In this document: positions 1 through 34,046 of the stretch, in pieces
Numbering within the stretch: the stretch's first letter is position 1
Layout of the letters: the number at the start of each line of letters is the position of its first letter
Source of the DNA: a virus
DNA: 34,046 nucleotides
IMG/VR virus record: IMGVR_UViG_3300032288_002406
Span: 1 to 34,046 of that record
Reading direction: 5' to 3' (one strand)
Translations under genes and position numbers: made by a program
The notes under the pieces: model-generated
Told to the model about the DNA's origin: nothing
The model's input: only the letters and a program-made list of their open reading frames with translations
The model's database searches: none

Positions 1-753
1 AAAAGTATCCGTATTTACTTGCCTTATTTTACCGTATGAAATAACGTATCCATCTTCGCCATTGTTTAAGTCATGAGCCGTAATTCCTAATAAATAAATA
101 GGGTCGATTGTTCCATTTGCTATAAATTTTGATACCGATATACGACCACTTGCACCAACTGTGCCACTTGCGTAAACAAGGCTATTTTTTGTAATGGTTG
201 AGCCTGTTTGATTTTTAACAAGCCAAAAGTTTTTAAATCCTATTTCATTGGGCACTTTGTCGTACATTCCTAAAACTACCGTACCTAAATCCGAATCCCA
301 TCGCATTTTTGCCGTGTCTACATTATTTGTCGGAACACTTGTTTTAAAAAATAGTGAGTCAACAGGTTGAGTAAATGTAGAACCTCCAACCTGATTCCAG
401 ACATTAGAAGTAAAATCAAAGGAATAAAATTTAAGGTTAACGGTATCAAGAATAACCCACGCATATTGATTTGATACTGGTTGAATGGCAGAAGTATCAC
501 TTAATGAACCCCTCCAAACCAACCCATCTGCTGTGGTCTGGAAGCCTAACCGTTGTTTATTAGTATTAATAGGATATTGAGCATATAGGCTAACAGAAAG
601 AAATAAAAAAAGGATTGAAGGTAAATTTTTTTTTCCTCCAATCCGATTAACTACTCCCCTTAATATTTTTAATAATGCCTCTTGCACTATGATTTCGCCA
701 ACTTTTCCCAACATTTTGAGAAATCTTCGTGGTTTCTTTATGTTTTCTTCCAT
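1..753 (-). CDS. Tail-fibre/appendage-like protein (3' end outside window)
   Basis: An open frame of 251 codons starts at the ATG at 753 and runs off the window start. After a basic N-terminal stretch of about 43 residues comes a hydrophobic segment ending SVSLYAQ that looks like a Bacteroidota signal peptide. The rest is beta-rich and low in cysteine, with motifs such as TTADGLVWRG, LVYASGTVGASGRISVSKF and LGITAHDLNNGEDGYV. The last two resemble the repeated shaft and knob segments of phage fibre proteins, which suggests a host-binding appendage. It starts 6 nt after the adaptor stop, in the same operon. The signal-like segment inside a virion protein is odd. The basic N-terminal part could be a separate ancestral small gene fused in frame. 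The fibre assignment rests on sequence style and position only. Confidence 0.7.
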   Translation of the reverse strand, partial: MEENIKKPRRFLKMLGKVGEIIVQEALLKILRGVVNRIGGKKNLPSILFLFLSVSLYAQYPINTNKQRLGFQTTADGLVWRGSLSDTSAIQPVSNQYAWVILDTVNLKFYSFDFTSNVWNQVGGSTFTQPVDSLFFKTSVPTNNVDTAKMRWDSDLGTVVLGMYDKVPNEIGFKNFWLVKNQTGSTITKNSLVYASGTVGASGRISVSKFIANGTIDPIYLLGITAHDLNNGEDGYVISYGKIRQVNTDTF

Positions 754-758
754 ATTTT

Positions 759-1301
759 TTATAAAACTACTCCCAATGATGTATATATATCGTTATTAAT
801 TTCTTCGTCGTCATCACAAGTTGAATCAGGACAACCGATTGACGAAGGTACAAAAGCCGTAAAAGAAAGGTAATTATCACATAAATAATCCTTGATACGT
901 TTTGCCTTTACCTGAATCCTTTGAAGCAATGTATCTTGATAAAACTTTAGACCGTCAACACCTACATTTTGCCCGTATTCATTATCCAAAGTATATAAAC
1001 CATTTGAACCCATTTGCATAACCATAAAAGGGGAAGCCTCATACAAAACAGCATTGGCACATAATGCCTTTAATTGATTGTCCCAAAGTTGTTGATAAGC
1101 CGTTGATGTAAAAGCCGTACTATTTCCTTTGTCTGAAACCATTGAATTATATAAGGATAAGCCAATAGCTGGAACAACCCATCTAAATTCAGCATCTTGA
1201 ATATGTGGACTGATTAAGGCTTTGTCCATACGTATATCGGCTGGTGTCGGTCTTGCAACCCCACCGCTAATGACCTCACTCGGTTGTATTAGTTGGCTCA
1301 T
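759..1301 (-). CDS. Head-tail adaptor-like protein
   Basis: This 180-residue protein directly follows portal and overlaps its end by 26 nt, the usual place for a head-completion adaptor that binds the portal ring. The sequence is mostly helical: an N-terminal PSEV...PTPADIRMDKALISPHIQDAEFRWVVPAIG segment (broken here for brevity), then LSLYNSMVSD and LWDNQLKALCANAVLYEASPF. This pattern (hits to 'aq..yl.pvLG..Ly..l') recalls the small adaptor family common in Bacteroidota phages (DUF6712-like, from memory). The C-terminus carries CPDSTCDDDEE, a cysteine pair followed by an acidic tail. No enzymatic motif is seen. The role is inferred from neighbourhood plus this family resemblance. Confidence 0.6.
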   Translation of the reverse strand: MSQLIQPSEVISGGVARPTPADIRMDKALISPHIQDAEFRWVVPAIGLSLYNSMVSDKGNSTAFTSTAYQQLWDNQLKALCANAVLYEASPFMVMQMGSNGLYTLDNEYGQNVGVDGLKFYQDTLLQRIQVKAKRIKDYLCDNYLSFTAFVPSSIGCPDSTCDDDEEINNDIYTSLGVVL

Positions 1302-2685
1302 TTGTTATTTCTAAGGGTGAATAACCTAATATCTCTCTTTTTTCATCAACCGTTAAATTGTTTTCAACGGCTATGTCTCCCATAAATGAAACGGGTAATG
1401 TGTTTGAAATGCCAAACGTAACATCTGTAAAGGCATTATTATATTGTGAAATTTCTTGTAAAAAGGGATTTATGATTCTACTTAATAAAAGATTTTGACG
1501 TGGTTTAATAACCGTATTTTGCAAGTATTCCATTTCTTGCCGTATCTGTTGGTTGCTTCCCAGTTGTCCACTTGTTGCAAAACCAGCTAATGACTTAGAC
1601 CAACGGTTAGCAACTACAATTGCACTTGCAGCTAAATTCTGAAGATTTAAAAATTCGCCTTCATTTTCTTTTGAGGTTGGTATCCAATTAGCCTTTAATT
1701 TTTCATCTCTCAAAACCTGAACAAACAATTTATGATTGTTGCCCATGCCTGTAAACTTCGCTTCAATTCCATCTACTAATTTTTTAGCCTCATCCTTTGT
1801 CATCGAACCGAAAAACTGCATTAAGCCTGAGGGCATAAAACCATTTTCAAACTTTGAAGTATTGAATCTTTGAATGCGGTATTCCATTTCTGCCCACATC
1901 TTAGCTCCTATCCATTCAGGTAAACCGAAATAGAAATATCCAGCACTATACTGTTTAACGTGAATGACTGACCTTTCCGTGCCGTCTTCAAATTGTTTAA
2001 ATTCAGGATATATCGGCACTTCCCTAAACCCCTCGTTAACGTAAAAAGAACCGTCAGTCGTTAACGGTACTTCTTCCCAGTTATCATATATACCAACAGA
2101 TTTTACTATCTGGTCTTGCCCAGCTTTCCTTATACCAATATTGTAAACTGGTATATGGTAAATGTAGCTGAATGGTTGACTGCCAACCCTACCTTTAACT
2201 ATCTCCGCAAAACAATTGCCAAAGGCATCGTAATCAAATGCCAATGCGCCCAATACCTCTTGAAGGTTTTGATTATGTAAATTGACTGAAGAAATAACAT
2301 CTTCAATCTCAGTCAATGAATCATCCGTTATTACTTCGCCTTTTTGCGATGTTGTTAATAAGGTAGTGGATTTGCCTTTAATTGGTATAAAGCCATCACC
2401 CACCACCATATTAGTTTTATCCTCAACTATTCGCCTGAGTGTCGGAGAATTATTTACAATCGCTATTAAACTCTTAAGAAAATCGTCTTTTTGGGTAAAA
2501 AATCTAACCCATTTTGCGCCTGTAAAATCAAGCCTTTCCCTACTTGGTTCATTAAAAATATCCTCTTGCACTAACATAGTGTTCGAGGTATCTAAAGTCA
2601 CAGAAGCTAATAAAGGACTTTCGCCTCTTTTAGGTCGTCTGCTGTTCCTGTTCGGGACTGCTTGTATTTTCTTTAATTGGCTCAT
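1276..2685 (-). CDS. Portal protein
   Basis: At 469 residues it fits the usual 400-550 for siphovirus portals. The portal is the dodecameric ring at one capsid vertex through which terminase pumps DNA. Visible features are an N-terminal segment with LRRIVEDKTNMVVGDGFIPI, then LGALAFDYDAFGNCFAEIVKG and YIYHIPVYNIGIRK, all typical of the portal clip/wing order seen in PBSX-type and related portals. The C-terminal half has LAASAIVVANRWSKSLAG and RQEMEYLQNTVIKPRQNLL, matching the long helix at the end of many portals. It is preceded by a 77-residue gene that it overlaps by 56 nt and followed by the adaptor. Sitting downstream of the capsid gene is unusual; portal normally precedes protease and capsid. 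Confidence 0.88.
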   Translation of the reverse strand: MSQLKKIQAVPNRNSRRPKRGESPLLASVTLDTSNTMLVQEDIFNEPSRERLDFTGAKWVRFFTQKDDFLKSLIAIVNNSPTLRRIVEDKTNMVVGDGFIPIKGKSTTLLTTSQKGEVITDDSLTEIEDVISSVNLHNQNLQEVLGALAFDYDAFGNCFAEIVKGRVGSQPFSYIYHIPVYNIGIRKAGQDQIVKSVGIYDNWEEVPLTTDGSFYVNEGFREVPIYPEFKQFEDGTERSVIHVKQYSAGYFYFGLPEWIGAKMWAEMEYRIQRFNTSKFENGFMPSGLMQFFGSMTKDEAKKLVDGIEAKFTGMGNNHKLFVQVLRDEKLKANWIPTSKENEGEFLNLQNLAASAIVVANRWSKSLAGFATSGQLGSNQQIRQEMEYLQNTVIKPRQNLLLSRIINPFLQEISQYNNAFTDVTFGISNTLPVSFMGDIAVENNLTVDEKREILGYSPLEITNEPTNTTE

Positions 2686-2863
2686 AAACCGTTTTCTCAG
2701 GAGTAAAAATAACGTGTTGGCTAACAGACTTAGGGTTGGAATTAAACCATGCCCTAAGTTCTGTTTGCGTAAAATCTCCGATAGTCTTGCGAATTACACC
2801 AGCTTTGCCTGTTGGGTCTGAACCAACGTACATCATAAACTTGCTTTTTTCTCTAACTATCAT
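2630..2863 (-). CDS. Small virion-block protein, function unknown
   Basis: A 77-residue protein between the 182-residue structural protein and portal, overlapping the portal start by 56 nt. The N-terminal half is basic (MIVREKSKFMMYVGSD, then GKAGVIRKTIGDF). The tail is rich in E, Q, S and T and probably disordered. The pattern TQTELRAWFNSNPKSVSQHV suggests one helix plus turn. No known domain is recognised. The overlap and position support a real gene translated with portal, possibly a small head or connector component. The long overlap with portal is a caution; portal could instead begin at a later Met. Confidence 0.6.
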   Translation of the reverse strand: MIVREKSKFMMYVGSDPTGKAGVIRKTIGDFTQTELRAWFNSNPKSVSQHVIFTPEKTVYEPIKENTSSPEQEQQTT

Positions 2864-2873
2864 AATTTAAGGA

Positions 2874-3422
2874 TTAATCCAATGCACCCATTACGGTAGC
2901 ACCATCAACTATGAATCTTGATTTATTCGTGGTTCTACAAGTAATGGTAAGCGTTTCTTGGTTTGAATCGGTAAACAATGCGCCTGATAAACCTTCAGCA
3001 CTTGTCAACCTTGCAACCCTTTTCTTACCTCCAACTTGCTCAACACCCCAAATCCAGTAATTACCCGTATTCTCAACGTGAACAACTACTAAACCACAAG
3101 CCTGATTTGCCATATCCTGAATCAAGTTTCTCAACTCTTGGTCACGACAATTAATTACACCCGTTAAGGATTGCTCGATAGCAACAGATAAAGTGTCAGG
3201 GTCTTGCGTTACGGTTTCGGTGAACGCACCTGAATTATCCCTAAACTCTATTTCATAAAATACGGCTGCCGTGGATGTCATTGTAATAGCCGTACAAGCT
3301 GCTGAGGCATTTGTTGAAATCGAAGTAACTTGATTTGCGTTTGCAATATAAAGTTTACCGATACCACCAGCACAAGTTCCGTCCGTACATTGATTAAGCC
3401 ACCCTCCTGTTATACTACTCAT
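2874..3422 (-). CDS. Structural protein, tail-tube-like
   Basis: 182 residues, beginning SSITGGWLNQCTDGTCAGG and continuing with alternating beta-type segments. The layout (an N-terminal Cys/Gly-rich GGI turn, a central segment VFYEIEFRDNSGAFTETVTQ, then a helix with RDQELRNLIQDMANQACGLVV and a final TLTITCRTTNKSRF strand) resembles a family found in many Bacteroidota phages and thought to form the tail tube. It follows the capsid gene by 11 nt. Seven or more cysteines are unusual for such a protein. It could instead be a head-decoration protein, since it lies inside the head block. Function is inferred from general likeness, not from a definite motif. Confidence 0.55.
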   Translation of the reverse strand: MSSITGGWLNQCTDGTCAGGIGKLYIANANQVTSISTNASAACTAITMTSTAAVFYEIEFRDNSGAFTETVTQDPDTLSVAIEQSLTGVINCRDQELRNLIQDMANQACGLVVVHVENTGNYWIWGVEQVGGKKRVARLTSAEGLSGALFTDSNQETLTITCRTTNKSRFIVDGATVMGALD

Positions 3423-3433
3423 ATTATTCTATT

Positions 3434-4417
3434 TTAGTAGCCTACGCTGATTAATGAATTATGGATATAATTAACACCCATTTTGAAACGAGCCTTGATA
3501 TAAACTTTCTCGTCTTTCTGGTCGTACCAAAGTTCCAATGCAGTTTCAGGACTTAATACGTCAGTTGCCAAAACCTTATTTAAAGGTGTTGTATATTCAA
3601 CGTAATGAGGCTTTGTAGTTCCTAAACTTGTTAGGATATCATCCCATCTCCATTGAGCAACAACTGGTACACCTCTAAAAGTGAATTGCTCAACTCCGTT
3701 AATCAACTGAAGTAAACCGTAATCTCCTCCGCCACCATCTTCGATGTCTTCCCTAAGTTGTGAATATACCGAACCAGTTACATTGAACACTTTTTGGTTT
3801 GCTGGTAAGCCTTTTAATTGTAATGGTGCTTGGTCATAGATTGCTCTAAGAATAGCAAAACCATCACCAGCCGCAAGGTCACTTCCTGAACCCGTATTTG
3901 TTCTTGGAATCAAGTCTTTAGCCACTAATTCAGGATAGTAAACAGTCCAAAAACCGTCTAATGAATCGTAATTAGGGTTATTAGAAGCCTGATTGCCAAA
4001 ATAAGACAAACGGGTAATGTCTTGACGAATTGCCTGTTGTGTTCTTTGCAACAAGATATTTTCAATCAATGTGCCTGATACATCTGGAAGCCTTGTACCA
4101 GTCTTCAACAACTCTTCAAAAACAGTATCTTCAAACTCATCCCAACACATTTCAAGGTCAACTTTCATTTTTTCTACGTCGATTGACCTTTCGTAAATGT
4201 CTGTCTTACCAACTGGAGTAAAGCCACAACCTGAATACTTTCTTACGATGTTTTCCAAAGCTGCAACAAAAACCATTTTCTTTTTATTCGCAACGTTTCC
4301 AAGTACACGGAATTGTGAACGTAAATCATCGTCAAAGAAAACTGGCTCTAAAAATATATTATTAGCTTCAGTACCCCTGAAAGCTACGTCTAATTGACTA
4401 AATTCAACTATTGCCAT
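3434..4417 (-). CDS. Major capsid protein (HK97-fold type)
   Basis: 327 residues, the usual size for an HK97-like capsid subunit without a long scaffold. The N-terminal region is extended, followed by a long helix region with LIENILLQRTQQAIRQDITRL (spine-helix-like) and a YFGNQASNNPNYDSLDGFW segment. The C-terminal portion, VPVVAQWRWDDI then ALELWYDQKDEKVYIKARF and KMGVNYIHNSLISVGY, matches the closing strands seen in Bacteroidota phage capsid proteins, where a Dbl-acidic loop precedes RAKFKLGVQYIHPELI-like endings. It sits two genes after the protease-scaffold fusion, which would process or scaffold it. There is no sign of truncation. This is one of the surer calls in the window. Confidence 0.85.
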   Translation of the reverse strand: MAIVEFSQLDVAFRGTEANNIFLEPVFFDDDLRSQFRVLGNVANKKKMVFVAALENIVRKYSGCGFTPVGKTDIYERSIDVEKMKVDLEMCWDEFEDTVFEELLKTGTRLPDVSGTLIENILLQRTQQAIRQDITRLSYFGNQASNNPNYDSLDGFWTVYYPELVAKDLIPRTNTGSGSDLAAGDGFAILRAIYDQAPLQLKGLPANQKVFNVTGSVYSQLREDIEDGGGGDYGLLQLINGVEQFTFRGVPVVAQWRWDDILTSLGTTKPHYVEYTTPLNKVLATDVLSPETALELWYDQKDEKVYIKARFKMGVNYIHNSLISVGY

Positions 4418-4430
4418 TGTTTAATTAATT

Positions 4431-4904
4431 TTAAAGGTTTGCGTAAGTGATTGTCGCAGTTGTATTAGTTAACACGGCTGCCTCATCAATCATAAATGAA
4501 AATTCTGTTTTACTTCCAGCTTTTGACGTTGCAAATAAGACCTTCCAGTCATTGCTTGAATTTAAAGCAGTTGTAGTCACATCCATTGCTGCACTTGGTG
4601 CGGATGATACCCACACAGTATTTGCACTATTTCCACTTTCGTCGTAAATAGTAAACTTCAAGTAATCAGAAGCAGATGTTACACCGTAAATAGGTGTCGC
4701 TGTAAATCGGTCACCAGCCGACGCAATAAGGTAGCTAAAAGAAACAGGGATTCTGTTTTCAAATGTTTCAACTCCGTATAATTGCTCTGCGTTTATGCCA
4801 TCTGTGTTAGCATAAGGGTTAGTGCGATTAAGGCTATATTTTCCAACGTAAGTGTTGGTACTTAAATAGCCGTTTTCATTTTGGGCTGTGGGATTGAATG
4901 CCAT
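4431..4904 (-). CDS. Putative head structural/decoration protein
   Basis: A 157-residue protein between the protease-scaffold gene and the capsid gene. It overlaps the protease stop by one base and ends 13 nt before the capsid start. It is rich in T, S, A and N and looks all-beta: alternating stretches such as RIPVSFSYLIASAGDRF, SDYLKFTIYDESGNS and KTEFSFMIDEAAVLT. No cysteine and no transmembrane segment is present. Small beta proteins next to the capsid gene often decorate the capsid surface, so decoration is the most likely job, but no family is recognised. Confidence 0.55.
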   Translation of the reverse strand: MAFNPTAQNENGYLSTNTYVGKYSLNRTNPYANTDGINAEQLYGVETFENRIPVSFSYLIASAGDRFTATPIYGVTSASDYLKFTIYDESGNSANTVWVSSAPSAAMDVTTTALNSSNDWKVLFATSKAGSKTEFSFMIDEAAVLTNTTATITYANL

Positions 4905-6250
4905 TATCTTTGTGATATTTTGTTTTTAACTAAAGAAGCAAAAGAATCAAAGGGACTCAATTTTGCTTTTGTTTCAATTACTTTTTCGTTTGCTGAACCT
5001 CCTGAGGGTAAACCTACTCCCTTTTTAACTTGCGCTCTAAGTGCTACCAGTTCAGCACCCAAAGTTTCAAGAACCGTTTCGATTTCATTAATAGAAGTTG
5101 TTTGCTCATTTGATTTTTCGGTTAAAGCGGTCATTTCTTCGGCAGTTAAAACTGTGTACCCTTTTTCCTTTAAAATGTTCATAGCAACTTCCAACTCATC
5201 GACCTTTTCAGGCTCAACAATCGGCTCAACCGTTGGCTCAACTACTTGTATTTCTTCCGTATTATTGAGCAAGGTTTTGATTTTTTCTAAAATGGAATTA
5301 CCCATGTCATCATCATTTGTTTTGTTAATTAATAAGGCTGCTGGTACATTCTGAAATTTGTTTAGGCTCGATTGCAACGGTAAGATATCTATCTTTTTTT
5401 CGTCTGTCTTAACAATTTCGTCAATGAATCCAAAATCCTTTGCTTCTTCGGCAGTCATCCATGTTTCGGCTGCCATCATTTTTTTAATCTTTTTTCTTAG
5501 ATTCATTTCCTCTCCCTTGCGTTTGTTCACCGCATTAACGTAAATGTCAAGTAACTTCTCTTCCATTTTGTCTAATAATTCAGCCGTTGCCTCTAATTCG
5601 TCGGAGTTGCCAACAGAATAAGACCACGGTCTGTGAATCATCATAAATGAATTTTCAGTCATCTGAACCTTTTTACCAGCTAACAGTACAACCGTTGCAA
5701 TACTCGCTACGAGTCCGATTCCTGTTGTGGTCGTTTCATTTGGGTAGGAAGAAATTAAATCAGCCATCGCCATCCCTTCGGTGACTGAGCCACCTCCAGA
5801 ATTAATAACCAATTCAATATCTTGTCCTTTGGCTTCGTCAAAACGGTACTTTAAATTTAAAAATCCGTTTAAGCCGTCAGAAATTTCACCTAATATGTTG
5901 ATTTGAACATTTGCCATTAAATTATCATTTTCCTTTTCTCTTTCTATTTTTTTAAACTTTGATTCTGCCCAAGTTTTCATCGCACTTCCACCCCATGCGT
6001 CATACATTACAGAACCACATATTTCCGAACCATCTTCGTCAATGTATTTTCCTTGGTCATAAACTTCAGCACGACTAAGGAATGAATACGTTCTACGGAT
6101 TTCATCCTCAGTTAGACCTTCACCACTGCTGATTTGCTCAGCCCTGAACCAACCGACCCGAGTTCCACAATCTGAACCATTCTCTTTTTTATGGTTCAAC
6201 GCTCGTCGTGCATTTGATTTGGCTGCGTCTGGATAATCTGCGTAAGTCAT
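4904..6250 (-). CDS. ClpP-like head maturation protease with N-terminal extra domain and C-terminal scaffold-like region
   Basis: 448 residues in three parts. Residues 1-110 form a small domain (AAKSNARRALNHKKENG, LSRAEVYDQG, YDAWGGSAMKTWAESK) that I know from other phage proteins beside proteases. Residues about 115-300 are a ClpP/S14-type serine protease: VINSGGGSVTEGMAMADL supplies the oxyanion loop, GLVASIATVV the catalytic Ser, and FMMIHRPWS the catalytic His. The remaining 150 residues are Glu/Val-rich (repeats of VEPTVEPIVEPEK) with coiled-coil heptads, typical of a scaffold domain. The protease would cleave the scaffold and capsid precursors during head assembly. An internal Met followed by GNSILEKIKTLLNN could give a free scaffold product. 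It precedes the capsid gene, as expected for this role. Confidence 0.85.
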   Translation of the reverse strand: MTYADYPDAAKSNARRALNHKKENGSDCGTRVGWFRAEQISSGEGLTEDEIRRTYSFLSRAEVYDQGKYIDEDGSEICGSVMYDAWGGSAMKTWAESKFKKIEREKENDNLMANVQINILGEISDGLNGFLNLKYRFDEAKGQDIELVINSGGGSVTEGMAMADLISSYPNETTTTGIGLVASIATVVLLAGKKVQMTENSFMMIHRPWSYSVGNSDELEATAELLDKMEEKLLDIYVNAVNKRKGEEMNLRKKIKKMMAAETWMTAEEAKDFGFIDEIVKTDEKKIDILPLQSSLNKFQNVPAALLINKTNDDDMGNSILEKIKTLLNNTEEIQVVEPTVEPIVEPEKVDELEVAMNILKEKGYTVLTAEEMTALTEKSNEQTTSINEIETVLETLGAELVALRAQVKKGVGLPSGGSANEKVIETKAKLSPFDSFASLVKNKISQR

Positions 6251-6270
6251 TAATAAATTAATTTATTTGT

Positions 6271-6278
6271 CAAAGTTA
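6271..6278 (-). promoter_or_regulatory. Candidate -7 box upstream of the protease gene
   Basis: The minus strand reads TAACTTTG, a full match to the Bacteroidota -7 consensus TAnnTTTG, about 20 nt before the protease ATG at 6250. No TTG -33 element lies at the normal distance. It could give the head genes extra transcription within the long operon, but one hexamer-scale match in AT-rich DNA may be chance. Confidence 0.3.
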
Positions 6279-6623
6279 TTCTACTGTATTTTCCTTTTTG
6301 CCCTTTTGCTTGACTGCATACCCAAAATGCTCAGGGTGTTGCACCATGTTGTACACGTGTTTTTCGCTTATTCCAGTCCGTTCTGATATTTCTGTGATTG
6401 CATCCATCTTTGAATTATTGGAATACAAACATTCTGGATACAATTCCATTACCATATACTTTGATACTGTCTTTGGCTGAATCACATTACATTGTATGAG
6501 GTACTTTGTAAAGTTGCTAAATGTCAATTGAATACCTTCTTTATTGCAATGTTGGTTGAAACGATTTAAAATAGACCAGTTAAAATCGTTAATTAAGTCG
6601 TTGTTTATCTCTTCAAATGCCAT
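6276..6623 (-). CDS. Hypothetical protein with a helix-turn-helix-like C-terminal segment
   Basis: 115 residues between the tape-measure side and the protease gene. The C-terminal half contains AITEISERTGISEKHVYNMVQ, whose spacing (T-x-I-S-E-R-T-G-I-S-x-x-x-V-Y) looks like a helix-turn-helix. The N-terminal half is helical and carries three cysteines in the whole chain. It ends basic (KQKGKKENTVE). It starts 1 nt after the previous gene stop. A DNA-binding protein inside a virion operon would be a regulator or a packaging aid, but the family is not recognised. Confidence 0.6.
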   Translation of the reverse strand: MAFEEINNDLINDFNWSILNRFNQHCNKEGIQLTFSNFTKYLIQCNVIQPKTVSKYMVMELYPECLYSNNSKMDAITEISERTGISEKHVYNMVQHPEHFGYAVKQKGKKENTVE

Positions 6624-6624
6624 A

Positions 6625-6882
6625 TTATTCCCTCCAATATTGTACTATTTGCCTCATTTTTCCGACTACTTTTGTCCTACACGCTGGACAATTTCGTCTC
6701 TCTGGCTCATAGTTGTTAACAAAATTATTGTAAATATGAAATAAATAATCCATGTCGGTAGGGTCTATCGTTATAACTCGGTAAGTACGGTCAACAGTTG
6801 CCATCACTTGTTCTTTGTATTCTTCGGGTATGCGTGAGGCAAGTTCTGCCCAAATAGAATCTGATTTCATGCAGTTACACAT
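6625..6882 (-). CDS. Small protein with CxxC motif, function unknown
   Basis: 85 residues directly downstream of the tape measure and adjacent to it without a gap. It has an N-terminal MCNCMKSD and a C-terminal RRNCPACRTKVVGKMRQIVQ segment, so four cysteines in two pairs could bind one zinc ion. The centre (IPTD-like ITIDPTDMDYLFHIYNNFV) is probably helical. Similar small proteins with a late CPxC pattern occur in other Bacteroidota phages as I recall them, without known function. It may be a small morphogenesis factor. The call rests on operon position and an intact frame. Confidence 0.6.
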   Translation of the reverse strand: MCNCMKSDSIWAELASRIPEEYKEQVMATVDRTYRVITIDPTDMDYLFHIYNNFVNNYEPERRNCPACRTKVVGKMRQIVQYWRE

Positions 6883-9800
6883 TTATAAAGTTGCGTTAAT
6901 TCTTAGTTTATTCCCTTCAGCTAAATCCCGTGCTATATCATCACTAACAACGTATGCCTGTAAACGGTCTATCCTTGAGTTTATAGCATCAGTCTTTGAA
7001 TCTAACATAGCTAATATATTATTCACATCGCTTGAAGCCTGACTAATTGACATTGGTGCGGATATTGGCGGAACAATTCCACCATCCGCAAATCCTTTGA
7101 TTCCTATCTTTCTGAATGTAGGCGAACCACCTAACATAGCTTGTTGACGTTGGTTTAAAACAACTTCACCACGTTTAACATAGGCAAGAACATTGTCCCC
7201 ATTTGAACGGGTCGGAATGTTTTGTTTTTGATTAATACGTTCTCCAGTTACAACCCCACCTTGTGCAAGTGGTTGAGCGGTAATAGTTGCTATTTGTGCT
7301 GCTGCTGCTATACCTGTTGGAATAGCTGCAAGTAAATTAGCTGGGAAAGGTACTGAAGCCAATGCCCTTTGAACCGCTAAAGCACCTTGTATGATAGCTT
7401 GAATGATTGCTATTTTTTTGTCTTGCTTTGCTGCTTTTAACCGTATTGCCTCTGCCTCTTCTTGTTGTTGTTTTAATAAAGCCTTTTGACTTTCAATGTC
7501 TTTTTCAATTCTTTTTTTCCTTAATCCAGATGCTTTTTCAGCCTTTGCCTCAAGTTCAGCTATATTGTTTTCCGTATTGGTTATTTGTTCATTTATTGCT
7601 TCTGCCTCCTTTTCTGCCCTTGCTTGTTGGAAAGTAGAAATAATATCAGTAACCGATAAAATAGATTCACCAATAGCATCTATTAACTTTTGATTATTTT
7701 CCTTTTTTTCTTTTAATTTTTGTTCATCAAGGTCTTTTAGTTTTTTATCAGCTTCTTCTTGTTTTTTTATATTTTCTTGAGTTTCTTTTTCAATTTCATC
7801 AAAGTTTTTTCGATATATATTAACTTCTTCGTTAGACAAACTTTTTTTAGCATTTAAAAAATTAGCTTCAACGTTTTGTCTTTCTACAATTAAGTTATCA
7901 AATTGGGTTGTACCTTCTTTTTCAAGTGCTAATAAATCATTAATTCTTTTTATTTCTGCATTGTAATCCTCATCTAATATTTGTCTACGTCTGGTTATTT
8001 TATCAATTTCATCTTCAATATTTATTTCCTTTGCCCTTGCTAAATTTATTACAGATTGAGCAACTTTATAATTTTGGTTAATTTCTTCAATTGCATCTTG
8101 TTTTTTCTTTTCAGCATTTAATCCAAGTATTTCGTTTTGAGTCTCAATAGATTTTTTTACTTGTTCATTTACTGCACTAAGTTTAATACCTATTTCTTTT
8201 TGTGCCTGTGAACCGACAACGGCTTCGCCAAACGATTTTTGGAGTTTACTTTGTTCTTGTTGTAACTTAGCTAATGAACCATCAACAAATGCTTTAATTA
8301 AATTTTCACCGCCTTTCTTTCCTGATTCCTTTGGATTAAACTTTTCTAATTCTTTTTCAAGTTGCTTTATTTCCGATTCAACCTTTTTAAATTCTGGAGT
8401 ACCAAAGACAATAGATTTCCTTTTCTTTTTCTTAGCTTCCAATTCCTTTTGTAATCCATCTTCTGTTTGAAGTAAAGATTCTTTTAATAATTTTGCTTTT
8501 TCCTTTTCTTTATTTAAATCTGATTCCCTTTGAATCATTTCTTGATTTTCCCTTTTCTTCCATGCTTCACTACCAACCTTTAATATTTCTTCGCCCTGTT
8601 TTTTTGTCTCACTTTTTTTTAAAACACCTTGAGCAACCAATCTTTCAAAATCTTCTTGACTTGCTCTTTGTTGTGCATCTTTTACTCTTTTTACATATTC
8701 TTCATTTATGCCAAACAATTCAGAAAAACTTTTTCCAACTGCATTTAATATTCCAATAAATGTATCAGTTATAAATAAACCAATGCTTTTTAAACCATTT
8801 AAAAATTCCTTTCTTGATATTTCTGCATCAATAACAGTTTGAGAATACTTTGCCGTTTCTTCATTTAAATCCTGAGTAACTTTTATATTTCTTTCAAGTT
8901 GCTTTTGTAATTCTGTTTCAGCGCCAAATAAATTATCTGTATTATTTAAAACATCTCCAAGGGTTAGTACATACGCTCCAGCGTCTTCACCAGCACCAAC
9001 AAATAAAGTAGAAATCAGCCTTTGTAAATCGACTGAATTTACACCTGTTTCTTTTATTTCTTTTGTTACAAGTTGCAAAGCTTCACCACTTGTGATGCTT
9101 CCGTTTTTTATGTTTTGAAATAAATTGGTTGTAAATTCTTCGCCAAATGCACCTATTAAAGCATCCCTTGAGGAATTACTTTGGTCTCTTACTTGTGTGC
9201 CAAATTCCTTTATTGCATCTAAGGCTTTATCTGAAAATACTCCCTTATTTGCTGAATCGATTGAAACGGCTAAAAATTCTTCAATGCCTATTCCAGCAAG
9301 TTTAAATTGAGCGGGATATTCTTTTAACTCTTGTAAAAATTCACCTTGAGCGTCTGCGCCTTTTAAAAATCCAGACTGAATAGTATCAAATGCTTTTTCA
9401 AAAGGTACGCCAAATTCCTTAACCAATACATTAGCCGCAACTGCAACCTCATCCGCGCTAACCTTAAATATTTCTCCAATGGTTTGAGCCCTTACCGCAA
9501 CTTCGTCTAAGTTCTCAGCCGCAACGCCAAAGTTTTCAAGTTGTAATTTAAGGTCAAATATTGCTCTTGCTGATTGGCTTACCTCTTCAATAATAGCACT
9601 TATACCACTAAACGCCGTCAATGCTAAACCAATGCCACCAAGTCCTATATTTGCAACTCCCGTAGTTTTACCAAGATTTGCAAAGCCACTTGACAAGTCT
9701 CCAACTAAACCCGTTACGTTTCCAATTGTACCCCCCAACTTTGGGAAAAAGTTTGATAACGCTTCCGTATAACCTCCAACGTTTCTTTGAAATTGTCCAA

Positions 9801-10206
9801 CTGTGGCGTCAATGCCCTTTAGCTTTTTGTCTAAAGCATTAATTGATACGAGTAAATCTTTAGCCTCTTGACTTGTATCTTGTTCGGCTGCTGCTAAATC
9901 CTTGTATCTATTCCTTTGGTCGTTTAACTCCTTACTTAACTTACGGTATGCCCCATTGGCTTTATCAATGCCTGTTATCTCCTCATTCCTTGTCTTTATT
10001 TGTTCCCTTGTTACCTTAGTAACTTCCATTTGTGCTGCCTTCAGGTCAATCAACTTGCTTTCAAGTTTCTTCAACTCCTGAACATCAGACGTCTTTTTTA
10101 TTTCCTCATTAACTTGAGCAATTGCCCTTTTTAACTCAGTTGCCGTTTCGACCGTTTTTCCTAAACCGTCTATGACTATTTCAAAACCAATTACTTTATT
10201 TGCCAT
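6883..10206 (-). CDS. Tail tape-measure protein
   Basis: At 1107 residues it is the second largest product of the virion block and has the hallmark pattern: an N-terminal coiled coil (KRAIAQVNEEIKKT, LESKLIDLKAAQ), hydrophobic patches near residues 160-200 (IGLGGIGLALTAFSGISAI), a central region with an IGEIFKVSADEVAVAANV-like tape-measure domain, long K/E-rich coiled coils (about 550-900), and a Gly/Ala-rich hydrophobic stretch (AAIPTGIAAAAQIATITAQ) followed by QGGVVTGERINQ near the end. The tape measure sets tail length and travels with DNA into the host. A tail roughly 160 nm long would follow from the usual 0.15 nm per residue rule. The upstream 808-residue gene overlaps by one base. Confidence 0.92.
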   Translation of the reverse strand: MANKVIGFEIVIDGLGKTVETATELKRAIAQVNEEIKKTSDVQELKKLESKLIDLKAAQMEVTKVTREQIKTRNEEITGIDKANGAYRKLSKELNDQRNRYKDLAAAEQDTSQEAKDLLVSINALDKKLKGIDATVGQFQRNVGGYTEALSNFFPKLGGTIGNVTGLVGDLSSGFANLGKTTGVANIGLGGIGLALTAFSGISAIIEEVSQSARAIFDLKLQLENFGVAAENLDEVAVRAQTIGEIFKVSADEVAVAANVLVKEFGVPFEKAFDTIQSGFLKGADAQGEFLQELKEYPAQFKLAGIGIEEFLAVSIDSANKGVFSDKALDAIKEFGTQVRDQSNSSRDALIGAFGEEFTTNLFQNIKNGSITSGEALQLVTKEIKETGVNSVDLQRLISTLFVGAGEDAGAYVLTLGDVLNNTDNLFGAETELQKQLERNIKVTQDLNEETAKYSQTVIDAEISRKEFLNGLKSIGLFITDTFIGILNAVGKSFSELFGINEEYVKRVKDAQQRASQEDFERLVAQGVLKKSETKKQGEEILKVGSEAWKKRENQEMIQRESDLNKEKEKAKLLKESLLQTEDGLQKELEAKKKKRKSIVFGTPEFKKVESEIKQLEKELEKFNPKESGKKGGENLIKAFVDGSLAKLQQEQSKLQKSFGEAVVGSQAQKEIGIKLSAVNEQVKKSIETQNEILGLNAEKKKQDAIEEINQNYKVAQSVINLARAKEINIEDEIDKITRRRQILDEDYNAEIKRINDLLALEKEGTTQFDNLIVERQNVEANFLNAKKSLSNEEVNIYRKNFDEIEKETQENIKKQEEADKKLKDLDEQKLKEKKENNQKLIDAIGESILSVTDIISTFQQARAEKEAEAINEQITNTENNIAELEAKAEKASGLRKKRIEKDIESQKALLKQQQEEAEAIRLKAAKQDKKIAIIQAIIQGALAVQRALASVPFPANLLAAIPTGIAAAAQIATITAQPLAQGGVVTGERINQKQNIPTRSNGDNVLAYVKRGEVVLNQRQQAMLGGSPTFRKIGIKGFADGGIVPPISAPMSISQASSDVNNILAMLDSKTDAINSRIDRLQAYVVSDDIARDLAEGNKLRINATL

Positions 10207-12632
10207 TATCCTTTAGTTACTCCGTTTATAATTACTTCATAATTTGAACCATCATAATGCGTATTTGAATCAATTGTTACTTTTGAACCTGAAATCGTAT
10301 ATTGAACAGAAGGTAATAATTTTTGACCGTTCTGGAAAACTAAAACGTTTGCACTTTGAATGCTTACTTGTGTTATTCCTGAATTAATTGGTAAATCTAA
10401 AACATTGGTATTTGAATTAAGAAAAGGATTGTAAGATAGTTGAATATTTACCGTTGCCCCACTTGCTCCAACCAAACCTGAACCTGAACCAGTTACCGTA
10501 CCACTTTGAGGACTTGCACCAGCCAAAGTAATGGTATTAACTACCTTTGTCAAATCTGTTGTATTTGGTTTTTCATCGTATAATAGAACCGTCTTTGCTG
10601 GTCGTTTGCTTTTAGGGTTATATTCAAGTTCTTGAATAATAAACTTTCCTGAACCTATCAACCCCTTGCGTCTAAAGGAAATATTTGTTATATCCGAATT
10701 ATCCCATTTGGCAAATGTCGTATAAAGTTTGCCTAACTCTATCCTTTTATACGTTTGCAAATGGAATGTCTTAAAAACCCCTTGCATCACATTGGAATAA
10801 TTTGTCACCTCATCTGAAAAAGATAAGTTGAAATCTGTACCACTCGGGTCGTTGTAATTTACCATGAAGGCTGCTGGAAAATCGAAAGCACTTGAAGCAC
10901 TTGACGTGTCATCATAAAGCCTTATATACCCATCATAACCGTTTCGTCTTCCAGCATAATAAAGCAATCGAGGTGCTAAATTGTAGTTAGGCTCAGCGTC
11001 TGTGACGGTGTTATAATCATCACCAAAGACTAAAGGCATTTGCGCCCCGTATGTACCACCTGAAGTAATGGCAACATCGTTTATATGTATTGCTTTAGCA
11101 AAAAATTTCGTATATATAAACTCAACACCGTTTTCAAATCTATCCGTTGGGAAATTGTAGCCTCCTGAATAGATATTTACCCCTCGCCTTGCCTCTTCTT
11201 TGTTTGTAGTATCATCATCTGTTGCGTATGCTAAAATTTGACTTGATTTGTAGCCATCCAATATTTGAAATTCAGAATCTTCTAACTGTCTGGTATTTAA
11301 ATCATATAAATCTGTGTCTTTAAAGAACCCTGTAAACGTGGTTAACGTACCTACTCCAGTTGCATCAGCCTTATATCTTACGGTATACTCATCCTTAGGG
11401 TATGCGTAAACCTGTTTACTTTGTACATCTGTCTCCCATGAAAGATTAAAAATGGTTGTAAGGTCTGCAATAACATCACGGACATACCATGTAATAGGAA
11501 TAACATATTGTAAATCAAATGTTTTTCCAGCCTCAAATATTGCTTTACTACCTATAATTTCTATTGAGCCATTTAAACCCATAAGAAAACCAGTATTATT
11601 ATGTTTTACCACAAATCGTACTAAATCACCTTCAACTAAATCAGTTATAAATTCAATAATTATAGAATCATTAAAATTTGGTTCTTGTCCAAAGTCTTCA
11701 CCTTCTTCAAATACTCCATTTATTTCCCAACCTACTAATATTTCAGCAGTTGGTGTTGGTATAATAATAGTAGTGCCAATATTTAATTCTGCTTTTAAAG
11801 TATAAGTAGCCGTAATTGGCACGGTATAAACTCCACTTACATAATTACCACCCGTGTCAAAGTTTGGGGATGTTGTTTTGTCTGTAAATGTTATAAGAAC
11901 AGGTGAAGGATTAGTTATATCATCTATTAAAGCTGGACTTGGAGATGATGCTTTTAAATTTACAAAGTCTTTTAAATAGTCAGCTGAAATATTTAAAGGA
12001 ATAGGTATTACTAAACGGTTAAAAGGGTCGGTTTTAAAAATACTGTTTACTTGATAACCGTAAGTTGCAAAGGCTTTGTCTATGATTTGCCAAATAAATA
12101 AGGCTGGAGTCATTTCATTAACCTTAACACTATCCGTGTTTGCCCATGCTTTCCATTTCATTAAAATGTAGCAGTATTCATCAGTCGTAACGTCAAAGTA
12201 TTTTTTTACCTCCGTGCTGCTAACCTCCAACAAATCCCAACCTAAATCCTTAACCAATGTATTTCCTACATCGGCAAACCAGTCGGCATTATTACCTATC
12301 AACGATAACTTAAAATCCTTACCTTGAAACCCTGAATTTATAGCGTTAATCGCCCCAGAATCAACCCGACCTTTGCCAACTAAAATAGGTATTCCATTTG
12401 CCTCAAGTCTTGCGTCAAACAATTTATATGCATCTGTAACCACGCTACCAACTTCCTGAATGTTTTCAAAGATTTCTACATTCGTTTTGGTTGCTGGTAC
12501 TTTTATATTCCTCTTTGAATGTGCGCCTTTTATATTTCCTAAGTCAATAGCCTCAATAGAATAGTTTACCGTGACGTTTGTTTCGTCTTGGTCAATGTCA
12601 ACTTCCTGATTATTTACAAATAATTTTATCAT
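10206..12632 (-). CDS. Large tail protein (distal-tail/baseplate type of Bacteroidota phages)
   Basis: 808 residues, ending on the base where the tape measure starts. The first part (MIKLFVNNQEVDID, then IDLGNIKGAHSKRNIKVPATKTN) is the opening of a tail protein common in Bacteroidota phages and prophages, where an 'insertion into a template' pattern of ligand-free strands is followed by a large beta-rich body. Later segments (FDTGGNYVSGVYTVPITATYTLKAEL and VNIQLSYNPFLNSN, shortened) suggest beta-sandwich or carbohydrate-binding-like modules, and the end has a short beta domain with VSIQSANVLVFQNGQKLLPS. Distal-tail or hub function is inferred. It precedes the tape measure instead of following it, in line with the reversed order of the block. 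A TACCTTTG -7 match (12655-12662, minus) lies 23 nt upstream. Confidence 0.65.
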   Translation of the reverse strand: MIKLFVNNQEVDIDQDETNVTVNYSIEAIDLGNIKGAHSKRNIKVPATKTNVEIFENIQEVGSVVTDAYKLFDARLEANGIPILVGKGRVDSGAINAINSGFQGKDFKLSLIGNNADWFADVGNTLVKDLGWDLLEVSSTEVKKYFDVTTDEYCYILMKWKAWANTDSVKVNEMTPALFIWQIIDKAFATYGYQVNSIFKTDPFNRLVIPIPLNISADYLKDFVNLKASSPSPALIDDITNPSPVLITFTDKTTSPNFDTGGNYVSGVYTVPITATYTLKAELNIGTTIIIPTPTAEILVGWEINGVFEEGEDFGQEPNFNDSIIIEFITDLVEGDLVRFVVKHNNTGFLMGLNGSIEIIGSKAIFEAGKTFDLQYVIPITWYVRDVIADLTTIFNLSWETDVQSKQVYAYPKDEYTVRYKADATGVGTLTTFTGFFKDTDLYDLNTRQLEDSEFQILDGYKSSQILAYATDDDTTNKEEARRGVNIYSGGYNFPTDRFENGVEFIYTKFFAKAIHINDVAITSGGTYGAQMPLVFGDDYNTVTDAEPNYNLAPRLLYYAGRRNGYDGYIRLYDDTSSASSAFDFPAAFMVNYNDPSGTDFNLSFSDEVTNYSNVMQGVFKTFHLQTYKRIELGKLYTTFAKWDNSDITNISFRRKGLIGSGKFIIQELEYNPKSKRPAKTVLLYDEKPNTTDLTKVVNTITLAGASPQSGTVTGSGSGLVGASGATVNIQLSYNPFLNSNTNVLDLPINSGITQVSIQSANVLVFQNGQKLLPSVQYTISGSKVTIDSNTHYDGSNYEVIINGVTKG

Positions 12633-13834
12633 AGTTGACTAATTGGTTTATTTGCAAAGGTAAGTTTTAGGGATATATCTACAAAAGGTGTACGGTTATT
12701 TGCCGTATTGATTGTTTGATTCTCCACGACAACCGAAACGTACTTGTTATCTAAGATAACGTAAACCTCAGGCGATGAAATCAAGGTGCTAATATAATCC
12801 GCTTGTTCAGGTGTTACACTTGCGGAAACTACAATTGATTTATTAACTCTTGTATCATTTCGTATTAATTGTTTATCGTAGCTATTCGATTTAGCTGAAC
12901 CTCCAGCTACGTTCCATTTTTGGGAAAGGTTAATGATATCCCCTTCAACCTTTGTTTCTTCTTCAATTAATCCCTTAAAGACAAATGATTCAGCACCACC
13001 ATGAACCCCGAACCAATGTACTTCCACGTTATCGTTGCAATCTGGGTTTAAATTGATTCTTATCTGTTCGCTTAACCTTGTAAACGCTCCGTCGTATCTG
13101 CCAACCGAAACCTTATAATAATCGTAAGCTGTTGAACTTGTTGGAAAGTTGCCAACGTGAAATATTGCGGTTGTTCCGAAGATATTCTTAGCACCAAATG
13201 AAATCGTATATAGGCTATTATTAGCCGTACTATTAGCCATATCAACCACGGTGACCGAAGATGAACCTGACTTAGTAAAAAATTCAACTTCAGCAGAATT
13301 TACCCCTTTCCCTAAAAAGGACAAATACAAATTGCTATTCTCGTTTATTTCTCTTGCGTCGTTTAAGCCTGTAAGAAATTGGAAAGGATTTGCGGACGGT
13401 TGGTAAAATGTACCAAGATTATAAATATAGCCGTAAAAGTTGGCTGGTATTACATACCCCGTTGTACTTAGCTGTGGTGCTGTTGATGTGACTAAAAATC
13501 CACTTGAATTAATCGTCTCAGCATAGGCAGAACAATATAAGGACTTAATAACATCCGTATTTTCGGTTATGGTAAACGTTCCAAGCGAAGGGAAAACCGT
13601 TGTTTTTGAGCCTACAAACGGTGCTAATTCGCTTTGGACAAACGATTGAACGTTGGTATCAAATATAGATGCCGATGAATTACTACTTGTTTTAGATGCT
13701 TTAAACGTACCAGCCAATGAACCATCAACGTAAACCATTACTTTTTGCTGAACGGTTGCCGTTGAATCCTCATTCCTAAACATAATAGGGTAAAGGCTAC
13801 TGGAAATGACATCAGGGTTTATCGTATAACTCAT
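12629..13834 (-). CDS. Tail-associated structural protein
   Basis: 401 residues, overlapping its upstream neighbour and the 808-residue gene by 4 nt each. It is Ser/Thr/Asn-rich and almost wholly beta in pattern: a first domain with MVYVDGSLAGTFKASKTS, a middle with YVIPANFYGYIYNLGTFYQ, and a C-terminal domain with EVYVILDNKYVSVVVENQT and PFVDISLKLTFANKPI. The last segment resembles the closing strands of distal-tail-type domains in Bacteroidota phages. A role in the tail tip alongside the 808-residue protein is likely. No enzymatic residue pattern is apparent and no closer family can be named. Confidence 0.55.
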   Translation of the reverse strand: MSYTINPDVISSSLYPIMFRNEDSTATVQQKVMVYVDGSLAGTFKASKTSSNSSASIFDTNVQSFVQSELAPFVGSKTTVFPSLGTFTITENTDVIKSLYCSAYAETINSSGFLVTSTAPQLSTTGYVIPANFYGYIYNLGTFYQPSANPFQFLTGLNDAREINENSNLYLSFLGKGVNSAEVEFFTKSGSSSVTVVDMANSTANNSLYTISFGAKNIFGTTAIFHVGNFPTSSTAYDYYKVSVGRYDGAFTRLSEQIRINLNPDCNDNVEVHWFGVHGGAESFVFKGLIEEETKVEGDIINLSQKWNVAGGSAKSNSYDKQLIRNDTRVNKSIVVSASVTPEQADYISTLISSPEVYVILDNKYVSVVVENQTINTANNRTPFVDISLKLTFANKPISQL

Positions 13835-14352
13835 CGATTCAATATTGATTTGTAAAAATTCATAATCGTTAATTCGATTGAGTATATAATACTTCTTTCG
13901 ATTAACTTCAATAAATCAGGCTCAACCTTTGCCAAAGCCGTTTCGAGAAACCCAGTACGTTTACCAGTACTTGAATACTTAACGACACTATTTTTAGTTG
14001 GCATTCCCTCTTTCTTGTGTTTAGACGCAATAGCAAAGGCAATTGATTTAGCTTCTTTATCACTTGCACCCATTCGCATTTTAGCGTATTTTATTAATCC
14101 TTTAATATATTCACTTTCTTTTCTACCACTATTTGGATAATAAGGAATTTTATTTGCAGGTACTCCCTGATTATTTATCGCCATGTAATCAAGAACTAAA
14201 CCAGTTATCCTCAATTCATTAATTTGAAACTTTGTAACCGTTTCAATTTCTGAAATAGCCTTGCCTGAAAGGTTATGACCTTGCGCCTTCCATTCGTTTA
14301 CGACGGCTGTAATTGCCATCGTTGATATATCTTTGGCTAATTGGTCTAACAT
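13831..14352 (-). CDS. Tail completion/neck-like protein (gp10-like candidate)
   Basis: 173 residues, overlapping the 151-residue gene upstream by 7 nt and the 401-residue gene downstream by 4 nt. The protein is helical and basic, with IPYYPNSGRKESEYIKGL, MRMGASDKEAKSIAFAIASKHKK and a late STGKRTGFLETALAKVEPDLL segment. A late 'R..FL...l..v...l' element is typical of HK97 gp10-like tail completion proteins, which sit where tail joins head. Its pairing with a tail-terminator-like neighbour supports this. The likeness is partial, so the name is tentative. Confidence 0.5.
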   Translation of the reverse strand: MLDQLAKDISTMAITAVVNEWKAQGHNLSGKAISEIETVTKFQINELRITGLVLDYMAINNQGVPANKIPYYPNSGRKESEYIKGLIKYAKMRMGASDKEAKSIAFAIASKHKKEGMPTKNSVVKYSSTGKRTGFLETALAKVEPDLLKLIERSIIYSIELTIMNFYKSILNR

Positions 14353-14801
14353 TCGGATTTAACGTTTAATACGAAATCAGCCTGTACCGTAACAAGCCTT
14401 TGACTTGAGGTAAAGGAATCTAAAGTCATGGTAACCCCTTCGGCAATGTTACCCAACATTTTATTTGTGTTTATATCCAACATATATTTTTCAGCGTAAA
14501 TCAACAACTGTGACCATTTTTGTAACTGGGTATCATTGTTAGGGTTGCCGTCTTCATCATAACCTAAAAGGTCATCAAAAAATAAAGTTAATTGGTAGGT
14601 ATCTTTTCTTGTTATCGGGTTGTTTACTAAGGTTGGCACTTGAAAGAAAACACGTGGAAATAAATTTGTAGCATCTTCCCCCTCTTGTTCGTATATCTTT
14701 GACCTTGTTCTGTCTGATGCCCAGCCGAAAGAAAAACCGTTCAGACCGTTTATATTGTCGGTCGTGTCTCGCAGTAAGTCGGTTAGCTCTAATAAGGTCA
14801 T
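14346..14801 (-). CDS. Tail terminator-like protein
   Basis: 151 residues. Its ATG overlaps the TGA of the -1 frameshift extension of the upstream gene (ATGA, 14798-14801). It has an alternating pattern typical of tail terminator proteins: an N-terminal helix (LLELTDLLRDTTDN), a strand-turn unit with FPRVFFQVPTLVNNP, then TYQLTLFFDDLLGYDEDGNP, a long helix (LQKWSQLLIYAEKYMLDI) and a closing strand TVQADFVLNVKSEC. Tail terminators cap the tube and set its length with the tape measure. The general order agrees, but no signature residue is available, so the function is inferred. Confidence 0.5.
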   Translation of the reverse strand: MTLLELTDLLRDTTDNINGLNGFSFGWASDRTRSKIYEQEGEDATNLFPRVFFQVPTLVNNPITRKDTYQLTLFFDDLLGYDEDGNPNNDTQLQKWSQLLIYAEKYMLDINTNKMLGNIAEGVTMTLDSFTSSQRLVTVQADFVLNVKSEC

Positions 14802-15079
14802 TTCTTTGTTTTTTGTAATTCATTTATAAGGTTTTCTTCAGCTGCTTTACTCGCAAGGTATTGAAAGACGTCGTACAATTTTGCCTTTTCGCTTGACTCT
14901 AACGGTGTTAATCCATTTATATTGAACAATCCGCACTCAGCTATTTTCCTAATGGTCAAATACCAACCGTATTTATCGCTTAATTTTTGTGAGGCAGTGG
15001 AAGACTTTGAATCGCCTGTTGTAACATAGAGGTCTGCAAATCTAAGCTGTATTTCTCGCTTAACTTCGTCAAAAAAAAA
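14798..15079 (-). CDS. -1 frameshift extension of the 298-residue gene (candidate programmed frameshift)
   Basis: In the -1 frame the sequence reads FDEVKREIQLRFADLYVTTG, then ASQKLSDKYGWYLTIRKIAE and SSEKAKLYDVFQYLASKAAE, to a TGA at 14798-14800 that overlaps the next ATG. It has no start codon of its own; the nearest upstream -1-frame stop is 15086-15088, just before the slippery run, so the only way in is from the upstream gene. Zero-frame codons GGT TTT TTT TTG contain the heptamer T TTT TTT, a classic -1 slip site. The extension looks like genuine protein, helical, charged and without repeats. The alternative is a homopolymer error or a real one-base indel in the T run, which would make one long gene. 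Confidence 0.7.
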   Translation of the reverse strand, partial: FFFDEVKREIQLRFADLYVTTGDSKSSTASQKLSDKYGWYLTIRKIAECGLFNINGLTPLESSEKAKLYDVFQYLASKAAEENLINELQKTKK

Positions 15080-15876
15080 CCTACCTCATAACCCACTTGC
15101 AAAGGCAAATGTAAAAAGTCATTCATGTTTTTGTTAAAAACTTCCTCGTTATATTCCTCTCCATTCTCCCTAAGTAAAACCGATACCATTCTTAGTAATC
15201 CCTCTGCCTCATTGTTCATGACTTGCTTCCGTGCCTTATCAAACTGTGCTGCTTCAGCAAATTCAAGTAAGGTAGACTTTGCCATTAGCTTGTCTGGAAG
15301 AATGTAAACCTTACTATTAAATTCATATATCTGTTTGTATTTCAATTCCTCAGGCTTTGTCATGGCATTCAGAATCTTGTCAAACAAATACTTTAGATAT
15401 TTCAACTCCAGACTTTCCGCTACTTTGCCGTAACAAGCTGACAAAGGTATTTTGGTAAAGTAGTGAACGACATCTGCCATGTATGGATACTTTACCTCAC
15501 TTAGCCATAAGTCATCCATGATTTCAACCCGTGTAAGAAACTGGTCAACCAATTGGTTATACTGTTCAAGTAAGGAAGGTAGAAAACGACGTACATTGTC
15601 TTTCACTTCCTGAGTATCAATTATTACTTGGCATTCATGGATAATGCCTTCCTTTGATTGCTTTAAATCAACTTTCAACTTCTTTGCAAAGTGTTTTATC
15701 TTTTCATACACCTCTTCCATTTCCTGTTGAATTTTCAAGGCTTCCATTTCTACCACTGGATAACGTGGTATATAAACTTTTTGGAAATGAATAAACTCTT
15801 CAAGCGTTACATCGGCTGCCGTCTCTGGATAAAAGTAAGGTTCGTTCTGCCCTCTTAAATGGAATTGTACTTTCAT
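14980..15876 (-). CDS. Hypothetical tail-assembly-chaperone-like protein, zero-frame product
   Basis: 298 residues in the zero frame, overlapping the gene before it by 4 nt. It is helical and charged: an N-terminal ADVTLEEFIHFQKV, long helices up to residue 200 (MEEVYEKIKHFAKKLKVDL, LLEQYNQLVDQFLTRVEI) and a mid segment with YMADVVHYFTKIPLSACYGK. The family is not recognised. Near its 3' end the frame crosses nine T's (15071-15079). After that the zero frame runs only 30 more residues, LTKLSEKYSLDLQTS to HKN, while the -1 frame stays open for 91 codons to the next gene. A split of this kind is the hallmark of tail assembly chaperones (lambda G/GT), which are usually shorter than this. Expect a minor fusion product of about 359 residues. 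Confidence 0.7.
   Translation of the reverse strand: MKVQFHLRGQNEPYFYPETAADVTLEEFIHFQKVYIPRYPVVEMEALKIQQEMEEVYEKIKHFAKKLKVDLKQSKEGIIHECQVIIDTQEVKDNVRRFLPSLLEQYNQLVDQFLTRVEIMDDLWLSEVKYPYMADVVHYFTKIPLSACYGKVAESLELKYLKYLFDKILNAMTKPEELKYKQIYEFNSKVYILPDKLMAKSTLLEFAEAAQFDKARKQVMNNEAEGLLRMVSVLLRENGEEYNEEVFNKNMNDFLHLPLQVGYEVGFFLTKLSEKYSLDLQTSMLQQAIQSLPLPHKN
15071..15079 (-). other. T9 slippery site for -1 frameshifting
   Basis: Nine consecutive T's on the coding (minus) strand, read G GTT TTT TTT TTG, with TTT-TTT in the P and A sites. After slipping back one base the ribosome would read TTT then GAC. No clear downstream stem-loop or pseudoknot was identified by eye. Confidence 0.6.
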
Positions 15877-16169
15877 TTCTTGCCTCTGTTTTTCTTTGTT
15901 ACTGGTTCAGGTGCATTGTCCGCTATGATGCTGCTTGGTTCTTCTTGCTTGGTTATGATTTCGCTTGTCTTTAATTCGTGTTGGAAAATGGGTAAAGAAT
16001 CTGGACGGTTTAATTCCCTTCTTACTCCATTGCCTGTTACCCGTAAAGCCTTTTCAATATGGCTTCGTAACATTATGTATTTTCTTCTTTGCATAGGAAA
16101 ATCAATGATTCTTTCATTGATTGCCTCCAGCATTTTTAAAAGGTTTAAACCCATTTCTTTATCTGTCAT
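15873..16169 (-). CDS. Small charged protein, function unknown
   Basis: 98 residues, overlapping the next gene by 4 nt and touching the gene before by one base. The first 55 residues form one long amphipathic helix (MGLNLLKMLEAINERIIDF, then MQRRKYIMLRSHIEKALRV). The tail (about 40 residues) is disordered, rich in P, E and K, ending VTKKNRGKK. No domain is recognised. Position between terminase and the frameshift gene suggests a small packaging or tail assembly helper, which is inference. Confidence 0.6.
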   Translation of the reverse strand: MTDKEMGLNLLKMLEAINERIIDFPMQRRKYIMLRSHIEKALRVTGNGVRRELNRPDSLPIFQHELKTSEIITKQEEPSSIIADNAPEPVTKKNRGKK

Positions 16170-16366
16170 TAGTATATGTTTTCTATTTCATTTTCAACTT
16201 CTTCCCAGAAGTAATATTCATCTTGGCTACCATGTACGTCAATGTTCCATTTTTCTTTTAGTATTTGCCTTACCTCAAACAAGGCACATTGTTTTGCAAG
16301 AATGCAAATAAGGGTTTCATTGTCTAATTCACCGCCAATGCTTTGAATAAGGTTGTGGTAATGCAC
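16169..16366 (-). CDS. Small acidic protein, function unknown
   Basis: 65 residues with the pattern IGGELDNETLICILAKQCALFEVRQILKEKW... (a helix pair) and an acidic end (EYYFWEEVENEIENIY). Starts 40 nt after the large terminase stop, and its stop shares a base with the next ATG (TAATG). The 40-nt gap holds an A/T-rich stretch with an 11-T run on the plus side but no hairpin. Not recognised; small helical proteins of this kind are common between terminase and tail genes. Confidence 0.55.
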   Translation of the reverse strand: MHYHNLIQSIGGELDNETLICILAKQCALFEVRQILKEKWNIDVHGSQDEYYFWEEVENEIENIY

Positions 16367-16406
16367 GAAAAGAAATTTAGCTTTTTTTTTTGAGGTGTCA
16401 TATCTT

Positions 16407-18539
16407 TTAATTATAGGCTAATAAATCAGAACCCTCAAGTAGGCGAATAGAGGCATAGCGAAAAGCATCTGAGCAATTATGTACTAATATTCCATTTGCA
16501 AAATACTCATGGTTATTTTCAATGGTTAAATCAAATACTTGTTGTTCTAATAATTTTATTACACTTATCTCCACAACTTCTTGTTTTATAATATTTATTT
16601 GTGATAAATGTTCCATTGCATTTACAACATTTCCTTTCAATATTATCAACTCCTCTTTTTCTTCTGTCAGCTGACTTACATTTATTTGAGCAAAATTTAG
16701 CAGACTTTTTGTTTTTGGTAAAAATAATTGAACATTGTATGCAATTAGTTTCTCCAAATGTTTTATTACCAAAGTTGCATTTAATTGCATTGTTTCTATG
16801 CCACTCAATTCCTTCAGGAGATTTATGCCATTTTGGAGCTGCCTCAATACCGAGTTTATGGAATTTTTTAAACCATTCTGGATTGTTTTTAATCTTATTT
16901 TTAGCGTGTTCAGATAAATGTTTTCTACCTTCAATACATTCAAGATTTTCAATTGAATTATTGTAGGAATTACCGTCTTTATGGTGAACATGATAACCTT
17001 TTGGAATTTCTCCATTATAATGCTTCCATATTTCAGTATGTGCCCTTTTTGTTCCTCTTGAAAAGTATCTTTCTCTTGGAAACAATTTATATTTTTTTCC
17101 GTTAAATTCTTGATACGGTAAACCGTCATCCCCGATTTTAATTCCGAAATCTTTATCCATCCTTGATTTGTTTTAATTAAATGATTTTCAGTACAAGTCA
17201 AAGATAATAAAAAAGTATCGAAATGTATCAAGTATTTATTTACTTGTTTCTTTCCGTTATTATGGATATTTTTAACCTTGTTATAATTATTTGTAGTTAA
17301 AACATAGTCATTTATTTTAATCTCATCTATTCTTTTTAATCCTTTATTAGTTTGAATCATGGTATCACCAACAAAACAATGATTATCCATATCAACAGGT
17401 GTGCTACTTTTACGGTCGTTCCAAACGTAATTCCTTAACTCGTACTTTCCGTTGTGACTTTGTGGCGTGATAACAATTTGATAATCATTGATTATCTTAA
17501 TACCTTCAACAACTGAACCAGCGTATTTTTCGGTTTTCACAACATTTAGCCCTGAACTTTGCATTCCTTCGATTAAACGTGGTTCACTTGTATCTGCCAC
17601 TATCAAGGCGTTTGGTTCAACGAAATGTTTAATCTTTGATATAACCATGTCATAAGATAGGTTTTGTTCGTAAATAACCTCATGGACGTATATTTTCTTA
17701 GCCCCTTTGTCAACTGCAACTTTAACCAATGCCAACGGGTCTGGGTAGAATCCAAAGTCTAACCCATAAGCATACGGTAAAGACGTATCAAATTCGCCCT
17801 CAACCCAATTAGGATATATAACCCCTTGTTTCTTATCAAGCCATTTTCCTAAGAAACGGTGTGCGTATGCTTCAGGATTTGTCTTCTTAAGGTTTGTTAT
17901 CTTTGCTAAGTAGTCAGCATTGAGGTTGTTGTAATTGTCAAAGTACGTTGTATGTATGTGCGTTATATCAGGATGTGTACTTATAGGTACTTGCACCCCT
18001 TCAATTGTTTCCATTCGATGTGATTTCTCAAACCAACGTTTCCAAATCCAATGTTCAACCGACTGGGGATTCATAACTAATATGACAATATTAGGAATAT
18101 CAGGCATTCTAATTGACTCATCAATGGTGTTGAAGTCTTTTTCGTCAACAAACTCTTCAGCCTCATCAACGATAAAAACGTTTAACCCTGTAATGGATTT
18201 TAGCTTTGCTGTTTGATTGCCCGAACTTGTTTTAATCCCTGAAAATATAATACTTGACTTTGTCGCCTTGTGGCTTATGAAAGAGTTGGAAAGGTTGAAC
18301 TCATCACCAACCCCGAGCAATTCCAGCTTTTCCCTGAACTCTGGGATGACCGATATATTAGCGGACGAAAGCGTATAACGTGTATATAGAACTGTCCAAT
18401 TCTTGTTAGCTAATAGCATATTACAAACCCAAAGTGCAATGGTATATGACTTTGCCGAACCACGTCCACCAGTTAAAATAAAATAACGGGTGTTTGGTTT
18501 CCAAAGTGGCTCATATTTCTCATTGACTTTTATTTCCAT
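16407..18539 (-). CDS. terL: Terminase large subunit, interrupted by an intein
   Basis: The 710-codon frame encodes the DNA packaging motor and nuclease. Walker A is TGGRGSAKS (residues 23-31), Walker B VFIVDEAEE (about 121-129), and the nuclease domain shows YGLDFGF (about 258) and IVADTSEP (about 315). After DMDNH at residue 387 the frame enters an intein, which begins CFVGDT (388) and ends GILVHN (688). The host protein resumes CSDAFRYASIRL. Excision gives a 409-residue terminase, normal for this type. The insertion point lies by the third nuclease acid (the D of SDAFRY), so unspliced protein should be inactive. It follows the small terminase gene and a membrane protein gene. If splicing failed, packaging would stop. 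Confidence 0.93.
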   Translation of the reverse strand: MEIKVNEKYEPLWKPNTRYFILTGGRGSAKSYTIALWVCNMLLANKNWTVLYTRYTLSSANISVIPEFREKLELLGVGDEFNLSNSFISHKATKSSIIFSGIKTSSGNQTAKLKSITGLNVFIVDEAEEFVDEKDFNTIDESIRMPDIPNIVILVMNPQSVEHWIWKRWFEKSHRMETIEGVQVPISTHPDITHIHTTYFDNYNNLNADYLAKITNLKKTNPEAYAHRFLGKWLDKKQGVIYPNWVEGEFDTSLPYAYGLDFGFYPDPLALVKVAVDKGAKKIYVHEVIYEQNLSYDMVISKIKHFVEPNALIVADTSEPRLIEGMQSSGLNVVKTEKYAGSVVEGIKIINDYQIVITPQSHNGKYELRNYVWNDRKSSTPVDMDNHCFVGDTMIQTNKGLKRIDEIKINDYVLTTNNYNKVKNIHNNGKKQVNKYLIHFDTFLLSLTCTENHLIKTNQGWIKISELKSGMTVYRIKNLTEKNINCFQEKDTFQEEQKGHILKYGSIIMEKFQKVIMFTIKTVIPTIIQLKILNVLKVENIYLNTLKIRLKTIQNGLKNSINSVLRQLQNGINLLKELSGIETMQLNATLVIKHLEKLIAYNVQLFLPKTKSLLNFAQINVSQLTEEKEELIILKGNVVNAMEHLSQINIIKQEVVEISVIKLLEQQVFDLTIENNHEYFANGILVHNCSDAFRYASIRLLEGSDLLAYN
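16476..17378 (-). mobile_element. Intein (301 residues) in terL, with an HNH gene nested in another frame
   Basis: The Cys1 codon is at 17376-17378 and the terminal Asn codon at 16476-16478; the extein then resumes with Cys (+1). Splice motifs are visible: block A CFVGDTMIQTNKG, block B LTCTENHLIKTNQGW, then SELKSGMTVYR, and at the C-terminus QQVFDLTIENNHEYFANG ILVHN (penultimate His, final Asn). The middle of the frame, about 190 codons, is not like any intein or endonuclease and is strongly biased; it matches the HNH gene read in another frame. So the splice halves are joined in frame while the endonuclease is out of frame. Cys-type nucleophiles at both junctions are expected to support standard splicing. 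Confidence 0.88.
16531..17160 (-). CDS. HNH homing endonuclease encoded in an alternative frame inside the intein
   Basis: A complete 209-residue frame with its own ATG (17158-17160) and TGA (16531-16533), shifted by -1 relative to terL. The N-terminus GKKYKLFPRERYFSRGTKRA, followed by HTEIWKHYNGEIPKGYHVHH (residues 41-60, KDGN next) and ENLECIEGRKHLSEHAKN, is a textbook phage HNH endonuclease: His-His at 59-60, Asn near 67, His at 81. Two C-terminal zinc-ribbon-like units follow: CIQC...FCSNKC and CCKC...SCGDKC. The ATG overlaps intein codons for GW of block B. Its last codons overlap those for QVF before block G. It would cut intein-free terL and drive homing. Expression needs its own start within the terL message; no Shine-Dalgarno is expected here. 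Confidence 0.9.
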   Translation of the reverse strand: MDKDFGIKIGDDGLPYQEFNGKKYKLFPRERYFSRGTKRAHTEIWKHYNGEIPKGYHVHHKDGNSYNNSIENLECIEGRKHLSEHAKNKIKNNPEWFKKFHKLGIEAAPKWHKSPEGIEWHRNNAIKCNFGNKTFGETNCIQCSIIFTKNKKSAKFCSNKCKSADRRKRGVDNIERKCCKCNGTFITNKYYKTRSCGDKCNKIIRTTSI

Positions 18540-18748
18540 TTAAAAGGATTATTTAAATCAACCTCATTCCAAAAACCAATTATTCCATATAAAATGATTC
18601 CTAAAAAAAATGCTATTGTAACAGTCAAATAAGACAAAGGGTTAAAAGGGTTCAACCTTCTTTCTTCAACCATATACATTTTATGACTTGGCTTTATTTT
18701 TCTTAGTTGAATCACCTTTAATAATGTTAAAATCTTAACTCTATCCAT
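18530..18748 (-). CDS. Small single-span membrane protein
   Basis: 72 residues between small and large terminase genes, overlapping both (8 nt with small terminase, 10 nt with terL). The first 35 residues are basic (LLKVIQLRKIKPSHKMYMVE). A single membrane span follows, about residues 38-58 (LSYLTVTIAFFLGIILYGII), then a short acidic tail. Similar membrane proteins occur in Bacteroidota phages in this position as I recall, with no known job. It could be a holin-like or membrane-docking protein; holin is possible but unsupported, since the lysin lies far away on the other strand. Confidence 0.6.
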   Translation of the reverse strand: MDRVKILTLLKVIQLRKIKPSHKMYMVEERRLNPFNPLSYLTVTIAFFLGIILYGIIGFWNEVDLNNPFKWK

Positions 18749-19055
18749 TTTCTTTTGTCTTTCCGTCTGTGAAAATAATCGTTGGAACGGTCACTTTTTC
18801 CCCTTGACTGGTTACGTCGATTTGTTGCTTTGATTTTCCGTAGGCACGGTCGAAAAGCAACTGAGCCGCTTTGATATCACCCTTTGCAGCTTTGCCCCTT
18901 AACATGTTTAAAATGGCTTGTGCTGCGGTTATACCGTCCTTTTCTTCGCCCATGACTTCAGCCATTAGCTTGTCTATTTCAGGTAGCTTTTTAGGGCGTC
19001 CGCCACCATTATTTCCACCATTTTTTAATTTTCCTCCATTTCTTCCTTCTCTCAT
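18741..19055 (-). CDS. terS: Terminase small subunit-like protein
   Basis: 104 residues directly upstream of terL with a short membrane protein gene between, overlapping the ABC-GNAT gene end by 4 nt. The N-terminal Gly/Asn-rich arm (GNNGGGRPKKLPEID) leads to a helical core (AVM GEEKDGITAAQAILNML, RGKAAKGDIKAAQLLFD, RAYGKSKQQIDV). The GRPKKLP arm and 'AA..LL.RaYGK' segment are typical of a small-terminase-like family found before terL in Bacteroidota phages. It would bind the packaging site and start DNA loading. It lacks a clear winged-helix motif, so the call rests on family likeness and position. Confidence 0.65.
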   Translation of the reverse strand: MREGRNGGKLKNGGNNGGGRPKKLPEIDKLMAEVMGEEKDGITAAQAILNMLRGKAAKGDIKAAQLLFDRAYGKSKQQIDVTSQGEKVTVPTIIFTDGKTKENG

Positions 19056-20125
19056 TTTACGAGGTTTTTACGAGGTTTTAATTCAAAAGATGCTGTAATT
19101 TTATTTGAAATTGTTTCTCCATATTTATTTTTATAACCTTTAATTCTTCCGTAATGATGGCAATTCCAGTCTTTTGATTTTTTTAATGAATGAATTAAAC
19201 TTGGTGAAGTTGTGTTTATTGTATAACGCCAATTATTATTTAAATATATTTTACCAATTTCATTTAACATTTTTAAACCTATTCCAATTCCTTGATAATC
19301 TGGAAATACAACCAATCTATGAACTCTTTTTTGATATTTCATGGCACTTGGTTGAGCAATAATACTAATAAATCCAGCTATTTCATCATTAATCATACAA
19401 ACAAAAACATTAGCAGCATCATTATGATTTGAATTTAAATAGTGGTACTTACTAAACATTTTCCATATTGATTTATCTGTTGTTTGAAATAATTCAAATT
19501 TAATATCAGGTCTTTTTTTTTTACCAGAATGTTTTATAAAAGTCATTGTATCGGTATTAAAAACCCAATCAGGCATTAACCATTCTTCTATATCAAAATG
19601 ACATGAAACAGCGATAAACTTTTTATCTGTTTTTCTGATTGCTTTCTGAGTGGCAAAAGAACCAATTTTTGCAATCTGTCTATCTACTACACTTGTAAAT
19701 TCATCAAATACAAATAATTCATTTTTTTGCAATATTGCATTGGCTAAATCTACCCTCATTTTCTCTCCATTACTCAAAACGTGATATGGTTTTAACCAAC
19801 TTGGGGGAGAACTAAAACCAACGCTATTAAAAGTATTTGTAATATCTTCGATGGAACAATCTTTAGGCATATCGTCCAATATGCTTTCGCTTTTATAATC
19901 AAAATTGGTAATATAACTTTCTGGAAATAACTGTTTTGCAATGGTTGTTTTTCCTGTTCCACTTTTACCAACTATTAATCCAATTTGCCAATCATCATCA
20001 ATATCAATACTACCTTTAAACCTTTCGGTTATATGGTTACTTTGTAAATCAAATCTTCCAATTACACTTGCAATGCGAAAAGATTTTTTAGGCTTGATTT
20101 CTTTTATAATGTCAAAAGTCGGCAT
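19052..20125 (-). CDS. ABC-type ATPase fused to a GNAT acetyltransferase-like domain (Mom-like candidate)
   Basis: 357 residues. The N-terminal half is an ABC ATPase without membrane part: Walker A VGKSGTGKTT (52-61), signature LSNGEKMRVDLA (about 117-128), Walker B LFVFDEFTSVVDR (about 138-150) and a switch histidine SCHF (about 175). The C-terminal half from about residue 205 is GNAT-like: KYHYLNSNHNDAANVFVCM, GFISIIAQPS, then the acetyl-CoA loop RLVVFPDYQGIGIGLKMLNE. GNAT-family Mom of phage Mu modifies adenine, and the 'HYL' start is reminiscent of it. It overlaps the ParB-like gene by 22 nt and the small terminase gene by 4 nt. Together these suggest DNA modification or packaging protection, which is inference. 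The locus is AT-richer than its neighbours. Confidence 0.75.
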   Translation of the reverse strand: MPTFDIIKEIKPKKSFRIASVIGRFDLQSNHITERFKGSIDIDDDWQIGLIVGKSGTGKTTIAKQLFPESYITNFDYKSESILDDMPKDCSIEDITNTFNSVGFSSPPSWLKPYHVLSNGEKMRVDLANAILQKNELFVFDEFTSVVDRQIAKIGSFATQKAIRKTDKKFIAVSCHFDIEEWLMPDWVFNTDTMTFIKHSGKKKRPDIKFELFQTTDKSIWKMFSKYHYLNSNHNDAANVFVCMINDEIAGFISIIAQPSAMKYQKRVHRLVVFPDYQGIGIGLKMLNEIGKIYLNNNWRYTINTTSPSLIHSLKKSKDWNCHHYGRIKGYKNKYGETISNKITASFELKPRKNLVK

Positions 20126-20616
20126 TCGTAATTCTGTTCTATTAGTTTATTATAAGTTCTTTCTTGTTCTTGTTCATCTTTACAAATAACTTCAATTTTA
20201 AACATTGATTTTATTTTATCAGATAAATCTTCCATTTCTTGTTCCTCCACCGTGTCAAACTGCGGTATCTCCAATCCCCATGCCTCCAAATCCTCAACTT
20301 CCCAGTCGTTCGCCAATGTATCCCAATCCCATTCCCCAAAAGCCACGTTATCAGCAATGATAAACCTTTGTTTTTCTTCCTCAGTTAAATCTTTAGCATA
20401 TTTTACGCAAGTGTCATCTATGTCTGTATATCCTAAATCTTGTAATGCTCTAAGTCGCATATTACCACCAAGAACCACGTTATTTTCATCTATAACAATT
20501 GGTCTAAGACTGAGCATTTTTGGGAACTCCTGAATACTTTGCTTTAGTTTTGCAAATTTTTCATCCCTTAAAACTCTTGGGTTGTTCGGGTTTGGTTTAA
20601 TGTCTTTTAGTTTCAT
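20104..20616 (-). CDS. ParB/sulfiredoxin-fold protein
   Basis: 170 residues. The N-terminus KLKDIKPNPNNPRVLRDEKF, then QSIQEFPKMLSLRPIVIDENN and VVLGGNMRLRALQDLGYTDI, is the ParB N-terminal (CTPase-type) fold, with the typical G-GxxR-xA box (LGGNMRLRA). The rest is acidic and helical (LSDKIKSMF, EVICKDEQEQERTYN). No helix-turn-helix or centromere-binding domain follows, so it is not a plasmid partition protein. Small ParB-like proteins of phages are often coupled to methylases or terminases. It lies between the GT-B and ABC-GNAT genes with 4- and 22-nt overlaps, so the pair is probably translated together. The precise function is unknown. Confidence 0.75.
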   Translation of the reverse strand: MKLKDIKPNPNNPRVLRDEKFAKLKQSIQEFPKMLSLRPIVIDENNVVLGGNMRLRALQDLGYTDIDDTCVKYAKDLTEEEKQRFIIADNVAFGEWDWDTLANDWEVEDLEAWGLEIPQFDTVEEQEMEDLSDKIKSMFKIEVICKDEQEQERTYNKLIEQNYECRLLTL

Positions 20617-21617
20617 ATAGTATTTAACACGTTTAAACGCATTTGATTAACTTTGATTAAATCTCTTTCCCTTTTAATCCAGTCTCTTCCAGCCTCCAAG
20701 TCCACAAAATACAAGTTATCTTTTTCTAAGTCACTTTGTATCATTTGTTTTAAATCGTTTTGGTCATCAAATAACCTTACTCCGTAAATATTAAACTCTT
20801 TTATATAACGTGGTGCATAAGGTATCGCCCCAGCGACCAGCATTTCCATTGCAAAATTATTGGATTTTGATTGATTAAAGTTGTCATTAGTTAAAGGAAA
20901 AATACCGTAATGCGGATTACTATTTTTCATCATCTCGAAATACTGGAACAAACTATTATTCCACGGTACATGAATCGCCTTTGGATACAATGTTTTTCCT
21001 AACCAATCAGGTAAACCAACGAAAGCAACTTCAACCGTTTCTTTTGCCATCAACCATTTCCAAAATAAATCAACCGTTTGTAAATCTTCGATATGTGTCA
21101 TTGAGCCACGCCACATAATGCGTTTCTTTTTATCGATTGCCTTATCTCGTTTCACAGCGACAAAAGGTGTCGTTTCTAAATCTATGGCATTAGGAATAAC
21201 GGTTATTTTATTTTCATCGTAATGTTGCTTATAAAAGTCTTTTAAATAAGGAGTTGAAGTGATAACATGGTCAGCGTATATAAAAGCACGTTCAACCGAT
21301 TTTTTAACCACCTCTTTACTAAAATGTTGGCTTGATGGGTTGGCTGGGTTTACCTCATGAAGTAAATCGTCATGGTCTAATATAACCTTTTTACCCATTT
21401 TCTTTGCCTCTGAAATCATTCCCAGTATATGGTCACCGTTAGGACGTTGAAACAAAACAACGTCAACGTTATAAAAGTCGTACCATTTTACGGTATCAGG
21501 ATTAAGGAAAGTGATTTCCATTGGAATTTCCCTTCTTAACTTTACGAAAGGATTGACCGAACGATAATAATCAGTCGTTGGACTTGAAAGATTTGTAACT
21601 ATACCAATTCTTATCAT
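20613..21617 (-). CDS. GT-B-fold glycosyltransferase (GT4-like)
   Basis: 334 residues with a GT-B layout. The N-terminal half has IGIVTNLSSPTTDYYRSVNP and KVILDHDDLLHEV; the linker has VITSTPYLKDFYKQHY and ITVIPNAIDLE, a motif typical of group 1 transferases. The C-terminal half has MWRGSMTHIED and a nucleotide-binding region with PLTNDNFNQSKSNNFAMEM then AGAIPYAPRYI. It transfers a sugar from a nucleotide sugar to an unknown acceptor, possibly DNA, a virion protein or host surface glycan. It follows the 57-residue gene with ATGA overlap and precedes the ParB-like gene. The exact sugar cannot be told. Confidence 0.8.
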   Translation of the reverse strand: MIRIGIVTNLSSPTTDYYRSVNPFVKLRREIPMEITFLNPDTVKWYDFYNVDVVLFQRPNGDHILGMISEAKKMGKKVILDHDDLLHEVNPANPSSQHFSKEVVKKSVERAFIYADHVITSTPYLKDFYKQHYDENKITVIPNAIDLETTPFVAVKRDKAIDKKKRIMWRGSMTHIEDLQTVDLFWKWLMAKETVEVAFVGLPDWLGKTLYPKAIHVPWNNSLFQYFEMMKNSNPHYGIFPLTNDNFNQSKSNNFAMEMLVAGAIPYAPRYIKEFNIYGVRLFDDQNDLKQMIQSDLEKDNLYFVDLEAGRDWIKRERDLIKVNQMRLNVLNTI

Positions 21618-21787
21618 CTTTTGTACCTTTCGTAAGTTTTTATCAATTCTGCCAACACGTCTTCCATCGAATGTTTAATTTGTTTTTCCTTCCATAGGTC
21701 GTACTGGATATCAAGAAGTTTCTGCCTTATTTTGACATCTCGATAGGTAATACCGAATAACTCGTTTTTTTGCTTCGTTTGTAACAT
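21614..21787 (-). CDS. 57-residue protein, function unknown
   Basis: A complete frame with ATG at 21785-21787, ending TGA at 21614-21616, which overlaps the ATG of the glycosyltransferase gene (ATGA). Its product (MLQTKQKNELFGITYRDVKI, then IRQKLLDIQYDLWKEKQIKH, then SMEDVLAELIKTYERYKR) is charged and helical, with no cysteine. It fills an otherwise empty stretch of 196 nt. A -7 box candidate lies 16 nt upstream. Operon-type overlap and a clean frame support it as real. Confidence 0.65.
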   Translation of the reverse strand: MLQTKQKNELFGITYRDVKIRQKLLDIQYDLWKEKQIKHSMEDVLAELIKTYERYKR

Positions 21788-21802
21788 AATTTAAAATTAT
21801 TT

Positions 21803-21810
21803 CAAAGATA
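21803..21810 (-). promoter_or_regulatory. Candidate -7 box upstream of the 57-residue gene
   Basis: The minus strand reads TATCTTTG, a perfect TAnnTTTG, with TTG at 21825-21827 only 14 nt before it, shorter than the usual 17-23. The predicted start site falls just ahead of the ATG at 21787, giving an AT-rich, almost leaderless message. This would start transcription of the ParB, ABC-GNAT and terminase genes separately from the sugar cluster. Confidence 0.45.
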
Positions 21811-21813
21811 TAA

Positions 21814-22518
21814 TTATTTTTTAACAATTGGATTAATAAATCCTCTTTCACCTTCGGATACAAAAACCGAATGCCTGTAAACATCGGACATATATCCTAT
21901 TCTGATATCGTTTTCTGCTGCAAATTTCATTAACGGATGAACCGTGTTGTTCCAGTCAAATAAATCTATCCAGTTGTCTGGAGACTGATAAAGACCTTCT
22001 CTATTTAGCTTAACCAATGATAAATCAAATGACCCACCTATTTTGTCAAGCAATGAAGGTTTAAAGAATTCACAACTGCCCCGAATCCAACCTTTTGGGT
22101 CTCCGCATGAATTACAGAGTATTTCCCAGTTTTGCTCAGCTAAATAAATGACATTGCCCAACCATTTGTACTGTTTAATGAAGTTGTCATCATGTGTAAA
22201 TAGAAGTAAGTCATAATCTCTATAATCATGATTTTCCAACCATTGATTTGAACAGCCCCAATCCCCGATAGTATTTGGGTGTTGTTCGTAAATCCAACCC
22301 AAATTTTCTATGTCGGTTAACGTTGCAAACTTTCGGTATAATATCAAGTCATCACCCTGAATGGGTAAACCTTCTTTTTCTTTGCGTGAAAAATCTGGGT
22401 CTCTATGAGAGATGCAAAACATATCAAACGATGAACCTTTAGGCATTAATTGCCTTGACATTGATTCATAGAAATCATAGGGAAAATGCCAACCAGATGC
22501 AACGACTGCTATCTTCAT
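21814..22518 (-). CDS. Putative GT-A-like transferase
   Basis: 234 residues. The N-terminus MKIAVVASGWHFPYDFY and a middle YDLLLFTHDDNFIKQYKWLG segment, with an acidic HDDN at the place of the GT-A DxD motif, suggest a nucleotide-sugar enzyme. It continues with ILCNSCGDPKGWIRGSCEFF and ends basic. It overlaps the methyltransferase gene by 4 nt. The family is not known; the DDN motif alone is weak evidence. Membership in a cluster of glycosyltransferases, an aminotransferase and a methyltransferase makes a transferase role more likely than a nuclease. Confidence 0.45.
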   Translation of the reverse strand: MKIAVVASGWHFPYDFYESMSRQLMPKGSSFDMFCISHRDPDFSRKEKEGLPIQGDDLILYRKFATLTDIENLGWIYEQHPNTIGDWGCSNQWLENHDYRDYDLLLFTHDDNFIKQYKWLGNVIYLAEQNWEILCNSCGDPKGWIRGSCEFFKPSLLDKIGGSFDLSLVKLNREGLYQSPDNWIDLFDWNNTVHPLMKFAAENDIRIGYMSDVYRHSVFVSEGERGFINPIVKK

Positions 22519-23054
22519 AGTAACATAGATAAAGAAGGGAAATTTTCGTCAATCGTAATAAACTTAATCCCAGATGAGTTAATTGGTTGGAAATCTTTCA
22601 TCCATTCTACCTTATCTCTTTCCTTTGTGCCTCCTTCAAATAACACTGTTCCATTTAACAGGTTATCATCAACCATTTTTTTCAGGTATTTTATATGCCC
22701 TGCATGGTTACTTATGTCAAAGTGCATCAAATCAAATGGTTCAGGTTTCCAGTTATAAAAATCCATTTCAACCAATTCAATATACTTTGTCAACCCTAAT
22801 TCATCAATGGTTGCTTGGGTACTTTCCATCGACGTATTTTTATAAGGGTATTTCTTCCATAGGTCATGACATATTATTTTCCCTGAACTGTCAAGGTCTC
22901 GTAAGGCTTGAGCCATTGCGATAGCTGAATAGCCATGTAGTGTTCCAAATTCAATTATCCAAAAAGGCTGCATCGTTAAAACCGTGTTATACAATGTTTT
23001 ACCAATGTTGTTCTTATAATAACTGGATGGTATGTTATAATTAAAATAAGCCAT
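22515..23054 (-). CDS. Class I SAM-dependent methyltransferase-like protein
   Basis: 179 residues. Motif I is WIIEFGTLHGYSAIAMAQAL (E-x-G-x-x-x-G-x-S), followed by an acidic strand end GKIICHDLWKKY and YIELVEMDFYNW, then a motif IV-like DLMHFDISNHAGHIKYL. This is the Rossmann-type methyltransferase fold, close in style to O- or sugar methyltransferases; the DNA methylase motifs (DPPY, NPPY) are absent. It likely methylates a sugar or small acceptor made by the surrounding genes. The start at 23054 shares its base with the SSB stop. Confidence 0.7.
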   Translation of the reverse strand: MAYFNYNIPSSYYKNNIGKTLYNTVLTMQPFWIIEFGTLHGYSAIAMAQALRDLDSSGKIICHDLWKKYPYKNTSMESTQATIDELGLTKYIELVEMDFYNWKPEPFDLMHFDISNHAGHIKYLKKMVDDNLLNGTVLFEGGTKERDKVEWMKDFQPINSSGIKFITIDENFPSLSMLL

Positions 23055-23428
23055 TAAAACGGAAATTCTGAATCTGATTTAAAAGAAGTTGCCTCTGTCA
23101 CCTTTGGATTATCTGAATTTGCTTTGCCTCCAAATTCCAGAGATGAAACCCTACATATAATAACTGCTTCAGGTTGCCCATTTTTTAAGAAAGGGTTTAC
23201 GCCTCCTGAACCTTCGACGACGACATAAGTACCTTTTAAAATATGTGGTGCAAGTTTTATTCCACGGTCACCCCAAATAGAACAGGAAACCCAAATCGTT
23301 TTTTCTGTTGGATTTTCACCGTATATTTTTTCAGTATGTGCAACAGAAAATGAACAAACGGTTGTGTCTCCAACTGTTTTTAATTGTGCATCTGCACCAA
23401 CTCGACCCGAAACAACTAATTTAATCAT
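23054..23428 (-). CDS. ssb: Single-stranded DNA-binding protein
   Basis: 124 residues with the SSB OB-fold pattern: LVVSGRVGADAQLKT, VCSFSVAHTEK, TIWVSCSIWGDRGIKLAPHI, LKGTYVVVEGSG. It ends SDSEFPF, an acidic tip like the DDDIPF end of host SSB that recruits partner proteins. It binds ssDNA during replication and recombination. It is only about 124 residues, shorter than most host SSBs (150-190), which is common for phage copies. It overlaps the aminotransferase gene by 8 nt. Its place inside a sugar cluster is odd, since the other replication genes lie on the plus strand. Confidence 0.9.
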   Translation of the reverse strand: MIKLVVSGRVGADAQLKTVGDTTVCSFSVAHTEKIYGENPTEKTIWVSCSIWGDRGIKLAPHILKGTYVVVEGSGGVNPFLKNGQPEAVIICRVSSLEFGGKANSDNPKVTEATSFKSDSEFPF

Positions 23429-24530
23429 GTAAATAATTTTTTACTTTATCAATAATATAATCTATCTCCTCAGGCTTTACCCACCATCCGCACGGAATAG
23501 CGGACAAATTATTTACCACGCTTTCAAGGTTAGGTAAATAGCTTTGGTATTCTTTTACGCAAGTATGCTTATCATTTCTTTCATGAACTTGACTGACCAT
23601 TATTCCAGCCTCCTTCATTTTTTGATTAAACCTTTGCCTATCCTCAACTAAAATGGAAAATATCCAATAGGAACAATGATGGCTATAGTCATAATCTAAA
23701 AGCGTAATTCCTTTTACATCTTTTAATTCGTTTCTTAATTTCAAAGCGTTAAGCCTTGTTTTTCTAATATTATCATCTACGATATCGAGGTTGGCAATTC
23801 CAATTGATGCGTTTATGTCATTCATGTGCATCTTATAACCCCATTCTGGAATATCATTTTCACACCTGAAATCCGTTTTGTTTTTGTCGTCTCTGTCAAT
23901 ACCATACCAACGAAGTAACTTAGCCTTTTTGTATTCCTTTTCATTTGGTAAAATTAGCATACCACCGTCACCCGTCGTAAGGTGTTTAATAGCCTGAAAG
24001 CTAAAAGCGCAATAGTTAGCGGAATTTCCAATCATGTAATCATAATAGGTTGAACCGAAAGCATGAGCGCAATCCTCGATAATACTGAATTTAAAATATT
24101 CTTTTAGCCTTTCTATTTTTTGCAAGTCAACAGGATAACCTCCCCAATGTACCACCATGACGGCTGCTACCTTATCGTTTATTTTTGAGTTAACCGAATA
24201 AGGACTTATGTTTAATGTGTTCGGGTCAATATCTGCCCAAATTATTTTAAATCCTGCTGCAAGTATCGCCCAGTTGGTAGCCGTGCAAGTCAGGGGAGTT
24301 GTGATAATATATTCCTTATCAGGATATTTATCCTTTATTAATCTTAGTGCTAATTGTAAGGCTGATGTACCTGAGTTTACCGTTACTAAGTTTGGATTAT
24401 TAAACCTTTCTTTTAGCTTAAATTCAAATGCCTCATTGACTGACCCTTGACCGATAAATCCTGATTCTAAAACACCTTTTACCATAAAAGATGCTTTATC
24501 CGACATTGCTACCTTAAATAATGGTATCAT
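23421..24530 (-). CDS. DegT/DnrJ/EryC1/StrS-type sugar aminotransferase
   Basis: 369 residues, complete, with the full fold-I PLP pattern: an N-terminal FIGQGSVNEAFEFKLKERF, VTVNSGTSALQLAL, the EDCAHAFGSTY segment (PLP phosphate/ring contacts), and SFQAIKHLTTGDGGML with the Schiff-base lysine. Then WGYKMHMNDINASIGIANL and a C-terminal sugar-binding part follow. Such enzymes turn keto sugars bound to nucleotide (UDP or dTDP) into amino sugars. It overlaps the glycosyltransferase gene by 4 nt. With the transferases in the same operon it indicates synthesis of an amino sugar for attachment to DNA, virion or host glycan. The partner dehydratase is not encoded in this window, so substrate must come from the host. 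Confidence 0.85.
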   Translation of the reverse strand: MIPLFKVAMSDKASFMVKGVLESGFIGQGSVNEAFEFKLKERFNNPNLVTVNSGTSALQLALRLIKDKYPDKEYIITTPLTCTATNWAILAAGFKIIWADIDPNTLNISPYSVNSKINDKVAAVMVVHWGGYPVDLQKIERLKEYFKFSIIEDCAHAFGSTYYDYMIGNSANYCAFSFQAIKHLTTGDGGMLILPNEKEYKKAKLLRWYGIDRDDKNKTDFRCENDIPEWGYKMHMNDINASIGIANLDIVDDNIRKTRLNALKLRNELKDVKGITLLDYDYSHHCSYWIFSILVEDRQRFNQKMKEAGIMVSQVHERNDKHTCVKEYQSYLPNLESVVNNLSAIPCGWWVKPEEIDYIIDKVKNYLHD

Positions 24531-25216
24531 ATTAAATGAACTGAATGATTTTTAAAATATTTGTTTCCCTCATTTTCAAAAGGTGTGCCTATGTACTGGC
24601 TACAATTTCCTTTCATGACTTTTAGATTAATACTATTTTCCATTTGCCATAATACAAAAGGGAAAGAAACTTGGTCACGGGAAGAAAACTTGCAGACCTG
24701 TTCAAACCAAGATAAACCAAAATCAATTGTATTTTTGTTGACCTTTCTAATATAACAACCCATTTCGTAAAGTCCATAATACTCAGGCATTCCAACGGCT
24801 TTATAAAAATCTCTTTGTTGGTTGATTAAATCTGGACTATCCATTTTATCAATGGCGTTTAATTCCTGATATAAACACCTTCTTTGAGCATGGCGAAAAC
24901 AAAGTAAATCAAAATCGCCATACTCTTTATAAATATCCTCAGGATTAACCGCTAACTGGTGCGTTCCATCATGCCAAATAATATAATCGTAATGATTCCA
25001 ATACGACTGAGTTAAAATCTTAGGTACTTTTGCATTACGTCTCGCAGAAAAAGTCAAGTTGGAATAATTGTAATTTAACACTTGATTCCAAACATGAATA
25101 TCATGGTCAATGGTATCCACAAAAGCGTAATAATCGCAAGTATCAAAGACAATTTCAGGGTCAACCAATTTGTCTTTGCCCCCAGTTATAGCCGTTAAAA
25201 TGATTGTTCTATTCAT
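24527..25216 (-). CDS. TOD1/MUCI70 (DUF616)-like glycosyltransferase
   Basis: 229 residues, first gene of the minus-strand block. Motifs: NRTIILTAITGGKDKL, CDYYAFVDT, SARRNAKVPKILTQSYWNHY, YDYIIWHDGTHQL (the acidic HD/DG at the nucleotide-sugar site) and LCFRHAQRRCLYQELNAI. The 'RRNAK.PKI' and 'YDY.IW.D' elements are those I associate with the MUCI70/DUF616 family, a GT-A-like group. A typical substrate is a surface or wall glycan. A TATATTTG box lies 5 nt before its ATG. The target in this phage is unknown. Confidence 0.75.
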   Translation of the reverse strand: MNRTIILTAITGGKDKLVDPEIVFDTCDYYAFVDTIDHDIHVWNQVLNYNYSNLTFSARRNAKVPKILTQSYWNHYDYIIWHDGTHQLAVNPEDIYKEYGDFDLLCFRHAQRRCLYQELNAIDKMDSPDLINQQRDFYKAVGMPEYYGLYEMGCYIRKVNKNTIDFGLSWFEQVCKFSSRDQVSFPFVLWQMENSINLKVMKGNCSQYIGTPFENEGNKYFKNHSVHLI

Positions 25217-25220
25217 GTCA

Positions 25221-25228
25221 CAAATATA
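25221..25228 (-). promoter_or_regulatory. Candidate -7 box for the minus-strand block
   Basis: The minus strand reads TATATTTG, a match to TAnnTTTG, 5 nt upstream of the ATG at 25216. Transcription would begin at or next to the start codon, giving a leaderless message. No TTG -33 element is clear. Confidence 0.4.
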
Positions 25229-25277
25229 AGAAAATAAATTATCTTTATTTTTTTATAATTTTATAACTATTAAATAT

Positions 25278-25285
25278 TATCTTTG
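25278..25285 (+). promoter_or_regulatory. Candidate -7 box for the plus-strand block
   Basis: TATCTTTG, in a TTATCTTTGTG context typical of Bacteroidota promoters. It precedes the tRNA-like stretch and the first plus-strand gene by 170 nt. The same core occurs again at 28315-28322. No clear TTG lies 17-23 nt before it. Confidence 0.45.
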
Positions 25286-25287
25286 TG

Positions 25288-25427
25288 TGCAAGGTGGCGG
25301 AAGTTAGACGCAATGTGAAATGAAAGTGGTTATTGCAAAGTTAAGGGAACGTGCAATGGACGCTGGAAAACATTTAAAAATATTACCTTAATAATATTTG
25401 CTGGTATCGAATCCAGCCCTTACTACT
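25288..25427 (+). other. tRNA-like (Leu-type) remnant or structured leader
   Basis: A D-arm-like GGTGGCGGAAGTTAGACGC at 25293-25311 closely resembles the D-arm of tRNA-Leu (GCG/CGC stem). A T-arm-like GCTGGTATCGAATCCAGC follows at 25400-25417, but its loop has 8 nt, not 7. A perfect 7-bp stem AAATATT...AATATTT (25378-25399) could be a long variable arm. The outer stem pairs only in part (AAGG with CCTT). No anticodon stem is visible and the insert is too long, so it is not a working tRNA by eye. It may be a decayed tRNA, an intron-bearing one, or a leader RNA. Confidence 0.3.
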
Positions 25428-25455
25428 TATACAATTAAACAAAGACGGAAAACAA

Positions 25456-25923
25456 ATGACAAAAGTAATAACAACAAAAAAAGGGTTTAGCTGCACTGTT
25501 GATGCGGAAGACTACGAATTGCTATCCAAGTATTCATGGCACGTTATTAACGGACTTTTTGCAACCAATATGCTGGTTAACGGCAAATACCAAACAAGGT
25601 ATATGCACCGTATGTTGACCAATGCGCCAAATGGTGACGTTGTAATTCATATTGATAAGAATATGAGCAACAATTGCAAAAGTAATCTAATGGTTATGAG
25701 TCGTTCTGATTCCAGAATTACCCATGCAACCTCAAAGCGAAATAAAACTGGTTATCGTGGTGTTTCGTATCGTCCCGAGATGTTTAAGTACACGGCTGTT
25801 ATCAAGAAGAAGGAAAAAATAACGTATCTCGGTTGCTTTGATTGTCCAAAAGAGGCAAGTAAAGCATACGAAACGGCACTGGCAGAAATTTATCCGCATT
25901 TAATTCATTTAAGGAAAGTTTAA
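25456..25923 (+). CDS. HNH-AP2-like homing endonuclease, possibly degenerate
   Basis: 155 residues. The N-terminal part (TTKKGFSCTVDAEDYELLSK and YSWHVINGLFATNMLV) and YMHRMLTNAPNGDVVIHIDK, followed by NMSNNCKSNLMVMSRSDSRI, follow the HNH-AP2 pattern, but the usual VDH(I/L)NG core reads VIHIDKN: the Asp before the key His is Ile. The C-terminal KTGYRGVSYRPEMFKYTAVI...YLGCFDCPKEASKAYETALA is a full AP2-type DNA-binding domain. It may be a poorly active endonuclease or a DNA binder only. It starts 170 nt after a TATCTTTG box and precedes a structured RNA. Free-standing homing genes like this spread among phages. Confidence 0.7.
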   Translation: MTKVITTKKGFSCTVDAEDYELLSKYSWHVINGLFATNMLVNGKYQTRYMHRMLTNAPNGDVVIHIDKNMSNNCKSNLMVMSRSDSRITHATSKRNKTGYRGVSYRPEMFKYTAVIKKKEKITYLGCFDCPKEASKAYETALAEIYPHLIHLRKV

Positions 25924-25934
25924 AAATAATTTTA

Positions 25935-25942
25935 TATATTTG
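25935..25942 (+). promoter_or_regulatory. Candidate -7 box for the structured RNA / second HNH gene
   Basis: TATATTTG followed by CA, a perfect TAnnTTTG, 8 nt before the first hairpin of the structured RNA. The transcript would start about 25949, at the base of hairpin 1. It lies just downstream of the first HNH gene stop (25923). Confidence 0.45.
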
Positions 25943-25950
25943 CATAAATT

Positions 25951-26050
25951 CTTTTGATTGGTGTGGTAGTCAATCAAAAGAAAAATGAGCAAATTATTTT
26001 TGTTCACATGAGCCAAATAGTCTACCACCTATTTTGGCTCTTTTTATTTT
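25951..26050 (+). ncRNA. Three-hairpin RNA with complementary loops, ending in a terminator
   Basis: Hairpin 1 (25951-25980) has a perfect 10-bp stem CTTTTGATTG/CAATCAAAAG. Hairpin 2 (25986-26006) pairs TGAGCAAA with TTTGTTCA with one G-T pair. Hairpin 3 (26010-26040) is an 11-bp GAGCCAAATAG/CTATTTTGGCTC stem with one bulge, followed by TTTTTATTTT. Loop 1 contains GTGGTAG (25963-25969), the exact complement of CTACCAC (26022-26028) filling the loop of hairpin 3, so a 7-bp kissing interaction is possible. A -7 box stands 8 nt upstream. It could be an independent small RNA or an attenuator for the gene at 26057, which starts 7 nt after the T-run. Confidence 0.65.
26010..26050 (+). terminator. 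Rho-independent terminator (hairpin 3 of the structured RNA)
   Basis: An 11-bp stem with GC-rich base (GAGCC/GGCTC), loop TCTACCAC, then a T-rich tract. It lies between the first and second HNH genes and ends 6 nt before the next ATG. Translation of the second gene would need read-through or another start. Confidence 0.65.
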
Positions 26051-26056
26051 ACAAAA

Positions 26057-26545
26057 ATGGCTAAAGAAATTCAGTTAACACAAGGCAAAGTTGCAATCGT
26101 AGACGATGAGGACTACGAGTATTTGAACCAATGGAAATGGTATGCATCTAAAGATAGATATAAATTTTATGCCGTAAGAAATATAACAATATCTAAAGGT
26201 AAACAAAAAAGTATATCAATGCATAGGTTAATTAGTAATAATATAAATACAAAAATGCATACCGACCATTTGAATGGAGATGGATTAGATAATAGAAAAA
26301 TAAATTTAAGAATATGTACTCATAGTCAAAATTTAATGAATAGTAAATTAAGAAAAGATAGTACCTCAGGGTTTAAAGGGGTTACTTATTGTAAAAGAAA
26401 TAATAAATATGCTTCTGTAATAAAATTAAATCAAAAATTAATTTGGTTAGGATATTTTATCGACCCCTTAGACGCCGCCCGTGCCTACAACGAAGCTGCC
26501 TTGAAATATCATGGAGAATTTGCTAACCTTAATAAAATAGACTAA
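26057..26545 (+). CDS. HNH-AP2 homing endonuclease
   Basis: 162 residues. The full HNH core is MHRLISNNINTKMHTDHLNG, DGLDNRKINLRICTHSQNLM, with the TDHLNG/DNR..NLR motifs intact, and the AP2 domain (TSGFKGVTYCKRNNKYASVI then WLGYFIDPLDAARAYNEAA) at the end. It is the better conserved partner of the gene at 25456, about 30-40 percent similar by eye. The middle is very AT-rich while the last 25 codons (from about 26460) are GC-richer, a sign of patchwork origin. Likely acts as a free-standing endonuclease cutting a related phage lacking the gene. The initiator-like gene begins 2 nt after its stop. Confidence 0.85.
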   Translation: MAKEIQLTQGKVAIVDDEDYEYLNQWKWYASKDRYKFYAVRNITISKGKQKSISMHRLISNNINTKMHTDHLNGDGLDNRKINLRICTHSQNLMNSKLRKDSTSGFKGVTYCKRNNKYASVIKLNQKLIWLGYFIDPLDAARAYNEAALKYHGEFANLNKID

Positions 26546-26546
26546 A

Positions 26547-27566
26547 ATGGATTTTTCATTTAACATAGAATTTGCAAAAAGATACGGAGTTGATGAAGCT
26601 ATAATGGTTAAATCATTTCAATTCTGGATTAGATTAAACAAAGCAAACAAAGTTAATTATCATGATAAAAGGTATTGGACTTACAATACAAATAAGTCGC
26701 TAAGTGAATATTATTCTTTCTGGACTGAAAAACAAGTTAGAAGAATTATTGAATCATTGGTAGATAAGGAAATTTTAATAAAAGGTAATTACAATAAAAT
26801 TGCATACGATAGAACTATTTGGTATGCTTTTATGAATGAAGATTTATATTTATCAGATAATTTTCATCTTGAGGAAAATGCAAATTACGAAAAGGTAAAT
26901 ACCATTTTACCAAATGGGCAAATGGAAATTACTAAAAAGTCAAATGGAATTTCACGAAAGGGCGAACCTATACCAGTTACTAACCAAATACTAAATACAT
27001 TTACTAACTCAAATATTAATATTAAAAATTCAGATGAATTTTTGGAAGATGAAATTGAAATAAAGCAAAATGACAAAGTAAACCCTTTTACCATTGTTGC
27101 TAATTTGCAAAGTCAAAAAGAAAAAGAAAAAACTTCGGGTAAAAAAGAAAAAGAAAGCCGAGCCGAGCCGAAACCCGAGCGGAAGCCCAACCCGACGTAC
27201 GAAGCCTTTACAGTGTTCTGTCAAACGTTTGAACAGTTATCTGGTGCAGCATATCCTACCGACCAGAACGGAAATTACATTATGAGCCCCAAAGATGCTG
27301 GAGGCATGGTATACCTGTTGCGATGGCTTGAAAAAGTTGACAGAAATGGCAATACGATTGAAGCATTAAAAGTATTTTTACAAGCAGCTTGGTCATTGCC
27401 TGATAAATGGTTAAAAGCCAATTTTACACCAACCATTTTATACGGAAGGACAAATCAAATTTATACGGCTTACCAAACGTCATCACCAGCGGCAAAGAAA
27501 AAGGCGTATGACGATGAAGTTGACAGATTATTAGCAGAAGCAATGAAGAAATATCAAACACAATAA
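26547..27566 (+). CDS. Replication initiator / replisome-organiser-like protein
   Basis: 339 residues. The N-terminal winged-helix-like region (FSFNIEFAKRYGVDEAIMVK, FWIRLNKANKVNYHDKRYWT then YNTNKSLSEYYSFWTEKQVR) and IKGNYNKIAYDRTIWYAFMN are typical of phage DnaD/replication protein O-type starts. A long low-complexity linker follows (KEKEKTSGKKEKESRAEPKP), with a GC-rich patch near 27150-27210. The last third, with AFTVFCQTFEQLSGAAYPTD and LQAAWSLPDKWLKANFTPTI, is a DnaD-like helical part that probably binds the helicase loader or DNA. It may open the phage origin and load the host helicase. It follows the HNH gene by 2 nt. Confidence 0.7.
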   Translation: MDFSFNIEFAKRYGVDEAIMVKSFQFWIRLNKANKVNYHDKRYWTYNTNKSLSEYYSFWTEKQVRRIIESLVDKEILIKGNYNKIAYDRTIWYAFMNEDLYLSDNFHLEENANYEKVNTILPNGQMEITKKSNGISRKGEPIPVTNQILNTFTNSNINIKNSDEFLEDEIEIKQNDKVNPFTIVANLQSQKEKEKTSGKKEKESRAEPKPERKPNPTYEAFTVFCQTFEQLSGAAYPTDQNGNYIMSPKDAGGMVYLLRWLEKVDRNGNTIEALKVFLQAAWSLPDKWLKANFTPTILYGRTNQIYTAYQTSSPAAKKKAYDDEVDRLLAEAMKKYQTQ

Positions 27567-27578
27567 AAACGAAATAAA

Positions 27579-28313
27579 ATGAACCTACCAGCTATTGCAA
27601 ACACCTTAGAGGAAAAAATACAAGATGTTCAGGTTGTAATCAACAACCGAGAAAAACGATTGTTCAAAACTGGTGTCGTTGAATCTTTGCCAAAGATAAA
27701 CGATGTTGTTAAACACCTTTTACCATTGTATGGGATTGAAGCAAAGCCAGAACATTTAGTCGAGTTAACAGAATTTATATCGACATATAAATTAATTGCC
27801 GTTGAAGAAATTAAACTTGCCTTTGAGAAATTTGCACGGCAAGAACTAAACATTGACGAACATAAGCTGTACGGAAAAGTTGATTTGGCTGCCATAGGTA
27901 GAATCCTGACCGCTTATATTAACTGGAGGCAAAAGGTATATTATACCATAGATAGCGAAGACGAAAAGAAACGATTAAAGATGGAAGAGGAACAAAGGCA
28001 AATTGAGGCAAAGAAAAAGTTTTACCAAGAATTTCCAGAAATGTTAACAGGGTTTAAAGGCGAATCCTATAAAGACGTACCAGTTTACTGGTACGATGCA
28101 GCAATGGAAGCTGGTTTAATCCAGTATGCGGAAGGTGAAAAGAAAGCCATCTGGGAAGAAGCCCTTGAAATAGCATCAAAGATAAAGCCTGAGACAGATA
28201 ATTACTTTGACCTAAAAAGCAAATTGAAAAATGCTGCTCAACTTCAGGAAACAAACGCAAAGACAATCGCAAGGAAAATAGCTGTATATCGTATCGTTTT
28301 AAACCGTAAATAA
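27579..28313 (+). CDS. Hypothetical replication-linked protein
   Basis: 244 residues starting 13 nt after the initiator-like gene. It is helical and charged (VVKHLLPLYGIEAKPEHLVE, YKLIAVEEIKLAFEKFARQE, then KVDLAAIGRILTAYINWRQK). A K/E-rich coiled coil follows (KKRLKMEEEQRQIEAKKKFY), then ALEIASKIKPETDNYFDLKS near the end. No ATPase motif is present, so it is not a typical helicase loader of the DnaC type. A partner of the initiator-like protein is a reasonable guess from position. A TATCTTTG box begins 2 nt after its stop codon region. Confidence 0.6.
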   Translation: MNLPAIANTLEEKIQDVQVVINNREKRLFKTGVVESLPKINDVVKHLLPLYGIEAKPEHLVELTEFISTYKLIAVEEIKLAFEKFARQELNIDEHKLYGKVDLAAIGRILTAYINWRQKVYYTIDSEDEKKRLKMEEEQRQIEAKKKFYQEFPEMLTGFKGESYKDVPVYWYDAAMEAGLIQYAEGEKKAIWEEALEIASKIKPETDNYFDLKSKLKNAAQLQETNAKTIARKIAVYRIVLNRK

Positions 28314-28314
28314 T

Positions 28315-28322
28315 TATCTTTG
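28315..28322 (+). promoter_or_regulatory. Candidate -7 box for a short transcript
   Basis: TATCTTTG, perfect TAnnTTTG, directly after the stop of the 244-residue gene and about 37 nt before a terminator hairpin. Only about 60 nt lie between start site and terminator, so any product is a very short RNA. Confidence 0.4.
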
Positions 28323-28328
28323 TGGTGC

Positions 28329-28390
28329 ATACTTGTAAAATCTGGTTTTTCGTTTTGGAGTGAGGTAAATTTTTATCTCACTTTTTTTTT
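28329..28390 (+). ncRNA. Candidate short RNA ending at a terminator
   Basis: About 62 nt run from the predicted start of the -7 box at 28315 to the end of the terminator at 28359-28390, with no room for a gene. This is a guess from promoter and terminator spacing only. The stretch could instead be the 3' end of the upstream operon. Confidence 0.25.
28359..28390 (+). terminator. Rho-independent terminator after the replication genes
   Basis: Stem AGTGAG (28359-28364) with CTCACT (28377-28382), extendable through G-T and A-T pairs to about ten, then an eight- to nine-T tract. It ends the initiator operon and lies just upstream of promoter module copy 1. Confidence 0.75.
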
Positions 28391-28458
28391 AAAAATATTT
28401 GTGTAAATATTTTTTTGTTTCAAAAATTGTTTTTAAATTTACGTATTGAAAATAACAA
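28391..28458 (+). promoter_or_regulatory. Promoter-operator module, copy 1
   Basis: Inverted repeat AAAATATTT-GTGT-AAATATTTT (28392-28413), then TTG at 28415-28417, a 16-nt spacer and TAAATTTA at 28434-28441 (near TAnnTTTG). The predicted start is about 28448, ahead of the ATG at 28471. The same block recurs at 32443 and 33856. A dimeric repressor or activator sitting on the inverted repeat would touch the -33 box. Confidence 0.7.
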
Positions 28459-28470
28459 AAACAACCAATT

Positions 28471-28755
28471 ATGAAAAACATGACTTATGTAATCCAACAA
28501 TCTTTGATTGATGCTTCATCGTATGATGCTTACCATTACGCACGTCGAATTTTATCTTTTCACATTAATTTTAATTTTGGTTTATCATTAGATGATTTAC
28601 CAGACACATCAGAATTATGTGATATTTCTGATTCTATTTGTGATATAATTAAAGAACACAGAAGAGGAGATATTAACGAATCTAATGCTATTTATGATAT
28701 AGAAATGATATTAGATGACGTTGATATTGATTTTATCGAATGTCAGGTTTATTAA
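28471..28755 (+). CDS. Small acidic early protein, function unknown
   Basis: 94 residues, the first gene after module copy 1. It is strongly acidic: about 19 Asp/Glu against about 6 Lys/Arg, with SLDDLPDTSELCDISDS and EMILDDVDIDFIEC. It shows no signal peptide or known motif. Start chosen at the ATG after the AACAACCAATT leader. Acidic small early proteins of phages sometimes mimic DNA to block restriction or other host enzymes, but that is only a possibility here. Confidence 0.65.
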   Translation: MKNMTYVIQQSLIDASSYDAYHYARRILSFHINFNFGLSLDDLPDTSELCDISDSICDIIKEHRRGDINESNAIYDIEMILDDVDIDFIECQVY

Positions 28756-28762
28756 TTTATTA

Positions 28763-28790
28763 GGGGTGCAGCATCCAAACCAACTGCAAA
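28763..28790 (+). repeat. Intergenic hairpin repeat, copy 1
   Basis: GGGGTGCAGCATCC followed by an AACTGCAAA end; TGCAG (28767-28771) pairs with CTGCA (28784-28788). The same element occurs at 29108-29135. It may be a processing site, RNA-stability element or protein site between adjacent small genes. Confidence 0.6.
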
Positions 28791-28815
28791 TTTTTAAACT
28801 TTAAAACAACCAATC

Positions 28816-29100
28816 ATGACAAATTTTGCAGATTTTTTAAACTCTTTAGGTTCTTCAGATTTGGAAAGCCTACAAATTATTTTGAATACATATAACGAAT
28901 ATTATCTGATTTGTTCTAATGATATTGAAGACATTGGATTTAACAAGTCTTCTGGTTATGTATGGCTTTTACTTGAAAACGTAATAACTATTCTTAGTTG
29001 TTTTGGTCAAAGTGTAGAATTTATGACCATAGATAGTCGTGGAAATGAAATATTTCATGATACCTATTACGATGCTATTAATCACAAATTTTTAGTATAA
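28816..29100 (+). CDS. Small acidic early protein, function unknown
   Basis: 94 residues, starting 60 nt after the previous gene and after the hairpin repeat. It is acidic in its middle (SDLESLQIILNTYNEYYLIC, SNDIEDIGFNKSSGYVWLLL) and has a hydrophobic stretch LLLENVITILSCF that is probably buried. Its size and first-half pattern resemble the neighbouring 94-residue protein only loosely. The ACAACCAATC leader precedes the ATG. No known family. Confidence 0.65.
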   Translation: MTNFADFLNSLGSSDLESLQIILNTYNEYYLICSNDIEDIGFNKSSGYVWLLLENVITILSCFGQSVEFMTIDSRGNEIFHDTYYDAINHKFLV

Positions 29101-29107
29101 TCAAAAC

Positions 29108-29135
29108 GGGGTGCAGCATCCGCCAAAACTGCAAT
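29108..29135 (+). repeat. Intergenic hairpin repeat, copy 2
   Basis: GGGGTGCAGCATCC and AACTGCAA as at 28763, with the loop CATCCGCCAAAA instead of CATCCAAACCAA; the TGCAG/CTGCA stem is kept while the loop varies, which favours a role of the folded form. Confidence 0.6.
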
Positions 29136-29150
29136 TTAAAAACAACCGAT

Positions 29151-29363
29151 ATGAAAACAATAGAAGTTATCAGGGTTAACAGTGAACACGAAGCCAACGT
29201 GTACAAGTCAATCCTTGAAGGCAAATCTGAATTCCAATTCATGGTAAACATTCTTCATGCACCAAACGGGTATCACGTTTGCGCCTCTACTTACTTTGAG
29301 GCAAAGAAAAAGGAAATGAGGGAAGCAGCTTATTTCCTGATAGATAAAACATTCTGGACTTAA
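29151..29363 (+). CDS. Small early protein, function unknown
   Basis: 70 residues following hairpin copy 2. Pattern: MKTIEVIRVNSEHEANVYKS, then SEFQFMVNILHAPNGYHVCA and FEAKKKEMREAAYFLIDKTF. It looks like an alpha/beta mini-protein with one cysteine. The ACAACCGAT leader before the ATG matches its neighbours. No family recognised. Confidence 0.65.
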   Translation: MKTIEVIRVNSEHEANVYKSILEGKSEFQFMVNILHAPNGYHVCASTYFEAKKKEMREAAYFLIDKTFWT

Positions 29364-29388
29364 TTTTTTACAAATAAAACAACCAATC

Positions 29389-29631
29389 ATGAAGATTACA
29401 AAATTTAGACTTAGGCATTGCCTTGACCCTTATTTAGAACATTACGTTAACGTTGTATTTGCCTACGGTGACGGAAACTACGGAGATGAGTCAATGCCAC
29501 ACCGTGACGAATTATACGACATTTACGGCTATGACTTTGAGCCAACACATTGCGAAGGTCACTACGAAAATTTAAACCTTGAAAATCTTGTATTAGATAA
29601 CGAGGATGAATGGGTAGAATTAGACTATTAA
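29389..29631 (+). CDS. Small, very acidic early protein
   Basis: 80 residues with about 19 Asp/Glu against 5 Lys/Arg, mostly in the second half (RDELYDIYGYDFEPTHCEGH, then LVLDNEDEWVELDY). It has a basic N-terminus (MKITKFRLRHC). Starts after AACAACCAATC. The C-terminal acidic face could copy a DNA backbone, as in anti-restriction proteins, but no motif confirms this. Confidence 0.65.
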   Translation: MKITKFRLRHCLDPYLEHYVNVVFAYGDGNYGDESMPHRDELYDIYGYDFEPTHCEGHYENLNLENLVLDNEDEWVELDY

Positions 29632-29652
29632 ACAACCAAAAAACAACCAATC

Positions 29653-29973
29653 ATGGAACAATCACTAAATGATTTAATCAGCTTTTATCAAAACAAGATA
29701 GAAGAATTGCACACCGAAATTAGGCAAATGAACGACCAGAGAATTAAGGACTGGCAAATTGCTTTGGAATTTCGTGGTTATGCTCACCGTATGATATTGT
29801 ATTATGTAAACATGTACAGACGTGACCGTTTACCATTTTACATTGATAATGTGAGAGACATGAAAGTACAACTTGAAGCACACAATGACTCTGGAGAATC
29901 AACAATAAATAGGTTTAGAATAAACTTAATTGAAAAATGCGATGAAGCAATCTCTGAAATGGAAGCGTTATGA
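29653..29973 (+). CDS. Small helical protein, function unknown
   Basis: 106 residues. Starts after AACAACCAATC. A long N-terminal helix (MEQSLNDLISFYQNKIEELH, TEIRQMNDQRIKDWQIAL) is followed by HRMILYYVNMYRRDRLPFYI and a charged C-terminus (NLIEKCDEAISEMEAL). It has coiled-coil features and no known motif. The last codons overlap the next gene by 4 nt (ATGA). Confidence 0.6.
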   Translation: MEQSLNDLISFYQNKIEELHTEIRQMNDQRIKDWQIALEFRGYAHRMILYYVNMYRRDRLPFYIDNVRDMKVQLEAHNDSGESTINRFRINLIEKCDEAISEMEAL

Positions 29974-30188
29974 ACATACAAGAATTTGCAAAAAGAATCA
30001 GCCTAAACAATGCCCCTTCGCATTACGTTGAGCCAACCCAGTTGAAAAAGTATTGGCGAACACATGGCGTGGCAGAACTTGAAAAGGTTTTTAGACAAGG
30101 CTATATTATAGACTACAATAAAGAAATAGACTGGAAGGAAATCAGCAATCACAAAAAGCAACTTTGGTACGAATCAATTAATCATTAA
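29970..30188 (+). CDS. Small protein, function unknown
   Basis: 72 residues, ATG overlapping the stop of the gene before it. MNIQEFAKRISLNNAPSHYV, then EPTQLKKYWRTHGVAELEKV, is basic; the C-terminus DWKEISNHKKQLWYESINH has Trp and His residues. No domain recognised. Translational coupling supports it as a real partner of the 106-residue protein. Confidence 0.6.
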   Translation: MNIQEFAKRISLNNAPSHYVEPTQLKKYWRTHGVAELEKVFRQGYIIDYNKEIDWKEISNHKKQLWYESINH

Positions 30189-30199
30189 AAACAAACTTT

Positions 30200-30634
30200 A
30201 TGAACATTCTAAAAGGAAAAATCAAGTACACGGCTGGAAAGGTCTTTGAAGGACAATTTGGTCAATCAATTAACGCTGTTGTTACTTTAGCTAATGGCGA
30301 AGATATTCGGGTTTATGGTAAGCCTGATGATGAAAAACTAAAAGCATTGAAGAAAGACGATGAGGTTACCGTTATCCATGACGGAAAAAGCTACAAAGTT
30401 GCCTTTGATATGACAACGGCTGACCAGATACCAACAAAGGAAACAAACGAAACACCAGCACCAACGGTAAATAAAAACGGTAAACTAACACCTGAAGAAA
30501 TAAGCGAAAAGGCTACCTTTATGACTGGAATTTATGCAGATATATTTCATCAGCTACAAGCCTCAGGGTTAGAAGCTGCACAGGCACAACCAGCAGCAGC
30601 TACCATCTTTATTCAAATAGGAAAATTCTTTTAA
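30200..30634 (+). CDS. OB-fold-like protein, function unknown
   Basis: 144 residues. The first 75 residues (LKGKIKYTAGKVFEGQFGQS, INAVVTLANGEDIRVYGKPD, KALKKDDEVTVIHDGKSYKV) match an OB-fold rhythm seen in nucleic-acid-binding proteins. A proline-rich linker (PTKETNETPAPTVNKNGK) and an acidic helical end with KATFMTGIYADIFHQLQASG and AQAQPAAATIFIQIGKFF follow. It may bind ssDNA or RNA and act with the nuclease encoded next to it. No family can be named. Confidence 0.6.
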   Translation: MNILKGKIKYTAGKVFEGQFGQSINAVVTLANGEDIRVYGKPDDEKLKALKKDDEVTVIHDGKSYKVAFDMTTADQIPTKETNETPAPTVNKNGKLTPEEISEKATFMTGIYADIFHQLQASGLEAAQAQPAAATIFIQIGKFF

Positions 30635-30637
30635 TCA

Positions 30638-30686
30638 TATTGGTTTGTTTGCCCCAGCCTGTAAAATGGCTGGGGATTTACCAATA
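30638..30686 (+). other. Nested intergenic hairpin before the nuclease gene
   Basis: Outer stem TATTGGT (30638-30644) with ACCAATA (30680-30686), inner GC-rich stem CCCCAGCC (30652-30659) with GGCTGGGG (30668-30675), loop TGTAAAAT. There is no T tract, so it is not a standard terminator. It could slow, process or regulate the message between the two genes. Confidence 0.6.
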
Positions 30687-30701
30687 CAAAAACAACTTAA
30701 A

Positions 30702-31307
30702 ATGATATTACCAATGCACTATATATCAGTATCCCAAATAAACCTTTGGTATTCTGACCGTGAAAAATATATTAACCGTTATTATCTTAACCTTCCAGAA
30801 AAGCCTTCTATATACATGGATTTTGGAAAACAATTTGCCGTAGATACTGAAGCCTATATCAAAGACGGAATAATTATGGAAACATTCCCTCATTTTTATT
30901 TATCCAAAATACGTCCATTAAAAGGTCTTGAGGCTGAGAAGGAAATAAGCCTTTCAATTAACGATATTCAAGTTAAAGGGTTCATCGACGTTTGGGACAA
31001 GGCAAATAACAAAGTCATTGATTTTAAAACATCTGGTAAACCGTGGACAATAGACACCTTAAAAGATAGCCTTCAAATGAAGGTGTATGCTTTAGCTATG
31101 TTTGTCAACGGTGATGAAATACCCGAATCACAAATCAATTGGCTTGGCACAAGGAAGACAAAAAACGGTTTGGAATTTACAGGGGAAAGCTATGAATTAA
31201 ATCATACTTTTGTAATGGACGACTTACTAAAAGCAATTGTCTTAATTGAAAATACTTGTAAGGAAATAAGCGAACATTACACCAGTTTTTTGCACTCAGC
31301 ACACTAA
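30702..31307 (+). CDS. PD-(D/E)XK nuclease family protein (Cas4/RecB-like)
   Basis: 201 residues from the ATG at 30702, chosen because ACAACTTAAA precedes it, like other starts, and because the 19 residues from the earlier ATG at 30645 span the hairpin. It has ISVSQINLWYSDREKYINRY, LEAEKEISLSINDIQVKGFI, then DVWDKANNKVIDFKTSGKPW (the catalytic D...DxK motif, ID-FKT) and LQMKVYALAMFVNGD (QxxxY motif). The pattern is that of RecB/Cas4-type exonucleases used in recombination and end processing. It follows the OB-fold-like gene. Probably works in phage DNA replication or recombination. Confidence 0.78.
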   Translation: MILPMHYISVSQINLWYSDREKYINRYYLNLPEKPSIYMDFGKQFAVDTEAYIKDGIIMETFPHFYLSKIRPLKGLEAEKEISLSINDIQVKGFIDVWDKANNKVIDFKTSGKPWTIDTLKDSLQMKVYALAMFVNGDEIPESQINWLGTRKTKNGLEFTGESYELNHTFVMDDLLKAIVLIENTCKEISEHYTSFLHSAH

Positions 31308-31371
31308 TGGTCAACGCTGCAATGTTAACCAAGTTTTATTTTACACATCCAGAATTAAATGACTTAAAGAA

Positions 31372-31587
31372 ATGAACAAACAAACGGCAGTAGAATGGTT
31401 ATTTAAAAAAATGAATACCGAAGAACACACAATATCTGAATGGGATAATATTCGTGAAGAAGCGTTAAAAATAGAAAAAGAGCAGATAATGAAGGCTTTT
31501 GAAGATGGAAATTTATATCATGGATGGGCTTTAAAGCATGAGCCAGAACAATATTATAACGAAACTTACAAAAACGAAGAAAAATGA
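31372..31587 (+). CDS. Small helical protein, function unknown
   Basis: 71 residues, ATG at 31372, overlapping the dCTP deaminase start by 4 nt (ATGA). MNKQTAVEWLFKKMNTEEHT, EWDNIREEALKIEKEQIMKA and EDGNLYHGWALKHEPEQYYN are all helical and rich in Glu and Lys. Close copies are common in Bacteroidota phages near this region, in my experience. No function known. A 65-nt gap upstream (31308-31371) shows no clear signal. Confidence 0.65.
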   Translation: MNKQTAVEWLFKKMNTEEHTISEWDNIREEALKIEKEQIMKAFEDGNLYHGWALKHEPEQYYNETYKNEEK

Positions 31588-32117
31588 TACTGACAGACAA
31601 GACCATTTATGACGAGATAGCAGCAAGGAACATTGTTATTGAGCCTTTAATAGAAGAAAACATTGGTACAAACAGCATTGACTTAACATTATCAAACACA
31701 TTACTAATGTACACCGAGCATCTGCTTGACGTGAGGAAAAAGAATTCCTATGTACCGATTATCATTCCTGAAGATGGATTGATTTTAAAACCCAGTATTT
31801 TATATCTTGCCTCAACCGTGGAATACACCGAAACTTTGCGCCACGTTCCAATTATTCAAGGCAAATCGAGTCTCGGAAGATTAGGGTTATTTGTCCACAT
31901 AACGGCTGGATTTGGAGACGTAGGATTTAAAGGACATTGGACTTTGGAATTGGCTTGTATTCAACCAGTAAGGATATATGCTGGTATGAAAATAGCACAA
32001 ATTTGCTACCATGATATATCTGAAATGCCATACACCGATTATGCTTCAAAAGCAGATGCTAAGTATTCCAATCAGGGTAAAGACCCTGTTGCCTCGAAAA
32101 ACTATAAAAACTTTTAA
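31584..32117 (+). CDS. dcd: dCTP deaminase
   Basis: 177 residues, matching the family. Motifs: GTNSIDLTLSNTLLM at the N-terminus, IIQGKSSLGRLGLFVHITAG then FGDVGFKGHWTLELA with the catalytic Glu in TLEL, and a C-terminal IRIYAGMKIAQICYHDI-like strand (here VRIYAGMKIAQICY). The enzyme turns dCTP into dUTP; some family members also make dUMP directly. It feeds thymidine synthesis and may lower dCTP. The reaction suits a phage with altered nucleotide pools. It overlaps the previous gene by 4 nt. Confidence 0.88.
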   Translation: MILTDKTIYDEIAARNIVIEPLIEENIGTNSIDLTLSNTLLMYTEHLLDVRKKNSYVPIIIPEDGLILKPSILYLASTVEYTETLRHVPIIQGKSSLGRLGLFVHITAGFGDVGFKGHWTLELACIQPVRIYAGMKIAQICYHDISEMPYTDYASKADAKYSNQGKDPVASKNYKNF

Positions 32118-32119
32118 CC

Positions 32120-32251
32120 ATGTTGAATCAAAAGGAAAGAGAACAAGCAATTAAATTTATGCTTAATTTAATTGTTGCAGCTGGAGGATTGTTAACTTTG
32201 TCCTTCGCTATTTACTATATTGTTGACCTGATAAAAGATTTTAGCAAATGA
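32120..32251 (+). CDS. 43-residue membrane protein
   Basis: ATG at 32120-32122, 2 nt after the dcd stop, TGA at 32249-32251. MLNQKEREQAIKFMLNLIVA, then AGGLLTLSFAIYYIVDLIKD, FSK: one membrane span from about residue 14 to 36 with basic N-terminus. Its TGA overlaps the next ATG. Small single-span proteins like this may modify host membranes or act as holin-like proteins, but that is speculation. Confidence 0.55.
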   Translation: MLNQKEREQAIKFMLNLIVAAGGLLTLSFAIYYIVDLIKDFSK

Positions 32252-32400
32252 GATGGGAGATAAAATATAATAATGAGAGAATAATTGTTCACGGTGACAC
32301 CGTTGAAGAAGCGATTGAGGAGTTTAAAAAACTTGGAATAAAAGTTGATAATAAAGAAATAAAGATATCTACTTTTGGAATGTTGCATAATTGTATTTAG
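32248..32400 (+). CDS. 50-residue protein, function unknown
   Basis: ATG at 32248 overlaps the previous stop (ATGA). MRWEIKYNNERIIVHGDTVE, then EAIEEFKKLGIKVDNKEIKI, STFGMLHNCI: a beta-alpha-beta type mini-protein. It ends 10 nt before a terminator hairpin, so it is the last gene of the nuclease-dcd unit. No family recognised. Confidence 0.55.
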   Translation: MRWEIKYNNERIIVHGDTVEEAIEEFKKLGIKVDNKEIKISTFGMLHNCI

Positions 32401-32410
32401 GTTGTTTTTG

Positions 32411-32442
32411 CCCCGTATCTATTTGGTACGGGGTTTTTTTTT
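32411..32442 (+). terminator. Rho-independent terminator at the end of the nuclease-dcd unit
   Basis: Perfect 7-bp stem CCCCGTA (32411-32417)/TACGGGG (32427-32433) followed by nine T's. It lies directly before promoter module copy 2, whose A/T repeat begins at 32443. Confidence 0.88.
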
Positions 32443-32508
32443 AAAATATTTGTGTAAATATTTTTTTGTTTCAAAAAATAATATTAATTTTATGTATTGA
32501 AAATAAAA
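32443..32508 (+). promoter_or_regulatory. Promoter-operator module, copy 2
   Basis: Inverted repeat AAAATATTT-GTGT-AAATATTTT at 32443-32464, TTG at 32466-32468, 16-nt spacer, TAATTTTA at 32485-32492, then TATTGAAAATAA as in the other copies. It diverges most from copy 1 between the TTG and -7 box. It starts the two-gene plus lysin unit at 32519. Confidence 0.7.
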
Positions 32509-32518
32509 ACCAACCAAA

Positions 32519-32716
32519 ATGAAAAACGAATATGTAATCTGGGGTATAGCACCAAACACAACTGCTGAAGATATTTTATTTACTCAGGCTCAAAATTTAC
32601 AAGAAGCTAAAAAGGTAGTTGATATTTTAACTACAAAGCATAATTGTAAAAATTGCAGAATTCAAGTAATTGATTTTTCAAAACCTCTTGATTTTTTATC
32701 AATCCTTAACAACTAA
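32519..32716 (+). CDS. Small protein, function unknown
   Basis: 65 residues, ATG in the ACCAACCAAAATG context. MKNEYVIWGIAPNTTAEDIL, FTQAQNLQEAKKVVDILTTK, then a HNCKNCRIQVIDFS segment: two nearby cysteines (CKNC) and an alpha/beta pattern. It is the first gene after module copy 2. Not recognised. Confidence 0.65.
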   Translation: MKNEYVIWGIAPNTTAEDILFTQAQNLQEAKKVVDILTTKHNCKNCRIQVIDFSKPLDFLSILNN

Positions 32717-32727
32717 AAACAACCAAA

Positions 32728-32994
32728 ATGGAAAAGACAATTTATTCAGTAATGTACACAGGCAACGCCAAAAGGTATAAAGATTTATGCGAAGAAATTG
32801 TAGCATATTCTAAGCGCCACGCTGTTGAAAAGGTTTATGCTAAAATGCGCAATGAAGATTATTTTCCAGATGATGAATTTCATTGGGGTGGAATTGTCAA
32901 GGATTGCGACGGCAACATTATTGCAGATACACATGATGAAACTATTGAGTACGATGGAGGATATTTTTATGCTGAACCTCTTACGACTGTGTAA
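32728..32994 (+). CDS. Small protein, function unknown
   Basis: 88 residues, starting 12 nt after the previous stop with the AACAACCAAA leader. MEKTIYSVMYTGNAKRYKDL, CEEIVAYSKRHAVEKVYAKM, then EFHWGGIVKDCDGNIIADTH and acidic end. It looks alpha/beta and carries two cysteines. No family recognised. Confidence 0.65.
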   Translation: MEKTIYSVMYTGNAKRYKDLCEEIVAYSKRHAVEKVYAKMRNEDYFPDDEFHWGGIVKDCDGNIIADTHDETIEYDGGYFYAEPLTTV

Positions 32995-33009
32995 TTAAAA
33001 CAAAACCAG

Positions 33010-33846
33010 ATGAAAAAGAAAGAAGAAATTATCTATGTTCCGCAAAACAAAAGCCTTCCTTATATGGTAGGTAGCGGATTAACCATTGCCTTTATTTTAG
33101 GCTTACAGTATTCACCTGTTGAAACGGAATACGTCACCCAGTCAGTCGCACCGATTATCAAGGTTGAAACGGTCTTTGTAAAAAAAACAATTGAACCTTT
33201 GGAAGTCAAGGCTGATAATATAAAGGTATCGGCTTTTGGGTCAAGGCAGTACGGTTGGCAGTTGCGTAAAATGTCAGAGAATCAACTCAGGGATTATTTA
33301 ACAGGTATTGGCTTTCGTAATTTAGAAGGAGAAAACCATTCCAGATTAAGACGTATTTGGTTAGCATACAAATACAATGATATGCTTATGAACGTTCATT
33401 ACATGACCGATTTTCCAGTATCAATGATTTATTCATTCTTTATTATTGAGGCAACAAACAATGGCATTGAAACTGACCTTTGGCGCATTCATGCAAACGC
33501 TGGAGGAGGCAAAGCATTAAAAGGTTATGACCATGTAACCTATAAAACAAGGGAGGTAATAAGGGGAAAGAACCGTTATATAAAAGCCAAGTTTTTTTCT
33601 GCTGATAATACCGAAGACGGCTTGAAACTTTGGGCTCAAATCCTTAACTCTGGAAGGTACTATGAATGCAAAAAAGCCAACTACAAGTTAAAAGGCAAAC
33701 GGTTATATGAATCTATCTGCAAATGTATCTACGAAAATGGGTATCACACCGACCGTGATTATAAATTCCGTGCTTCCTTGATGGCTGAATACTGGGAAAT
33801 AAAACGGGATAACTTTCCAAAAGATGGGCAAAAGGAAGAATTTTGA
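33010..33846 (+). CDS. Membrane-anchored glucosaminidase-like endolysin
   Basis: 278 residues. A basic start followed by one hydrophobic segment (LPYMVGSGLTIAFILGL, residues 17-33) suggests a signal anchor, as in SAR endolysins. From about residue 125 comes a lysozyme-like domain: FPVSMIYSFFIIEATNNGIE (catalytic Glu in IIEAT), then a HANAGGG...KALKGYDHVTYKT segment, KAKFFSADNTEDGLKLWAQI, and a late ENGYHTDRDY typical of the glucosaminidase family's GYATDPxY. It would cut the peptidoglycan sugar chain during lysis. It stands apart from the virion genes and no obvious holin is adjacent. The promoter of copy 2 drives it. Confidence 0.7.
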   Translation: MKKKEEIIYVPQNKSLPYMVGSGLTIAFILGLQYSPVETEYVTQSVAPIIKVETVFVKKTIEPLEVKADNIKVSAFGSRQYGWQLRKMSENQLRDYLTGIGFRNLEGENHSRLRRIWLAYKYNDMLMNVHYMTDFPVSMIYSFFIIEATNNGIETDLWRIHANAGGGKALKGYDHVTYKTREVIRGKNRYIKAKFFSADNTEDGLKLWAQILNSGRYYECKKANYKLKGKRLYESICKCIYENGYHTDRDYKFRASLMAEYWEIKRDNFPKDGQKEEF

Positions 33847-33855
33847 TTTTTTTTT

Positions 33856-33924
33856 AAAATATTTGTGAAAATATTTTTTTGTTTCAAAAATTGTTTTTAA
33901 ATTTACGTATTGAAAATAACAAAA
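33856..33924 (+). promoter_or_regulatory. Promoter-operator module, copy 3
   Basis: Inverted repeat AAAATATTT-GTGA-AAATATTTT at 33856-33877, TTG at 33879-33881, 16-nt spacer and TAAATTTA at 33898-33905, followed by CGTATTGAAAATAACAAAA as in copy 1. It is nearly identical to copy 1 and differs mainly in the loop (GTGA for GTGT). It drives a gene starting at 33954. Confidence 0.7.
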
Positions 33925-33953
33925 CGATATTTCACCACTTAAAAAACAACAAA

Positions 33954-34046
33954 ATGACAACTTTAGAAATTAATTTAGAAAGAAACGAAAAAAATGTATT
34001 CTGGACGGCTAATGATAATGCTGGTTGGTATGCAATTTCAAGAGAT
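33954..34046 (+). CDS. N-terminal fragment of an early protein (cut by window end)
   Basis: 31 codons from the ATG at 33954-33956 after an AAAAACAACAAA leader: MTTLEINLERNEKNVFWTAN, then a DNAGWYAISRD segment, still open at the window end. First gene after module copy 3, hence probably under the same regulation as the genes at 28471 and 32519. Too short to name. Confidence 0.55.
   Translation, partial: MTTLEINLERNEKNVFWTANDNAGWYAISRD

Follow-up and report, generated by a model that had tools for sequence, protein, structure and literature searches.

A putative homing intein in a phage terminase gene with an HNH endonuclease gene overprinted in a second reading frame

Canonical inteins unite a splicing domain and a homing endonuclease, fused in one reading frame. 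In fractured genes, which Dassa et al. are said to have described in 2009 (NAR 37:2560), split inteins such as gp41-1 reportedly have an endonuclease gene between their halves. A putative intein-encoded HNH gene lying out of frame within the terminase gene terL was noted in brucellaphages in 2015 (PMC4422536), in one passage on one phage group that includes one SNP silent in terL and no analysis of splicing residues, selection, relatives or mechanism. The ShiLan domain of phage DNA methylases, described in 2025, has an out-of-frame HNH gene in a methylase insertion and is reported to be actively homing; neither a splicing domain nor any intein motif was found in it by its authors, who concluded that it stays in the methylase (PMC11855218). 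A full-text literature search, with most subscription journals outside its scope, yielded no other out-of-frame intein HNH beyond the brucellaphage mention. Thus, the parts are known and one instance has been noticed before, but the family, its pattern of selection and its links to mini-intein, split-intein and intron forms appear to be undescribed.

The locus considered here lies in a window of 34,046 nucleotides (the whole stretch of viral DNA that was analysed, IMG/VR record IMGVR_UViG_3300032288_002406). Like the brucellaphage genes, it has an out-of-frame HNH open reading frame inside terL, and like ShiLan it has this frame within an insertion that keeps the host frame open; it differs from ShiLan, which has no splicing domain, in that a complete Hint intein surrounds the HNH gene, so it is not a ShiLan-type insertion. 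It resembles canonical inteins in combining an intein with a presumed homing endonuclease at a conserved active-site motif, but the endonuclease is encoded in the -1 frame, presumably as a separate protein, and the locus therefore does not qualify as an in-frame bifunctional intein. As in the fractured genes of the gp41-1 type, the endonuclease is separately encoded between the N- and C-terminal intein parts (IntN and IntC), but the host frame is unbroken and the nuclease is of the HNH type; split relatives with the same HNH family occur at loci L017, L056, L067, L073 and L081. The features, all on the minus strand, are as follows.

18539..16407, minus: terL, 710 aa, with no stop from end to end.
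17379..18539, minus: terL N-extein, TerL residues 1-387, covering the ATPase and the greater part of the nuclease domain and ending ...VDMDNH (Pfam Terminase_3 / Terminase_3C; alignment of relatives up to the insertion point).
16476..17378, minus: intein within terL, C1 to N301, 301 aa (Pfam Intein_splicing, NCBIfam intein_Cterm; boundaries set by the empty sites in L236 and L237).
17109..17378, minus: N-terminal part of the Hint domain, intein residues 1-90, with blocks A and B (C1, T63, H66; invariance across 27-29 aligned inteins; AlphaFold pLDDT ~95).
17157..17162, minus: GGATGG, the block B Gly-Trp codons that contain the HNH ATG (read from the sequence).
17160..16531, minus: putative gene for a 209-aa HNH endonuclease, running from ATG to TGA in the frame at -1 to that of terL (Pfam HNH_3, 2.7e-14; phrog_15471, 1.2e-28; pLDDT 91.7).
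16930..17049, minus: HNH_3 catalytic region, HNH residues 38-77 (Pfam and alignment).
16596..17108, minus: terL-frame filler overprinted by HNH, intein residues 91-261 (low pLDDT; omega 0.92; similarity explained by the HNH frame).
16561..16743, minus: two inferred Cys4-type zinc ribbons of the HNH protein, C140/C143/C157/C161 and C178/C181/C196/C200 (cysteine pattern).
16476..16595, minus: C-terminal part of the Hint domain, intein residues 262-301, ending HEYFANGILVHN (alignment of inteins and AlphaFold).
16407..16475, minus: terL C-extein CSDAFRYASIRLLEGSDLLAYN, with the conserved TerL xDAxRY motif, and stop codon (terL translation; relatives).
16443..16475, minus: 33-nt 3' flank of the insertion site, 24-33% different from L236 and L237.

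The original prediction had placed intein blocks A and B and the C-terminal end of an intein in the terL frame, at positions 16476-17378 of a terL open from end to end, and had proposed a profile search of both frames. This search detected Terminase_3, Terminase_3C and Intein_splicing (Pfam) together with intein_Cterm (NCBIfam) in the terL frame and HNH_3 in the other, and the predicted interval was matched exactly: the first Cys of the intein is TerL residue 388, the last Asn is TerL residue 688, and Cys comes next (HN|C). The attributes that define an intein are present, namely a Hint domain with the block A and B residues, a C-terminal Asn followed by Cys at +1, and homologues of the host protein that are empty at the exact point of insertion. 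C1, T63, H66 and N301 are invariant among 27-29 aligned inteins, the +1 residue of which is C or S. The closest solved intein by profile comparison is the splicing intein gp41-1 (7e-24), in agreement with Foldseek, and AlphaFold modelled the Hint parts confidently (pLDDT ~86-96). Since terL is open throughout, the element is not a split intein, which would have the host frame broken between IntN and IntC. Sequence analysis thus confirms a complete Hint intein with intact splicing residues; protein splicing itself is inferred, without experiment.

The -1 frame contains, as the original prediction had stated, a full HNH gene of 209 codons with its own ATG and TGA, the ATG overlapping the Gly-Trp codons that follow block B. 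The catalytic motif is present in its product, with H59, H60 and H81 invariant and N68 and N72 nearly so in the alignment. Its cysteines C140, C143, C157, C161, C178, C181 and C196 are invariant in alignment A1, and C200 is nearly invariant; the two zinc ribbons are an inference from this pattern. The protein was confidently modelled by AlphaFold, and a Foldseek search with the model gave no strong match. The best PDB match of the HNH profile was I-HmuI (PDB 1u3e; profile E 0.003, Foldseek E 0.039), an HNH endonuclease encoded by a group I intron; the match is weak and lies mainly in the HNH core. A group I intron-encoded HNH was considered for the window as well and rejected, as no Rfam match was found in the window and the terL frame is open. 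The HNH protein is presumed to be a homing endonuclease, and site-specific cutting of the empty allele is inferred from circumstantial evidence, namely the empty relatives and a divergent flank.

The comparison with intein-less relatives that had been suggested for this locus was carried out, and the insertion site proved empty in each of the 79 close TerL relatives that were classified (76-98% identity). Two of them, L236 and L237, have an N-extein 98.4% identical to that of the window and read DNH|FLDSFRY and DNH|FCDALKY across the site, with Phe at the +1 position, where the window has Cys. The insertion looks recent in view of the emptiness of such similar phages. Upstream, the terL DNA of the window differs from that of L236 and L237 by ~7-10%; over the 33 nt that follow the site the difference is 24-33%, and over the next 33 nt it is 0%. 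This pattern is consistent with recent insertion and conversion of a short 3' flank, which may have supplied the catalytic +1 Cys. L236 and L237, which are otherwise near-identical, also differ from each other over the same 33 nt (0.30), so the flank may reflect divergence of the target site and not co-conversion.

A search of viral contigs with the HNH sequence found 50 loci, in most of which a long terL frame covers the HNH gene at the same frame offset. With loci added later and named phages, 45 distinct nested loci have the frame offset of the window; a single nested locus (L055) has HNH in the other alternative frame, is placed near the free-standing L080 in the HNH tree, and is apparently an independent overprint. 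In a search with the intein frame (80 loci), HNH is in the same frame in all 79 matches that bear an insert, and the remaining one (L160) is a 135-aa mini-intein without HNH at the same terL motif. The query of this search contained the filler and so favoured overprinted members; the search was repeated with the natural mini-intein L160 as the confirming sequence. Among the best 80 of 495 relatives so confirmed, HNH occupies the same frame in 68 and the intein frame in none; the other 12 are natural mini-inteins (125-141 aa) that lack HNH, several of them at the same terL motif. The absence of in-frame HNH holds for this sample only, because the search was seeded with the intein C-terminus and limited to the best 80 of 495 relatives. 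The mini-inteins indicate that the overlapped part is dispensable. Evidence on the frame comes from the HNH-search and intein-search loci alone, the 141/123 set being uniform by construction (one frame was read). The nested layout also occurs in three named phages, Tetrasphaera phage TJE1, Acinetobacter phage Highwayman and Rhodobacteraceae phage LS06-2018-MD07, in all of which terL is the only annotation over the nested region; nested endonucleases are thus easily missed. Because the same layout is found in many distantly related phages, it represents an established lifestyle and not an error, though splicing and cutting are themselves inferred. Overprinted inteins were also seen at other terL sites (L120, L132, L137, L138, L148 and L158), for example D-F-G-F|C...HN|C-D-P, and these sites are probably near nuclease motif I. 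Of the near-identical phages L013 and L015, the latter has a terL without the last intein block and the xDAxRY motif, by natural deletion or a difference in assembly.

When the terL-frame protein was held fixed and its codons were redrawn according to terL usage, the HNH frame acquired ~12 stops on average, and 0 of 2000 draws left it open. With the HNH protein fixed, 2.0 stops (codons permuted) or 5.8 (terL usage) were expected in the terL frame of the window, where there are none. Over 43 nested loci the terL frame has 0 stops, compared with 113 expected when codons are permuted within the gene and 217 by terL codon usage; in the third frame 1038 were counted and 1040 expected, and the corresponding figures for HNH genes without such nesting in an open frame are 123 and 122. 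The absence of stops is therefore confined to the intein frame, and there to loci in which the intein needs to be read through. In 13 independent close pairs, with changes sorted by their effect in both frames and simple counts made without correction for multiple hits, the HNH frame is under purifying selection (dNN/dSN 0.36, bootstrap 95% CI 0.27-0.48), and the overlapped intein frame is near neutral apart from the avoidance of stops (dNN/dNS 0.92, CI 0.77-1.09). For the non-overlapped part of Hint, dN/dS in close pairs is 0.25 (0.17-0.33). Independent conservation of the filler was rejected as an explanation of its similarity between distant loci, the observed identity of 0.220 being close to the 0.213 expected from HNH conservation and the absence of stops. 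The filler is unreliable in the AlphaFold model (pLDDT mostly 35-83). The original description of its sequence as nonsense-like holds in that there is no conserved content of its own, but it has to be qualified by a PHROG match (phrog_35162, 4.8e-10), which arises because other phages carry the same overprint. By these sequence comparisons, HNH and Hint are two selected proteins and the filler is tolerated. Inactivated HNH frames in relatives, which would have counted against the prediction, are limited to occasional decayed copies. In two of these, L012 and L158, a stop breaks the HNH frame and the intein/terL frame is still open.

The same HNH family has other carriers. Split inteins at the same motif, with HNH and without a continuous terL, were found at L017, L035/L038, L043, L056, L067, L073 and L081, and the host frame is broken between IntN and IntC in L056, L067, L073, L081 and Brochothrix phage BL3. 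L073 is Vibrio phage 1.238.A (NC_055735), which has HNH between the halves of a split intein and a CDS annotated as 'hedgehog/hint' that is IntC; its terL frame also has a further intein-like segment upstream with a C-terminal block of its own. In Lactobacillus phage CL2 (L081, 506-2771) the annotated terL stops after IntN, and IntC and the TerL C-terminus are in an unannotated frame; in BL3 (L233, 727-2607) IntN is in gp2, IntC and the TerL C-terminus are in gp3, and an HNH remnant lies between them. The CL2 and BL3 elements look like natural split inteins from their sequences. The gene annotated as 'terminase large subunit' in both phages is the N-terminal part with IntN alone. Loci that had been called free-standing because terL stops inside HNH are in part split inteins, and the 'free' groups in the HNH tree, stop counts and filler comparison mix split inteins with free-standing HNH genes. 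Free-standing HNH genes directly follow an intein-less terL at L024, L026, L041, L049, L080 and in the PAE1 group (L075/L076/L079), and in Shemara HNH is beside terL in the opposite orientation. In Exiguobacterium phage EauM-23 (L078, 2257-3165; MH844558), HNH is within a 907-nt insertion in terL, removal of which restores ...EDKNNHSIDATRY. This insertion has no Rfam match. It has an end resembling that of a group I intron and putative P7-like motifs, and is regarded as a candidate intron of that class carrying HNH of this family. The HNH tree requires at least 3 changes between nested and other states, the direction of which was not inferred. A speculative scenario, for which the odds are somewhat unfavourable, is that a single HNH lineage targeting the 3' end of terL repeatedly took up different carriers (free-standing beside terL, group I intron, overprinted intein), that loss of the host frame in an overprint then yields split inteins, and that the split inteins of fractured genes, including the gp41-1 type, could stem from overprinted inteins.

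The manner in which HNH would be expressed bears on whether it is a separate protein. An ATG is located near the start of the HNH frame in 112 of 123 clusters, and GTG or TTG in 9; in the clusters examined, the first start codon follows a stop in the HNH frame by a median of 4 codons, and the first ATG overlaps an intein-frame TGG codon in 83 of 107. Shine-Dalgarno (SD)-like 5-mers are present upstream of 23% of nested starts, as against 4% of the spurious starts in these genes. No such 5-mer precedes the HNH start of the window, which has no good SD (duplex +2.9). Hosts in the Bacteroidota often do without SD, and the nearest HNH relatives of the window include Bacteroidota MAGs; the host of the window has not been shown. 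Alternatively, programmed -1 frameshifting might make a TerL-IntN-HNH fusion with no separate HNH start, the -1 frame being, as is generally known, the direction of the commonest bacterial frameshift. However, the stop so shortly before the first start confines any shift to a tiny gap or to the inside of HNH, and X_XXY_YYZ slippery heptamers are not enriched before HNH starts (23 clusters, 33 expected), with none between the HNH-frame stop and start in the window. For want of slippery-site enrichment the fusion was rejected and is regarded as very unlikely. The recurrent start codons and SD enrichment, together with the lack of slippery sites, favour internal initiation, and HNH is inferred to be translated separately from an internal start, decoupling splicing from homing.

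The locus is best explained, with a probability of roughly 85%, as a homing intein with an overprinted, separately expressed HNH endonuclease, of which the architecture, recurrence, selection pattern and empty sites are established by sequence comparison, and splicing, HNH translation, cleavage and homing are inferred. The original interpretation is thus borne out as far as sequence evidence goes. TerL would be translated through the whole intein, the Hint domain, with the overlapped ~170 residues as a tolerated loop on its fold, would excise itself and join DNH to C-SDAFRY, and TerL would be restored. Ribosomes starting internally at the ATG within the block B GGATGG would make a separate 209-aa endonuclease with HNH and zinc-ribbon parts. 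During co-infection this enzyme may cut the conserved nuclease-motif DNA of terL in an intein-less phage, and repair may copy the intein together with HNH and a short 3' flank, the source of the +1 Cys. Hint and the HNH protein would be kept by selection, and the filler would need only to avoid stop codons. Against this explanation count the lack of expression, splicing or cleavage data, the poor SD at the start in the window, the weak match to I-HmuI and the ambiguous 3' flank.

Other interpretations were given little weight. HNH might be a cofactor of DNA packaging by the terminase and not a homing enzyme, similar to the HNH proteins encoded beside terminases: such terminase-linked proteins are known, at least as Kala et al. 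are cited within PMC4422536, and in the loci seen HNH mostly lies within terL or adjacent to it. Such a role is improbable for a gene that 79 close relatives lack at the site and that mini-inteins and one split intein have lost, and the occurrence of HNH in a candidate intron as well as within inteins at several sites of terL is the pattern of a dispensable mobile enzyme. An inactive remnant, in which the intein, HNH or both no longer function, is conceivable given related loci with broken HNH (L012, L158) or none, but has only a slight chance of being correct for the window, where neither frame is broken, the conserved residues for catalysis and splicing are intact and the insertion looks recent by comparison with empty phages 98.4% identical in the N-extein. 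Two compensating frameshifts introduced by assembly or sequencing, which the original prediction had named as grounds for its own refutation, could mask a continuous in-frame intein-HNH gene of the usual architecture; this can be dismissed for practical purposes, being refuted by the recurrence of the layout in many independent contigs and in TJE1, Highwayman and LS06, and both frames evolve as an overlap predicts.

As one stretch of DNA apparently yields the splicing domain and the endonuclease as separate proteins, either can evolve, be expressed or be lost without the other. At one terL motif there is a graded series that runs from the empty site through free-standing HNH, mini-intein and overprinted intein to split inteins with HNH and with decayed HNH, by which the origins of intein endonucleases and of split inteins, both long-open questions, become directly testable. 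The nested loci are also a large natural set of overlapping genes of which one is strongly selected and the other nearly free.

Elsewhere in the window, positions 19052-20125 encode an ABC-type ATPase fused to a GNAT acetyltransferase, adjoined by a weakly ParB_N-like frame (20104-20616), and a glycosyltransferase-like frame (20613-21617) adjoins this region.

Follow-up and report, generated by a model that had tools for sequence, protein, structure and literature searches.

A structured phage RNA with self-matching kissing loops and its possible role as an attenuator leader

The RNA and its locus

The window analyzed here, an IMG/VR virus record of 34,046 bases taken at its full length, contains two HNH-AP2 ORFs (25456-25923 and 26057-26545) that flank the RNA described below (Table 1). 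The HNH-AP2 protein is of the homing-endonuclease type. The minimum free energy (MFE) fold of 25951-26050 consists of three hairpins, with a predicted energy of -30.2 kcal/mol against -15.05 +/- 2.94 for shuffled sequences (z = -5.15; 0/200 shuffles as good). Hairpin 1 has a stem of 11 bp, or of 13 bp once the outer TT/AA pairs from 25949 are counted; the stems of hairpins 2 and 3 measure 8 bp and 11 bp, the latter interrupted by a single bulge, and the sequence TTTTTATTTT follows directly after hairpin 3. GTGGTAG and CTACCAC, which lie entirely within loops 1 and 3, are exact reverse complements of one another. An earlier note, made from the letters of this DNA, had placed here three hairpins with a 7-bp loop-loop match and a terminator, a -7 box directly upstream, and an HNH-AP2 gene on either side, and each of these was found where it had been said to lie. 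The note had also judged the fold too regular to be chance, a view that agrees with the shuffles and with the 81/81 homologues in which an unbroken run of at least 6 Watson-Crick pairs between the two loops is retained. Judged from sequence, then, the feature is a structured phage RNA of about 95 bases, located upstream of DNA-replication and DNA-modifying genes.

Table 1. Features of the RNA and its surroundings in the window
Feature	Position	Strand	Evidence
-7 promoter element TATATTTG (Bacteroidota TAHHTTTG)	25936-25943	+	Box upstream of 81/81 distinct homologues
Predicted transcription start, foot of hairpin 1	25948	+	Expected from homologue box spacing and PMC6847099
Hairpin 1, 13 bp with the outer pairs counted	25949-25982	+	Fold; both-sided changes in 10/12 model pairs
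Loop-1 code GTGGTAG, partner of loop 3	25963-25969	+	7/7 kissing pairs covary; complementary in 81/81 and 16/16 homologues
Hairpin 2, 8 bp	25986-26006	+	Fold; 92.7% of cells paired (81 homologues)
Hairpin 3, putative terminator stem	26010-26040	+	Fold; both-sided changes in 10/10 pairs; GU:AC 62:0
Loop-3 anticode CTACCAC	26022-26028	+	Loop match kept in homologues; covariation
T-run of putative intrinsic terminator	26041-26050	+	6-8 T in 8 nt, 81/81 homologues
Downstream gene, HNH-AP2 protein	26057-26545	+	Pfam HNH_3 and AP2, both under the curated cut-off
Replication initiation protein, behind the downstream HNH-AP2 gene	26547-27566		PHROG

Upstream of the first HNH-AP2 gene, at 25284-25423, is a tRNA-like stretch (GTGCAAGGTGGCGG...GACGC, then ...GCTGGTATCGAATCCAGCCC) with a -7 box of its own. 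No tRNA was called in the window, where pairing between the 3' and 5' ends of the stretch has been lost; in 5/13 related loci scanned (L088, L096, L113, L119 and L436), ARAGORN did report a tRNA-Tyr, tRNA-Leu or tRNA-??? that precedes the RNA. The stretch is possibly a fast-changing tRNA-like RNA that heads the early operon. The first HNH-AP2 gene lies between this element and the promoter of the RNA, and since the two are adjacent in relatives such as L007 and L015, that gene looks inserted. Elsewhere in the window, the protein encoded by the minus-strand gene at 19052-20125 combines a partial match to ABC/AAA ATPases with a GNAT acetyltransferase domain behind it, and the gene clusters with glycosyltransferase and DegT aminotransferase genes of the phage.

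Homologues and covariation

Homologous loci were collected from IMG/VR by way of the HNH-AP2 protein, the replication protein behind it, a ParB-methyltransferase and another replication protein, with pattern scans in addition. The first 41 RNAs were chosen by the loop match itself, so that their perfect pairing is circular. A covariance model was therefore built from these 41 without the loop-loop pairs, and a renewed search with it gave 160 copies comprising 81 distinct sequences, about half of which (40) lie outside the first 41 and were not preselected by the match. The same holds for 16 more distinct RNAs from a later search, mainly via a replication protein; all 16 were loop-matched, and they added one new loop code. 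In total, IMG/VR gave 97 distinct copies, and in every one of them loops 1 and 3 match over 6-10 contiguous Watson-Crick pairs.

In the alignment of the 81 homologues (A2), 95.4% of cells pair, and both-sided changes occur in 577 cells versus 151 in shuffles. The covariation score for A2 is 0.609, compared with 0.212 +/- 0.007 for shuffled sequences and 0.10 or less for slid-partner controls. Homologues whose stem or loop pairs fail to covary would, by the earlier note, have counted against it; both-sided changes were found in all seven kissing pairs, and the three stems covary too. The few unpaired or wobble cells among the kissing pairs come from three rows that are apparently out of register in the model alignment, and in the unaligned sequences the loop match is present in all 81. 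Within the stems, G-U exceeds A-C by 191 to 48, and in hairpin 3 by 62 to 0, from which it follows that the structure acts as RNA of the plus strand.

Rfam 15, searched with the window at the gathering score, gave no family match, its endonuclease-associated RNAs included, and permissive filters yielded only chance-level matches to eukaryotic and unrelated families. BLAST against isolated phages, with the HNH-RNA region and one homologous RNA as queries, found no RNA homologue, and no copy was present in the stretches searched of two Bacteroidota phage isolates whose replication proteins are related. None was found in 395 Bacteroidota genomes and 8 more, for which the filters were strict and a positive control was lacking, nor by covariance-model search of most loci among the matches listed from a pattern scan of genome contigs. 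Judging by the type of promoter and by distant relatives of their proteins, the phages that carry the RNA probably have Bacteroidota as hosts.

Promoter, terminator and downstream genes

All 81 distinct homologues are preceded by a TANNTTT(G/A) box, with G never found at either N position, and its distance to the loop-1 code is 16-20 nt in 80/81. In Flavobacterium johnsoniae, the G that ends the -7 box stands at -5 (PMC6847099), and transcription in the window is therefore expected to start at 25948, at the foot of hairpin 1. At the other end of the RNA, an ORF start codon follows 11-30 nt (mode 15-17) past the beginning of the T-run in 159/160 located copies; within the stretch examined, L274:4639-4734 was the sole copy with no long ORF found behind it. 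The segment between hairpins 1 and 3 varies little (24-31 nt).

Two kinds of accessory element were sought around the RNA. No leader peptide is conserved, internal ATG ORFs of at least 5 codons being present in 9/81 homologues, and a ribosome-mediated attenuator was rejected on this ground. There is also no antisense promoter: antisense -7 boxes occur within 150 nt in 2/81 homologues versus 6.6 expected by shuffle, a comparison that concerns the promoter only. A different leader was observed before an HNH-AP2 gene in L023 (about 3880-4000). It has a -7 box, long-range pairs and a hairpin that resembles a terminator (ATCCCATATC...GATATGGG, with a T-run), and is possibly another attenuator family.

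The genes behind the RNA are diverse. ParB/DNA-methyltransferase genes are the commonest, followed by HNH-AP2 genes and replication initiators of several PHROG families; others include a gene for an HNH-helicase protein. Many phages have two copies of the RNA, ahead of two units and with differing codes. Given that the downstream genes are unrelated, the RNA is a reusable plug-in leader and not a guide RNA specific to HNH genes. The earlier note had offered both kinds of function, a regulatory RNA or attenuator on the one hand and a guide-like partner of the adjacent endonuclease on the other. The first is favored by the promoter, the terminator hairpin and the start-codon spacing seen in 159/160 copies. 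For the second, it can be said that an HNH-AP2 gene adjoins the window's RNA and about 28 other copies of it, but these about 29 of 159 fall well short of the constant association with a nuclease gene expected of an HNH-associated guide RNA (HEARO/OMEGA), as most copies precede other genes. Nor does any Rfam match point that way, and the loci contain no third partner site for the code (0.24 per locus versus 0.22 in the control). A guide-like RNA of the neighboring HNH-AP2 endonuclease is accordingly an extremely improbable reading.

A probable attenuator leader

Promoter, terminator hairpin with T-run, and then the start codon of a gene is the layout of an attenuator that works by intrinsic termination, and the loci have it. 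Because almost all copies have the terminator after the promoter and ahead of the start codon, attenuation is the most economical reading. We think it probable, with some reserve, that the RNA is a 5' leader by which the transcription of early phage genes is attenuated, its 5' hairpin docking onto the loop of its own terminator.

Under attenuation, a promoter of the host type would start transcription at the foot of hairpin 1, and hairpins 1 and 2 would form. Hairpin 3 and the T-run would stop many of the transcripts, so that a compact RNA of about 95 nt would be the default product, while the remaining transcripts would read through into an mRNA with its start codon about 16 nt downstream. 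The loop of hairpin 1 would pair, most likely in cis, with the loop of the terminator hairpin; this pairing would couple the 5' end to terminator formation and thereby set the level of read-through. Kissing presumably favors termination, and the stem of hairpin 1, which is conserved in sequence, or hairpin 2 may be the target of a modulator.

Two considerations weigh against this reading. By rough geometry, cis kissing with all three stems in place is borderline, with a span of 58-81 Å versus a linker reach of about 68-80 Å, itself a rough length estimate that assumes the usual 6-8 unpaired bases. In this model, the borderline reach leaves room for strain as part of the switch, or for pairing between molecules. 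Moreover, the T-run could be a weak terminator.

Conservation of sequence in hairpin 1 raises a further alternative. Across all 81 RNAs, two U-A pairs of this stem are invariant and its lower part is conserved in sequence, unlike hairpin 3, a pattern that suggests contact with a protein or with the polymerase. Together with the position of a 5' hairpin at the predicted start, it would also suit a stable structural leader that protects the mRNA, or a protein-binding RNA, in which the loop-loop helix would give a compact, nuclease-resistant molecule with no regulatory termination. Such a role is doubtful, however, as a T-rich terminator stands ahead of the gene in every copy and would be superfluous for protection.

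The loop code and possible recognition between molecules

The loop heptamers amount to 21 codes among 81 distinct RNAs and 22 among 97. Their duplex energies have a standard deviation of 0.97 kcal/mol versus 2.54 for random heptamers, as if the pairing strength of the codes were tuned, and 15/21 codes contain 4 G+C. Closely related RNAs can differ in little else: L096 and L484 differ by a single compensated pair and at 0/83 other positions, and between L113 and L100 the code has changed with compensation, along with 1/81 other positions. General hypervariability of the code was considered and rejected, being absent from the average over all RNAs, with code-only changes seen just in single close pairs.

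A code of this kind could serve recognition in trans. The terminated RNA would then pair by its loops with a nascent leader of the same code, as a double kissing dimer, and would shut off or tune the unit, much as CI RNA does in the immunity of satellite phage P4, or as happens in plasmid copy control. Early replication genes might in this way be placed under homotypic immunity or copy control. Codes would diversify from phage to phage, and also between the two units that one phage carries, and this diversity would keep co-resident units or phages from regulating one another. The number of codes (22), the two copies per genome that always differ (12 distinct combinations), and the code switches with almost nothing else changed are all in keeping with this, and leader-encoded RNAs that act on their own operon are known from IsrK and the P4 CI RNA (PMC4825925). 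On the other hand, chance alone would give differing codes within a genome (probability of no coincidence 0.66, in a test without power), and within samples shared codes are not avoided, at 1 versus 1.8 expected (P 0.46, likewise without power). On average over all RNA pairs, the code is no quicker to change than the remaining positions, and pairing in cis requires fewer assumptions. Self-recognition in trans is thus possible, although we consider it unlikely in each of these forms.

Pairing between molecules could also build oligomers like those of the phi29 packaging RNA, each molecule inserting its loop 1 into loop 3 of its neighbor. The self-complementary loops that vary between phages while pairing energy is kept do resemble those of the pRNA (PMC5340915). 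But the context here is one of replication genes instead of packaging genes, there is no Rfam match, and many genomes have two copies with different codes, all of which makes oligomer formation very unlikely.

Comparison with known RNA regulators

As an attenuator, the leader has its closest counterparts in the CI RNA of P4 and the IsrK RNA of Salmonella Gifsy-1 (PMC4825925). These too are short leader-encoded RNAs ahead of phage genes, in which termination versus read-through decides expression and parts of the same leader pair with one another; in P4, replication genes are likewise under control. Their pairing, however, is not described as a loop code between a 5' hairpin and a terminator hairpin, and the CI RNA is produced by processing (PMC4825925). 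The phage leader has no Rfam relation to CI RNA, and the window gave no match to the P4 CI or C4-type immunity RNA family in Rfam 15.

The antisense attenuators of the pT181 type (PMC4878617) offer a second comparison. In these, too, the leader ends in an intrinsic terminator, and kissing between loops both initiates the interaction and determines its specificity; loop swaps give orthogonal variants, and plasmid replication is controlled. They require an antisense transcript, whereas the phage leader has its partner loop in the same RNA and no antisense promoter.

The phi29-type pRNA (PMC5340915) shares mutually complementary interlocking loops, the letters of which vary between phages as total pairing energy is kept, but it differs in fold, gene context and presumably function. 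Neither the sequence and structure of that family nor a packaging context was found for the phage leader, which has no Rfam match, and membership was rejected.

Endonuclease-associated RNAs of the HEARO or OMEGA type are RNAs that adjoin an HNH gene. The phage leader differs in that it is not bound to an HNH gene and matches no such family.

Significance for phage biology

Attenuators and kissing loops, the parts of this RNA, are of known kinds. Their combination here, in which a variable, self-matching code locks the terminator loop to the hairpin at the 5' end, was not found described, and the literature searched, which included few subscription papers, held no description of the RNA family. 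What emerges is a well-supported family of phage RNAs that has no Rfam match. Its variable yet always self-matching loops, with 22 codes of similar pairing energy, resemble natural orthogonal RNA parts. Should the loops act in trans, they would amount to an RNA-based system of self/non-self recognition between phages; if instead they set termination, the leader would be a compact, RNA-only switch for early phage genes.
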